64,000 nucleotides of DNA from Tubulanus polymorphus (lineage: Eukaryota; Nemertea; Palaeonemertea; Tubulaniformes; Tubulanidae): assembly GCF_964204645.1 (NCBI RefSeq), contig NC_134032.1, positions 10,348,275-10,412,274 of the forward strand, in the 5' to 3' direction. The notes under the pieces are model-generated. The model did no database searches. It had not been told where the DNA came from and was given only the letters and a program-made list of their open reading frames with translations. Position numbers and translations under genes: made by a program. Of this stretch, positions 1 through 64,000 are shown piece after piece; within the stretch, counting starts at the first letter, position 1; each line of letters starts with the position of its first letter.

Positions 1-369
1 ACGCAATAAATGTAAGCTTTCACACGAAGCAAGAACTAGTAGCGCAACCATGGGCAGATTCGCAGTGCGAGATAGAGAAAAACATTCGCATTTTCAAGAA
101 TGAATAAAAGCATACATGGTATTATTCTATTTTCAGGACTCGAACCCATTTATAAATACATATTGCAGATTTTCCCCACGGACACACCACTTACGCACAC
201 ACAAACGCACGCACGCACGCACGCACGCACACACAGATAATTTTAGAAAGATAAACCGTTAAAACATGAATAATTTGAGATATGATAGAAAAGCCGAATA
301 GAATTTTAAAACAAACGGTTATATAAGAATAGCGTGTTATTAGTAAGGTGCTGATTGGTCAATCTGAGC

Positions 370-430
370 AACCACGTGTTGTCGCCATTAGATCTGACGT
401 CATAATCACGTGATCAACACGATATATAAA
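370..430 (+). promoter_or_regulatory. CRE, two E-boxes and a TATA-like run
   Basis: CACGTG occurs at 373-378 and 407-412, a full CRE (TGACGTCA) at 395-402 and TATATAAA at 423-430. The spacing looks like a compact promoter reading rightwards, but only a 22-codon ORF follows and no gene is recognised. It may be a chance cluster or part of a repeat. Confidence 0.25.
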
Positions 431-1499
431 CACAAAGGGAACATTGTGTGAAACGCCGGAAACGGATGGTGGATGAACTTTTAGTACGTGACACTATGGG
501 AATGGGGTACCCACAACCCGCCAGGTGTCACTAGTGTACAGCACGACGTCAACGCTGGATTTCTTCTCAAACTCCACTGACAATTTCTCAAATTCTATAG
601 AAGATGCATGATGTGCGAAAATCCTGCCACATGTGAACTCTTAAGACTAATTCTAGTTTATCTAGATGCATGATTTGCCCAATTTCTGGATTGGATCATG
701 ACCGAAAACTGAGATTAAAGTTAATTGAAAATAAACTAATTTTGATCGAGCTGTCTGATATCTCAGTGGCGCCATCTGACATGATAGCTGGTGTGCCGGT
801 ACCCCATTCGAATGATTTGTCAACTTGGGTCCAGTTCCACAAAAAACTTTTTTCCATGAAACTAACGTCTAGTGCTTACGTCTAGTCAATCAGCGCTCTC
901 CATTTCAACCACTGCGCGTCTAGCCAACCAGGTGCTCAGTATTTAAAACCAATTTGCATATTTCTAGCCACCAATCATCGCTTTCTACTTCAACTATTCG
1001 ATGTAATCTAGCCAACCAGCGCTCTCTGAACGACGTATGTAAAGCGGCACGCTAAATTCTGTTTTCGAAAAATCGTCTTGCCAAATGCATAGGACCGGTG
1101 GCCGTAAATAGTTAGTCGAAGCCCCATGAATAATAAATACATTGATGTCGTGGTCTATGTGGCACATCAAACATAATGATATAACATCAGAAAAAATGAA
1201 GATAAAGCCATAACAAAAAACCGGCTCAAACAAAGCCAAACGACAATATAGCAATAGAGAAAAACCCAAGCATTTGGTAACATTTTTTTTTCAGTAAGAT
1301 AATTTGAATTTTAAATGAGCTCTCACTTGCCGGTGGATGGAATCGATGAAAAGAGAGAGGGTTTTAGATACACGGCGATAGGTAAGTCGAAAGAATGACG
1401 GTAATACGAATAAAGCTATGCACATCAACCCTGGCAAGTGAGGACGGCTTTACGAGGAAAATTGTAAAAATACCAAAAGAAAAACAAACGAACAAACTA

Positions 1500-1640
1500 A
1501 CAACAAAACAACATCATGTGATCACGTGATTAATAATGACGTAATGCGTGTGATTACGTGCGTGGTTGCTAAGCAACCAACGTACCCGACGCGGCTAACG
1601 TAACCAACGTTGCTTTCGGTCTGATGGGAACGAGTTCGGA
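1500..1640. promoter_or_regulatory. X-box (RFX-type) site with CRE-like and E-box motifs
   Basis: GGTTGCTAAGCAACC at 1564-1578 is an almost perfect palindromic RFX X-box (GTTRCY-N-RGYAAC). TGATCACGTGAT and TGACGTAA lie just upstream and a CpG-rich stretch follows. X-boxes control ciliary genes in animals. No first exon was recognised nearby, so the target gene is unknown. Confidence 0.35.
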
Positions 1641-2625
1641 TTGTTTGGCGGGCGGTAGCGGTTTGTATTTAATCAAATCCGTCGTGACCAGATTTCTAGT
1701 TCCTAAGTATAGAGATATTCATAGAATCATTTACACAATTTCAACAGAGAACAGTCGTTTTAAAAGTAAGAATTTCGAATTTTTGAACTAACATGACACT
1801 TAAAACACTTATATAACTGCAGGTCCCGGGTTACTGGAGAAAGACGACTGCCTCCTTCAACCCCTATGACATCATGGCCAATAGCATCTATAAATACTTT
1901 ATCACATCGTTGATCCAAAATCACTTATAATGTCCTTTGGACCTTAGCATGTATTTACTTTGTATATATTTTGAGTATAAATCAAGTTTTTGTGAAGAAT
2001 TAAAAAAAATATCGTTGACAAGTTACGGAAAAGAAGCTTGAAAGGCTTTGTGAATGTGAAAATCAGTGACGTCATAGGGTGAAACCGGAGGCAAGCATCT
2101 CTCCAAGACGGGGCTTAGGCATCCCTTGTACTAATAGCAAGATTATGATAGGGTGCACGATGGTCTTCTGTGGTGCTGTTTAATGATCGCAACTCATGAC
2201 AGCGTAAAGTTTTAAGGTATCGCATTGCAGCGCATTCACTACAAGGCTTCTATAAGAGTTGATAGGCTACTATTCGATCTAAATCGTTTTGTCGAAACTA
2301 AAAGCATCTTGTTCTAAAAAGCGCACAGGATTCCTATATAGCAATAGATAGAAAGTAAACATGTTTCAAATCTGAATGAAATTAATTCTTAATGATTTTT
2401 CAGTCGAAATTGATACCATAGATCCCAGCGCCTACTTCCGCCGTTAGGAGTCAAATTATTTCTATTTTCAAATTTTTGTAACCGTTTTATCGGTTCTTCT
2501 CACTCAGTCCCTCGTCAAATCGAATTAATTCATAAATCTGCTCGAATTCTACCCACATGGAAGGGACCCTACTAAACTGAATCCACTTTCGTTATGCGCT
2601 GAGATTAACGTTAGGTGGCGCTTAC

Positions 2626-2825
2626 CTCTGACGTATTGGTAGTCGAAAAATATCGGCTGGTGTTGAGATATTTGGCCTCGCTTGTGTCGGTAGACGACGG
2701 TGACGTTTTGATCGTGAGACAGATAGTCGAATACGTTGCGATGACGTTGTATGATATTGTGGTCGCAGATCGTGCGCGTGACGTAGTCGTTTTCGACGAA
2801 TTGCAACGAGTCGGAGCAATCTTCT
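2626..2825 (-). CDS. CUB protein exon 8: second half of CUB3
   Basis: Acceptor tacag, donor gtaagc. In the phase set by exon 7 it reads EDCSDSLQFVENDYVTRTIC and ends HQPIFFDYQYVR, matching a CUB C-terminal half. The reading frame is fixed by phase; other frames are also open but lack domain features. The next coding exon is not in the window. Confidence 0.82.
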
Positions 2826-5800
2826 CTGTATACGCGAAAAAGAAATGCATTACGATTAAGACTCTATTTTGGATTTTTTATGGGTCTTTTATACAATTTC
2901 ATCCACGAACAGTCGGATTTGCGAGGAGTGTGGGTTTGCAGTCTTGAACTTTGTGGAAGATACCCCTACCCCCTGCAGCTAGAATCATCGGTAACATCCT
3001 CCCTCGGCAGGGATCCGTGCCTGATGGCATCGCTAGATACCGCAACGGCACGAACCCCTGCCACACTAGACTGGGTGCGCAAGTACACGTTCAGGTTTTC
3101 CGCATGAAAACTTGCGGCACCAATCAATTTCAAGGAAGAACAATACATGGAAAAACTCTGGCTACAATGAAATGGGATTTCTGATTGGCTTATAATGACA
3201 TCACCTAAGCCGCGCACTCGGTCTAGTGTGGCAGGGTTTCATACCGTGGCAATCTCGATGCCATGAGGTTCGAATCCCTGCCGGGGGAGGATTAATGGAT
3301 CACTAAACGATTCAATGGTACATTTTGTGAGAAACCTAGCGGCGGTGGATAGTTGTGTCTCGGCTAACACCGAACCGAATCGGACCGATGAAGCCGAGCT
3401 GATCGGTCACGAATTTTTTTTTCTAATTGACATCTGGCGGCTTTGACTTACTCAAATTCGTAGACGACTATTTCAAATTTAACGCTCATTCCGGGTGGCG
3501 ACGTGAACGTGTAATGGCAGGTGGTGCCCTCTGGTATCTGATGATCGGGAGTGTGGAAATCTCCTCCGTCTAACGAATGTTCGGGCTTGAATTCGTAGTC
3601 GCAAATTGACCCGGGCACAAGTTCACCGGTGTAGTTTACTGGAAAAAGCAACAAATATATTAATATATTACTGAAACGAATTGTTGTAGGTCCACAAGTG
3701 GCAATCGAGGTTCTTGTGCAGATTCACCATATTCGCCATATATATTGGCCATATTGAGGATTTTGGTTATGGCAATTGTGGATGTGTTTGTGCGGAGCAA
3801 CTACTGCGGCAATCAAGGATTCAACGTGATAAGTGAGGATCCACCAGGTGTTGCTTATGTGCAGTAGGACATCAATTACTGCAGTAATCAATGATTTCAC
3901 GTGAGGATCCACCAGGCGTGCTAGCGTGCATTAGGACATCAACTACACTGCGTCAAGTTAAGACTGTTATATAGGGACAAACATATTTGAAAATTCATGA
4001 TTTTATATACCATGGCGACCTACTTTTCCATCTGGTGAGAATTTGCGCGTCGAATCCGTTGTAGTTCCAATTCGGGCCACCAGGGCCGGACACGAATTCC
4101 AACAGTAACGAGTCACCTTGTGATATGAAGTGCTCGCCGGCGACTCCGCATACTCGAGAAATGATCGGGCTGTCCGTCGTGTCGCCTTCGAAAATCTGTA
4201 TGAAATCTTCAGTACAGCCAGGACTGTAAAACATACAAAAAAAACTGGAGATACTTCCAGACAACAGATCCGCGTCATAAGGGCTCAATTTCAAACTTAT
4301 TTTGGTTCGATAGTGAATTTAACAACTTGGTGTGAGACCAGTCTAAGCTCATTTTGGCATGTATAGCAAATCTCACATTCTTAAGGCTGGCTTATGTCGA
4401 CAAGCGACGCGACGCCTACCGAACTGGGAGCAACCGCGAGCTCAGCCCAGCTTATGTCGCCTGCGCTCCGATTTCCAGCAACTGAGGCCGACTAGCGGGA
4501 TACGAAATCCTCCCGGTTGCTTCCCTTTAAATTTAATTTAAATAATTGTGAATGAATATACGATAAGACCAAGGCGTCAATAAACTTGCAAGTTAGTTTT
4601 CTTGTTTCGTTAATGCGTACCTCGGTTTCAGATCGAATTTTCCTCGATAGTTGTAGCCGCCCAGTTTGACCTCGACCCGTTTACCCTGAGACTGTTTGAT
4701 GAGATATTTACAGCGCACCGACGGCGGGTAAATACCCGGATATCCGGGCGATACCAGGTGACATCCGTACTCGGTTTCACAGTCAGCCGCGTCGATTACA
4801 AAATCACACACTGCAAATGAAAATCAGCGTCACATAATATATGGGATTACCGGACCCAGTTCCACCATATTCCGGGTCCACAGTTCCACGATATAATTGT
4901 GAGTTGTCAAAGTGTCAACCAAACGTCTTAGAACTGGGATTCAGTTTCACAGCTGTGTCATAGATATAGCTCGGCCTGGACCCAGTTCCACAGTTGTGAG
5001 TTAAGATTGGACCTAAAGTTAACTCCCGAGTTAGAATTAGTTCATTTTCAAAGAGTTAACTTTAAATCTAATGTTAACTCACAACACTGTGGAACTGGGT
5101 TAAAGTGAACTCATTGAAAACGAACTAATTCTAACTCGGGAATTAACTCTAAAAGTCACAACTTTGGAACTGAACTGAATCTGGAACTTTGGAACTGAAT
5201 CCTGTAGTCGAAATAAGTTTATTTCCAATGTTTTGACATCTAGAGTCATATTTTAACTAGAAACTGGAAATATGACCAAAAAATCGAGCACCAGTTCCAG
5301 TCTATCTGGGGTTTAAGGTTCAGAATTAACCTAAAGTGCAAAATATGAAACTGGTGATGTACAACTGTCTGGTTGAATACTTACGGGTGCCTTTCACTCG
5401 TCCAGTACCAGGGAAATAATTACCATACGTAAGTTTTATATCGAAACTATTCGATTCGTCTGCAACGAGAATTTAAATAGAAACGACTGTCGGACATCAT
5501 CTACTAAACGAAATAGCAATTTAGGCTTGCGAGTTCCGCGATCCCTTTGAGCCGGCCATGTTTCGCGGTGGGTTTAGCGGTAATTGACGATCGTGCGGAA
5601 AGGACCCATCTACTGAAACTGCCATCCCTTCTGGGAGTCTCTGAACGAGAGCAATCTGATGACGTTATTTGGGATTCGAGCCTACGAGAGTTATCTTATT
5701 TTTTGTACAGGGTATGGGGAAAGTTCATGATGTCATTGATGTTTTTATAGAGGCATCCATCTTTTCAGGAAGGGTCAATTTGGAATCCGATCCACGGCAC

Positions 5801-8800
5801 CTCCATAAATCCCCTAACTCTCCTATAGACATCAAAGATTCCGGGTCATAATACCTCCGCCCCAAAATATATCCACCCAAATATCCCACTACCACAATCC
5901 CTCCACCCAGAATGCCCTCACATGTGCCGAAAATACATCAGGCCCTAGATCCTAGTGGGTTTATGGCGGGAGGATGAATAAGGAATGTATTTGCGATATG
6001 ATTTTTGGGAAGGATATTTTTTTCGAAACTTAGATTTGCGTGCCAGACTCATTATTGAAATAAACCCAATTTCCAAAGTGAATTGCTTAAAAGTAGTCAA
6101 CAGTAAGGATTTGTGTAGGTATCTAGTTGTAATCATGGGCAATTGAATGCATCATTGGAGGAGTCAATACGAGTTACACACGGTAACGACGTCATTAGGG
6201 GATGTGCGGAGGGATATTCAACGTACCTGGTTTGATGAATTTAACTTCCATTTGAAAGTCGACGAGCGAGTGCGCCGAATCGACGTGGAATACGACTTTG
6301 CATATATTTTGCGACGAGACGCGTTTGACCATGATTTTACGCACGTCGTTGTACCTGCCGCACAGAGTGGTCGGCAGATAGCGGTTCGGGTAGAGCTTGT
6401 CTCCGTCGTAAATCAACAACCGTCCCCCGATACAACTAGCGAGAGAAAAAGAACACGTGACCGTTAGATCGGTATGTAGCGTGAAGTGTGAATGATCGGT
6501 TTTCCTTGGACCCAGACTGAGTATCAAAGTGACCTTAGTAACCAATCTGAGCGCTGGGCCATTTCCATAGTCTGGGCTTAGACTTAAGACCGTTCTGAGA
6601 CCAACTAAGTTCTATAGCCAATCGGAGAACAGTCTTAAGATTTAAGACCTCTTATGTCTTAAGTATTGACAATATGGGACCGACCCCGGGTGACAACCAT
6701 AATAGTAACAATGAGTCATAACTGATACAATTCAAAATGTTCCCATGGATTCTTTTGCTTCCACACCTATGAAACCAAGCCCCGGTGTTTTTAGTTCATT
6801 TTCAATAAAGAAAAATATCATAGGTGAAGTCCTGAACACGCGTGAAGCGTGGACGATCGGTTGTTCAATGTATATTGGGCGATCTATGGAGTTGAGGGTA
6901 AGAAGGCCTTATGCATCAAAGCACAAACACCGTCTTTGAACCAACAAGTCTTTGATCACGGTTATACATCACAGCTGTGCAACCTTACTTTTGGTGAGGC
7001 CTTACCCGGTTAGTTTTTTTACTAGGGTAAAATTCTACCCCGAGTTGGTATCAAATAGCGAGTAAGAGTATATAAAATACAGTAGGCTCTGTGTCATACT
7101 GCGGTTAAGTTGAGACTGGTAGAAATCTACCCCGAGTTGGTTCCAAATATTGAGAGATAATTTGAGAAATACTGTAGATTCTTTCTATACTCGGTTAAGT
7201 TGAAAGCGGGCTGAAATACTGACGTATAGGTATTTACTAATTTTTGTTTGGAATTATAAAATACCTTCCAAGGTTTTCGTCCCATCTGCCGGCGAACAGT
7301 CTTGTGACCTTGACAACGACGATTTGGTCGGATTCACCTTCAAACAGCATCCAACAGTTGATCGGTTTATTCGTGTCCAGTCCGTTCACTTCGCCCAACT
7401 GGGCGTATACGATTTGCGCATCTGGGTCGGATCCACTGAATGTGCGGTTACAATACTCTATAAAGAGATAGATTGAAATTAAAATGTAGCGAAATGATTT
7501 TCTGAAATGATAAAATTCTCATCCGCTGATGGGTCCAGCTGCACCGTCGCGGAATCTAATGTTTAATGGTTCTGACTCTAATGAGGACTGGTTTTAATTG
7601 TTAATAGTTGCGACTATAATATGCCCAGTCTTGATGAATACCATTGAGACAAAACGCACAATCTGAGTTTAAACAACTGCTATTGTTTTCTCTTTAACGT
7701 TTCGGGTGGAGCCCATCAACCCATCTTAAAGAGTTTTCTTGAAAATGAAATTTCAAATTTTCAAATGGACTCTAATGATGGGTGGAAGGATACGTAAGGA
7801 AAAAACAATAGAAGTTGCTGAAATTTATGGTTGGTTTTCTCTCAAAGAACGAACATTAAATGGTTGACAGGTCATTGTTGGATTCGCTATATAAACCAAA
7901 GTGGTCTTAATTTAATAGACCGATCTTAAGGTGTTATACTATGGATATGGACTTAAAATGAGGGTAGATTGGTTTTAAGATGCTGGTTGCACATGTACAC
8001 ACGAACCAAATATCAACTTATTATGGATTCGATTAAGTCGTTAAAGAAAGTCGTTAAACCTAAGCCTTGACTTGCCCCAGTTAGTTAAACCCATTCAAAG
8101 TAAGCCAAAAATGACACAACGTCGGAAAATAAAACTGCTAATATTGTCTAGAATGTTCGCCCTTTATTGTCTTCCAGTCTTTAACGTATATACCATACAT
8201 GAAACATCTAATATTTTTTGGTATATTTTCTGTTTAGCACAACAAACACGATCAAAACAATTGTCGCCGTTACATACGTAAATATATATACAGTGACCAC
8301 CGGGGACCAAGTAAAGCTTTTAACAGCACTAAGAAAGCGTTTTTAGCTCGAGATCACGTCTGCTATTAGCCATAAACAGAAGAGGGATAATGTGTCTACG
8401 TACGTATACATATATACAGTTCGTCTGTTGAAAATGTCGCGTTGAGGGATTTTTTTTATCGAACATTAACTCCCCTCGTGCAGGTTGCGGATCATGAACT
8501 GTAATTACTTTTCGAATTTAACTCGCAAGTTCTCCTGAGTGTACGTCGCGCCGCAGCGTCGGCGCACTGGTTCCGGTTGTCTTGGGATTCTGGAAGGGGG
8601 GCAGAATGTCGATGCGCCCGAAGCGAAAATGGTATATATACAGGACCAAACTAATCTCCCTAACTGCGACCGGCTGAGATGCCTACCACAACTAGTCCAA
8701 GGGTAATGTCTAAAATACCACTGTGGAGCTGGTCCAAGTCCTAGAAATACAACTGTGGAACTGGTCGAAAGAGCAAGTCCCAAATCCATGCGGAACTGGT

Positions 8801-11800
8801 CCAAGTATCAAAGCAACAACTGAGTAACCGGTCCCAGGGAAATTCTTGAATCTACAACTGTGTATATCTGGCTGGGGAGCATTCATTTATATCTATTCGA
8901 GATTTAACGAACACGCAATACATTAATGATCCCTCAGGAGGGAAGAAAAGATTCTGAAAGCAATGCTCGAGAAAGAGCCTAAAAATATGAAACTGGATTC
9001 GGAAAAGCTTGTGCGCAGATTACCAACAGAAAGATGACACCGGTAACAGAGAAAAAAGAAACACCGTCCAAGATTTAACGATTCGGGTTTTTGTGCGGAT
9101 CAACCAGGGGATTGTCGACGGATTTAAACTGACTTTTCTTCAAACTAAACCACGTGTTCGGATATCTGGACCGTCTGCTGGAGAATTTGACTCAGAATTT
9201 GCATCTGTTTCTAGGCGCCGTGTCATTGTTGACTCACCCGAGGGTGTATTGTTGCTAACGAGTTTAGCAGACGATGATTTTATCCAAACGTGAAAATCAG
9301 AATCGTCTGAAAAAATATTCGGTGCAACCGTTCTTTTCTCTCGGTTTGACTGTAGTAGTTGATCGATGTCTCATTGTTTTCAGGCCCTGAGTCAAACTTA
9401 GCGAAAACGCTGCAACTGACTCCGGCTATTCAAACCTCAAAAAGCACTAACAGCCTCACGAGGTTTGTGACCTCGTCGATAGTGCGTAGAAAATCTTCGA
9501 TCGAGTCCATTGAAATAGTTATTCTAAGCAGCCTCGTTGAGGCCAAAAAACCTGATTTAGGGGGTGGTCTCGGCCCCTCTGCCTTCCTTTTGCCCTTTTC
9601 GTCAGAACAGAGGTCGCTAAAACCTGTAAATTTGACGCTCACTCTCCCTCGGAAATTGAAACTTTCGGACTTATTCCTTCAAAAATATCTAAAAGAGGGC
9701 TTTGACTTGGCCTCTTCATTCAAAGAATGCCTATGACATTCTTTTCTTCTGGACCTTCCAATTTTCCAGATTCGCCCCTAAGTCCGGTAGACCCAGTCCT
9801 CCAGTTCAGAATAATGATTTTGATAAGAGTTACGTATATTCAATGGAAAGGTGGTTATAGCGACACATTTAACTAATAAACTGTTGAACTAACTCATGGT
9901 TAGAGTTTACCCTCAGTACCAGTTCAGTTTAGAAAATATGTCTTTTATTTTCTCATATAGGATGTAAAGCGTGGAGATCATTTTATAGTTCTACGCGATA
10001 TAAAAAATAAGATTATCATTTTCATTATCATCATTACTATTACCATTATCAGTTTTGAATTGTCAATGATCCATATAGGGGCCAGTTTGATGGCTTAGAT
10101 TTGACACTATATGCTACCAATCGACTGGTTAACTTTTAACTTTCCAGTAACTGGCCCTTGTGAGGCCCCCGATTTAGATTCTGGCCCGACATGTCTCATC
10201 GGATTATACACCTCGCATAAGGTTACGGAGCACATTATAACCGGCACCAAATTAGTCTCCTATTTCGCTCGTGGGTCTGTTTGGGGGATTATCTTTCCGC
10301 GGATAATCCACACCTTATGTTCGGATTAGCGCGTGCGCGAACGCGGTAAATAATGCGGCGATGTATTATCATCCTTGTTGCAACGCGTTGATGTCTGACT
10401 AGCGCGGCGCGTTGTTCGCCGATTAGACGCTGATTAGCGCAAAACCGACCGCGGTCGGAATCCCGGAGATGCGAGTTAGCAGCCACTTAGAGAGCTATCG
10501 GCTGCGTGTATCGTCTGCTAAAAACAGTGTTTACCCGTATCTTATCGTCGTCAAAGCTTATAAATATAAGATAAACTTCGACTTTATACAGTTGGGGAGG
10601 CTTTCTTGTTAGACGCGACCCCTGAATCGCGCAATAAATTCGACGAAGCACAGTGCGTTGTCACCGCGTTCACACAATTTGCATACGTAATACACGACAC
10701 ATTGTTGAATAATTGAAAATGAAAATTGCAATTTCGAGGCTCGAGAGAATGAAATTAAACTCACGACCGCAACTGTGGAACTGTCGAATTACACTCACGA
10801 CCGCAAACTGTGGAACTGTCAAATTAAACTCACACAATGTGGAACTGTCAAATTAAACTCGTGGAACTGTCAAAGAACCGTCAAATAAAACTCGCACGAC
10901 AGTAGAACAGTCAAATCGAACTCGTGGAACTGTCAAAGAACTGTCAAATGAAACTCACCCAACTGTGGAACTGTGAAATTAAACTCATGGAACTCTCAAA
11001 GAACTGTCAAATAAAACTCACACAACTGTGGAACTGTCAAATAAAACAAACACAATTGTGGAACTGTCAAATTAAATTCACACAACTGTGGAACTGTCGA
11101 ACTAAACTCAGACAACTGTGGAACTGTCAAACCAAACTCATACAACTGTGGAAGTGGCTCCAGAATCATATCCAACCGATGCGTAACTGGATTGTATAGT
11201 CAGATTAAAACCACATTATGTAAAATCTATACCATTTTATGATTTTAGAAATAGACTTCCGTCGGTTTTCTAGAAAAAGCGCGTCGTACTAAGCGGCTCT
11301 TTTCAAAACTGCATTCCGGTACGAGAGGGTAGCGCGTATAAGCGATCCTATTCACAGATCGTATGCGTATTCGTTACCTGGTGAAACCGCGGTCCACAGG
11401 GAAATCATCAGCATCCGAGCTGCAGTCCGTTACATTCGATACATAACTCTCACTCTCTCCCTCACCTCTCTCACTCTTCCTCGCTCCAATCTAACCCTCC
11501 CCGATTGAGCACAGACCCCCTTCAATCTCTCCCTCGAATACTTTATTCTGTCTCTAATCGGCCCAGGGTTAGATCGAGGGGCAGACTTTGTCAGGAACGC
11601 GATTAAATGAAAGGAAGCGCACAGTTAAAAAGTACGTATCCCCGCTAACGAAACGGGGGTCTGGAAAATTCAGTCTAAAATTCCAGTCAATTTGAATACA
11701 ATTTCCAGGCGTCTTGTGTGGCATTAAATTGAAACTTAGTCTGAAGTCTTGGGCAACTTTCCCAGAAAAAAATGCCGTGACGCGGAAAAGGTGCGACGGC

Positions 11801-14800
11801 ATCGAAAAGATTTTGAAAATGTAGGTATTTTAGAGCATATTGCTGCTTTAAGAAGTACTGTGGATCAATTTCGGATAGAATTTTTCTCATGTGGTTTTCA
11901 AAAGGGAACTTGGTCAGTGGAGGAGGAGTTCGCATTCCCCCCTCTCGAACTCAACTCTGGACCCGCGCCTGCGTGCTCCAATCTAGACCCACCACTGACG
12001 TGATTATACTCGTGTTTCCCCATTCATTATATCATCGATGAGAGGGTAATTACAACACTAGATGGCGCTGCTCGTACACTAATTAGTCTGAGTATTGTAT
12101 GCAGTGACATCAACTGAACGGATTTAAAGGCGAGGGAAGCAACATTCAGCGCGTATATGGCTGTAGGAGACACACAGGGCCAGCAAAAGTTTAACGCGAC
12201 GTACTTATGTGACGGCACGTATCGACTGCGAGCGCGCTCTTACAGGTCCATTTACATACTAAACACCACCAGCAACTAGGAGACAAGCAACCACTACTTG
12301 AACGACTGTGGATATTGAGGAACCGGCAGGGGCGGACCCTCCATCAGATGAAAATTCTAAAGGACTTGTCACATCCCAAAACGGTACTTGGATGCCGAAA
12401 AGACACTAAAATGCACTGATTACCTTCGTTGACAAAATGAAAAAGGGCACTAAAGATTTGATGGACTTGTGAAAGTCTCAGAAGTCCCTCTCCCTCCAAG
12501 AGTATCAACCCTCGCAAGGGTCACAAGTCAACTATCCTCACAGCTGTGGCGGGTGCTAGTGACTAACGGGTTCTTGGGCGAACTCACTTCGCATGTAGTC
12601 GATGTTCGCGAACTAAATGATACCGAATGTCATTTAGTCAGAACTAGTCCGAAAAATAGTGAACCACGTATCAACTGAGCAAGGTCGCTGTAGGTCCAAA
12701 CCTAGATCCGAGATGGCCGACAAGATCGAACTAACACAGTACGTTCGATTATCAGTACCGAGCACTGTCGATTAACCAACGAAAGTCGATGACCGTCCAG
12801 ATGGCCACATTTGGTAAAATATCAGAATCTATAGTGTTGCCGAGTCCACGTGGTTTCACAGGGGCCTGTAAACTGGCTGCCGCATCAAATACGACCACAT
12901 GCAAAAAGCGAAGCCGTTTTTCACCCCTTGCTATCTTAATACAGGAAGTCGTTGCGAACGCCTGATACTGACCCTTTACAACCAATTTCTTATATCGTAA
13001 CTCTATAGCGGATAAATAAACAATCTCAACACACGGTATTTGTGTGAAATTTCGAAAATTTATTTGCAGTTAACATTTTAGCGCCATTCTCGCGAGTTTC
13101 GACAACTCGGGTGTAAAATCGAAGCCAGTTTACGAGCCCCTGTGTGGTGTTTTAACGTTGCTGGTATTTTATCGATGGTTCATATCTCTTTAAGCGTGTA
13201 ACTAGTGATGGCTTCGACTCTCGTCTGCGATCAGCCAAGCGGTCAACAATAATGTCCAATGGACAGGCTATAAATCAATAAGAAATACAGCGAGAGACCG
13301 CGCTACTCTTCTTCAGTCAATGAATGAATTACTGTGAAATGCATTGCTTAGAACAACAGCGGGTGTTTAGTTCGCTTTTTCCATGGCTCGGGACTCGACA
13401 CCAGCGTACAAATTCCAAATATATGGTATAGGGAGGTTTTCCTACTATACGGCCAGGGCTTCGCCATTAAGTTCGAATCCCTAGGCGAAGAACGAGGCTG
13501 AGTCTCTTACGATGCCAACAGAGTTCGAATCTCTGCGATTGGGGAACGCGATGAGTCCCGCGATGCCGCCGACTGGGTTCGAATCTCTGGCAGAGCCTCC
13601 CGGTGTCATCAGGTTCAAATCCACACGAGGGAGGAACGTGGTAGAGTTCTGCACGATGCCGATAGAATCCACGCGAGAGGAGCGCGTGGCAGAGTTCCAC
13701 ACGATGCCGATAGATTCCACGCCAGAGGAGAGCGTGACAGAGTTCCACACGATGCCATCGAGTTCGAATCCCAGCCGAGAAGGAATGCAATACACCAGTT
13801 GCTCGCTGCAACACTGCAGTATACCAGTATCCATTGACAGTTGTATTTTTAAGTATTCCGACCCACGACCGGCATCGGGTCCCGATGGGCTAATCGTTTC
13901 GTCAGGAATGGTCTGGTTTTTATCATCGCTCGGAGACCGGCGCGGATTAGCGGGCTCGCTCGGTGCATCGTGCGAAAACATAAAGACGAGCCGTCCATAA
14001 AATCATATTAGTATTTCCACGAAGAGACCTGTGCGGAATAGCGACGAGTGTATTGCGGTGTTAACAAGCTGTCCGCTACAATTTGACCTCAGCGCAGTTA
14101 CAGTAGACCAGCGACAGTAACCGGAGAACCACTTCCATTGGATTCCCGGCCAAGACATTTTTGACACAAAAAATGACGCTTTTTGCGAGCTACTCGAGTT
14201 TCCCACGGCCTGTTACTAGGCCTAGCTCTCGAGACAATCGGCCGTATGGAGCCACCCTCTTAGACAATTCAAGTTTCAAGTCTAGTTTATTGCTCCAAAA
14301 AAGATATACAATTACAAGCAATCCTTTTAGACAATCTACAATTTCGAACCCCCCTCGCGACAAACGGCAGCATGGAGCCACCCTCCTAGACAATATGCTG
14401 CTTTAAATCACCCCTCAAGACAACCTGCAGCGTGGAACCACCCTCTTAGATAATCGGCACCACGGAACCACCCTCTTAGACAATATGCTGCTTATCGCCT
14501 CTCGAGACAATTTAAGCAGCAGCGCACTACACTGTCTCAGGTACAATCTGCAGCCTGTGACAATGTGCGCCCTGAAATCACCTATTCAGAACAATAGCAA
14601 ATCGATCCATAAAGATGGCTGCGCGGGGAACGCACTTATCTACATGTGTATCATGATGCCATTTCGAGAATGTACATGGGAGGTGGCCTACTTTTTTGGA
14701 AAAGACGTTGAGGCCATAAGGGATTTATAGGCGCACCATCTATCTTGACAGTTCTGTATATTGACAAGACAGCACTCATATCGTGTTAAGCCGTTTGAAA

Positions 14801-17800
14801 TTGGCCTGGACCATTTAGAGATTTTCATAGCCTCGATATTAACCAGATATCACGTCCATAAAACATGCCGTCGCAGGCAATAATTTACTGTGAACCCAGT
14901 CACATCGCAGTATCAGCAGTATCAGCAGCAGGAGCAGCAGCAGCGGCAGCGGTGCCAATCTAACTACGGCGTAGTTACACCAAATACAAATTTACACAGA
15001 CTAAATCAACACTGAACCGTTTAGCGTTTGTAAAGAGGCCGCGTCTGAAATGACAATGACGTTTTATTGTTACTGATCGATTCTCAGCAATAATTCATAC
15101 ACGATTTGAAATGTACACAACACACGTGCGTTTAGACAGCAGACGGCAAACGCTAAAAGCAGACACGGCTGTCGCTGTAATTTGTTCTTTTTTTTTGTTC
15201 ATGAAAAAATTTCCTCATATCAGAATAATCGGGAAGCATAACTGCGCACGTTTTTCGTCGCTTTTGTAGCAATCGATGAACGAAACTTCGTCAGTGTTCA
15301 GCTACGTGAATCTAAAAAACTTCAATTTCTATTATATTTTCTATCGGTTTGCAGTGGTACGAACCGCGGATGCCTCAACGGAAGCCGAGCCTAGATGGCG
15401 GTTGTTGCCTGCTACCTATCTAGTCCGTATTGTCTCAGCCTTCCATTTCTTTTTCTTTGCCCAGGCTTTCTCCCTCTTCCTCCTTTCTTACCTTCCCGGT
15501 CCGTTCCCTTTAAATCTCTTCTTGGTTTTCCCTGTCCCATGCTTCTTTACTCTCTTGCTGTTTTACTATACTCCTTCGCCTGTTGAGCCAAAACAGCATT
15601 GGAAAAATAGATTTGTACTGTCGCACACACTGGAATATGTGTCACTGAGCGCGTAAACCGAATACACTAAGATGAAGTGGCTCAGGTTTCGAAGTGGAGA
15701 TCATTTTGCAGGGTAGAAAGAAGAGGTACTTTTACTATATGCGGGGTAACTATTGATATTAGCGGAGATAACATCATATAAACATCATTAAAAAGTGAAT
15801 GAACAACTTATAAAAATGTAAGGGGTTAAATAGCGTAAGAAATAAATTACGAGGACGTAAGGATAGGAGAGAACAGAAAGGATTGTTGAAAGACGACGAA
15901 GGAATAAATTAGACATAATGAAGAATGCAGAATGGAATACAAGCACTAGGTTTTGGTTCAGGGGAGGAGAAGAGTATGGAAGAAAAGTCAAGAAGGAGAC
16001 GGCTAGAAGAAAGATTATGAGGGTGGGGAGGAACGCTTGAAAGAACAAGGGTAGCAAGGTCGAACATGATATCAAATAAATCGAGATCGAGAAAAACCAG
16101 GGTGTTGGTGTTTTTGGAACGTCGGGAAGAAGCGGGCCAAATTGGCACGAACGCAGTCATCATACAGCGATAGAAGGCACAGAAATCAGGAAGAGGCAGA
16201 ACTCTGGGTGCAAATCTCTCACCGTTTACGACCCGCATCTCTCACCCAGTCGCTGTGGAGAACAGTGTTACCATCAAACCGGCGTAGATAGATATTAATT
16301 AGTCTCGGTAACGCGGATAGAGCCAGAAACACCGAAAAATACATCTTACAGAACCGTACGCCGAGCGAGCTCTGTGTAGTACGATACAGGCGACGCTTCT
16401 GATGTTCGTGTTTGAAGTTTCCTCTATTGAACAGATTATGATAGGCATCCTGGCTTTGAACCTTTGGCTCTCTAGATCATTGGTTCTTTGAAGTCATCGA
16501 AATCATAGAACACCGGCAGTATATATGCCATTACATATAACCATTGTAGTCCAGGGGCGGATCTAGGATTTCTTCAAAGGTATAAGGGAGTGCTGAAAAA
16601 AAGGGCAACGATACTTCATTGCCGGCGCTGTGCGAGCACCGATGGTGTGGGCCCCCGTATGGGGGGGGGGGTACAAGGGCCCTCCCCATTACATTTCGAA
16701 AAACGAGACTTTTCAGGGCATCTGAGGACTTCTTTTAACTCACAGACACATTAACATCAAAGGTAGAAAATCGCGGAGGACATCAACTAAATTTTTCAAG
16801 CTACGTTATGGCAACTGCGAGACAGTAAATGTATAATGCATTCGCCTTTTAGGGGTGCGCGCACCCCTTGCACCACCCTCTGGATCCGCCCCTACCTGGT
16901 TGTTCTAAAATGTGGCGCTCCTGGAACAATATCGGTGCCCTTCATCGTGATTTATATTCAAAATTACGAACAATAATTTTTCTCGTTAAATTTCAAATCG
17001 ACTGAGAATCGCTGTAGCGTGCAAGCTCGACACACGCACACACGCACACACACACACACATCGGCTACTATATGAAGTATGATTGATTGTTTTTTTTTTG
17101 AGGCGACGGGAAAAATTGAAATTAATAACAGCACGGGATAATTCATAACCGACACGTGGCGACCGACAACCCAGCGCTTCAGCAAAAAATCGGTGTTTTA
17201 TATCGACAACTCGATTCCATGTTGAACTTCTTAGATATCGATGACGCCACGTTTCGGCCAGACCACGAAAACTAATTTTTATTGATGCCTTAAAAAATAA
17301 CACACATTGCTTGATAATGTCGACAATGAACAATACAATATAATATTGAGGATCAATTAAGTTATATTGGATTTGAATATATCAATAATTGAATTGAATT
17401 GACCGGTAACCAGTCTAGCCTCGATATATTGATGACGTAGTGCACATCCTATAAAAAAAATAATTATCATAATTTTTCAAAAATAAGAAAAGAGTTATGA
17501 AATACATTCATTAAAAAATGCCAAAATTCACAATTGTAATTGTTATTTTGAACCGCCAATATTGATGACGTTATGCACATCAACTCACAAAGAACCCCTT
17601 ACATATCGCATAAATAGGTATCAATCTATAGAAACATAGTTGTAAACAGTTTTTACGGCCTCGAAAAAGTTGAGATTCCTATGTATGAGATTCCTACGCC
17701 GGTCGGACGGAAATCTACTAGCTGTGGCAATCGCGGAAACGCTAGGTGCGCTTGTCACGCGTTAAAAATCCATTGATGAAAATCAGGCTACTGCAGGAAT

Positions 17801-20800
17801 CGAGGAAATGTAGCGCTAGCACTTGTCCTGGAGGTCCTACGACGGCTGACCAATGGCGCCATCTGGTAAACAACTGTTTCGCGGTGATTAATTAAGGTTT
17901 TATCTGACACAGAGCAAGGGCAACACACGAACTTTAAACAAGCGTAGCTCATTAACCGGTACTATACAATACTACGGTAATTACCGGCATTGATACCTCG
18001 ATATCTAAACCAGTAGTAGGTACTCTTTCCGAGCAATATGATCCTTAACGAACCCTCGATATAGCTACACGATACAACAGTGTTCTATATACATGCCTGA
18101 TTTTGCCTCGCAGACTATCGGACATTATCTACAGAGTACTTGAGTATATTTGGGCCATAATTGTTCCATGATTATCTAATTAAAAATCTAATTCGAAATG
18201 AAATATCTCGAGGGACGATTTCATCATTGCGCTGTCTGGAGGTGTTTTTACAGACTAGTGTCATCCGGTGGACCGCAATGATCCTCTTTGGATCCAGCAA
18301 TCTTCCGGCGCCCTTTTGAAAATACAATGACAATATTTCTAGAGCACTTTTTCACCCGCAACTAATAAGACGGCAGTACGCAGCGTAAAATCTATAGCTT
18401 ATATTCTCCTAAATGTCCCTCCGGTGCGTAGAGGTTGTTTGAAAATGCGCTGAAATTTCAGAATCAGAGTGTTGGTCGCGTGGATAACGCGATCTTTTCA
18501 GTATAATATGCCCGAATCACTTCTTTGTGCTCCTTTCAAAGTCTGCCCATGAATCCGCCCCTGCATCAGTCTACAAGCGGGCAACAGTCATAAGGCGTGC
18601 ATCGGTCTGGCAAGCGGAGTCCAGTCTATAGGCGTGCACCAGTCTATTGGTGCAACGACATATTGAGACCAGCTCAGCTGAATGTGAAATACCCGTAAGT
18701 CAAAAAGCATCAGACTTCACCTAAAATCCATTAGATTCATCTAAACCTTCCTCCGTAATGTTCAATCATAATCTAACAAACAAACGATGGATGATGCTGA
18801 CAGAGAATGAAGCAATGGACCATTATCCTTCCCGTTTCACAATCAGCACGCTCCATCTCAATCAGCTCGCCCAGCATCAGCAGCCGTTAGTAAGATACCG
18901 CGTAATGTTTGGAAGTAATTTAGAAATTAAATTTGTTTTCGGTTCATGGAAATTTATACTCCGCGATTTTCCACTCGTTCGATGTGCGTAGCGTGCGGTT
19001 GGCATCAGCGAGAGTTGTTACTGAGAGGAGTGATTTATGCGGGGTGGCTTCTAGGGGAAAGAGCCAAATTAAACCAACACAACTGTGAAACTGGATCCAG
19101 AGTCAAATTAAAAGCTCACAACTGTGAAAATTGAACCAGAGTCAAATTCAACCGACCTGTGGAACTGTGTCCAGAGTAAAATTAAACCCGCGCAACTGTG
19201 AAGCTGGATGCAAAGTCCAGTTTAACCCACGCTGGATTCAGATTCAAATTAAGCCAACAAAATTAACTGTGGAACAGTGTCGAACAGTGAAGTGTGGAGC
19301 TGGATCCAGAGTCAAATTAAACCCATATAACTTTAAAACCGGATACAAAGTCCAGTTAAACTCACGGAACTGGATCCAGAATCAAATTAAACCCACAAAA
19401 TTTTGAAAAATTTTGAAACCCACATAACTGTGGAAAATGAGCCAGAGTTAGATTAAACCACACAATCGTGATACTGGATCCAAAGTCTAGTTCAACCCAT
19501 GGAACTGGATTCAGAAATTAAACCCACACGTAAGCGTGAAATTCACAAGAGCATGCATTCTCCGCAGCAAAACTTGCGTAATTCGGATCAGTTGGAAATG
19601 ATGAAATCCATCCGCATTATGAGAAATCTGGATTCAACTTCTATCTATAGACCGCAAACTGATATCCGGATTAGATCAAAAAGCGGATTGAATTGATTCG
19701 GACGGAGCGAGTTTTGACTGTACCTGTTATCGTGAGAAATCCCCGTGGATTCCGTGTGTAGAATAGCATCTAGCGCACGTATACGTAGTCTTGTTTTTCG
19801 CTATCAATTTTTTATGAGCCAGACAAATCAGGAATTTTTTAGCTCCATGTCGGGAGAAACTATATCGGTTCTTGCAGTCGAGAACGGGTCCGTAAGACTG
19901 TAAATACCTCTTTCCTGAAAGACATGTCTAAAGGGGTAATTTGACGATGCCGGGTATTTTGGAGGCAGTTATCCTTTCTATGAGTAGTAAGTAATTTGAG
20001 TATTGGTACGGCGTAACTTCTGATGATTTTCCCAAGGAAGTTTGCGGGTTGATCGTTCTCTGACATCTCTTGGGGAGGGTTATTCTGAGCTCTGTTGTTA
20101 TGTTTGCTGTCCGAGTTAAGTAAACGTTTATATTGGATGCAGGTAATTATGACATCGTATCCGGTATTGCCAACGCAAATTCATTATTGAAAGGTTATCG
20201 TAAATACCGTAATACGCAAATATACGCACTTTATACCGGCCTTCCTCTGGGAATCAAATCGTAGGGCAGATTCGCGGTCAATGAAACCTTAATGGTTTCA
20301 AGAACATCCAAAAGTGGTCTGAGATAAAAAATAAGATAAGTACGGCCTCAAATTGTTCGATTCACGGGGATTGTGTTCGATTGTTTCCTTGTGATTGTTT
20401 TTCCAAAATGTAGATTTTGTATTATGCTGTAACATTGGCTATGGGACCAAGATAAGGTTTGTTAATCGAACCAAAATTAGCGTAAACTGGTCGTTAGTTG
20501 TTAGGCTTTCGAAACAAGATGGACGTTAAGCCTTGAAGGTGTGCAACGGAGTCAAATCCGCCACAGCGTGCTAAGCTGGGTTAGTTTCTAGCATTTTTTA
20601 AAGCTTTAAAGGGCCGTTTAGCAATCAACTGGCCGATCAGCAAGCTTCCATCACGAGCCCGATGTTCTACAGATGTTACGGTTTTGACATTCTTATTCCT
20701 TGTGAAACGACGGGCCACAGAACAACAGTAAGCGGCTTACAGCGAACACAAATTCTTCCTGCCAATACCACCGGTAATGCCTGTCCAATTACAACCGGAA

Positions 20801-23800
20801 GTTGGATCCGTATTAACCAACCGGAAACGACGGTGGAAATTGGTTTTTCGCCGAGCGACGAGTTGATCGAATGAGAAAATGGCCGCCAATCTTATGTATC
20901 ATGTGCATGCGTAGTTTGTAGGCTGTGGAACTTAGAGCCCTTAGACACTATTAGAGGATTCCATCTCGCAAATGCGCAGCGCTCATCCCATCCCAGACAG
21001 ATAATGATCATGATCGGTAGAGTGGCTTAACAATTGAATTATTGAATAGATTTTGGTCGCAGTGAAAAGGAATACAGTTGCAACAAAATAAACGCTATTG
21101 TTTTTCTTCACGTTTTTATTTCGAAGATATGCATTTCACAGAATTTTTCTCAAGGTCGTTTTTGTATAGATTTACTTACAAATGCTTTTTCGTATAAATG
21201 TTTCGGATTTTTTGAACGTTGTTTTTTTAACACTGTATCAATAACAAACCCCTTGTATGCAGGCACGGTTCGTGGATTGAAGAGCAGGCATACATCGAGG
21301 AGGTAAAAACGTGGTCAGCATATTTCAGGGTTAGAGCACGTGCTTACCACGATGGAATGGGGAGATAGAGTGGGGCGTGCGGCCTGGAGGTGTGAAGAAA
21401 CGGTAGAGGGGATAGTATGATCCAGAGGGGAGGGGGGGGGGGGGTTGAGAGGGGCAGTGAGTGGTACTTTGAGATAGATACTCATTTGCTATGCGATGCA
21501 TAGATCTCGTTAACCTAAGACAGATTCAGGTGGTTTGAAGTGAGCAATTCAGATATGATTTATCTTGGTAACTGTTCATCGCGAGTGTCAGTATAAACGG
21601 GTTTACATGGCTATTGGGGATAAGGGGTCCCCCGCGGAGTTTATACATCGAAATGTCCTTCAACTATGAATAGATTTACCCGAGGGGGTTGCGAGGTAGG
21701 GAAGGTGAATATAAGGAAGAAGGGAAAATAGAGGAGACACAAAGGAATAATGGCAACAGAAAGGAGAGGACAGGTAAAAAAGATGAAGATGAAGATGAAG
21801 AGAGACTTAAAAAGGAAACTAACTTGAAAATCAATTGACGCCTTGAAAAATTGCACACATAATATATTGCTTATTATTTGCCGACGATAAATGATATGAT
21901 ATAAATGAATGTAGGGCCTTATACCAGTAATCAATAAAGTTACTTTGAATCTAAATAAATCGATTATTGAATTGACTTGACCGGTAACCAGTCTAGCCCA
22001 ATATATTGATGACGTAGTGCACATCTTCTCAAAAATAATTATATTAAAATTCATCAAATACGAAATACAAGCTATGAAATATTACAATATACCAAAATTA
22101 ACAATTGTTTTAGTCATTTGAAACGAAAATATTGATGACGTAGTGCACTTGAAATGACAGAGAACCCCTTGCATAAGGGTAGTATAGTTATCAATGTATC
22201 ATTGTATAGTTATCAATGTATGTAAACGCTATTGTAAGGGCAGAGTAGGAGAAGAAGAGTAGGGGGTAGGGGAAAGGAGCCTATATTTATCTCGATCGTT
22301 GTTTCACTTCAACGCAGCGTGGGAATACATACAACACTAGGCAGCATTTATAACAATAACCCGTTGGATTATCAGAGTAGCGAACGTTCGCTTATCACAG
22401 CGAGGGTAAGAGAACAGTTTGTTTCAGCTCAGTGACTTTACATCGCAGTGGTTTTTAACTCTCTTTCGTGAAGCATTACGTTACGTTTCCAAAGGCTAAG
22501 AATATCCCCCTCGGTCGCGACAAAAAGTCTATATCTTAAAATTATATTTAGGCCTAAAAGCTCAACCGGAATTTGTACGCCAGTAAAGCACAGGTACAAC
22601 TATGAGCTGCCTTCATAAAAACCCACTGCCAATATAGACGTAGCTATACGAAAATACATAACTCTTCGGGAACTAAATTGGGAGCCAGTTCAAACTGATA
22701 ATGGCTGTAGAGCTATGGCTTGCGGGACCATCTTCAAAATAAACAGCCACGACCAACCTACAACAGCCTCGGGCGGCGTATACTCGTCACCAAGCCTTGA
22801 CAATCACACCAAGCAAGGGCCTGCAACAAGTACATATCCTCGAGTTTAACCCTCGCGGTTCTCCTCGAGTAAAACACCAGGCAGCCTCAACAACCACGCC
22901 GACCTCACAAGCCTCAGCGTCTACGGCACTTAAGACGAAAATTATCATGAAATATATACCGAATTTTCTCGGAACACATCTTAATCTATCATACGAACGT
23001 ATATTTCTACTTCATCACGAGTAAAAAACAAGTTCCGCGCGTATATTTCGCAGTCTAGTGTTCCCCGTTGCAGCCCGTCCTCCTCAACTCCTACTTGATA
23101 TTCCGCGAGGCGAGTTCGTTGTTACAATTTTATACGTATATACGATGAACTACACTCGGGCGCGTATAAAAGCGCATTAGACCTCTCGTCAAAAACATGT
23201 CGCCGGAACAAACAGGGGGAATGATGATGACATTAAGTTGACGTAAATACTGTATATGTAACTGGCAGGATAGAGTCCTTAATTGAGGCATAAGAGTCAA
23301 ACAGTGTAAACAAGTCACGCCTAATACTGCCGGCGCCTACTCAAGTTCAAGCATTTTTTTACGGAAAACGAAATTTGTAGAAATATGTATTCAGAGATTT
23401 TAAAAACCAAAATTTGTAATTCTTTGTTTCTAACGAACATAATTGCACGAGTGAGGAAATAATTCACAGCAAAAAGAAGATTTCTGCGTCCTGTGGAACC
23501 AGCAAAGCCTTATAGCAGATATGCACATGCAACTGGTGAAAACAAAATGGCTGCTTTCGACAAGCCCTCACTCTTACACAAAAGATGGCCGCAACGTTTA
23601 TCAATAATTTCTCATGAAATGACTGGCTGCATAAAATTATCTTAAGATTTGTACCCTAACAGGAAGGATGCCGTTGTACGTGATCATTCCTTTCAAAGAT
23701 AGTCGGGTCGCGTTAGTACGCAACCTTGATCGGATGAAGTAAGCGCAGACTAATCAACCAGAAACCACGTTAGTTCGTGGCGTGTCTTATAATTAGTAAT

Positions 23801-26800
23801 TAACACGCAATTAATCGCACGAGCGGACGACGGTTAATAGTTGTTAATTACCAAGTCTTGATTAAATCCGATTCACGATCGAACTTATAGCGAGCACTGA
23901 GAGCGACGACAGACAGGTGCACGATATTCGGAGATGTCGGCTGCTATACGATCCCTCTATAACATCACCGAATTCATTAAAAGAAGCTCCTTCAAGGAGA
24001 GCGGATCCAAGGGTTCACTTTGGGCGAGTAATAATGAAGTAGGATCCACGATCCTAGGACAACAGCGGGTGTCCTGGGAGGATTAAAAAAAAATGAACCC
24101 ACTGGATGTATTTGAGAGGCATCTTGAAATCATGATCCTTATTGATACACCAGAAATAATTAGAATTAAAACATCAGAGATCAATTTGGGAGTTATTATA
24201 GAATCGGATTTCTTGGCAACAACATATTATACATTTGCGTATCAACATGGCTACATATCAACATGGCTGCCTCCACAAACCCCTTATTCCGTCATTAAAC
24301 TGTCTCATACACGGTTAGAGGAAAGATGGCCGCCTCCACAAACCCCTTATCACATCACTAAACTGTCCCATACACGGTTAGAGGAAAGATGGCTGCCTCC
24401 ACAAACCTCTGCCCGATACATGGTTAGAGGAAAGATGGCTGCCTCCAAAAACCTCTGTCCCATACACGGTAAGAGGAAAGATGGCTCCACAAACCCCTTA
24501 TTTCATCATTGAACTGTTATATACACGTTAAGAAAAAGATGGCCGATCCATAAAATCCCCATGACTAAGGACATCATCAAATAAGCCCTACTTCTCAATA
24601 CATGGCAGGTTCTTTATCACATTTATGACATGATTAAATTGCCTAGCGCTAGTGAAATTCGTACTCGACGTTCGGCGGGTGATGGAGGGTTAAATTCGCG
24701 GAACGTTTAACGCCCGTTGATACGACTTAACGTTGCCGTATAAATGACGTTAATAGTCGTAAACGTTGACATAAAAACCAATAAGGCGTTTCACGAAAGT
24801 TGCGTTTCTACGCGGCCGTATAGTTAAAACGAAACGACGTTGAACGCTCGTTATCAAAATCATGATGCAAATTTGAAAGAGAGACTTACGGAAAGAGATA
24901 TATTTCAAACATTGGGAAAGCTATTCAGCGCCGATTTTTAGGCTGCACTGTCGTTCTTTCTCTCGTAACTAACTCGGGGCAGTTGAATTAGGGGATTCAG
25001 GAACTGCGACTTTTCCGAGAAAGCCAACTAAGACTTCAGTGACGGTAAAAATTGTCTCTGCGTCTCAATGACTTTTAATTCGACACGCGACGTGTGGGGA
25101 GACTTAATTAACAGGCCGAACGGTCCGCGTGGCCTAATAGATAAGGCGTCTGACTTCGAATCAGAAGATTGCAGGTTCGAGTCCTGTCGCGGACGGCATG
25201 TAACGTGAAATTTTTGGACAAAGAACTTCGCTTCCGCATTTTTGAGACTGCTGATGCCTGATCAATTAAGTAAGAAAGCCTCGCGGAAGTAAGAGGCAGC
25301 CATCTTTATCATATTTATTGAGAGAGGCATCCTTTTTTCTTTGGAAGGTGAAGAGAGAGGACGAGTTAAGTTGAAAGGACGAGGGGTTATATAGGGACTA
25401 TATAAACCCCTCGACGATCCGGACATTATGATGTCGTCCGGTCCAAATGGTTGCATTCAATGAGACTTCTGAGAAAGACGGATCCTCGGTGTCGTTGGGT
25501 TCGACTATGCCATTTTACCAGATACGTGCGTTGGGCTTAATGGTCCGCCGTGGTTTAACCTTGGAGTATTCCGAGTATTCCAAATTCATATTGTTTCAGC
25601 TCGTGAGCTGTATAGTGTGACGTGTCTGATGCGCGCGGTTGTTGTGATAGAAAATTTATCGTCGCTGGTGGTAGAAATTCCCTCGCGTGCCGCAGCCGGC
25701 TCGATCGATCTCCTTTATATACGTGACGCGGGCTTCGTTCGTGTTTATTAATTATTCATAAACTTTCCTTACAATGAATCGCGTGTATATTTCACAAACA
25801 ACAACGACGATGACGTATCCTGTATCCGAGGTATACGGGGAGCGTGATATTCATTAGATTCCTTAAGGACTGGTGATGTGAGCTGTATGCGACCGGTCCA
25901 ATATCTACCTGGGGCCGGTTGCATAGTCATGACTTAGACTTAAGACCAGTCTAAGACCAACTTAGTTCTATAGCCAATCTAACAATTTAAGACCAGTCTT
26001 AAGATTTAAGACAACTTTTGGACTGTGCAACTGGCCCCTGGGTCCCAGTTTGCACAGTCGTGACCTAAGTACAAAGTGGTCTTAGAATCTTTTGATCTCA
26101 GACGGTGATCTTAAATCTAAGCCATGAACGTGCAACTGGTCCCTGGTGTTATCTCGACTGGCCTTAATTTGTTTCATTGAGTATAGAACTAAGTTGGTCT
26201 CAGAGTAGTGGCCTTAAATCTAATCCACGGGCCAGTTGCACAGTCGTGACTTGAATGCAAAAAGTGGTCTTAAGACTGGTCTTAAGTTATTAGATTGGCT
26301 ATCGAACTAAGTTGGTTTTAGACTGGTCTTAAGTCTGAGCCATGACTATGCAACCGGCCCAAGTTATCTTATGACTGGTCTTAAGTGGGTAGATTGAATC
26401 GCGCGGCCACGATATTTCATGGTGGTAATTTGATGAATTCATAGGGAGATCTATGGAGGCAGTCGACCTTTCTAGAAATGACTATAGGGGCAATTTGATG
26501 ATGTCACATCAGTTGGAATCTACTCAGGCGGCCATCTTTTCTGGGAGTGTTTATAAGGGCTGTATTTGATGACGTCAGCTAGATATTTATTGAATTGAAA
26601 TGTATTCATTAATTTAGGTAAAATATTCATCTCTGAGATACATAAGAAGTATATATACATTTCACCCCCGAACTGTGGAGCATATATATGTATTCATCAT
26701 TCGCGAGAGTCTCTGTACGAAAGTGACAAGTACTCTATAATCCTGTACCAACCATCTCAATTAATCTGGCTCACAAATCCCCGTTAATCCCCCGTTAATC

Positions 26801-29800
26801 CATCGTGTCAGTATTAATCCTAACGGTTGCCGATTTTTTCGCGACGCGCAATCACATTAACGGCTTAAATTCACCCGGGCGTTAATCGGTCGCGTGAACT
26901 ACTTTTCCCGACAACGGGGCGACTACAGCTGATCGATATTAACGAGTTTTCTGAGTGGCTGAGTGTACCTAAGAGAAGCCAAGATAAAGGCGCCAGTCTG
27001 ATATCTTAGGTATTGCTTCATTAAATTGGGAGACTTTAAGGTGGTAATATGTAAAGGCGAAGAGAAAGTAAGGACACCTTAACTTTTACCGCCTGCTAGA
27101 AGGTTTAGAAGCCACGTCATAAGTCAGCCTTAGTCAGGTAACACCCGTGAGAGAGGAGACTGCTTTCCACGGACTTGGAAACGATTCTGTGTTCGGTCTA
27201 CCGATCTGGTCTACTTTACAGTAACCAACTTTGTATTCACGTATCGGAAGCGATACAGGTCGTTAGAGGATCATTCTACACGTCGATCCGTTCTGTTATA
27301 CGACTATATCCGTTTTGTTTCCGGCGAGCGTTCGCCATCAGACCTGTCACCACCGAGGAATCGAATCGACGAGAATGAAAAAATTAATTCAAACTAATGA
27401 TAGCGTCGCAGCCAGCGACAAACCCGCTGCTATACCGGAGTCTCCGATAACAAGCTGGCGTATATAAATCTTTATCAGACAATAATTACACGCGCTTTTT
27501 ACATACAGCAAGTTCGCTAGCGAAATATAGAAGAACTGCGAGGAAAAACTGCAAGCTTTTAATCCTGCTAGAATATGCAAAAAGAAAATTGTCGCAATCA
27601 TACTCAGGGACAGCCAGTCAGGCGAAGTCCATCCCCGCGAACGGAATCCAACGATCGACGAAGATCGAAATTCCCAATTTTATCTCTTTTGCCAAACTCC
27701 GGGAATCACTATGAGGGATAGAAGAACCACAGCCACATGTGACTTAACTGCAATGGTGCTTTGGTCACACCGACACATAATCTTGACACATAACTTTCTC
27801 TCAGCTATTGTTTTTACTTACAACGTTTGAGTCATCCCGTTTCGTCGCTGATTTAGCCTGCAGTTCAATACAAATACATGTTTCGCGTGTTTTGCGACAT
27901 CTTGTCGAGAACCCTCTGCTCTTTAGAGAAAAGAACCTTATACCATCCTTCCTCGGGCGTGTTAAAACGACAATGAACGTGACAAGGCGTCGACCGGAGT
28001 GAAGTGGATATCGCCGAGTCTCGTTGCCATCAGGTTCGAATCCCTGCCAGCCGCGGGTTGAAACCACACCCAATATCTCAGATACATAAAGGCCTTCGAT
28101 CATTTGCAAGCTCTCGGACTACATACGAACTTGCGATGGAAATCTCGCGGTGTCGTGAAGTAAATCTTGTTCCCTTATAGATTTAGATTTGTCGGTTTTT
28201 AACTGTTTTGCCGCTGTATGAATCCTACTGAGTACGTATTACATCTGATATCGTAATGTGTCCCTTAATCATATCATGATCTTGTTGTAACTTAATTATT
28301 CCTGAAAATGACTATTAGGATTCGAAACGTCGAATACTATATTAGTTAAAGTAATTTTTTCTGACTCGTGTATCTTCTGTGTTGTGGAATTTCATCTCAT
28401 TTGTAAACTCAAATTTGGCGTGAATGCTTCAAATAATCTCGTAGTATCTCGCGAAATTTCGTGCTCCTCGGCGCAGAGCGGTCTCATCGTCGATTCCAAA
28501 GCAAACACGTACAGTGTGGATAATTTGCTCCGTGGGGGATACACCGTACGTATAGGCTATATTGCATACATAAACGCACTCGTGGCGGGGTGTCCCGCAT
28601 CTCAGAGAGCGGTTGACAAGGACGCGCAGAGAACTAGTACACACCACACACGGAGTGAAGGAAATAGATATCTGTAGTCTACGACACCGAGTACTGTAAC
28701 TACATCAACAGAGACATACAACTCTCTATTCTCCGTCTCTTCTCTCAGCTCGACTACGTATCAAATTATTCACGACTATACACACAAATGTGTATAACAA
28801 ATTACGCGAGTCGAATCGAGCCTTAAGATCGGATGTGGCCTTCTTAACCGGCTAATTCAATTCAATTCAATTCAATTCAATTCAATATATCTTTATTGTC
28901 CTTTGAGTAATATAAAATACAAGTCAGGTTTTTTTACAATAAAGATGAGAAAAGGGTAACATAAAAAATTTATAGGAAATCATACTAAAAACGCAGTTGA
29001 AAAATATGAATAAACATTAGATAAAAAAGGGCTATGACGTCACGTTGATTTAAACGCGTAGAATTCTATTGAACTGGTTCTCAACGAAACCCACAGCAGG
29101 GTTGTCAAACAAATCCCACGACTGATCGGGTAAAAAGTAATGTACAGGGTATATAGGCGGTTGGCCGGGTCTACTTATAAGCTCAACAGAAATGAGACAC
29201 AATTGTGAATTTATGCATCTATTTCGTAATTAGATATATTTCACAACTCTTATTTTATATTTAATAGATTTTGGTACATTTTGAGATGATGTGCATTACG
29301 TCATCAATATACGTCATTAATATATCGGGACTAGACTGGTTGCCGGCCAATTCAATTCAAATATCGCTATATTCAAATTTGAAATAACCTTATTGATCTG
29401 TGATATTATATCATTGATATTATATCATTCATTGCCGACAATATCAAGCAATGTGATATTTTTCAAGGCGCCAATAAACTTTCAAGTTAGTTTTCTCGAT
29501 TCTTCATAATCGGATAGGTTATTACCATCAATTTCAAGAATATCGTCGTAAAAATATCGGTATCCGGCGCGTTTCACAAATAGACTCCGCCGAGACCGCG
29601 CATGATGAGAAGAGATTACTTCGAGGAGACGGAGCTCTATAGCTGAGAGGGGACTGCGGCAACAGATGGTGCGATTCGCATGACCTTGAGAAATGAAGGG
29701 TCATTGAAAACGCGCGTTGTTCCAAGAGTTAGGAAATACTTGAGAACAATCCACCGCATTCCGGGCGACTCTTCACCAGCAAATTCATCACACTCATATT

Positions 29801-32800
29801 CATCGATGTTATCATTTTGAGAGATGTAAAATGCACGCAGCGCAGCGCGTCAGAAACATGACAAATTTCGATTTTAAGATGCCATAAAATGTATGCCTGT
29901 TTTAGTCACTCACCCTTACTACTACGCAGAGGTGAATCCAGGCTGGAAGAAAGTGGGGGTTCATTCCAAAGGAAAATGGCAATTTTCAGTCGTGGCGCGA
30001 AATGCTTCCAGAGGGGTCTAAGGGTCGTCCCCTGAAATGTTTTGAAAACTTAGGTAATTTTTTTGCAATTCTATGGCATAATAAATGAAGATCAGTGCAG
30101 GGGATAATAGGCCTATTTTCGAAAGGGCACTCGGTCAGAAAAGGGGTTCGAACTGCCACTGACTTGGAGATCCGATGTGTCCGTTCTAACGCCACAGCTG
30201 TGAGGCGGTTTTTCGAGAACCCAATCGTCTGTTCTAGACGACGTCATCCTGTCGCAGCTGTGAAGGGATTCATCGAGAACCATGGGCTAGTGGCCCTCCT
30301 AAAACCGCCGAGAGAGGAGTTCACTGCAAAACCCATTTGTTCGTTTTAGTCGCTCTCTCCGGCCACACATCAGAAAGAGAGTTCACCAAGAACCCATGTG
30401 TCGGTTCTAGTTACTCTGGCCACAGCTGTGAGGGGAGTTCATCAAGAACCAACGCGTCTGTAACTCCAGCCACCACTTAGTAAATTAGCAAATAAAAAAC
30501 GGTGATCGCCAAGCCTTCCATTCCATCAGCAAATGCAAATTTTATTCACAGTGATTTTCATTTATTCAATAATAGTCTGGCCTTTCACTCACCGTACCAG
30601 AGCCTCGCCGTTCATCGCTCCTATATCGACGTGTGTTGCAGTTGCAGTCAGTATGTCAAAATATTATAAGCTCAATTAACTTGAGTGCTCGCTGTATTTA
30701 GCAATTACCTATTATGTGTACAGTCGGAGAGATTGGGAGAGGTTACGGGATATCAAATATTAGATCTGTATTACGTGTTCATACCACCTACAAAATCCAC
30801 GACATTTCAGTTCAACGCGAACTGTTTTTTACAGTTTTCGATGAGATAGGAATTGACCGTACAGGATTGGAACGTTTTGAAATGACTGATTTTAGCTTCG
30901 CAGTCATACCGACAATGGAACTGGTCGCCGTCGAAAGAAATTTCAAACTCATACCCGAGATCAGGTGGTACTGGAGGGGAGGTGCCCTTTGAACCGTCCC
31001 TCAAATGAAAGGCTCAAGTAAAAACCGCCAAAATATATCGTTTTTTGGAAATACTGGAGGCATCGGATTTACTTATGTCATTACTGAGAACGGACCTCAA
31101 TCCCCAAGAGACGTCTTTAAAGTTTTTTTCTGGATCCTATGGGACACAGCCTGTATTGGCTTTCCGGGTATCCAGCTATGTATGTAACTATATGAATGCT
31201 CTGTCCTGTTTGTAACAATACTGTATACAGTATATTATTTATATTGCATTAATGGCGAAAAAATAAAAACATTATCATATTATTACAAAATTACTAGAAC
31301 ATATTTTTGGAGGAATTCTTGCATTATTTGGTATTGGTTTTGTTTGAAATTATGCCTACCGCCTATCGCTAATAGATGGCTAAACGCCTATATCATCCTC
31401 GCTTGTCAGGGTTTGTTTGCCCCCGTCGAAGCTCCCGCCAAACCCTGGCCGCAGACCCTTCAGTGGTATATTACATTGCCCGAGATATCTTGGGTGGACA
31501 GGTTGCCGCTCGGTCGCCACCAGTCCATATATCTAGCCAATCAGATGCGTTGTTTTTCAACGGTGAATTACTGTCTCCCGATTAGTTATAGACCGGCCAG
31601 GGTTTGTGTTAGCGTGAGGCTATCAAACCCTGACAGTTGAGGATGGGCCTATCATATCCCCAAATCCCCGAAGATCAAATTCTAGTCTAGAGTTGAGAAA
31701 CAATACCAAATCGCAATCCAAAACAGATCGCCGTCATTTGTTCACGGCCTTGACCTATTAGAAATATCCGCGATGAAATCGCCGCCGAAAAACTGTTCCA
31801 TCAATTTCAGGAATTGAAGAATATTTCATCAAAGAAATATCTCTGTTTCCACGCGTGTATGTGTACCACCCGTTATCTGCCCGGAAACACCGCACTTCAA
31901 GCGTATATATGATCATATCATTACGCGACGCATCTATTGAAAATCTACAGAAAAAGGTCGCGGTTTCTTTGGATGCTTAGAATAAGTCGAATTTCGCATG
32001 GAGATGTCACGAGTTCCCCGAAAAGTGATGCAGGGAAAATATTCGAATGATTTCCGGACGAAAAGAATTGAAATCGGAAGGATAAATCCCTCTGATTTGA
32101 TTTCTTTTCGTTCTGAAATCACCACGTAAGCTTTTACTAGGGGCTGTCCACTTAAGATGTCCATGGTCGAGGTGAGGGGGAACTTAGGAATTTTGTGGAA
32201 AAGAGAAGTAGTAGTTTGGATGTGGACATCCTTTTTCGTGTGATCGCCAATGGAACATCTTTTATGGATAATAATGTAGGCTTGTGCGTTCCTTACTGAC
32301 TGGATATCCGATGTCTTTAATTGCTTTTTTGCCCGATGGACACGGGGAGCCTATTTGTGCAATGTGGACATTCTGTGGACATGGGCGAGGGGATGAGAAC
32401 TTTGCAATTTTGTGTGGCCTTTTTTATGGACAGCCCATAGTAAAAATTTTGAGAAACAGAGGACTGTCTCTTACTGCGCTAGTGTATAAACTTGTAAAAT
32501 TCTACCACGAGTTTGTGTCATATACTGAGTAAGAGTTTGTGAAATACAGTAGACTCTGTCTCTTACTGCGGTAAAGTTGAGACTGGTGAAATTCTACGTC
32601 GAGTTTGTGTCAAATACTGAGTAAGAGTTTGATAAATACAGAAGACTCGGTTTCTTACTGCGGTAAAGTTGAGACTCATAAAATTCTACCACGAGTAGGT
32701 GTCAAATACTGAGTGAGAGTTTGTGAAATACAGTGTAGAATCTGTCTCAGTTAATTTGAGACTGGTAAAATTCTACCACGAGTCGGTGTCAACTACTGAG

Positions 32801-35800
32801 CCTATCATAAGAGTTTACGCAGTCGACTCTGTCTCTCGCAGTCGAGTTTATCGACAGAAATTCTACACCCTAAGCAATATTTCATAAAGGTCCACACTAA
32901 AAATATTCTCCCATACGCGAAAATAATTGATGCGCTCAATTCAAAAGGCCATATTTATAAATAATAGATGAAAATCAATTCTATGGAAAATGTGCGCAAT
33001 TCGCGCCGTTGAGAAAATGTGTATCGCATTAAAGAAAATCATTTTGTTAAATCGATCCTATTCGAAACACATATTCTATCATAATTGATCGAAGATGGAT
33101 ATTTTTTCTAAAACAAACAGATAATAACGCGAGTATAGCCTAGAACCACCCTTTCAGGCACATTATCATCGCACAGGGCTTTCCAAGTCTCGACGATGGA
33201 ATTTTAAAATTAACAGACGAGCCGTATAATGACAGTGTCGGTGTTTGTTGTTCATTTTCGATTCAAACGCCCGCAGGTGATCGAACTCAGCTCCCGAACG
33301 CGCAGGTCTGCAGTCTGGACGGATAAAAATTCAGCATTTCGATTGTCTAGGTTCCAGGCAACCGATTGATACCTGCGCGTATTCAAATGCTTATTCATGC
33401 GCTAACACGTGAATTGCGCATAAATAAATATATTAATATTTATTCTAAGCTATTAACGAGAGCCATTAAGTGACGGTGAAGTGTCCAATTCGCCCGTGGT
33501 GCCTTGAACGCAGCGCGCCGTCGAAATCCAATATAATATATAGTTTGACTTTCACGCGTATGTATATATTTATATATACCATATACACTTTCTATATAGA
33601 ATCGTGATATTTGATATAAACGGGGTCTAGGTATCTTGATAGTAGTGAATATCCACGCGGAGTTAGTCGCGCGGTTATGAAATCAGAATTTCATCGAGTT
33701 AGTATTCAACCGCGGTGATTTGATCGTATTCAATTCAAGTCAATCGTCTTTCGAAGGCGTCTTTCATAGTACATAGACTGGTGGCCGCTTAGTGGTAACC
33801 CGTCCGCCCAAGAAATCTTGCCGTGTTCTCATATTTCAAATTGTTTGAATAAATAATTTCTCGATTTAAAAATTCTTTTAATTTGTGCATAGTTGGTTTT
33901 TATCTAATGACCAAAGTAGTGTTTGCAGCCAGGGTTTGTGGTAAGCGAGGACTGGGTTATTATCACTCATCGTAGCTCGATGGCGGGAGGCAAGGAAGTC
34001 CCGGCAAGTGAGGATGTGCCGGGTAGGAAAAAAGTGCAAAAAGTCCCATTCCAAAAACCACAAGCGCGAAACCCAAAGTCAATTAACGCCATCCAGATAT
34101 TTTTCTATTCCTTTCGATCAAACAGATTCAAATCTCCGGTGACCGAAAACCATTATCCGAGCGCGCGATTATAAACAAACGAATTGTTATGCGCTGGCCG
34201 CAATAAAAATAATGATTAGTTATTATTTTACGATTGTCATTATCGGCGCGATCTGCTGATGAAGCCGCTGCCGGTCCCACGGGATTCCTAGACGCAGCGC
34301 ATCATCAGGACAGGATAAATAAGAGACACGATCGATAATACCATGCTTAACAACGCCATCTGCCGGCGTGATCGTTCACATCATCATGCAATTATATCAA
34401 TTTTTCATTAATCGCAATAAATAATAGGAATTCATAATCCATAACCATCGAATTGATAATATCCACGGCTATGTGCCTAATGGGATTTTGATGTCCCCGG
34501 TGCCCCTTTCAAACATCGAAATATAATGCAATCGACTGAGGGGAAGAGTCTGCCATATCCCCAGAAGAATCATCTAAAATCCCCGAGGTTTCCTTTTCAA
34601 ATGTTTATGATACAGTTACGAAACCTAAGAAAAGACCGATCGTTAAATGAATCGAGCCGGAATTTGGTTACACAAACCAAAACGCTTCAATATTGAATCA
34701 TGATTACGTTGGACCAGAGAATAGAGGGGAGATCGAGCTAAGAGAAACAGGGTAGAGTGTGAGGTATGAGATCAACTATATAAGGAGAATGGCTGAGGAG
34801 AGAAGAGAGAGGGATGGGAGGTAAGGGGAAGAACGGAGAGATCGAGCTTGAGAGGCAGAAAAGAGAGTGAGGTATGAGACCGACGGACTAAGAGGTAAGG
34901 GCGAGTGAGGAGAGAAGAGAAAAGAGGTATACATGGGAGGGAAGTTAACAAGAAGGCAGACTCCAGTGTTACTTCGGAACTCGCCCTAGTTCGTCTTTTT
35001 TGGTCGTATCGTACCATTAGGATTCCAGAAGGTACCATCACAACTATAGGAGGCCCTATCGTTTCAAGGAAAACCCCACACAGTCCGTGGGCGAACTTCG
35101 GTTTTCGAAGTCGACTTCAAGTGGTCGGAACTAATAACCGAACGCACTATAGTTCGGTCTTTACGCATTTCACAATGTCGGCCATCTTGAAACTAGGTTC
35201 GAACTACAGCGACCGCGTGCTCGAGCCCGTGGTCGAGCATTTACAGGCCGTATATATGTATCCGACTAACTGACATTCGGAGAATACAGCTAATTATGTT
35301 ACAATCAAATCTGAGAATATGGACATCAGGATGTTGAAGAATGGGGGAACATGAACAGGGAGAGAGGATGGAATTTTTGCTGCTGTGTGACACTTATGTA
35401 CGTAACAATCTATACAGTTGACATAACAGTAATGACAGAAATGCTGCAGCTATCGTCCCCTCTCCCTTTCTCTCTCTAGCTAAATGATGTGTATGCCGAT
35501 TGCAAACAGAACATAATGAAGTAGAATCATACAGAGTTGATTGTTTGGATATATGGCGTGGTCACGTATTAGTAATAACTGATAATAAATATCACTTAAA
35601 TAGTTAATTATCTTGTCAACGATATCACAGACCCTCGGCCCGCGACATAATCGCCTGGTTATCATTATTGTATCTGTCTATTTGCATATTTTCCAATCTT
35701 ATACGATGCTTTCAACACTGCTAATACCGCGCGTATATTTTGATTCTGAATACGGTTGCGAACGGTTGCGCGGGATAGATTTGAACCTGTGGACCCAAAT

Positions 35801-38800
35801 GCGTGCGTTTGATTTGACGCTACTTCCTGTTCCACAAAATTGTGGGTTTAATTTGACTCCGGTTCCGGTTCCACGGTTGTACGCGCGGGGAAACGGCGAA
35901 ACACAAAACATGTTTGATCTTTAAAACATGGTTTCCCGCAAACATGTTTCTCGTTTCTTGTAAACGCACATGAGGCAGAGAAACGCCGTGTTTCCGTATT
36001 TCCCCGTGTCGTGCGCTTCCCCATTTTTCCCCGTTCAATAGTTGTGGGCCCATCGGCGAAACACTGTCCGTGTTGTGATGATATATAGAGAATACCGCAG
36101 ATGAGGTCGAAAATGTTCCGAAAGCTGATAACTTATTGGTTCGACCACGGACTATGACTACTAGTCCGTAATTCGACGTTTCGACTATTACCTAAAAGTC
36201 ATCTTCAGGAAAACTAAATTTTTCGGACTTCATCTTACGCGAGATTCTTTATATAGTTATTGGTTATCTCGCGGTTACAGTCACACCAGATAACGAGTCT
36301 AAATGGACCCAGTTTACACCCGTACCACACTCTTGAAATCTGATGATATCGGCAAAAACGTCACTTCGCTTATTCACCCCTTCGGTCCGAATAGGCGAAA
36401 TTAAAAAAAGAAAAACAACGATTTTTTCGTTCACGAGGAAACTATATACGGTATAGCGACGGCGGTCCGCTAGGGATCATCTGGTGTCAGCCTCATCATC
36501 CGCATTTTAATGAGATCCAAGTTTTATTAGCTAGGGACACCGACATCGGCAGCGGCCGCGACTGCTGGCTCAACACAGAACGCAATAATTGAGTCGTCAT
36601 TAGAATACTGTTACTCGCAAGGAGAGAACTGCGCGCGTGTGTGTTACTGTGTATTTTTTCAATAGCGAGCTGTAGCTGAAATAACGAAGCCACTGACGGC
36701 GAGCATACTTACAAAATACATTTCAATTGCTATTTCTAATTGGATGATGCTTCAGCGATTGCTTTTTCGTGCGCCTCAGAGAGCGAAAGGGCTGCGGAGG
36801 GGATCGATTGGAAATTTCACCGGCGGGGATCGCGTATGATTGCTCCGAAAATATAGCTCCGAACGACAGATGACGCCGCAAAAAATTTTCGAAATGTTGA
36901 AAGTGTATGGACAACCATGAACGACCTTCACATTTCTCGACGAGTTCAACGATTAGTAACTGTAATGACGACCTTCCCGTTTCCGATGACTTCAACGAAA
37001 CAGTCAGTAAAATTATGATTACATATACATGTAGTTCATTTGACACGGTAACGACCTTCCCATCTCGAAGACCAAATGATTCAGTAAAAATAATGATTAG
37101 TGAGTTGCAAATAACGACCTTCTCATTTTCGATGACTTCAACGACGCAATGAAATTATGATTATAATATACATGCAGTTCCTTTGATGTATGGTATCAAC
37201 TTCTCATTTTCCAGGATTAAACGATTCAGTAAAATTATGGTTGTGCATTACAAATGACGACCTTCTAATTCTCGATGACTTCAACGATTCGGTAAAAATA
37301 TTTGATTATGATTAGCTGTTGACGAGGACCTTCTCATTTTTTCAATGACTTTCACGATTCAGTTCCAAAAAGAATTGTTTCCAGTTTCTAGGCCCCATTT
37401 TGTAGTGGTCCCTCGAAGTCCCAAATTTCGAGATAATTTCACTATTTCCTTTCAGCATAAGTTCCGACTATAACTAATGACGCCCTTCTTATTTTCAATG
37501 AATGACTCCAACGTCGGATTCAGTCAAATTATGAATAGTTGCTGATGCAACAATCATTTGCTTTATAAAACATCAGATTCTGGGTAGTGCGAGAAGCGCT
37601 GTGAAATATGTCTCTCGGAGCAGTATACGAAAAGTACGGTAGTACATTATAGTTAACTTACATACACGTAGCTGCGCGGTGAATATTCTCACTAAATAAT
37701 GTCCTGGTTTCGGGGGAAAATAGCGCTAATTTGCAGCTAAAATGGCGATTTTTCGTGCAGTCGCATTTTAACAGGTTTCTCCCGATCGCATTATCAATGC
37801 GCTGTTGTATAAATTCATATGTTTATATATATATATATACACAATAAACGTAAATACCACCAGACATTTCTCAAAAAGTCATAGCGTGAAGAAGTGAGGA
37901 CGATCACATTTTGAATGTGTTATTCTGATAAAAAATGTCAAAAAATTTGTACTGATTTTAATGTCTAATACTGCCTGTCGATCGTTTTCAATCAAAATTG
38001 TCTCGGGTGAAGTCCTGGACCCGGTTCCACAGTTGTGAGTTAAGATTTGACTCAGAGTAAACCCATTAAAATGAACTCATTCTAACTCAGAGTTAACTCT
38101 AACTCGTGACTGTGGAACTGGATCCTGAACACGTAAGTTTGGATGATCGATATTGGCGAGAGTGTATACTGATAAAATGTCTAAATAATTTCTACAGTTC
38201 ATGTTCGATTTAAAGGCGTCTCAGGCGAAGTATGCTGATCACAACAATTGTGAATATTGCGGACGGTTATTTTTCGTCAAAATCGCGCTTATAAAATATA
38301 TACATCTAATGCCTGGTGTTTGTATTGTATATACAGTTCCTGTGTTCCACCTCGCAGAATGTAATACGGAATCCAGAAATCCCCGGAGACCCACTCCTCG
38401 CCGCGCAGTGCGCTGTGTAACGGAGAGACAGGTTCCAGGGTATCGGCTTCCAGAATCCGTTCCGTTGCGACGGAGACGCCGTTATACCGCAACTTGTGTA
38501 TTGATGAATACTGCCTCCCTCCCCTATATACGGGGGGGGGGGGTATCGTGCTATTCACTCAGTCCATGAAATGCTGGGGCGGATCTAGGGTCTGATTCAA
38601 GGAGGGGTGATAGAAAGGGCATCGCCACCGAGAGCAGACACTACGGTTCTCGGCACCACCATCGAGAGGTTATACCAGACGCTAAGGTTCTCGGTAAATA
38701 TGTAGACTTATGACACAAAAGTGGTGACTGCGCCAAAGGCATCCTATCGTTTCCTTACCAGGGAGGTGGGTAGGTCTCACCTCACTGCTTTTACTCATAT

Positions 38801-39900
38801 AAAAAAGTCGGCCGGCTGGGTCAACTTTTAAAGCTCAGCAGAAATGAGAGAAAGGTATCAATTTTCAGCCTAATCAGACATTTTTGTCTACGAACATTTC
38901 TAAAAGTTGATCGTCAGATTAAAATTCTCCGACGGGTATAATGAGGCTGCGTATTGATAGCCAAAACAATTAATATCCATTACTATAGCTTTCATCAGTT
39001 CGGCAGTCGATGGGGTCCTTCGATACGAAAATTGGACGATATGAAAACCCCACACGAGTGGAATCGAGCCATAAAGCTATCTCCCGGGCGAGCGGCAAAA
39101 TTCGCTGATTAAACGAAGCCGTGAGTTAATTATTAATGCACGAATACTAAACAAAAAAAAAACGATGGTTTCGGTCGCTTCGCAGAAACGGCATCGTTCG
39201 CCATAAATCAACCTCAAATACGTTTAATATGTAGCGAAGTAATAATAATCATTGTGTGTGTGTGTCTGTGTATATGTACGGGGTAGTTGCATAGGCCCGG
39301 CCAAATTTAACCTCGATTAGGACAAAATAAGCCGCGGTGCGAATTCGCGACATCGCTTGTATCAAACCGTTAGCAGGGGTGTCACTAAGATTTCAAAGGG
39401 GGAAGTGGCAGAACGAATTAATACAATCGGAACTATGCCATATTTCGCAGCGTACCCGACGAGCGTCAAATGGGTATTTCTGAATTCTCAACATTGCTTT
39501 AATGTTCTTAAATAGTCTTAAGTTTTGAAATTCGAAGCTTGGTGAGGGCCGTCTTGTGGACCTTTTAACGCGAAATATTTACGAAATTTGTGGAAAAACT
39601 CAATTTGGAACTAAAGAATGCGGAACTTGGATTTAGAAAGGGGTGTCGAACCCGAACTCCGAAAAGATCTTAATTCACGACTGCAAAGATCGTGAAGTAC
39701 AAAAAATTCTATCAATCTACAAGACTCGAAAACACCTAAAAATCATAATTGCATAGATTGGTTCCGAAATATATATGCATTTAAAACTAACAGCAAATAT
39801 TTACTGTAAAAATGTTTTTTTTTCGCTTACCGTAAGAATATTTTGAGTATGCCACATCCAGGGTTAAAACTAGCAGACCAACGATAAATCCATAAAACAT
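2626..39900 (-). CDS. Multi-CUB-domain secreted or membrane protein gene, 3' end outside the window
   Basis: Eight exons join in phase with GT-AG borders: 39831-39900, 7265-7457, 6227-6435, 5385-5459, 4621-4810, 4024-4223, 3452-3638 and 2626-2825, giving 441 residues plus one base. Residues 1-23 are a hydrophobic signal peptide (MFYGFIVGLLVLTLDVAYS). CUB1 runs about C26-P157, split at residue 88. Residues 158-183 are a linker encoded by its own exon. CUB2 runs about C184-K312 and contains the CUB-typical SPGYPGIYPP. CUB3 starts near C325 and reaches the last exon seen (DYQYV). Possible N-glycosylation sites are N27 (NRT) and N314 (NYT). CUB domains are extracellular beta-sandwich binding modules. 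Several in a row fit receptor-auxiliary proteins of the SOL-1/Neto kind or other CUB adhesion proteins, but orthology is not shown. The last exon ends in phase 1 at a GT donor and no later exon was found in 1-2625, so the gene continues leftwards. The ~32.4-kb first intron is inferred from phase (G + AG = Glu) and could hide exons. Confidence 0.8.
3205..3424 (+). mobile_element. tRNA-derived SINE-like element
   Basis: An A-box-like segment (ggtctagtgtggc) is followed about 50 bp later by a canonical B-box, GGTTCGAATCC, at 3267-3277, as in a pol III promoter. An unrelated body follows, with a self-complementary part around 3347-3408, ending in a T-rich tract near 3413-3421. A related B-box fragment is at 28,030-28,045. 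It lies in the intron between CUB exons 7 and 8. The family name is unknown. Confidence 0.55.
3452..3638 (-). CDS. CUB protein exon 7: first half of CUB3
   Basis: Acceptor ttccag, donor gtaagt. Encodes NYTGELVPGSICDYEF, then DHQIPEGTTCHYTFTSPPGM and KFEIVVYEF. Despite weak primary conservation, the C...P.....C.Y.F....G..V.F....FE pattern is that of a CUB first half. Confidence 0.85.
3690..3950 (-). repeat. Repeat family A, tandem copies (also at 50.3 kb)
   Basis: Two or three imperfect units contain gtgaggatccaccaggtg and gcagtaggacatcaa. The same sequence in the opposite orientation (cacctggtggatcctcactt, tactgcacactag) makes the tandem array at 50,255-50,450. It sits in a CUB-gene intron. 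Confidence 0.6.
4024..4223 (-). CDS. CUB protein exon 6: second half of CUB2
   Basis: Acceptor tttacag, donor gtaggt. Encodes PGCTEDFIQIFEGD, IISRVCGV, ISQGDSLLLEFVSGPG and NGFDAQI, in the normal CUB order (C..D.I.I.EG, CG, S.G.SL.L.F.S, GF.A). This is the clearest CUB half in the gene. It ends one base into a codon. Confidence 0.93.
4571..4604. repeat. Short fragment of dispersed repeat B
   Basis: Aaggcgtcaataaacttgca and the bases after it match the end of the repeat at about 29,465-29,500. It lies just past the donor of CUB exon 5. Confidence 0.4.
4621..4810 (-). CDS. CUB protein exon 5: first half of CUB2
   Basis: Acceptor tttgcag, donor gtacgc. Encodes CDFVIDAADC, then GCHLVSPGYPGIYPPSVRCK. 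SPGYPGxYPP followed by a Cys is the hallmark of the CUB N-terminal half. The exon ends in KFDLKP. Confidence 0.92.
4972..5101. mobile_element. Palindromic MITE, 'GGACCCAGTTCCACAGT' family
   Basis: Begins cctggacccagttccacagt and ends with its inverted form, actgtggaactgggtt. The whole ~130 bp is nearly self-complementary through gagttaac blocks. A partial copy follows to about 5,200, and another full copy is at 38,013-38,134. It lies in a CUB-gene intron. Confidence 0.6.
5385..5459 (-). CDS. CUB protein exon 4: inter-domain linker
   Basis: A 75-bp exon between ttgcag and gtaagt encoding ESNSFDIKLTYGNYFPGTGR then VKGT. It carries the phase from CUB1 to CUB2 without a stop. The small exon has no domain of its own. 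Confidence 0.75.
6227..6435 (-). CDS. CUB protein exon 3: second half of CUB1
   Basis: Acceptor gctag, donor gtacgt. Encodes CIGGRLLIYDGDKLY and TTLCGRY, the 'C..G.L.IYDG' and 'LCG' motifs of the CUB second half, with the closing segment VDFQMEVKFIKP. The two exons together make one complete CUB domain of normal size. Confidence 0.88.
6505..6690. mobile_element. Decayed copies of the TTAAGACCAGTCTTAAG MITE family
   Basis: Contains gacttaagaccgttctgaga and ccaactaagttctatagcca, the diagnostic core of the palindromic family better preserved at 25.9-26.4, 46.1 and 57.8 kb. Ends are degraded. Confidence 0.5.
7005..7215. repeat. Tandem repeat C, ~100-bp unit, two copies
   Basis: Unit core: aaattctaccccgagttggt, then aatactgtaga or gtaggctctg, then gcggttaagttgagactg. 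The same unit forms the longer array at 32,450-32,870. Confidence 0.6.
7265..7457 (-). CDS. CUB protein exon 2: first half of CUB1
   Basis: Preceded by acceptor tttatag and followed by donor gtatttt. Encodes residues 25-87, starting YCNRTFSG and including PINCWMLFEGES and KVTRLFAGRW, the first beta strands of a CUB domain. It ends with two bases of a codon that the next exon completes as Ser. Confidence 0.85.
8690..8875. repeat. Degenerate minisatellite with (TGTGGAACTGGTCCAAG) core
   Basis: Four to five variants of caactgtggaactggtccaa occur in tandem, about 55-60 bp apart. The motif is shared with the MITE ends at 4,972 and the arrays at 10.7 and 19.1 kb. Confidence 0.5.
9009..9739 (+). 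other. Region with two open frames, coding status uncertain
   Basis: A 94-codon frame (9009-9293) and a 125-codon frame (9359-9736) follow each other, and ttgttttcag lies just before 9384 in the second. The residues resemble no family I know and no clear donor joins the frames. The region is inside the large CUB-gene intron. It could be a broken element ORF or chance. Confidence 0.15.
10735..11160 (+). repeat. 30-bp minisatellite, aactgtggaactgtcaaatt unit
   Basis: More than ten units of about 30 bp (aactgtggaactgtcaaatt plus aaactcacac). Because the period is a multiple of three, a frame stays open and reads (TQLWNCQIKx)n at 10,924-11,199. That ORF is an artefact of the array rather than a gene. 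Confidence 0.8.
13450..13800. repeat. 48-bp tandem array carrying tRNA-like B-box motifs
   Basis: Acgatgcc recurs at exact 48-bp steps (13653, 13701, 13749) with older units upstream at 13509 and 13560. Several units contain agttcgaatcc, the pol III B-box, as at 13470 and 13770. The array looks like an amplified piece of a tRNA-derived SINE head. The 166- and 162-codon ORFs on both strands result from the multiple-of-three period. Confidence 0.65.
14200..14520. repeat. Degenerate minisatellite, ggagccaccctcttagacaa unit
   Basis: Five or more variants of ggaaccaccctcttagacaa occur with spacers such as tatgctgctt. Spacing is irregular (30-60 bp). No gene seen. Confidence 0.6.
14908..14955 (+). 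repeat. CAG/CAGCGG-rich trinucleotide stretch
   Basis: Imperfect (cag)n with cgg and gag variants. No surrounding open coding exon was identified. Confidence 0.55.
15000..16540. other. Intron stretch with pyrimidine- and purine-rich tracts
   Basis: A C/T-rich tract at about 15,420-15,580 and an A/G-rich tract at about 15,830-16,080 create ORFs of low-complexity Phe/Leu/Ser content. No domain, splice pattern or repeat of known type was recognised. Confidence 0.4.
16549..16898. mobile_element. Non-autonomous inverted-repeat element, GGGGCGGATC ends
   Basis: Left end caggggcggatctagga and right end tctggatccgcccctac are inverted copies. The inside is A/T- and G-rich with no ORF. Related ends appear at 12,325, 18,553, 38,578, 49,275 and 58,697-58,995, so this is a family. 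The superfamily is not fixed, because no exact target duplication is visible. Confidence 0.65.
17030..17062. repeat. (CA)n microsatellite
   Basis: Interrupted (ac)n with cgcac variants. It creates the Cys/Val-rich reverse ORFs seen here. Confidence 0.8.
17280..17600 (+). repeat. Dispersed repeat B, copy 1
   Basis: Contains ttgaccggtaaccagtctag, then atattgatgacgtagtgcac, an A/T-rich middle and a second attgatgacgttatgcacat. The same order occurs at 21,825-22,190 and, inverted, at 29,190-29,500. No ORF, so probably non-autonomous. Confidence 0.7.
19060..19515 (+). repeat. Minisatellite, aactgtggaactggatccag / agtcaaattaaacccac units
   Basis: About ten variants of caactgtgaaactggatcca and gagtcaaattaaaccc occur at roughly 40-bp spacing. 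It is related in motif to the 10.7-kb array. The 62- and 91-codon ORFs here follow the array. Confidence 0.7.
20642..20877 (+). other. Open frame of uncertain status
   Basis: A 70-codon frame starting MFYRCYGFDILIPCETTG and ending GFSPSDELIE has a balanced composition unlike the repeat ORFs around it. There is no convincing acceptor or donor and no family match. It could be an exon of an unrecognised gene or an element remnant. Confidence 0.2.
21350..21480. repeat. Purine-rich tract with a G12-type run
   Basis: Mostly A/G, with a poly-G run near 21,432-21,443. A second A/G tract (gaagat units) lies at 21,770-21,805. No gene. Confidence 0.5.
21825..22190 (+). repeat. Dispersed repeat B, copy 2
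   Basis: Aligns by eye with copy 1: gacgccttgaaaaattgcac, ttgaccggtaaccagtctag, atattgatgacgtagtgcac (twice) and agagaaccccttgcata. Confidence 0.7.
22200..24090. other. Intron stretch with no recognised gene
   Basis: Short ORFs only. No splice-supported exon, structured RNA or intact element was recognised on either strand. Confidence 0.4.
24255..24500 (+). repeat. Tandem repeat, agatggctgcctccacaaac unit
   Basis: Five units start at about 24263, 24325, 24389, 24434 and 24479 and contain catacacggttagaggaaag. Spacing is 62-64 bp for the first three and 45 bp for the last, so later units have lost a block. Confidence 0.7.
25123..25195 (+). tRNA. tRNA-Arg (anticodon TCG)
   Basis: A 73-nt cloverleaf folds without mismatches apart from one G-U in the T stem. 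The acceptor GTCCGCG pairs with CGCGGAC, the D arm is GCCT...AGGC, the anticodon stem TCTGA/TCAGA encloses loop CTTCGAA, and the T arm is GCAGG-TTCGAGT-CCTGT. Anticodon positions 34-36 are TCG, which decodes CGA. The discriminator base is G. The internal A-box (TGGCCTAATAG) and B-box (GGTTCGAGTCC) are intact and a T5 pol III terminator follows near 25,211. CCA is not encoded, as in eukaryotes, and there is no intron. It lies inside the long first intron of the CUB gene, on the opposite strand. Confidence 0.96.
25911..26360. mobile_element. Cluster of palindromic MITEs, GGGGCCRGTTGCAYAGTC family
   Basis: Full copies lie at 25911-26038 and 26229-26360, with a diverged copy at 26041-26145 and a half copy between. 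Each begins ggggccagttgcacagtc, ends with its inverted form and carries gacttaagaccagtcttaag and gttctatagccaatctaaca. Further copies are at 46.1 and 57.8 kb and decayed ones at 6.5 and 7.9 kb. Confidence 0.75.
26400..28280. other. Intron stretch without a recognised gene
   Basis: Contains short ORFs and a SINE-head fragment with a B-box (aggttcgaatccctgcc) at about 28,029-28,046. Nothing else was supported. Confidence 0.4.
28290..28350 (+). other. Penelope-type motif with degenerate hammerhead-like core
   Basis: Cctgaaaatgactattagga then ttcgaaacgtcgaatac keeps the CTGA...CGAAACGTCG pattern of Penelope-like element ends, which are known to carry hammerhead ribozyme motifs. One core G is replaced by A, so activity is unlikely here. 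Confidence 0.35.
28853..28886 (+). repeat. (ATTCA)n microsatellite
   Basis: Six consecutive attca units, followed by ttattgtcctttgag, which resembles the 3' end of a retroposed sequence. Confidence 0.7.
29190..29500 (-). repeat. Dispersed repeat B, copy 3 (inverted)
   Basis: Reverse complement of the family: gtgcattacgtcatcaatat, ctagactggttgccggccaa, tgccgacaatatcaagcaat and a terminal caaggcgccaataaactttc. Confidence 0.65.
30160..30480 (+). repeat. Degenerate minisatellite, gagttcatcaagaacc unit
   Basis: Five or six ~55-65-bp units contain cagctgtgaggggagttcat, caagaacc and gtctgttctag variants. Confidence 0.6.
30801..31004 (-). other. Possible terminal exon or ORF fragment
   Basis: In this frame the sequence reads GYEFEISFDGDQFHCRYDCE, continues with two more spaced cysteines (SCTVNS, ENCKKQ) and stops after FALN. 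The composition is protein-like. No convincing acceptor or partner exon was found. It is on the same strand as the CUB gene but does not fit the phase and domain order. Confidence 0.2.
32450..32870 (+). repeat. Tandem repeat C, longer array, ~100-bp unit
   Basis: Four units of aaattctaccacgagtttgt, tactgagtaagagtttgtga, aatacagtagactctgtctc and gcggtaaagttgagactg. Same family as 7,005-7,215. Confidence 0.75.
32880..36050. other. Intron stretch, mostly unique AT-rich sequence
   Basis: Purine-rich tracts (gagag/agaga) at about 34,720-34,930 explain the longer ORFs there. At 33,775-33,825 a tRNA-like 5' half without a B-box may be a truncated SINE. No coding exon was supported. Confidence 0.35.
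36165..36213 (-). other. Hammerhead-like motif of Penelope type
   Basis: On the minus strand CCTGAAGATGAC is followed by a short hairpin (GAC...GTC) and CGAAACGTCGAAT. CTGANGA plus GAAAC around a stem II is the hammerhead catalytic core, here at 36202-36208 and 36178-36182. This motif marks the ends of Penelope-like retroelements. The expected U-H cleavage site after stem III is not clear, so activity is doubtful. No reverse transcriptase remains nearby. Confidence 0.4.
36900..37510 (+). repeat. Degenerate tandem repeat, acgaccttctcattttcgat unit
   Basis: Seven or more imperfect units of about 70-90 bp contain gacgaccttctcattttc, gatgacttcaacgattcag and taaaattatgatta. Confidence 0.65.
38013..38134. 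mobile_element. Palindromic MITE, 'GGACCCAGTTCCACAGT' family
   Basis: Left end cctggacccggttccacagt and right end actgtggaactggatcctga are inverted. The interior pairs through gagttaac blocks. Same family as 4,972-5,101. Confidence 0.65.
38572..38740. mobile_element. Fragment of the GGGGCGGATC-ended element family
   Basis: Begins ggggcggatctagggtctga, with gaaagggcatcgccaccg inside. The right end is not recognised. Similar internal blocks occur at 16,549 and 43,395. Confidence 0.4.
39831..39900 (-). CDS. CUB protein exon 1: start codon and signal peptide
   Basis: Encodes 23 residues, MFYGFIVGLLVLTLDVAYSK then YSY, ending one base into the next codon at a consensus donor (TACG|gtaagc). The hydrophobic stretch and small residues near 17-19 fit a cleaved signal peptide. 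Its phase matches the exon beginning at 7457. The start lies at the edge of a CpG-rich stretch, as expected for a promoter. Joining it to the distant CUB exons is inferred from phase, strand and the lack of another acceptor or N-terminus. Confidence 0.65.
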
Positions 39901-40220
39901 TTTGTCACCGCGACGCGTAATGGACGATTAATAAGGGACAGGGATGACTGGTGGGTCGGGTAGTAGAGTATCCGCGCCACTGTGGGACTTGAAGCTAAAA
40001 CGCGCAGCAGCAGTGCGCTGAAGATTCCTCCTGCAGTATAAACCACGACCACGCGAGCGCCAACGAACGAAAACGACCGACGCACTGGCGATAGCGCGCA
40101 CTGACGAGTCGAGCGCGGCGAGGCAACAGTGTTGCACCGACTCGGCGCGCTAGCGGCAGCTTTCTCGAACGAGAAGAGTGGGGACGGGGGGCAGGGCAGG
40201 CGCGTATTCAGACGTTAGCA
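39880..40220 (-). promoter_or_regulatory. CpG-rich probable promoter of the CUB gene
   Basis: CpG density is clearly higher than in the flanking AT-rich DNA and the signal-peptide exon begins within it. No canonical TATA box was seen at a fitting distance. Confidence 0.4.
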
Positions 40221-42295
40221 CCGTAGGCACGTGCTAACGTCGCAAAAGTTATGTGGCCACTTTTACATTCGATATCAACCCCGAACGTAGAAAAGGGCAT
40301 ATTTTTAGAAGACGAGGCAGATGATGATTTTAAAGAAAAAAGGCACATTCACTTGTCCATCAATTCCTAATAAAAACAAGAAAGGGCACTTTTAGTCGCC
40401 TCTATATCAATCCCAAAAGCAGAGAAGGGCACATCTTAACGAGACGAGGCAGTTTATTCTAAACATAAAGTTGCACCATTCTTCGGGATTTCATCTTTAC
40501 CTCGAAACAACATCTTAACGTATGTCGAGCACTTCGCATCAGCGGACGAACTCCCTAAAATTTCCCTTTCAAAAAGTCAGTGTGAAGAAATTAAGGTCAC
40601 GTATTTTTTTCGAAATTTGGATACAAATAACTGAATTTATTATAAATCACTGTGTGATTTGATGTATAGACCAATAATAACTTTTAAATTTTGGAAAATG
40701 GTCAAACCGTAAACTGTATAGTTAAATCATTCCGTAAAAGTGTTCAATTACTTGTTGAATATCGGAGATAAATATCAACGTAATAAAAATCATGAGACGT
40801 TTAAGTTTATATCTTCGAAAAAAATCATATATAAGATCCGTCCATTTTCAATAGGTGTCAGTTAGTGTCCCTTTTTTAACGGCGAGGAAGTACCCTTAAA
40901 CTGCCTCTCTAAAAAGCCGGGCACGAATCTGGGACGAGAATCATCCTAATGAAGCAATGGTATTCGTAGAAATTTCTCATTCCGAAATTCCCTGACTTCA
41001 AAGGAAAAAGCCCAGATTCCCTGTTTAACCTAGCAGGGAAAATTAATTCTGAAATTCCCTGATTTCCCTGATAGGAGCTATCGTCCGACAGCCGTTTCTT
41101 CGATCAAACATCGCTGCGACCCAGGCAAAATATCGAAGAAATTGACGAACACCAGATTACTCAAAAAGCTGTACAGATGTTGTTTTATTTGTTCTAAATA
41201 TTTATACACACAAAAACAGAAAAGTCCATGTACATTTTTACGCCATGTACAAAAAGCGTATATAATGACCTGTACAATGTAGTGACCAAGTTCCACAGTT
41301 ACTTTCGGGTTTTAAGCTACGTAGAGTTAAATTACAATAATATTGATACATTTATTGTTTAGCATATACGTGTCATTGATAGCACCGGGACTGCGCCCAC
41401 GGGCACGGACAGGACCGCGCCATTGCGGGCACTGGACCGGACCAGTTCGTGACCGCGCCGTTGCGGAGACAGTACCGAATACTCGCGTTTTTTCTTTTTT
41501 GATAATTCGTAAGTAGATAAAAATACACTTTATTTTCCAATAAATTAATACATCGGCTAAGTTATACTGATTCGCGTAGCGTCATAGTGTTCGGGAATTA
41601 CCCCTCTCGGTCGAAACAAGTATCCCCGCGTCCCTAATCGCGAGAAGATTCGTAGAGGAGCCGTGTGTTAACCGAGTTTAGAATAAATAACGATACTAGT
41701 AGTACTATAAAGGTTAACTAGTTTCTTTGACGCACGAGTTTTGCATAATCGACAGTTTAGTTAGAATTTCTGTTTTAAATTCTCAAAAGCTCATTCTCAA
41801 GAGGGGAGGATAGGGAGTATAGGGAGTATAGGGAGTATAGGGAGAGGTAGAGGCATCTTCACCCTTCAAGGAATTCGAACCCGCTACGCTAAAGCTGTTC
41901 CCCTAAAGCTGGTGGAAGCGAGTTCGGGGAGCGATACCGGACCCCTGGCAAGCGAGGATGAGGTAGTGGGATGAGTAGCAGCTTCATCGGGCGAATGAGT
42001 GATGGTAGCGAAAGCTCGTGCGTCAAATAAAACAGTTAGTGACCTATACTCGTTTCGTCGAATTCATTCCCTAATCGTTTATTTCATTGTGCACTAACTA
42101 CAAATGAAAACCTTTGAAGTTTACATTGGAAAAAAAAGAATAAACTCGGAAAAACATCCGAGAACAAAATATCAAAGATTTATTTGGCTTCAGCTGAGGT
42201 CGATGTGTTTTTCTAATACTTCTTTAGAAAGTGACTAAATTCTGAAAATGTTTTTAAAGCAAATATTTTTAAAGAAAGTATAAAGTCTTCATACT
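40220..42295. other. Intergenic stretch without a recognised gene
   Basis: Includes a GC-rich patch at 41,385-41,480 and three 10-bp tagggagtat units at 41,817-41,847. A fragment related to the GGGGCGGATC-ended family may lie at 40,195-40,570. Nothing coding was supported. Confidence 0.4.
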
Positions 42296-42299
42296 ATGC

Positions 42300-42736
42300 T
42301 GGCTGATTCGGGCCATGTAAAAAATATCACAAATGGTGCAAATTTTTTTTTTACAGACACCTAAAAGTCGTTTTATCGCGCAATAAAACGAAAATTACCA
42401 CGTTAAAACGAGAAATTACCTCGATAAAACAAGAAAAAGTCGTTTTATTGCGCAATAAAACGACTTTTTCTCGTTTTATCGCGGTAATTTTCGTTTTATC
42501 GCGCTATTTTTTGTTTTAACGTGGCAATAAAATGAAAAAGTTCGTTTTATCGCACGATAAAACGACTTTTTTTCGTTCTATTGCGCAATAAAACCACTTT
42601 TTCTCGTTTTATCGCGGTAATTTCTCGTTTTAACGCGGTAATTTTCGTTTTATTGCGCGATAAAACGACTTTCTAGCGTCTGCAAAAAAAATTTGCAACG
42701 TTTGTGATATTTTTATTACATGACCCGAATCAGCCA
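42300..42736. mobile_element. Inverted-repeat element with a self-complementary core array
   Basis: The ends tggctgattcgggccatgta and tacatgacccgaatcagcca are inverted. Each continues inward as a ~70-bp terminal repeat (aatatcacaaa, gcaaattttttt, agtcgttttat). The inside consists of alternating blocks of cgttttatcgcgcaataaaa type, each itself a palindrome, mixed with cggtaattttcg. There is no ORF. No exact target duplication is visible. Confidence 0.7.
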
Positions 42737-43097
42737 CCATATCATACCGGTAGTTTGGTTGTTTTATTTGATCTATACAACTGTAGAGGCCGAGTCCACT
42801 TGAAATTCGGTGACGTCATTAAGAAATTCACAGGCGGCCATCTTAACGATGAAAATATTTGTTACTTAGCGTAAAAAAGATTCTGTAATTTCGTCGAGAC
42901 GAAAATCAACTAAAAAATTTTCGAATCAAATTTGTGACGTCATAAGGAGAGACACAGAGGCGGCCATGTTTCTAAATTCAAGATTACGTTCTAACGGCTA
43001 TTTATCGACGATTGTTCTCGAGACCCCTGAGAATTAAGATCGAAGATTTTTCTGATAAATGAAATTTCGCCGAGAGTTTTCGTTTTTTCTTCTATCT

Positions 43098-43355
43098 CTA
43101 ACGAACACCGTTTTGTTCCGCCGCCGCCAGTTTCACTTGTTTTCGCGGTCGCAGATTTTTCGCCGAAACGGTCGTCTGCCGCGCGGCGTCGCGGCTCGCG
43201 TCGCCGACGTGATTTTTGTCGGTGGTTTTCGTCGCCGATTTCGCGGGTGATTTCGTTTTCGCGGGTGACGCATTCGATTCGTCGCCGTGTTGCTGTTGCT
43301 GGAGGTAACTAGGTCGCGCCCATTTTTTAAACCAGCCGAAGAAGCTGTTGTCCTT
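43098..43355 (-). CDS. PTDSS1: PTDSS1 exon 12 and stop
   Basis: Encodes an 85-residue cytosolic tail ([20 protein letters not shown], then Lys/Ser/Ala-rich, ending EQNGVR) and a TAG at 43098-43100. Acceptor caacag. The tail is low-complexity and poorly conserved, but the frame is fixed by phase. Confidence 0.88.
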   Translation of the reverse strand, partial: KDNSFFGWFKKWARPSYLQQQQHGDESNASPAKTKSPAKSATKTTDKNHVGDASRDAARQTTVSAKNLRPRKQVKLAAAEQNGVR

Positions 43356-43620
43356 CTGTTGGAAAACAGATAAAAAGCGTTTTTTAATGGGTCCTCCACA
43401 GGGTTGATTCAGGGAGGGGTGCACCCTCAAAAGTAGGGCATATCATAAAGGGCACCGACCATCGGAAATCATTGACTCATTTTGGAAATACAGAGGGCAG
43501 GCTTATGAATTTAAACTCTTTAGGTACCAGTTTAATATTTTTCATTTTCCCGGTTTTCTTTAAACAAAATTCCCGACTTTTCCCTTTCCAGTAAGTTGGC
43601 CACCCTGACAACGCACACAT

Positions 43621-43683
<63 letters not shown>

Positions 43684-46600
43684 CGCACAAGTTATTGCGG
43701 AAAATCCTTCCATGGGGCGTTGAACGATATCAGCAAGTCTAGTATATTGAAATGCAATAAACCCACCTCAAATATCTAGGGGGCGTTAAACAGCACCAAC
43801 AACCTCCATATACTTATAAATTCTATAACAAATCCACTTCAAACACCCCACCAGGGGTAGTAAATCCCAAAGCACCCTTTACAATTCACTTCTTAAACAA
43901 CACCTCTCCTGAAAATTGAATCTCAAACCGAATCACCAGAGACGTTATGGTTTTGAAAGTTATTAAAATAAACTATCTAGACCAAACACGACGACACCTC
44001 GGTTCATCTAGTAAAGCGCATGCATCGTAATACTTATAACCACGGCATAAAGTGATAAATGCTCATTTTTAATCATATATTCAGCCGAGTTATATGCATC
44101 GAGTTTAATTTGATGAAGTCACTGTCGGGTACTTACTGCGTTATTTCGGTTGAATACGTCAGAGCAGTTCTAATATATAGAACGAGAACAATCACGTTCA
44201 GAAGAATTTTTCAAACAGCCCTCCCCCAGGAAGATTCCCGGCAAGTTGCTCATAAGTCCGTTAAAGCCAACCAGAGCCCAGTTTCACAAAAAAGTTGAAC
44301 TCAAATTTTTGGGGTTATGCCATTGGTTACTTCATGTTTTCAAATGAGGACAACAATTCAAACTTAACTAAATAAATGAAGAAATCCCGCACTTAGAATT
44401 AGCCCAGTTTCACAAAAAAGTTGAACTCAAATTTTTGGTGTTATTGCCATTGGTTACTCCATGTTTTCAAATGAGGACAACAATTCAAACTTACCTAAAT
44501 AAATAATCATCAGGTGGATGGCTGTTAGTCAACAGCCGAAACGTTGTGGTTTCATAATAATAAATTTGATCGTATAATTTTAAATTCTAAGTGTGGGATT
44601 TCTTCATTTATCTACAGTATACACGGATTATTTTGTTACTTACCTGTTTTAGGGTTAAACTTTTTTTGCGAAACCGAGCCCCCCCCGGTACATAGTTGCC
44701 ATAGTGGCAATTGTTACTACGGTATTAATCCAGAAAGTTACCACGAACATTTGTGGAAATATCTTTTAGAGAAAGTAACCCGAGAATATTGGGCAATACG
44801 GTTAAACTTGCTTCAGTGGTTGCAGTTGGAACGATCATTATGTCGAAAACTTATCCAAACAATGACTTTACAAAATTGGATATACAAATTGAGACTAAAA
44901 TCAGGAATAATTAAAAGACTTCTGTAATGTGGCGACTTACACTGAGTAAATCGAACACGAAATACAAATTGGGACTCAAAAATAGAGACTTCAGAAATGT
45001 GACTTTAGTAAATCGAAATACTAATTGGGATTCTTCAGTAATCAGGGGCCAGTTGCTCAAAGGTTGGTTTGAGTTAACAAGTTGATAGTTGACATAGTGA
45101 CAATTAAAAGTTCATTGTTACTATGGTATCTATCCACTGGTTATCTTCAATCAACTTTTGAACAACTGACCCCTGGTGACTTATCCAAATGATGACTTAC
45201 ACTTAGTGAAGCGACCGAGAAATACAAATTGGGACTCAAAAATAGAGAAGACTTCAGTAATGTGACGACTTACACTTTGTAAAATATTGAACTAGAAATT
45301 GGGACTTTAAAATAGAGATGTGTGACAGCTTATCGCTCCAAACAACAACTTATCCTTTGTAAATTGAAAAGGGAATACGAATTGGGACTTGAAAATACAG
45401 TCAACCCCCGATATACTGCCCACATCGGTGCAGAAAGATTTTGGCAGTATAAAAGATGGTAGTATATCGGGGGGTGTTTTACTATGTATTTGTAAAGAGA
45501 TGTACATTGACATGGTTCCCACAGTTACATGAATTAAAAATTCCAAGTATTTCATGGGTGATTTTTCAATTTTCCCAAATGGAAATGAACACATATTGTC
45601 ATGCCACAGTCAACATTTTAGCGGTGACTTGTTGATAAAGGTGATTTTCAAGGGAAATCGCTGAAGAAAGTTGCCCTTGGCAAATGCAATATGTGAAATG
45701 TAATGAATTTCCCAAGTATTTCCCTGATTTGAGGAAAATTTTTCAAATTGCCAAATATTTCCAAACCGGGAATTATTATTTCAAAATTCCCAAGTTTTTC
45801 CCAATTTCCCTGTTCCGCGGGAACCATGCATCGAGAAAACGCTGGCGAGAGATTTCAGAGAGGGCATATGAAGAGGGACACGATCGGTTCAAGAATTACC
45901 AATTTCCGAACTTACCTCGCTATGCGAAATCGACGCCAGGTGGGCGCAGCCGTAGACGAACACGAAACTGAGGAACAGTTGAAACACGATCCACGCGACT
46001 AGATTCATGATCTCCGTCTGCAAGAACAACTCCTGCCCGAACTTACAGCAAATGATCGCTTCGGTGAACGTTATCGCGCTGAAATACATAATAATAATAA
46101 TTATGACAAATGTTATGAACTAGTTTAATCATACATTAACTTCAGGGGCCAGGTGCACAGTCTTGACTTAAGTCCAAAATTGGTCTTAAAACTTAAGACT
46201 GGTCTTAAGTTGTTAGATTGGCTATAGAACTAAGTTGGTCTTAGACTGGTCTTAAGTCTAAGCCATGACTATGCAACTGGCCCCAGAGGCTCATGTCATA
46301 AAATGACTGCACTGCTGACGACTTTTTTAACAGAGAGTCATGGGACTGGCTAATACATTGCCGCCATGTTGAATTACATCTATCATAAAGCATAACAACA
46401 AACATATAAAATACTAAACTTCAGACCGGGCAGGGTCCATACGGATCGGTCATTCCTGGATGTAAAGTGTTTTCAAGACGTTTCAAAGGAAAATATCGTA
46501 AATTTCAAGGCAGTGTCCGCATCACTTTCTTATCCTGATTACTGTAGACTCCTTCTAAATCGGGTTAGATACGGTTTATCTCGCTCGGTGGTTTTGTAAG

Positions 46601-49600
46601 CTTATTTCTATCTGTTACACACGTGGTGTAGTGACTACCTGAACTCGCTTTCTAATTTGGTAACAACCTAATCCGGGAAATAAAATCCCAGTACCCTTGT
46701 AGGCGTACTGTACAACTACAAGCTAGACAAAATGTCTAAAACAATCTCGAAATTGAAGGAGTTTAGGCATTTTGCTCAAATCAACGGAGTTTCAAGCACC
46801 TTTAAAAGCATTTTCTGCTTTGAAGGAGTTTTTAAGGATTCTAGGAGTCGTAGCAACCCTGCCCGGTTTACATTAATTAATGAACGGACTCTGACCCATC
46901 ATAGATGTGGGCTTTGATCTGCAGCTTGAGCGGGGCTCGGGTCTTGAGTAGGTATATTACTTACCAGAAAAGCCAACATTGCGTTCCAACTCGATTGCAT
47001 TGTGTATCGGTCACATAACTGTAATACTGCCTACAAGTCAGAGAAAACTAATTCTAGTTCCGGTTTCAATTTCAAAGTCTTTGTGACTGATTTTTAGAAG
47101 TCTGAAATATTAAGATCCAAGTCTTTGTCACTGGTGTTAACCTATATCAGTGTGTCTACACGCCAGTGCGGTGTATAAACCAGTGATGGACTTAGTACTG
47201 CTAGTACTGAGAGAACTGAGTATCGAAAACGTTAGTTATTAGTTCTTTGACTATTCAAATATTGTGAAACAATACACCGCACTGCAGTGTAGACGCACTA
47301 GTGGTACGCACTAATGTGATATTTTCCAAAATTAGCAAATTATTTTCTATGCTAGTTATTTCTTGTTAGTTATTAGTTCTTTATCTATTCAAATATTGTA
47401 AAACAATACACCGCACTGCAGTGTAGACGCACTAGTGGTATGCACTAACGTGATATTTTCCAAAATTTGCTAATTATTTTCCGGCACATTAGGATAGTAT
47501 TTAGTCAGTAGTGAAAGGGTTCAATGTTAGCGCCAGTAGTCTCTCTTACCGTATACTGGGAGCAGATACAGCACCGATCAGTAGGATACGACAGAACAAT
47601 ATGATATGACCGGTCGGCAGGTAGAATATCGCTTTCAAGAAGAAGAAATTCAACTCGCAAAGCTGTAAATAGATAGACACGTTAAATCATAGGAAATCGC
47701 ATAGATTCCGAATGAGGACCCCCGCTATCCCACCAGCCATCCCCAGTGGCAGATCCATAGGGAGGTTGGGGATTTGAACCCCTTTTCTCGCCAAGTGCCT
47801 TTTCAAAATTCCATGTGATATAGGCTTCTTGGTATCAGGAAAATTGTCCCCCGGACAATTGCCCCCCAAATCAAATCTTTTTAATCTTAAAGTACCACAG
47901 ATATTTACTTCAAATTAATCAGACAAAGTGAACTAATTCTAGCTAATTACTCTAGGACTGCTTTAAAGTTTTTGATTGGCTAAAGTAACACTAAAACTAA
48001 TTCCAATAAATCAGCCAAAGTTAACTAATGCACTAATAAGTGGATTTATTAAGTTTCCTTTAATTTAATAAAAGTGAATTATAATTACACAAGGACTGAT
48101 TTAAAGTTATTGATCTGCACACAACATCAGTAATTCTATATCTATATTCAATAATATACAAATGAATTTCTAAGTAAAGTATTTAGGTGGTGCTAATCTA
48201 AACCAAAAAGGATTTTATTCAGGGGGCAATTGTCCGGGGGCAATTGTCCTAGAATCAGGCTTCTTATCTGTCCCGATTTGGTTTTATGTGATTCCACATA
48301 GGGTTTTCATTTTTTCCTCCAGATCCCCCTGCAAGCACTTTGCGTCTGTGGCGCCCACAAAGAAAGCCCTTTTTTGTGAGGGGAAGATCCCTTTCATCTC
48401 CGCTAGATGACCTACGTATCAATAGGACAACACAATCAAATTAATAGTCCATTTTTAATTAACTTTCATCTAGATTTTAAGCCTCCCACAATTCCTTAAA
48501 TATAAGATAAATTGTGTCTCTCGATGAACTTAAATTGATCTAATGGGTTCGCAATTAAATCGCGAGATTTTCAGTTCTAGAATTTATAGAATCCGAGAAG
48601 AGGGAGGGATTACTAGATACCTGAAATACTATAATCAGTTTACAGACCGCGATGATTCTCATGTAACTACTGTTCGGGTCTAACCAGCGCATGTGAGTCC
48701 AACTAGAAAACGAAAACAACCGAGAATATTATTTACTCGTTTCCTCCCAGATTCCAAATCAGATTCATCGATCTGAGTGGTACGGCACATACCTGGCTGG
48801 CGTGAACTGCAAAACAGCACGTTTGATTTTACCGGGCGTCGAATGAATATCTCTGAAAAATAGACGGGAAAATGTTGCTTTTTCGAGAAACACCGGCGAA
48901 GCTATGGAGAGAGGTGAGCAAGACTGACAGAGAGAGAGAGGGAGGGGAGGGAGGGAGGGAGGGAGGGAGGGAGAGAGGCAGTGAAAGGGAAGGTAGACCG
49001 AGATAAGTGGAGATAAAGAGGATAGAAGATAATGGGCATGATTAAGAGAGATTGTGAACTGAAACGCATTGAAATGAAAGGAGAGAGGAAGAGATAGAGA
49101 AATGTATGGAGAGGGAGAAGGAAGACTGAGATAGAGGAAAAGATTAAGAGAGGTAGAAGTAGAAGAGAGGTTAAAGCGGCTAGGTTTATCTTAGTTACTT
49201 TTCAGGGCAACCGAGGAATTCTTTCTACTTTATGGCAAAAAGAGAATTTTAGGGGTGGGGGTGCACAGCCCTGTTGATCCGCCCCCGTTTAATTACTGCA
49301 TAGCTAGGGGTCATACGTACTTGATACTCTCCCAGTGCAGATTACGCAGCTCCATCTTGTGGCAGATGTACATACCAAACCAGATGCCGAGCCCGTTAAA
49401 TATGAGTACGTCCAGGATTAGTTGATCCCACCAACATTCGGCGAAATTCGGCAGTAGGTGCATAAACGCGAGCTACAATAAGAGAAACTGCTGGAAACTA
49501 CAGGGAATATAAGGGTGATTAGGGCTGAATGGATATTTCTGCGGCAAGTTTCCGGAAATTTTAGGAATTGGGGGTTGGTTGAAAGGTTGACAATATCATA

Positions 49601-52600
49601 GGGCTTCGTATCACGACAGCTTTTCACGAATTACAGGGATCAAGATACACACAGTAGAACCAGCTTAATTCGGATCATTTGGGACGGACCAACAAAATTC
49701 ATCCGGTTTACAGAAGAACAACTTCTTGCAAGGTGACATTTTCTTGTATATTCATGAACAAATGGACCGCAAATAATGTCTGGATTAGACCAAATTCCGG
49801 ATCAAGCCGATCCAGATTAAAAGTGGGTTTGACTGAATTTGAGTCAATCTTTCTTTATACCTCAAGTACTGCCCAGGTTCACATACATGTATTTGTTTTA
49901 TTTTACATCTCTTCCTAGTATTTCTAGGCGTTGAGTGCCAAAGAGTTTTTGCATGGGCAATGGCTAGTTGTTGTAGTAGGGATCGGGGGTGAGCACGTAT
50001 AATTACATTACCTCGGTGACCTCCCACGTAATACTGATAGTCCAGCAGATGCCGTAGTGACGAATCAAAATCGCTTTCAACGCCCAGCCGAAAAAATGCG
50101 CGACGATGAAAATATCCAAACACGGCCAGACGTTTTCGAACGTCAACGCGCATTGACCCGCATGACCCTGGAAAATGGATAGAAAATGGATAGATAACAA
50201 GAAAAGAATATTTTCAACATTTCGATAAAAAGATGAATGAATTTTCATATGAAACCAGGTAGATGGTGGATTCTCACTTGCAACAAGGGAAATCCTCTAT
50301 TGCAACGGTGTAGTTGATATCCTACTGCACACTAGCATACCTGGTGGATCCTCACTTGCCAAAACAGGAATCCTCAGGCCTATGACAACAGTAGTTGATA
50401 ATCCTACTGCACACTAGCACACCTGGTGGATCCTCACTTGCCGCAAGTGAAAGCCAGCTTGCCTCGTGTCAACTGTCGGAGTCTACATTAGGTTGCTTAG
50501 TTTCAAGAACCTTCCAGCAAAAATGCCCAGGCATAAACCGGTTATAGTGATTCGATTTTTTTTTCCTGATTACCTCGAATTCTTTCGGCCCGTGAACGAG
50601 TTCAGGAAACAACCAGTGTAACATCGCGAATACATCACTTTTATGTTGAAACAAAATGAAAACCAGCAACAAGAAATACAACACGCTTAAACCTGAAATG
50701 AAAATATATCCAGACTATTCATACTATGTATCATATTCTTATCACATATCTTTGTATAAATCTATTCTGCAAAATAAACTATAACTTTAACCAAGTACCC
50801 CCCAGGACCTAGTAGGCTAATATAGAAACTTTATTGTAGATAATAGGCAGGGGCATAGCCAGGATTTTTAATGTCGCAGGTGCAAAATTGTAATATAGAT
50901 TTAAACACAGCGAAAAATAATTCATCAATTTATATGCAATTAATTTAGACTCGAATTGAATTAAATTAAAAGACTGAGAATTGAATTAAAGGTGTTTTAA
51001 AATTGACAACTTGCCCAGAAAAGTGTAGGCCTAGAGGCTAGTCAAGCCTAAGATACTGGCCAAGCATTCCGGTACTATGTGACAGCCTAGGACCTTTTTT
51101 CATATCAGTAACTACATGGCTAACCTAAGATTTCATTCATAGAGCAACTAGGCAAACCTAGGGACGGGACCTGTGGCAGTAATTTCTAAAGAAACCGTAG
51201 GCCACCAACCCTAATAAAACCTGGATTTGATGCGTACCGAATACAACTAGCGTGTTTTTGAATGGCCATGAAAGTGGACTGAACCGAAACAAGAAATATA
51301 CAAGGATTGTACCATTATCTGCGTTTATTGTTATCTAACTGACCAGCTGCCATTTGAGACATTGATTCAAAATGAGACATCGAGCTTGACTGTGGATCGG
51401 TACCTGAACGAGTTACTAATCAGCTTAAGTAGAGAGGATCGATTTTAAAAGAATTTTTTTTCAACCGATTTGATTCAATAATCGTCATGTCTCTAACAAC
51501 AGCTGGCCATTTATCAATAAACTTACACATTAAAAAATTAATGCGTACGTTTGTTCCATTAACAATGGGACAATCATTATTTCTCGTTGTTTTTTGTTTG
51601 ATTTCATTTTCACTGCCATTCAAATAAACGCTTAGCGCTCAGCCTTGCATGAATTATGATCGCATTTCAACATTCCATCCTCGAGCAAACATCCAGGTCT
51701 ACCAACACTACCCCCGGAAAAAATTATTATAGAATTATAGGTGATAAATAATCCATCATAAAGTTTTGCTTAGGTAACCCATTTTCAGAAACTAGGATGG
51801 CCGAGGACCTTTTTCATACCAGTAGCTGTTTGGCTAACCTAAGACCTTGAACTTATATTTATTGTGCCGTTTATAACATTTATACATAGGATAAGACATG
51901 CAATAAATTTACAGGACAAAACATAAAAGAATGTCATTTAATATAGAGTACATATTACATGTAGCATAAAAACAAAAGCTGGACTGAAGACCGCATTCAT
52001 ACAAGCAAACCTAGGGTAGTAGGCCTAATTACTATATCGAGCCATATGCCATCAATCCTACTATTAAAACCTAAGGTGGCTGATTTAATACGTAGTACTA
52101 AAACCTTTCACCAAGAACCTTAGTGTCTGATGTACCACAGACACTAAGACACGAACGACATTTTCTCGATACTTTTAGATCACTGCAGCTTTAAACCACC
52201 AGAAATCCAGTTTCACCAAATCGATTGTGAAAAATAAACTATCATTACAAACCTCACATATTCAGTTTTCTTATTATTATGTTCAGTCGGAGGTTCCTTC
52301 ATCATACTCCGTGCTTGATGCGATATAAATACAGAAATAGCAAAAATGACACCATTTTTTTCACTTTGAAACTAGGCATTGTAACACTGTAGTTCGTTAG
52401 CAACAAGACGCTTGAGCGATGCGTGTCTCATCGCTAAACAGTGCATCATTTTTGTATCTTAAATTTAATCGTACTAAAATCAGATTTATCGTCAAAATGA
52501 TATAATGAACGAACACAAAACTTCATAAGGTTAGTGTAGATAGTTTATTTATCAAAATCGGTTGTTTATTTGCTGAGATATCGCAGTTTGAACACAGGCA

Positions 52601-55600
52601 AAAATGCTGACAGTAGTTGTGTCGGCAAAAGTCACGCGACTTTGAATGAACGTGTCTGGGTGGGTGGTTACACAGGATCGTAGAGCAACGTAGATACACT
52701 GTGGAGACCGGTCATCCTTATTACCGAGATGATGTATTTTACCGAGATGAACCGAGATCAACCGAGATGAAATTAAATATAACATATTTATTTATTCCAT
52801 ATCGATTTTAACCATTGAAATCATATCATATCAGTAATAAATGCCTGCTGGGTTCATATTTTACATATTTTGTCGGATATTTTTGGAAAAATAACTTTTA
52901 ACTTTACCGAGATGAGATCGTTGATCAATCAAATTCAATGAAATTTTATTGCTAACCGAGTTTACGTTTTTGAAGTCAAAATTTTTTTAAATAAAAAAAT
53001 ATGTAAAATATGACTCTAGGAGGTATTTATTATTGATATAACATGATTTCAAGTGTTAAAATCGATAAGGAATAAATAAATATGTTATATTTAATTTCAT
53101 CTCGGTTGATCTCGGTTCATCTTGGTAAAATACATCATCTCGGTAATAAGGATGACCCGTGGAGACAGCCACACTGCCAGGACTGGGTGAATAAAACCTA
53201 AGATGGATTTGATACGTACCGAATACGATTCTCCATAAAGCAGGATGAGGTCGCGTGAATGGTCCTGAAAAACGGAATAAAACATACAGTAAGCTCTTTC
53301 TTTCCAGTTTGTAATACAATTTGACGCGAATATAAAAGAAAAAATCACCGTTTGGAAATGCTAAGACGCTGATGATCAAGAAGAAGAACGTCAGACAACA
53401 CAAACCGCTGAGATAGTTCGATTCCTTCGATGCGGCGTCATCTCTGAGGAGGGTAAAAAGTAGAATTATAAACACACCTCTGGGGTCGGGACCCACACAG
53501 ACACATGGCGACTACTTATTAAATCCAGCCTAAAAAAATCCATCCCATTCCCTACTGTAGTGGTACTAACTACCGACCGGTCCTCCTTACCGAGTCCGAG
53601 ATGACGCAATTTACCGAGATGAACCGAGATGAAATGAAAATAATATGTCAAAGTCGAAACTTGGTGAAGCGCACAGCCAGTCTTAAGTTTTAATGAATAA
53701 ATAGAGGCGAGTGCCCTTTCGGCAACTTATATAGAATTCTACATTGTAAAAAAATAGGTTTTGCGGGGGCACCTGTGTTCGACGAGGTCCGTGGCCAAAG
53801 AAAATCACCCAAAATGTCGAAGATCTATTCGAGCGAAGATTCGCCGTGATCAAATACATGTATAGAAAAGGAATTCATTTTTGCGAAAAAAACATGCTTT
53901 GGGAGTGTTGATTACAAATTGAAAGCCTTGTTTGTTTTACGACAATAAATCTTCCTGTATCGTCAGATATGTTCTACGAACGGCTTTAACAGTTTTATAT
54001 GTTTTACACAAGAAATTTGAAGATTAAAAAAGAAAAAAATCATTTTTTGCGAAAAACAACGTGGGAGTTTGGGAATGTTGATTACGTATTGAGAGCCTAT
54101 GGTTTTATCGATTATACGAAAATAAATTTTTCTGTAGTTTAAAAATGTCAGATTTCTACATTAAATCTCATGGCTTCAATAGTTTTATATGTTTTACACT
54201 AAAGATTTGTTCCTAAGTATTACAACGGGTTGCATGGGTACGGAATTAATGGAACAACGGTATTTTGAATACGGTACGGATTATAGCGAATTTTACTTGA
54301 AACGGAAAAGGGGAATAACGTTTGAAAAACGGGAGTAAAAAACACATAAAGATACGATATGTTAAAAAACGCACGGCATTTTACTCCCAGGGATTGGCAA
54401 AATTCTGAGTTAATTATTCAGTACTTGTGTGGAGCGGGACGGTCAATTTGTAGCACGCGGACCGCGCGCGCGTTATTCTCCGGGACTCGACCCTTAGTGA
54501 TGCTGTGAAACCGGCGCTCTTGTTATTCTAAAAAAATTCGACCCGTTGCTAAGGGACTGTGCTTTTTGTGGGATTTGAATCCAGTCTTCCAATCGGTTTC
54601 TACGGAGAAATACGAACTAAAAATGACATTTCTTTGACAATATTTCGTGAATATTCTTTGTAAATATTCTGAAAATTACACAAAATCGTTTTGTTATCCT
54701 TCATTCACGTATTTAAACTACCCGCACGACGCGGCCCGCAAGTTTCGACGAAAGTCCGTCCATGACCGTCATTTTCGTCGCCGCGATTTAGCCAATGCCC
54801 ATGTGTCCCGGATGTAAACTACACTTTTTGAGAAGGACGGTATTAGCGGAGCTGGCATCAGACCACAATTAGGTTAGTAGCTCGAAGATGCGTAGGGCCG
54901 GACCCCAAAAATAGTACCTAGAGTGAAGAAGAGGTCCCCTATAAATGTTGCCATAATTTCTGCAAATGGGATAGGTAACGAATTTCGGTTATATGTATGA
55001 AATCCATTGATCCTGAGAGACAGCTTGATGATGAAATAAGGGATTCCCTGGACTTTTTTTGCTTGGAGTAAGGGTACCAAACACGGTGGGGGATTCCCTT
55101 AGATATTTGGCTCGGATGTACTGGCATACCTGTACTGGGATACCCCTCCTTTCTAAAGGTTTGATTATTTCAAAAGTTAGGTTGGGTATGTGGGGCGAAA
55201 ACCACTTCAATGCGTAGCTAAGATGCTGGCCTATGAGCCATAAGCAGGATTTCCCCTGAATTTACGCGCTTATATATGAACTAAACTCTCGAATTTCTTG
55301 TTTTTACTATAGGATATAGAAGATTTTGGAATAGTGGTCTGAGCTGAGCTCAGATGGTTTTCACCCCACATACCCAACCTAACTTTTGAAATAATCAAAC
55401 CTTTAGAAAGGAGGGGTATCCCAGTACAGGTATGCCAGTACATCCGAGCCAAATATCTAAGGGAATCCCCCACCGTGTTTGGTACCCTTACTCCAAGCAA
55501 AAAAAGTCCAGGGAATCCCTTATTTCATCATCAAGCTGTCTCTCAGGATCAATGGATTTCATACATATAACCGAAATTCGTTACCTATCCCATTTGCAGA

Positions 55601-56094
55601 AATTATGGCAACATTTATAGGGGACCTCTTCTTCACTCTAGGTACTATTTTTGGGGTCCGGCCCTACGCATCTTCGAGCTACTAACCTAATTGTGGTCTG
55701 GACGGTATGGAGAAATATAGAAAATTTTAATTTGCCTCATACGCGCGATTAACTTAAGGAGCTTCCAGCTCGCGCCTTCGGCGCTGGCTGTGCGCTTATA
55801 ACTTATTTATTTACTCCTTATCGATGTAAACACTTGAAATCAAATTATATCAGTAATAGATACCTGCTGGAGTGGAGTCGGATATTTTTGGGCCAAAAAA
55901 TGAGCGCAGTTTTCTCACCTGACAAACGCGGTATAAACTAATCCCAGCACAGATACAGTGAGTAGAGTTAAAGTGTGAGGTTTGTAGAAGAATTCCAGAG
56001 AGATGTCATCAACTGGCGACTCGTTAATCTCAGAGAAATGCAATTTATCCTCGGAAATACTGTTAGAATTGCGAACCCGGCGAGTGGACGCCAT
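43098..56094 (-). CDS. PTDSS1: Phosphatidylserine synthase 1 (12 exons, complete)
   Basis: Twelve exons with GT-AG borders (56094-55919, 53443-53349, 53264-53220, 50692-50574, 50167-50012, 49472-49321, 48852-48793, 48702-48621, 47662-47550, 47030-46965, 46078-45916, 43355-43098) sum to 1,485 bp: 494 aa plus stop. Human PTDSS1 has about 473. The enzyme is an ER (MAM) membrane protein that exchanges the head group of phosphatidylcholine for L-serine to make phosphatidylserine. [44 protein letters not shown] and [13 protein letters not shown] identify the family and favour PTDSS1 over PTDSS2. The eight residues reported essential in hamster PSS1 appear conserved with offset 3: H169, E194, E197, N206, E209, D213, D218, N223. 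Arg95, linked to product inhibition, is kept. The hydrophobic segments fit a multi-pass protein. The C-terminal ~80 residues are polar, Lys-rich and divergent. The start at 56094 gives the expected N-terminus; an ATG at 56101 is out of frame. Introns hold several transposons. Confidence 0.96.
43610..43688. repeat. (ACGC)n / (AC)n microsatellite
   Basis: About 14 cgca units followed by (ac)n, in PTDSS1 intron 11. It explains the Cys/Val/Arg-rich reverse ORF here. Confidence 0.9.
44276..44505 (+). repeat. Two direct copies of a 126-bp unit
   Basis: Copy 1 starts at 44276 and copy 2 at 44402. Both begin gcccagtttcacaaaaaagt and contain gccattggttact and aatgaggacaacaattcaaa. Two small indels and a few substitutions separate them. 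PTDSS1 intron 11. Confidence 0.8.
44506..44615 (+). mobile_element. Penelope-like end fragment
   Basis: Tcatcaggtggatggctg, a hairpin ggctgttagtcaacagcc and then gaaacgttgtgg resembles the hammerhead-like ends of Penelope-like retroelements. It is followed by tctaagtgtgggatttcttc, the inverse of sequence at 44,385-44,400. Confidence 0.35.
45044..45174. mobile_element. 131-bp palindromic MITE, AGGGGCCAGTTGCTCAAAG ends
   Basis: The left end aggggccagttgctcaaagg and the inverse of the right end, aggggtcagttgttcaaaag, match. The interior holds gttgatagttgacatagtga and a partial inverse. PTDSS1 intron 11. Confidence 0.65.
45398..45485. mobile_element. Tc1/mariner-pogo-like end or short hairpin element
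   Basis: CAGTCAACCCCCGATATACT after TA resembles pogo/Tigger terminal repeats. The inverse gtagtatatcgggggg follows 50 bp later, giving a short foldback with gcagtat arms. A similar end (cacagtagaaccagcttaat) is near 49,651. Confidence 0.4.
45916..46078 (-). CDS. PTDSS1: PTDSS1 exon 11
   Basis: Encodes [14 protein letters not shown] and the last membrane segment ([15 protein letters not shown]). Acceptor tttcag, donor gtaagt, phase 0. Confidence 0.93.
46145..46284. mobile_element. Palindromic MITE, GGGGCCRGTTGCAYAGTC family
   Basis: Begins ggggccaggtgcacagtctt and ends gactatgcaactggcccc. The core has cttaagactggtcttaagtt and gttagattggctatagaact. It lies in PTDSS1 intron 10. Confidence 0.75.
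46965..47030 (-). CDS. PTDSS1: PTDSS1 exon 10
   Basis: Encodes [20 protein letters not shown], which differs little from the vertebrate sequence. Acceptor ttgtag, donor gtaagt. Confidence 0.95.
47146..47485. repeat. Inverted-repeat element with a tandemly duplicated half
   Basis: Gtctacacgccagtgcggtg at 47,153 is inverted as caccgcactgcagtgtagac at about 47,276 and again at about 47,410. The 134-bp segment containing agttctttgactattcaaat is present twice in tandem. PTDSS1 intron 9. Confidence 0.6.
47550..47662 (-). CDS. PTDSS1: PTDSS1 exon 9
   Basis: Encodes [16 protein letters not shown] and the membrane segment [17 protein letters not shown]. Acceptor ttacag, donor gtaaga. Confidence 0.93.
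47831..48256. mobile_element. 426-bp TIR element with 9-bp target duplication
   Basis: AGGCTTCTT at 47822-47830 is repeated at 48257-48265. The ends are inverted: the left has aaattgtcccccggacaatt gccccc, the right agggggcaattgtccggggg. The terminal repeats are about 36 bp with a few mismatches and contain an inner gacaattg duplication. The interior is A/T-rich with no ORF. A 9-bp duplication fits the Mutator-like (MULE) group. PTDSS1 intron 8. Confidence 0.75.
48621..48702 (-). CDS. PTDSS1: PTDSS1 exon 8
   Basis: Encodes [12 protein letters not shown] and the membrane segment [11 protein letters not shown]. It completes the FTPASW motif across the splice. Acceptor ttctag, donor gtatct. Confidence 0.92.
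48793..48852 (-). CDS. PTDSS1: PTDSS1 exon 7 (60 bp)
   Basis: Encodes [19 protein letters not shown], a conserved loop. Acceptor tttcag, donor gtatgt. Confidence 0.93.
48938..49180. repeat. Purine-rich tract with (GGGA)n
   Basis: Six to eight ggga units near 48,945-48,972 are followed by about 200 bp of A/G-rich sequence. PTDSS1 intron 6. Confidence 0.6.
49321..49472 (-). CDS. PTDSS1: PTDSS1 exon 6 (catalytic region)
   Basis: Encodes [20 protein letters not shown] and [10 protein letters not shown], with Asn206, Glu209, Asp213, Asp218 and Asn223. Acceptor ttgtag, donor gtacgt. Confidence 0.95.
50012..50167 (-). CDS. PTDSS1: PTDSS1 exon 5 (catalytic region)
   Basis: Encodes [16 protein letters not shown] and [12 protein letters not shown], with His169, Glu194 and Glu197 at positions reported essential in PSS1. 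52 codons, phase 0 at both ends. Confidence 0.95.
50255..50450 (+). repeat. Repeat family A, tandem copies
   Basis: Three units of ggtggatcctcacttgc and ttgatatcctactgcacact, about 75-80 bp apart. The same family is inverted at 3,690-3,950. PTDSS1 intron 4. Confidence 0.7.
50574..50692 (-). CDS. PTDSS1: PTDSS1 exon 4
   Basis: Encodes [15 protein letters not shown], a membrane segment, then the loop ending GPKEFE. Acceptor tttcag, donor gtaatc, phase 0. Confidence 0.92.
52709..53158. mobile_element. 450-bp inverted-repeat element with 8-bp target duplication
   Basis: GTGGAGAC at 52701-52708 is repeated at 53159-53166. The ends pair over about 90 bp: ggtcatccttattaccgaga and gatgtattttaccgagatga are inverted at the right end, which closes ggtaataaggatgac. 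The interior is A/T-rich, without ORF. An 8-bp duplication fits the hAT superfamily. Related pieces are at 53,570-53,650 and 55,795-55,870. It sits 54 bp from PTDSS1 exon 3, in intron 3. Confidence 0.8.
53220..53264 (-). CDS. PTDSS1: PTDSS1 exon 3 (45 bp)
   Basis: Encodes [14 protein letters not shown] with Arg95, the residue linked to product inhibition. Acceptor tttcag, donor gtacgt. Confidence 0.93.
53349..53443 (-). CDS. PTDSS1: PTDSS1 exon 2
   Basis: Encodes [11 protein letters not shown] and the near-invariant [13 protein letters not shown]. Acceptor cctcag, donor gtgatt. An 84-bp intron separates it from exon 3, and reading through it makes a longer but false ORF. Confidence 0.93.
54844..55699. 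mobile_element. Foldback element: 345-bp arms differing at one base
   Basis: Arm 1 (54860-55204) and arm 2 (55355-55699) are inverted copies of equal length with a single mismatch near their inner ends, around a 150-bp spacer. GGACGGTAT occurs at 54835-54843 and 55700-55708 and may be a 9-bp target duplication. If so, 15 unpaired bases lie outside arm 1. The arms contain no recognised gene, and the mirrored 62-, 68- and 73-codon ORFs only reflect the duplication. It lies in PTDSS1 intron 1. Confidence 0.85.
55919..56094 (-). CDS. PTDSS1: PTDSS1 exon 1 (coding part)
   Basis: Encodes [20 protein letters not shown], the family motif [15 protein letters not shown] and the first membrane segment ([11 protein letters not shown]). 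Donor CAG|gtgaga, phase 2. Confidence 0.93.
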
Positions 56095-56199
56095 TTTGCA
56101 TTAAAACTGCGAATTTGGACGTCAACGCTAAAATACGGAAAATGAATAAAATAGATAATATACGGAAATGGACTGATACTAGCTAATATATGGAACTGG

Positions 56200-57770
56200 A
56201 TTGGATTATTACGGACTGAGGGATTTTAGCTTTTTTCCAGTATGTCTTAAATCGTTTTTAGGTCTTAATCTTTTTTGTGAAACTGGGCCAAGGGCAGAGA
56301 CATTTAAGCTATCGTGGGTGGGCACCCTGGGGTCCGAGTCCGCCACGAGTACGGATACCGTACTAGGAATCCGCCCGACGCACAGGCACGCCGAGGTTAG
56401 GAAACAAAACAGGATACACTAGGAACAAAACGCAGCCCAGGAGACAGGAACATGTTTCCGGGCGTTACCCTGTGCCGTGTGGTCTTCGAGAAATATTTCC
56501 GGAAACAACGTTTCCGAGGTCGGCGTGCTGCTCAGCACGGTGCGCCATGTGTGCGTTGGGCTTCGGTCAATTCGAGCACCTGATCAAGGGGTCGCTCATT
56601 GACAGTAATGATCTCCAAGGCTTGCATGAAAGCAGATAAAAGTAGGACTATTAGAAAAAAACTACACGTTTTAAATCTACCATTGAATATATTAATCGTA
56701 AACATTTTTTTTATTCAGTAACATAACCTGAGTATAAAATAAGACAGCAGATTTTGAACTTAAGAATATGAAAATAGTATCGTTTTTTTTTACAGGGAAC
56801 ACGATTACAAAAATGCTTCTACTCTGTATTACACTAAAACTAATTTACATATAAATAAAGATTTATAGTTGAGAACATTTTTCATTAAATTGATGAATTT
56901 GGCCACGTCGATACAAGAGTTGTAGCGATGATATCGTAACAGATGTTGTATTCAAACAAGCCTATGCACGTATAAAGAATTGTGCAAGAATGACACTAAA
57001 TGTAATGATAAAAAAGATGATAATCATAACAAATTGAAATTATACAAATGATAAAATATAACAACGGATATAACAAACTATTTCAGTGGCGTTGATACAA
57101 TTAAAAGAGTTAATTACACTTTAACAAAATGGACCCAGTTCGATCCAGTTATGAGATATCACTTGACCTTAGGGTTAACCTAAATTAACCCCGCTAGTAT
57201 TTAGTTGTACAAATATAATAAAATGGTTTCAATTTCAATTAATTTCGGCCAATTGGCCTTTTTGGAGGGTCTAGATTCTGGTGTAACCGCAACTTCACCC
57301 CGCGATTCGTTGCTTATGTGGAGACACCCGCATTCCCGGTTGACGATGTATCCAGGAAATGTAAATTCACCTGAAGTAACATTATAGCCTAACCTAACCC
57401 TAACCATATCGTATTCAAGTCATTGAGGTATTTTTCATCACTGGATATATCAAAATGCCCCATTACCGAAGGGCAATAATTCGAATAGAGTCAACGCCCA
57501 GGTTCGCTAAGTTGTAAGGAAAGTCATAAAGCGTAAAATGTAAAATTGATTAAGACACAGGAGCGTTTTAAGCACTTTTTTCATTATAAAAAATCATCAT
57601 CCCTTTTTTGTTTGTTTTTTCAAAACCTGAGAATTTTTACCCCGCCATTAAAGTTAAGTCATTCGATTGAAAAACTCTGAAATTATGTCTACAACTTTAC
57701 CGGCCCAGAATGTCTGGTGTTCTGTGCACCCATCATCCCCTAACCCTTGTGAATTTTTGTCTACGTCATT
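56200..57770. other. Intergenic stretch upstream of PTDSS1
   Basis: Probably includes the PTDSS1 5' UTR and promoter near 56,100-56,200 and a moderately CpG-rich patch at 56,320-56,560. The rest is AT-rich, with a possible degraded MITE end (tggacccagttcgatccagt) at 57,130. No gene was supported. Confidence 0.4.
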
Positions 57771-57775
57771 GTTCT

Positions 57776-57914
57776 GGGCCCAGTTGCACAGTCATTGCTT
57801 ACAGCTAAGAAAAGTCTAAGACCAACTAAGTTCTTTTCATCTAACAACTTAAGACTTTTCTTAAGATTTTAAAACCACATCTGAACTTAAGTCAGAACTG
57901 TGAAACTGAGGCCT
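57776..57914. mobile_element. Diverged palindromic MITE, GGGCCAGTTGCACAGTC family
   Basis: Begins gggcccagttgcacagtcat and ends gaactgtgaaactgaggcc. It carries gtctaagaccaactaagttc and acttaagacttttcttaaga. It ends only a few bases past the stop codon of the four-TM gene, so it may form part of that gene's 3' UTR. Confidence 0.65.
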
Positions 57915-57919
57915 GTGAT

Positions 57920-58441
57920 TTAGGGGCATTTAGCATTTCCGCCTGAGCATGTCAGCCCCTTTCCAACCACGATCAAAATCGAGCCCAAACAAATCTGTGC
58001 CAAACTGGCCACGACCCCGACCCCTAGAAGCGGGTCGACGACGTGATGGGTGGCTGCGCTAGACCTGTTGTTCTGTATGAAGAAGCCGGTACTTATGAGC
58101 ACGTGTCCGAGTATCAGGCTAACGAGATAACATACGAACAAGATACAATTATAGACAGTAAGAGCAATTGCATAGCCATAAATGCTCCTCATATACTTGT
58201 TATTGTTTGATTTGACCGCGTAGGCGATCAAAGCTGCAAACGCGATAGTTCCACACGGGGCGTACGTCTGGTAGGCGAAGTTGAACGACTTGACGTAGAG
58301 GCCGATCTCGACTCCGAGATTGATCGTGGCCAGCACGACTATGATTATGGCGACCGAGCTGGCGATTTTGGCTGCTGTTTCGTCCAGTTTCGGGCCGCCG
58401 CCTTCGGCATCATCAACCTTAGATCCATTACAGTTACCCAT
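57920..58441 (-). CDS. Uncharacterised four-transmembrane protein, MGNC N-terminus
   Basis: An intact 173-residue ORF. Hydrophobic segments lie at about 25-48 (IASSVAIIIVVLATINLGVE), 57-77, 87-112 (IALTVYNCILFVCYLVSLIL) and 137-160 (GVGVVASLAQICLGSILIVV), with a hydrophilic loop (QNNRSSAATHH) before the last. Both ends should face the cytosol. The start MGNCNGS fits the N-myristoylation rule (Gly2, Ser7 after removal of Met), with Cys4 as a possible palmitoylation site; this is unusual for a multi-pass protein. The topology recalls MS4A or MARVEL-type tetraspans, but no diagnostic motif was seen and no family is assigned. An acceptor-like tttctag lies 8 bp upstream of the ATG, so a separate 5' UTR exon is likely. 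Balanced composition and an ORF length well above its surroundings support a real gene. Confidence 0.82.
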   Translation of the reverse strand: MGNCNGSKVDDAEGGGPKLDETAAKIASSVAIIIVVLATINLGVEIGLYVKSFNFAYQTYAPCGTIAFAALIAYAVKSNNNKYMRSIYGYAIALTVYNCILFVCYLVSLILGHVLISTGFFIQNNRSSAATHHVVDPLLGVGVVASLAQICLGSILIVVGKGLTCSGGNAKCP

Positions 58442-58692
58442 CTTTCAACTAGAAATACAATTATGAATTCAATTTAAACATCATCATTATTATCAGTAAT
58501 TATTCCTTAATTTGCGAATGATTATGAATCATAAACGATGAATTAAATGAAATGTTGAATATTGAAATTTATATGTATTACAGGGTGAACCTGTTTAAAA
58601 AGTATTCACCACTTTTGGCAGCAACCAGACACTTTACTCTTTCACCCACACATTCACACATCCGGTCTTGCTAAATTTCATGATCGTAAGGA

Positions 58693-58998
58693 CAAAATCA
58701 GAGGCGGACCCAGTGGGCGAATTGTTAAAGAACTTGCCATTTCTGATATTAGGTCACTTCCACACTCAGGGACATTCAGCTGTTCTATTTTGTCATAACA
58801 GAACCTCTAATCGTGACAAAATTGTAGCAGGACGGAACTTGTCACTTCCCAAAAGCCACTTTCATGTCCATAAAGCAATATTAAGCGTACACTCGCGCTG
58901 AAATCCGCCAACTTTTTGTTCGTTGACAATGTAAAAAGAGCACTTAAAATTGGATGGATTTTTTCAGGTCACACAAGCCCCCCTGGATCCGCCCTTGG
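58693..58998. mobile_element. GGGGCGGATCC-ended inverted-repeat element
   Basis: Left end cagaggcggacccagtgggc and right end gcccccctggatccgccctt are inverted. The 77-codon ORF at 58,668-58,901 lies across it and is not a gene. Same family as 16,549-16,898. Confidence 0.65.
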
Positions 58999-59869
58999 AA
59001 ATAGGTATACATTGCATGGTTGAGGTATATTGATCCGCAATGTTTCTAATACTTAAAAAAATCAAATTTTCTTGGAAAAATCAGATATTTGAAATAATTA
59101 AAAGTTTCGAGGGTTGATGATTCAAAACCTCTGGTAAATTTGTCATAAACGTAATACGGTTTTAGTCAGTAACTGGACCGTGGACTAATTCATATTCATT
59201 GGCCAGTATTATCGCTATACAATTACCCGAATATAAAACAGTCCCGGCTATCATTTATCTAAACCGGTTATGGGTTTGAAAAGTGGACCGCCAATCCAGT
59301 TTTTGGTTGAAAAGTGGGCCAACGATTCAAAGTCGTTACAATTGCAGTACAGAGATTCGAAGTGGTGCTAAAATCATACGCGACCCTTTATTTCGAAACA
59401 AAGATCTATTCGCGTAATTCACCGAAATAGAATTGAAATATATCTATACATATGTGTGTATTCATACTATATACATATACATAGGCCATTACCATACAAC
59501 TCAATATTCAATCACTCAATAATTAATACGTTACATCACAGCTGTGGTCAATGTTCCTTGAATCCTGGTTATAACCATAGAACTCAAATCAAATTTGATT
59601 CGAATTCTAAGTTATAACGTAACTCCCTGCTACATTTCTCTGCGATTGCAGGGAACGTGTCAGAATGTTCAATATTTTCTAACTTAGCGTGTTCCCCGAG
59701 TCAGTGTGGGCCAAGTCTTTAAAACTGTGACCCTTATTTTGAAACCGATAGTACTTACTTTTCTATTCCTTCGAATCCGGGTGTTCAAATATAGTGTCAA
59801 CGCTGTTTCTACGCTATAATTACGTGTGGTTGTATAATTACGCTTTATAACGTTCTCGCCTCACGACAG

Positions 59870-59970
59870 AAGAGAGTCAATAACGTCCTGTACTACGTCG
59901 CGCTTGTGGCAAGTGCGCGAGGACGTGCTCTGTATAATAAGCTGGTGTTGCTAAGGAGTAACCAAAGCGT
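59870..59970 (-). promoter_or_regulatory. CpG-rich stretch with an X-box-like site
   Basis: GTTGCTAAGGAGTAACC near 59,947-59,963 has both RFX half-sites with a 4-bp spacer. CpG-rich DNA (acgtcgcgc, gcgcgaggacgtg) adjoins it. It could be the promoter of the four-TM gene if a 5' UTR exon lies here; that link is inferred from position alone. Confidence 0.3.
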
Positions 59971-60149
59971 ATGAATAACTTTTTTTTTACTCGAAGGCGG
60001 GGCCACCTTGACTGAGTTTCGAGCGTTAATATCAAAGGTATCAATCGAAAATGCCAGAAGTTATCGGTGGTGTTTTGTTATTACGTCTATATGGAGGCCT
60101 GCGTTTCTTTGAATAAAGCAAATGTTCGTGAGAATGCCCCCGGAAAATA

Positions 60150-60233
60150 CCACAGGGGCCTCGCAAAAGTTTTTGTCCCCAGTATCCTAGGTATGGGATT
60201 CTGGGGTCAAAAACTTTGTGTCAGGTCCCGTGG
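60150..60233. ncRNA. 84-nt near-perfect hairpin, pre-miRNA-sized
   Basis: The 5' arm ccacaggggcctcgcaaaag, ttttgtccccagtatcc pairs with the 3' arm ggattctggggtcaaaaact, ttgtgtcaggtcccgtgg over 38 positions with few mismatches and an ~8-nt loop. Length and fold fit a microRNA precursor or a tiny MITE. There is no expression evidence and I do not recognise a known miRNA seed. Confidence 0.3.
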
Positions 60234-60479
60234 AAAATATGTAAACATAAAAAGCAGAGTTTTTGTCATGGGTTTTTTGGGGATATTAAATATATTCTAG
60301 CCGCAAGGGGAGTTGAATTGAATTATATACAATTTGGCTATTAATATTGTTGGTCGGTACCTAAGGATATATATATACATATTTTGTAACGCAATTATAC
60401 AATTGTTAAGTTGTAGCTTACGATATGTTCTATGATGATAGTGGTGAGTTTCAAGGTCATTAGGTTTTGAAGATGGTCA

Positions 60480-60660
60480 CCAGGCAAGGCCGTTTTTGCA
60501 GGGGGCAATGTGGGCATTTGCCCCCTAGAAATTTTGGAAAGGAGCCCCTTTTTGCAAATATCATTGTTATATCCTATAGAACTGCCCGTTTTGGGTTTCT
60601 CTTCCCCCTAAGATTCAAATGCTAGGGCGCTGTCAGGGGCGTAGCATCCTTAGCCGCCGA
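60480..60660. repeat. GGGGGCAATG...TTGCCCCC short inverted repeat remnant
   Basis: Gggggcaatgtgggcatttg and tgccccctag form a small inverted pair. A second end-like sequence (caggggcgtagcatcc) is at 60,636. Probably degraded element ends. Confidence 0.3.
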
Positions 60661-60766
60661 CCGCGATGTTCACCTCGGTCATTATTAAGTTAGTACAATG
60701 GGACCTTCTACAAACGACCTTTCCATGCTACGCGTGATTTTCGTGGTTTGTGAGAATTGAGATTTT

Positions 60767-61759
60767 TCATCGAAACAGTCTTTTGAGATTCTGTCTGAAT
60801 TTTAAATTTATAGAAAGGTAGACGACGAAATTCAACGCCGAATCGAGAACCACCAGAAACAGACCGGCCTTTCTGGCGTACTGTTTGAAATCGTCTGATT
60901 TGAACGCGAAACCCGCCGCACTCGCGACTCGATCCACGCAAGCTGGCGTTTCGCATATTGTAAAAATCAGTAGTATTGCCATCACCATTTTATCGGCTTG
61001 TCGGTCGCTACGGCTGGACTTCGGCGAGGACACGGCCGCCAAAACTACCGAACGCCGCGAACGAGCGATATGGATAGAATTGAGCAGGCCTAGGTTCGTA
61101 GCGTAAAGAACGACCATCGGAAAACCGACCAAGAATCCGAAATAGACGATCATATCAAAGCGAGCGTAAGATGCTGGTTTAGGTTTTACAATATACGGCG
61201 CCACTAAATCGAAGGAGCAGCGGTGAACGCTTTTATATTCAAGACCGGACAGCCAGTATCGTGGAACGTGACAAACGATGGAAATTAAACACGTGGAAAC
61301 GACGTTGATTTTGCAACATTTCCACGTCAGCACTCGCCTGGACCAGAGAGGGAATCTTATATTCAGGAAGCGATTCACGGAAATATAGGCGGTTATCCAG
61401 TTTCTGATTTGTTGCGTGATGAAATACAGAACGACAGTAGAGTAGGCCAGTTTGGCGTCGATATCGTTGTCTTTGTACCTGAAAACCAGATTCCCGAATC
61501 GTATCCTGTACCGGACGTGTCTGACGAAAAAGTACACAAGACAAACAGCCAGAAACGACATGTCGCAACACGCCAAAACCTTCAAGATTCTAATCGATAC
61601 CACCGCTTGTCGTTCGAGGCCGAACGCGAATAAACTGAGCACGTTACCAACTATGCCGAAAACGCAAATGGCCCCAATTCCGTATACGTACAAGTTATGA
61701 ACGAACACGTATTTCAATCTCACGGGTGGACAGTCCATATACCCAGATACGTTCACCAT
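60767..61759 (-). CDS. Class A (rhodopsin-like) GPCR, peptide-receptor type, orphan
   Basis: A 330-residue single-exon receptor with seven hydrophobic segments at about 24-47, 56-79, 105-130, 150-168, 202-226, 256-276 and 298-316. Class A landmarks: GIVGNV in TM1 (N39), LACCD in TM2 (D66), VNR at 128-130 in place of DRY, ICETP in TM6 (P272) and NFVVY (310-314) for NPxxY, followed by a basic helix-8-like end (KFRQNLKRLFR). N3 (NVS) is a possible glycosylation site. Cys181 lies in loop 2 but no Cys is seen at the top of TM3, so the usual disulfide may be absent. The overall pattern is closest to invertebrate FMRFamide/peptide-type receptors; the ligand is unknown. It is head to head with the receptor at 62,904, 1.1 kb apart. 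Confidence 0.9.
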   Translation of the reverse strand: MVNVSGYMDCPPVRLKYVFVHNLYVYGIGAICVFGIVGNVLSLFAFGLERQAVVSIRILKVLACCDMSFLAVCLVYFFVRHVRYRIRFGNLVFRYKDNDIDAKLAYSTVVLYFITQQIRNWITAYISVNRFLNIRFPLWSRRVLTWKCCKINVVSTCLISIVCHVPRYWLSGLEYKSVHRCSFDLVAPYIVKPKPASYARFDMIVYFGFLVGFPMVVLYATNLGLLNSIHIARSRRSVVLAAVSSPKSSRSDRQADKMVMAILLIFTICETPACVDRVASAAGFAFKSDDFKQYARKAGLFLVVLDSALNFVVYLSINLKFRQNLKRLFR

Positions 61760-62080
61760 CGCTTTCTATAGCACAGGGAAGTCGCATAGATTTATGGTTA
61801 CACTACACATGTATATACGTTCAGTCCCTTCGGGTCTTAAGACGTTACTGACATATCTTGGTGTCGTATTTAACGCCAAACATCAATTTAACGCATCGTT
61901 TGTATGAAGCAGCACCTTTTAAAATCTCTTAAAATGTATTGCATTTATTGCTCTGTCGGGCGTTTAATGTTTCCTAATGGAAAATTGTAGATCAATGCCG
62001 CAATTTGATTCAGCTAAACTTATCCGTCATGATGTGAAATACCGGTACCTGGTACTGTATATGTTATCGTGTCTACGCTG

Positions 62081-62239
62081 AGATTACCTGATAAAATATA
62101 TCATTTAAAAGTAGATTCAGAACTTGCAACTGAAACTGGCCGATGGGGGATGAAAATACGGAGAGATGATAGGATTTGTCCTCATTGCAACACGGCTCTA
62201 GAGGACGAATTTCATTATTTCTCATGTTTTCCAGTCTAA
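62081..62239 (+). pseudogene. LINE ORF2 C-terminal fragment (zf-RVT-like)
   Basis: The frame reads RLPDKIYHLKVDSELATETG, RWGMKIRRDDRICPHC and NTALEDEFHYFSCFPV, then TAA. The pattern ...ETGRW...R..R.CP.C....EDE.H....C is that of the cysteine-rich segment ending non-LTR retrotransposon polymerases of the jockey/CR1/RTE kind. Only about 53 codons remain and the RT domain is absent, so this is a dead remnant. It lies between the two receptor genes. Confidence 0.6.
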
Positions 62240-62903
62240 GTTTTAAGGGCCAAATATATTGACAAAAGATTTTATGTGTATCCAAAACCAGTATAAATTC
62301 TCCTCGCTCTTGCATGCAGAAGAGAAACGTGTATTATTTTTTCTATTTTTGTCACTCATATTGTCAAAGACCTTCAGTTTTTCTTGTTGCTATGTACGGG
62401 TGGTGCGACATCCGGGGATATGAAAATTTGAATTTATTCAGAAAGTCTTTGTTCTTTATTCTGTAAAATTGTGATGAAAGTGACCAAAATATTCACATGA
62501 TTTACAAGTATTGGCGGATTTAGGACGGTATCTCTTGGTGTGAAACGTAGGATGAATAACTGTTGGGGGAAAACGGAATCTTGCAAACTAACTAAGCTTA
62601 AGACTCTAGTAGTATAAATGATGCGTGTGTTTATGTACATCACTAAAATCTTTGTCGTTTTCTAAAAGTTTAATTTTCTACTAATATTTGTAAATACTTC
62701 ATATAGTTTTTCTTCATGTACGATAGAAATGGTTGGAGTGTAAATAGATAATTCGTACTATTTCGCAAAGGAAAACTGACAGGATTATTAATAGTTTTAT
62801 GTATTCTGATGCAAGTAGTCCATCATTTCGTTAACGACAGCCATCCACGACATTATGCCCTCATATATATCTATGGATTGAAGGCCTAATAGATGGGAGT
62901 AAA

Positions 62904-63938
62904 ATGAACTCCACCGTGACGGATCGCGCGAACCGATTTGGCGGTTTAGCCTATGCTCGTCCGGCTCGCGAGTTTTTCTACACATATCTGTTTACGCCGA
63001 TTCTTTTCGGCGGAACTTTCGGGAACTTTTTCGTAGTCGCGGTGTTCATTAAGCAAAACGAGTGGAACAAACCCGGTGTCATCTATATGTTCTGTTTAGC
63101 TATAACAGACGGCTTATATTTGATGGCGTCCGGTCTTCCAGTTTGGCTTATATACGGTCTTCTGTCGATGTCTGGAGGCAGATATAGTATCGATGTTACT
63201 ATCCTCAGCCAAGCAAGTTGCAAAACATTAGGCATCGTACTTTTTTGGAGTTTAGGCGCGTCAGCGTTCATCACGATAACCATGACATTCGAACGCTTTT
63301 GCGCTATTCAATACCCGCTGCAAACATTGCGTGTAACGCAGAAGATGCGGGTCGTGTTTTTGTCGTGCGCCGGTTTGCTTTTCGCCTTACTCGAAGTCAG
63401 GCAAGCTTTCATATTTGAAGTAGCTCCCGCAACCAGCGGGAACCCTCATAAACTCCTCTGCACTGAAAACCGCTCGATTGATGATGAAATCTTGTTCTCA
63501 ATTCGCTATCTCTTATTAATTATAGGTTACTACGTTTTACCGTCGGTCCTACTTTTAGTGATAAACGCTCTGATATGTTTAGCTTTATTCCGAGCGCGTT
63601 GGTCGTCGCCATCTGACAACCGCGCATCTCTGAGCACCGGCGGCAAGCGACACGAAATATCTATCAGTATAACGCTGATGACTGTGGCTACGATGTTTAT
63701 CCTGTGCAATTTACCCATGATTTCTGGACTTTTCTACGGTTATTACGTGGTAAAAAACCCGCATTTGACAAGTCGTCGGGACAAAGCGAATCTTGGTGAA
63801 TTGTATTGGCTTTGTTCTAGCATACCATTCGTAAACAACGCCACAAACTTCCCTCTTTACGTCATCAGATTGTCCTATTTTCGCAGGCATTTGTGTGAAA
63901 TGTTCTGTTGTTTATGCCGCCGTTCAAAAAGAAAATGA
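62904..63938 (+). CDS. Class A (rhodopsin-like) GPCR, peptide-receptor type, orphan
   Basis: A 344-residue single-exon receptor. Hydrophobic segments are at about 25-49, 59-84, 104-130, 147-170, 198-229, 252-277 and 299-322. Landmarks: GNFFVV in TM1 (N41), LAITD in TM2 (D69), Cys106 at the top of TM3 paired with Cys186 in loop 2, ERF at 130-132 for DRY, NLP in TM6 (P271) and NFPLY (315-319) for NPxxY. The N-terminus has a glycosylation site at N2 (NST). The C-tail CEMFCCLCRRSKRK has cysteines at 331, 335, 336 and 338, probable palmitoylation sites, then a basic end. It is shorter in its tail than most amine receptors and looks like an invertebrate peptide or orphan receptor. It is only distantly similar to the neighbour at 60,767, so not a recent tandem copy. 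Confidence 0.92.
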   Translation: MNSTVTDRANRFGGLAYARPAREFFYTYLFTPILFGGTFGNFFVVAVFIKQNEWNKPGVIYMFCLAITDGLYLMASGLPVWLIYGLLSMSGGRYSIDVTILSQASCKTLGIVLFWSLGASAFITITMTFERFCAIQYPLQTLRVTQKMRVVFLSCAGLLFALLEVRQAFIFEVAPATSGNPHKLLCTENRSIDDEILFSIRYLLLIIGYYVLPSVLLLVINALICLALFRARWSSPSDNRASLSTGGKRHEISISITLMTVATMFILCNLPMISGLFYGYYVVKNPHLTSRRDKANLGELYWLCSSIPFVNNATNFPLYVIRLSYFRRHLCEMFCCLCRRSKRK

Positions 63939-64000
63939 CAACTTGAATAAGAAAATCAAACTTTTCAAGATTTTCGTTAATTCATAAATTTCTGTTAAAT

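Follow-up and report, generated by a model that had tools for sequence, protein, structure and literature searches.

The locus raises the question of how a near-perfect inverted repeat came to lie within a gene, and whether it arrived as one element or was built in place. In the window, by which we mean the whole stretch of 64,000 nucleotides analysed, two arms of 345 nt each were compared directly: 54860–55204 (plus strand; part of the copy called A below) and 55355–55699 (minus strand; part of copy B). The identity of 344/345 given in a preliminary description was reproduced by recomputation, the sole mismatch being C at 55196 against T at 55363. With 54859 and 55700 added, the arms lengthen to 346 nt, and the spacer is 150 nt. 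The 9-mer GGACGGTAT, described earlier as a flanking direct repeat, was found on both sides of the insert at 54835–54843 and 55700–55708; since G55700 could belong to either the repeat or the duplication, the duplicated stretch measures 8 or 9 bp. By arithmetic, a third occurrence at 62523 could be due to chance, given a 9-mer and 64 kb of sequence.

The gene is PTDSS1-like and lies on the minus strand, with Pfam PSS exons at C8:10395823-10398438. By tblastn with a vertebrate PTDSS1 query, its N-terminal coding exon was placed at 55918–56070 and the next at 53218–53466. Because these exons enclose the insert, it sits in the intron that follows the first coding exon, in agreement with the intronic position first proposed. 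Elsewhere in the window, single-exon frames at 60767–61759 (minus strand; 330 amino acids) and 62904–63938 (plus strand; 344 amino acids) resemble rhodopsin-type receptors by eye.

The insert breaks a dispersed host repeat at 54600–55802 (plus strand), the left limit of which lies at or beyond 54600, the start of the query. All 20 copies of this repeat that were read are free of any insert at the equivalent place; 14 were picked since both flank searches already adjoined, and the other six (L052, L056, L079–L082), for which this did not hold, were empty as well. The 9-mer occurs once in the empty copies, intact in 19/20, with GGACGGTTT in its stead in L052; in L056, the right flank is lost from 2 bp beyond the insertion point onwards. 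As the empty copies hold the 9-mer once, the duplication around B is real. The preliminary description had made much depend on whether an empty allele would reveal a flanking duplication, and these paralogous empty sites, with their single 9-mer, favour insertion. L051 and L052 carry an extra tandem 8-bp GGAGAAAT immediately to the right of the point where the window has its insert; it may be a footprint.

The dispersed 493-bp repeat and its coding relatives

The insert was used as query against the genome to which the window belongs (77 contigs, 267.8 Mb). Among the best 40 of 373 candidates, the window included, the whole 856-bp insert was found only at the window locus, and the 39 others matched only a 493-bp unit spanning 54854 to about 55346. 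Arm 1 and most of the loop (54854–55346) together make up a complete dispersed repeat, which was found by flank comparison to be sharply bounded, GGCATC...GAGCTC on the plus strand; 493 bp is the length of most complete units among the ends listed. The arm sequence, the copy number of which the preliminary description had left to such a search, is multi-copy: the repeat has 135 left ends and 189 right ends across the genome. A tandem satellite was considered and dropped, TRF detecting no array of the unit in L002, L008 or the window.

As judged from sequence, the family is KolobokP, a kind already described, and the repeat represents its "LTDR" in solo form. Read in KolobokP orientation, this LTDR is GAGCTCAGACCAC...GTGGTCTGATGCC, carries an internal TIR (GAGCTCAGACCACTATT against the reverse complement of GGCATCAGACCACAATT, 13/17 positions matching) and ends with GA..CC. 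The unit is also present at both ends of a 924-bp core, in direct orientation as terminal repeats, for instance in L014, L025 and L033. Sixteen end-to-end matches to the core were found in the genome, and at several loci the units lie 925 bp apart, tip to tip. The core has no long ORF and is non-coding as far as the ORF lists show. Outer 4-bp TSDs match in six monomers (L014, L019, L025, L033, L075, L078), and matching TSDs are absent in two trimers (L021, L077).

Among solo copies, an exact 4-bp TSD was observed in 31/38, copy A included, and was absent in seven (L003, L011, L015, L020, L022, L028, L032). For this count, 4 of 66 aligned copies were dropped for missing ends, B and L018 among them, and L075 was left out, being the 3′ end of a composite; L017 and L062, which share flanks, may be one insertion. 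The sample consists of the 40 best scorers to the window sequence out of 373 and a further 20 loci drawn from 100 listed ends per side, exact matches first, and in both parts it leans to young, A-like copies. Five of the TSD-less solos (L011, L015, L020, L028, L032) carry 3–6 bp resembling the core ends (GTCA left, TGAC right), perhaps through imprecise excision or as retained spacer. A second, older inverted pair was noticed at L003 (C2:18671055-18672240), where an LTDR stands head to head with a reversed relative of about 70% identity.

A coding element of the exact 493-bp family was not found in the genome, the nearest being a relative at C4:16180162-16184827 (L038) with an LTDR 79% identical and core ends about 70–73% identical. 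This relative keeps both core-repeat junctions; between them, a frame of 740 aa contains a Mutator-like transposase domain (PF20700, E=8.5e-61), and the opposite strand encodes a 132-aa His-Me nuclease (PF05551, E=1.6e-13; I-PpoI match, E=5.4e-6); its second LTDR is truncated. A PDB search with the relative's transposase gave no match. A damaged second copy lies on C1. Further matches to the KolobokP transposase, either broken or more distant, were seen at C12:8751419-9732509 and at C6:17253308-17255845, some beside nuclease fragments.

Anatomy of the insert and rival explanations

Very probably, the inverted repeat consists of two solo LTDRs, one nested within the other in opposite orientation, from a KolobokP DNA transposon family that is young and non-autonomous. 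From left to right, the order is GGACGGTAT, TAGCG, GAGCT, copy A reversed, AGCT, CAGA, the point of a 133-bp deletion, the remainder of B, and GGACGGTAT. The left copy of the 9-bp duplication (54835–54843), single in the empty paralogues, is followed on the plus strand by TAGCG (54844–54848), which lies outside the repeat. Next comes GAGCT (54849–54853, plus strand), the first 5 bp of B in KolobokP orientation, as recognized from the canonical terminus GAGCTC; within this tip, AGCT (54850–54853) is the left TSD of copy A. Copy A itself (54854–55346, minus strand) was defined by flank comparison and family alignment as a complete 493-bp solo LTDR. The final base of its canonical end is G where C is expected; alternatively, the TSD is GAGCT and the terminal C is missing. 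The rest of B (55347–55699, plus strand) consists of AGCT, the right TSD of A, then CAGA, the 133-bp deletion and the remainder up to GTGGTCT, so that B is without its terminal GATGCC or ATGCC (5–6 bp missing). The right copy of the duplication (55700–55708), placed from the empty paralogues, may have its first G from B.

This anatomy accounts for the 15 unpaired bases at 54844–54858, which had seemed odd for a terminal-inverted-repeat transposon: they are TAGCG, GAGCT and GGCAT, the last being terminal bases of A that are absent from B. Likewise, the loop of 150 nt is made up of the 142 bp of A that follow arm 1 and of AGCTCAGA.

B was the earlier insertion because the TSD of A sits in its tip. 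In a first step, B entered the dispersed repeat in the PTDSS1 intron with the 8–9-bp duplication and five extra bases. In a second step, as the anatomy shows, A landed in B's GAGCTC tip in the opposite direction, with the 4-bp TSD AGCT, giving a near-palindrome; its transposase may have been supplied in trans from a coding relative. In a third step, of putative timing and cause, 133 bp beside the centre were lost from B, giving the 150-nt spacer. Since the deletion junction occurs once in the whole genome, the loss probably arose at this locus, and one-sided central deletion resolving a long perfect palindrome is its likely cause.

A very unlikely alternative is that a single copy inserted, after which template switching or fold-back repair copied part of it in reverse with 8–9 bp of flank. 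Such an event would give B's truncated ends, its deletion and the short duplication at once, but B keeps the family tip GAGCTCAGA beyond its deletion, and the AGCT flanking A lies inside the B tip, the empty host site having no AGCT there.

The near-identity of the arms had been taken as a sign of very recent formation or ongoing gene conversion. Recency stands, whereas conversion is unneeded for a family that is nearly uniform: among the 1,891 pairs that the other copies form, 119 are separated by one substitution or none, and 7/62 other copies have no substitution relative to A over the arm, counts that ignore indels and come from a sample leaning to A-like copies (two of the seven, L007 and L033, differ from A by a 1-bp indel; L033 holds the same copy as L008). 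Because those pairs differ as little as A and B, youth explains the arm identity. The identity itself is what conversion would maintain, but no private variants shared by the arms and absent from all other copies were seen, and we regard this explanation as highly improbable. The single difference of B from A is present in none of the 62 other copies.

That one 856-bp foldback or long-TIR transposon moved as a unit, with a 9-bp TSD of Mutator-like length, is scarcely credible. The inverted arms and the true 8–9-bp duplication around the whole insert would fit, but the insert itself is single in the search described above, the tail-to-tail central junction is, like the deletion junction, found once in the genome, and arm plus loop form a unit that has a 4-bp TSD of its own at this and other loci. 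A Mutator element with 9-bp TSD, suggested by the Pfam name and the 9-bp duplication, was rejected on the 4-bp TSD of the family. Inverted repeats are a known assembly hazard, but an artefact has a negligible probability, the joints being those of transposition as judged by TSD, termini and empty sites, and the arms not being symmetric copies.

Within the nested pair of LTDRs, copy B is anomalous: its 8–9-bp duplication in a family with 4-bp TSDs, the 5–6 bp missing and the five foreign bases do not fit a standard KolobokP insertion. TAGCG arrived with the insert, as the empty host-repeat sites are without it, and may perhaps be flank carried over from the donor site of B. An exact genome search for TAGCG plus B as donor gave no match; the nearest candidate, C7:13729032, has one mismatch, chance level by estimate. 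Two proposals would each explain part of the anomalies: a transposase may have inserted a circular intermediate by a junction that had shifted, circles being a topic of PMC9587614, or a staggered break may have captured a fragment of B.

Insertion sites of the family

Three of 36 clean insertion sites, namely the window (A), L009 and L019, lie in or against another LTDR. L009 holds two LTDRs with CGTT before, between and after, one of which counts here, and in the L019 composite, ACAA lies in the terminal 15 bp of an LTDR. About 0.01 such self-hits are expected if LTDR DNA makes up about 0.03% of the genome (by arithmetic, about 162 copies × 493 bp), but the window was chosen for the inverted repeat, L009 lies in a hotspot and the number is small. 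A preference of KolobokP for its own tips is put forward as an idea. Outside the hotspot, the TSDs of 27 sites lean to A(17)G(13)[C/A](20)[A/T](22), which AGCT in the LTDR tip fits. A TCAGA target motif was also considered, and its frequency (6/27 sites versus 5/53 flank stretches) was not convincing.

The hotspot is one other dispersed repeat, in which 16/51 LTDR loci lie (L002, L007, L009, L011, L016, L020, L021, L022, L026, L032, L033, L067, L070, L072, L075, L077), just one side being placed in some of them. Its breaks fall within about 27 bp, at reference coordinates 877–903 of 1,796 (ATTACGTTCGTCTCAGAGAGAAAAC), and the TSDs vary among loci; L020 is an exception in that its right side joins at 1054.

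Predicted RNA hairpin and comparison with known systems

The preliminary description had held that a transcript could form a 345-bp RNA stem, and at the level of folding this was borne out: as RNA, the minus strand gave −720 kcal/mol against −231 ± 7 for 20 shuffles, far beyond chance. If the intron is transcribed, the modelled hairpin would certainly form, and the candidate hairpin matches well over a hundred KolobokP ends. In maize, Mu killer is an inverted duplication of transposon sequence for which read-through from a flanking gene is proposed to give hairpin RNA, according to the account in PMC3440606. By analogy, the nested pair could be a natural locus of this kind, in which PTDSS1 read-through would yield a 345-bp hairpin silencing KolobokP via small RNAs; we consider this unlikely, and a role in RNA editing would likewise be putative. 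The tail-to-tail junction of the pair is the only one of its kind in the genome, and among 200 listed of the 324 ends, no other opposite-strand neighbours lie within 2.5 kb of each other. Both loci have an inverted duplication of transposon sequence, whereas Mu killer, in a plant, contains transposase sequence and the present locus, known from DNA, contains the non-coding terminal repeat only. If transcribed, it would offer one defined hairpin locus for hairpin-triggered silencing of an animal DNA transposon. In itself, a puzzling inverted repeat becomes a readable record of two-step transposition, a well-explained and mostly ordinary transposon nest, and the KolobokP families gain one that was recently active and has empty sites.

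The family resembles TRIM LTR retrotransposons in its short direct terminal repeats, non-coding core, solos, multimers and short TSD. In contrast to these, its relative has a DDE-type transposase and a nuclease, and the repeat has internal TIRs with no TG start or CA end; an LTR or TRIM origin was dropped once the relative proved to encode these two proteins.

KolobokP, as set out by Kojima and Bao (2022; PMC9587614), has the plan LTDR-INT-LTDR, with solo LTDRs and multimers, and the same plan is present here with long direct repeats and a 924-bp core, together with solos and the trimers L021 and L077. Its LTDR classes are given as about 450 or about 660 bp, lengths of 473 and 480 bp being named within the former (PMC9587614), to which the 493-bp LTDR corresponds. 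The LTDRs described there have their own TIRs of 11–18 bp, ends 5′-RR and YY-3′, and TSDs of 3–5 bp; the present ones have imperfect TIRs of their own, GA..CC ends and 4-bp TSDs, copy B excepted (8–9 bp). A DDE transposase on the direct strand and a His-Me nuclease on the complementary strand are also described (PMC9587614), and a transposase with an opposite-strand nuclease is found here in the 79%-identical relative. Of the C/DxxH signature and CCHC zinc finger reported for the transposase (PMC9587614), a pattern search of the relative gave one DTVH, of uncertain place relative to the catalytic residues, and no CCHC. In the main text of PMC9587614, terms for nesting or for inverted, opposite or head-to-head orientation are absent. 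What sets the window apart from KolobokP so described is two solo LTDRs nested in opposite orientation, one of them with an 8–9-bp duplication.
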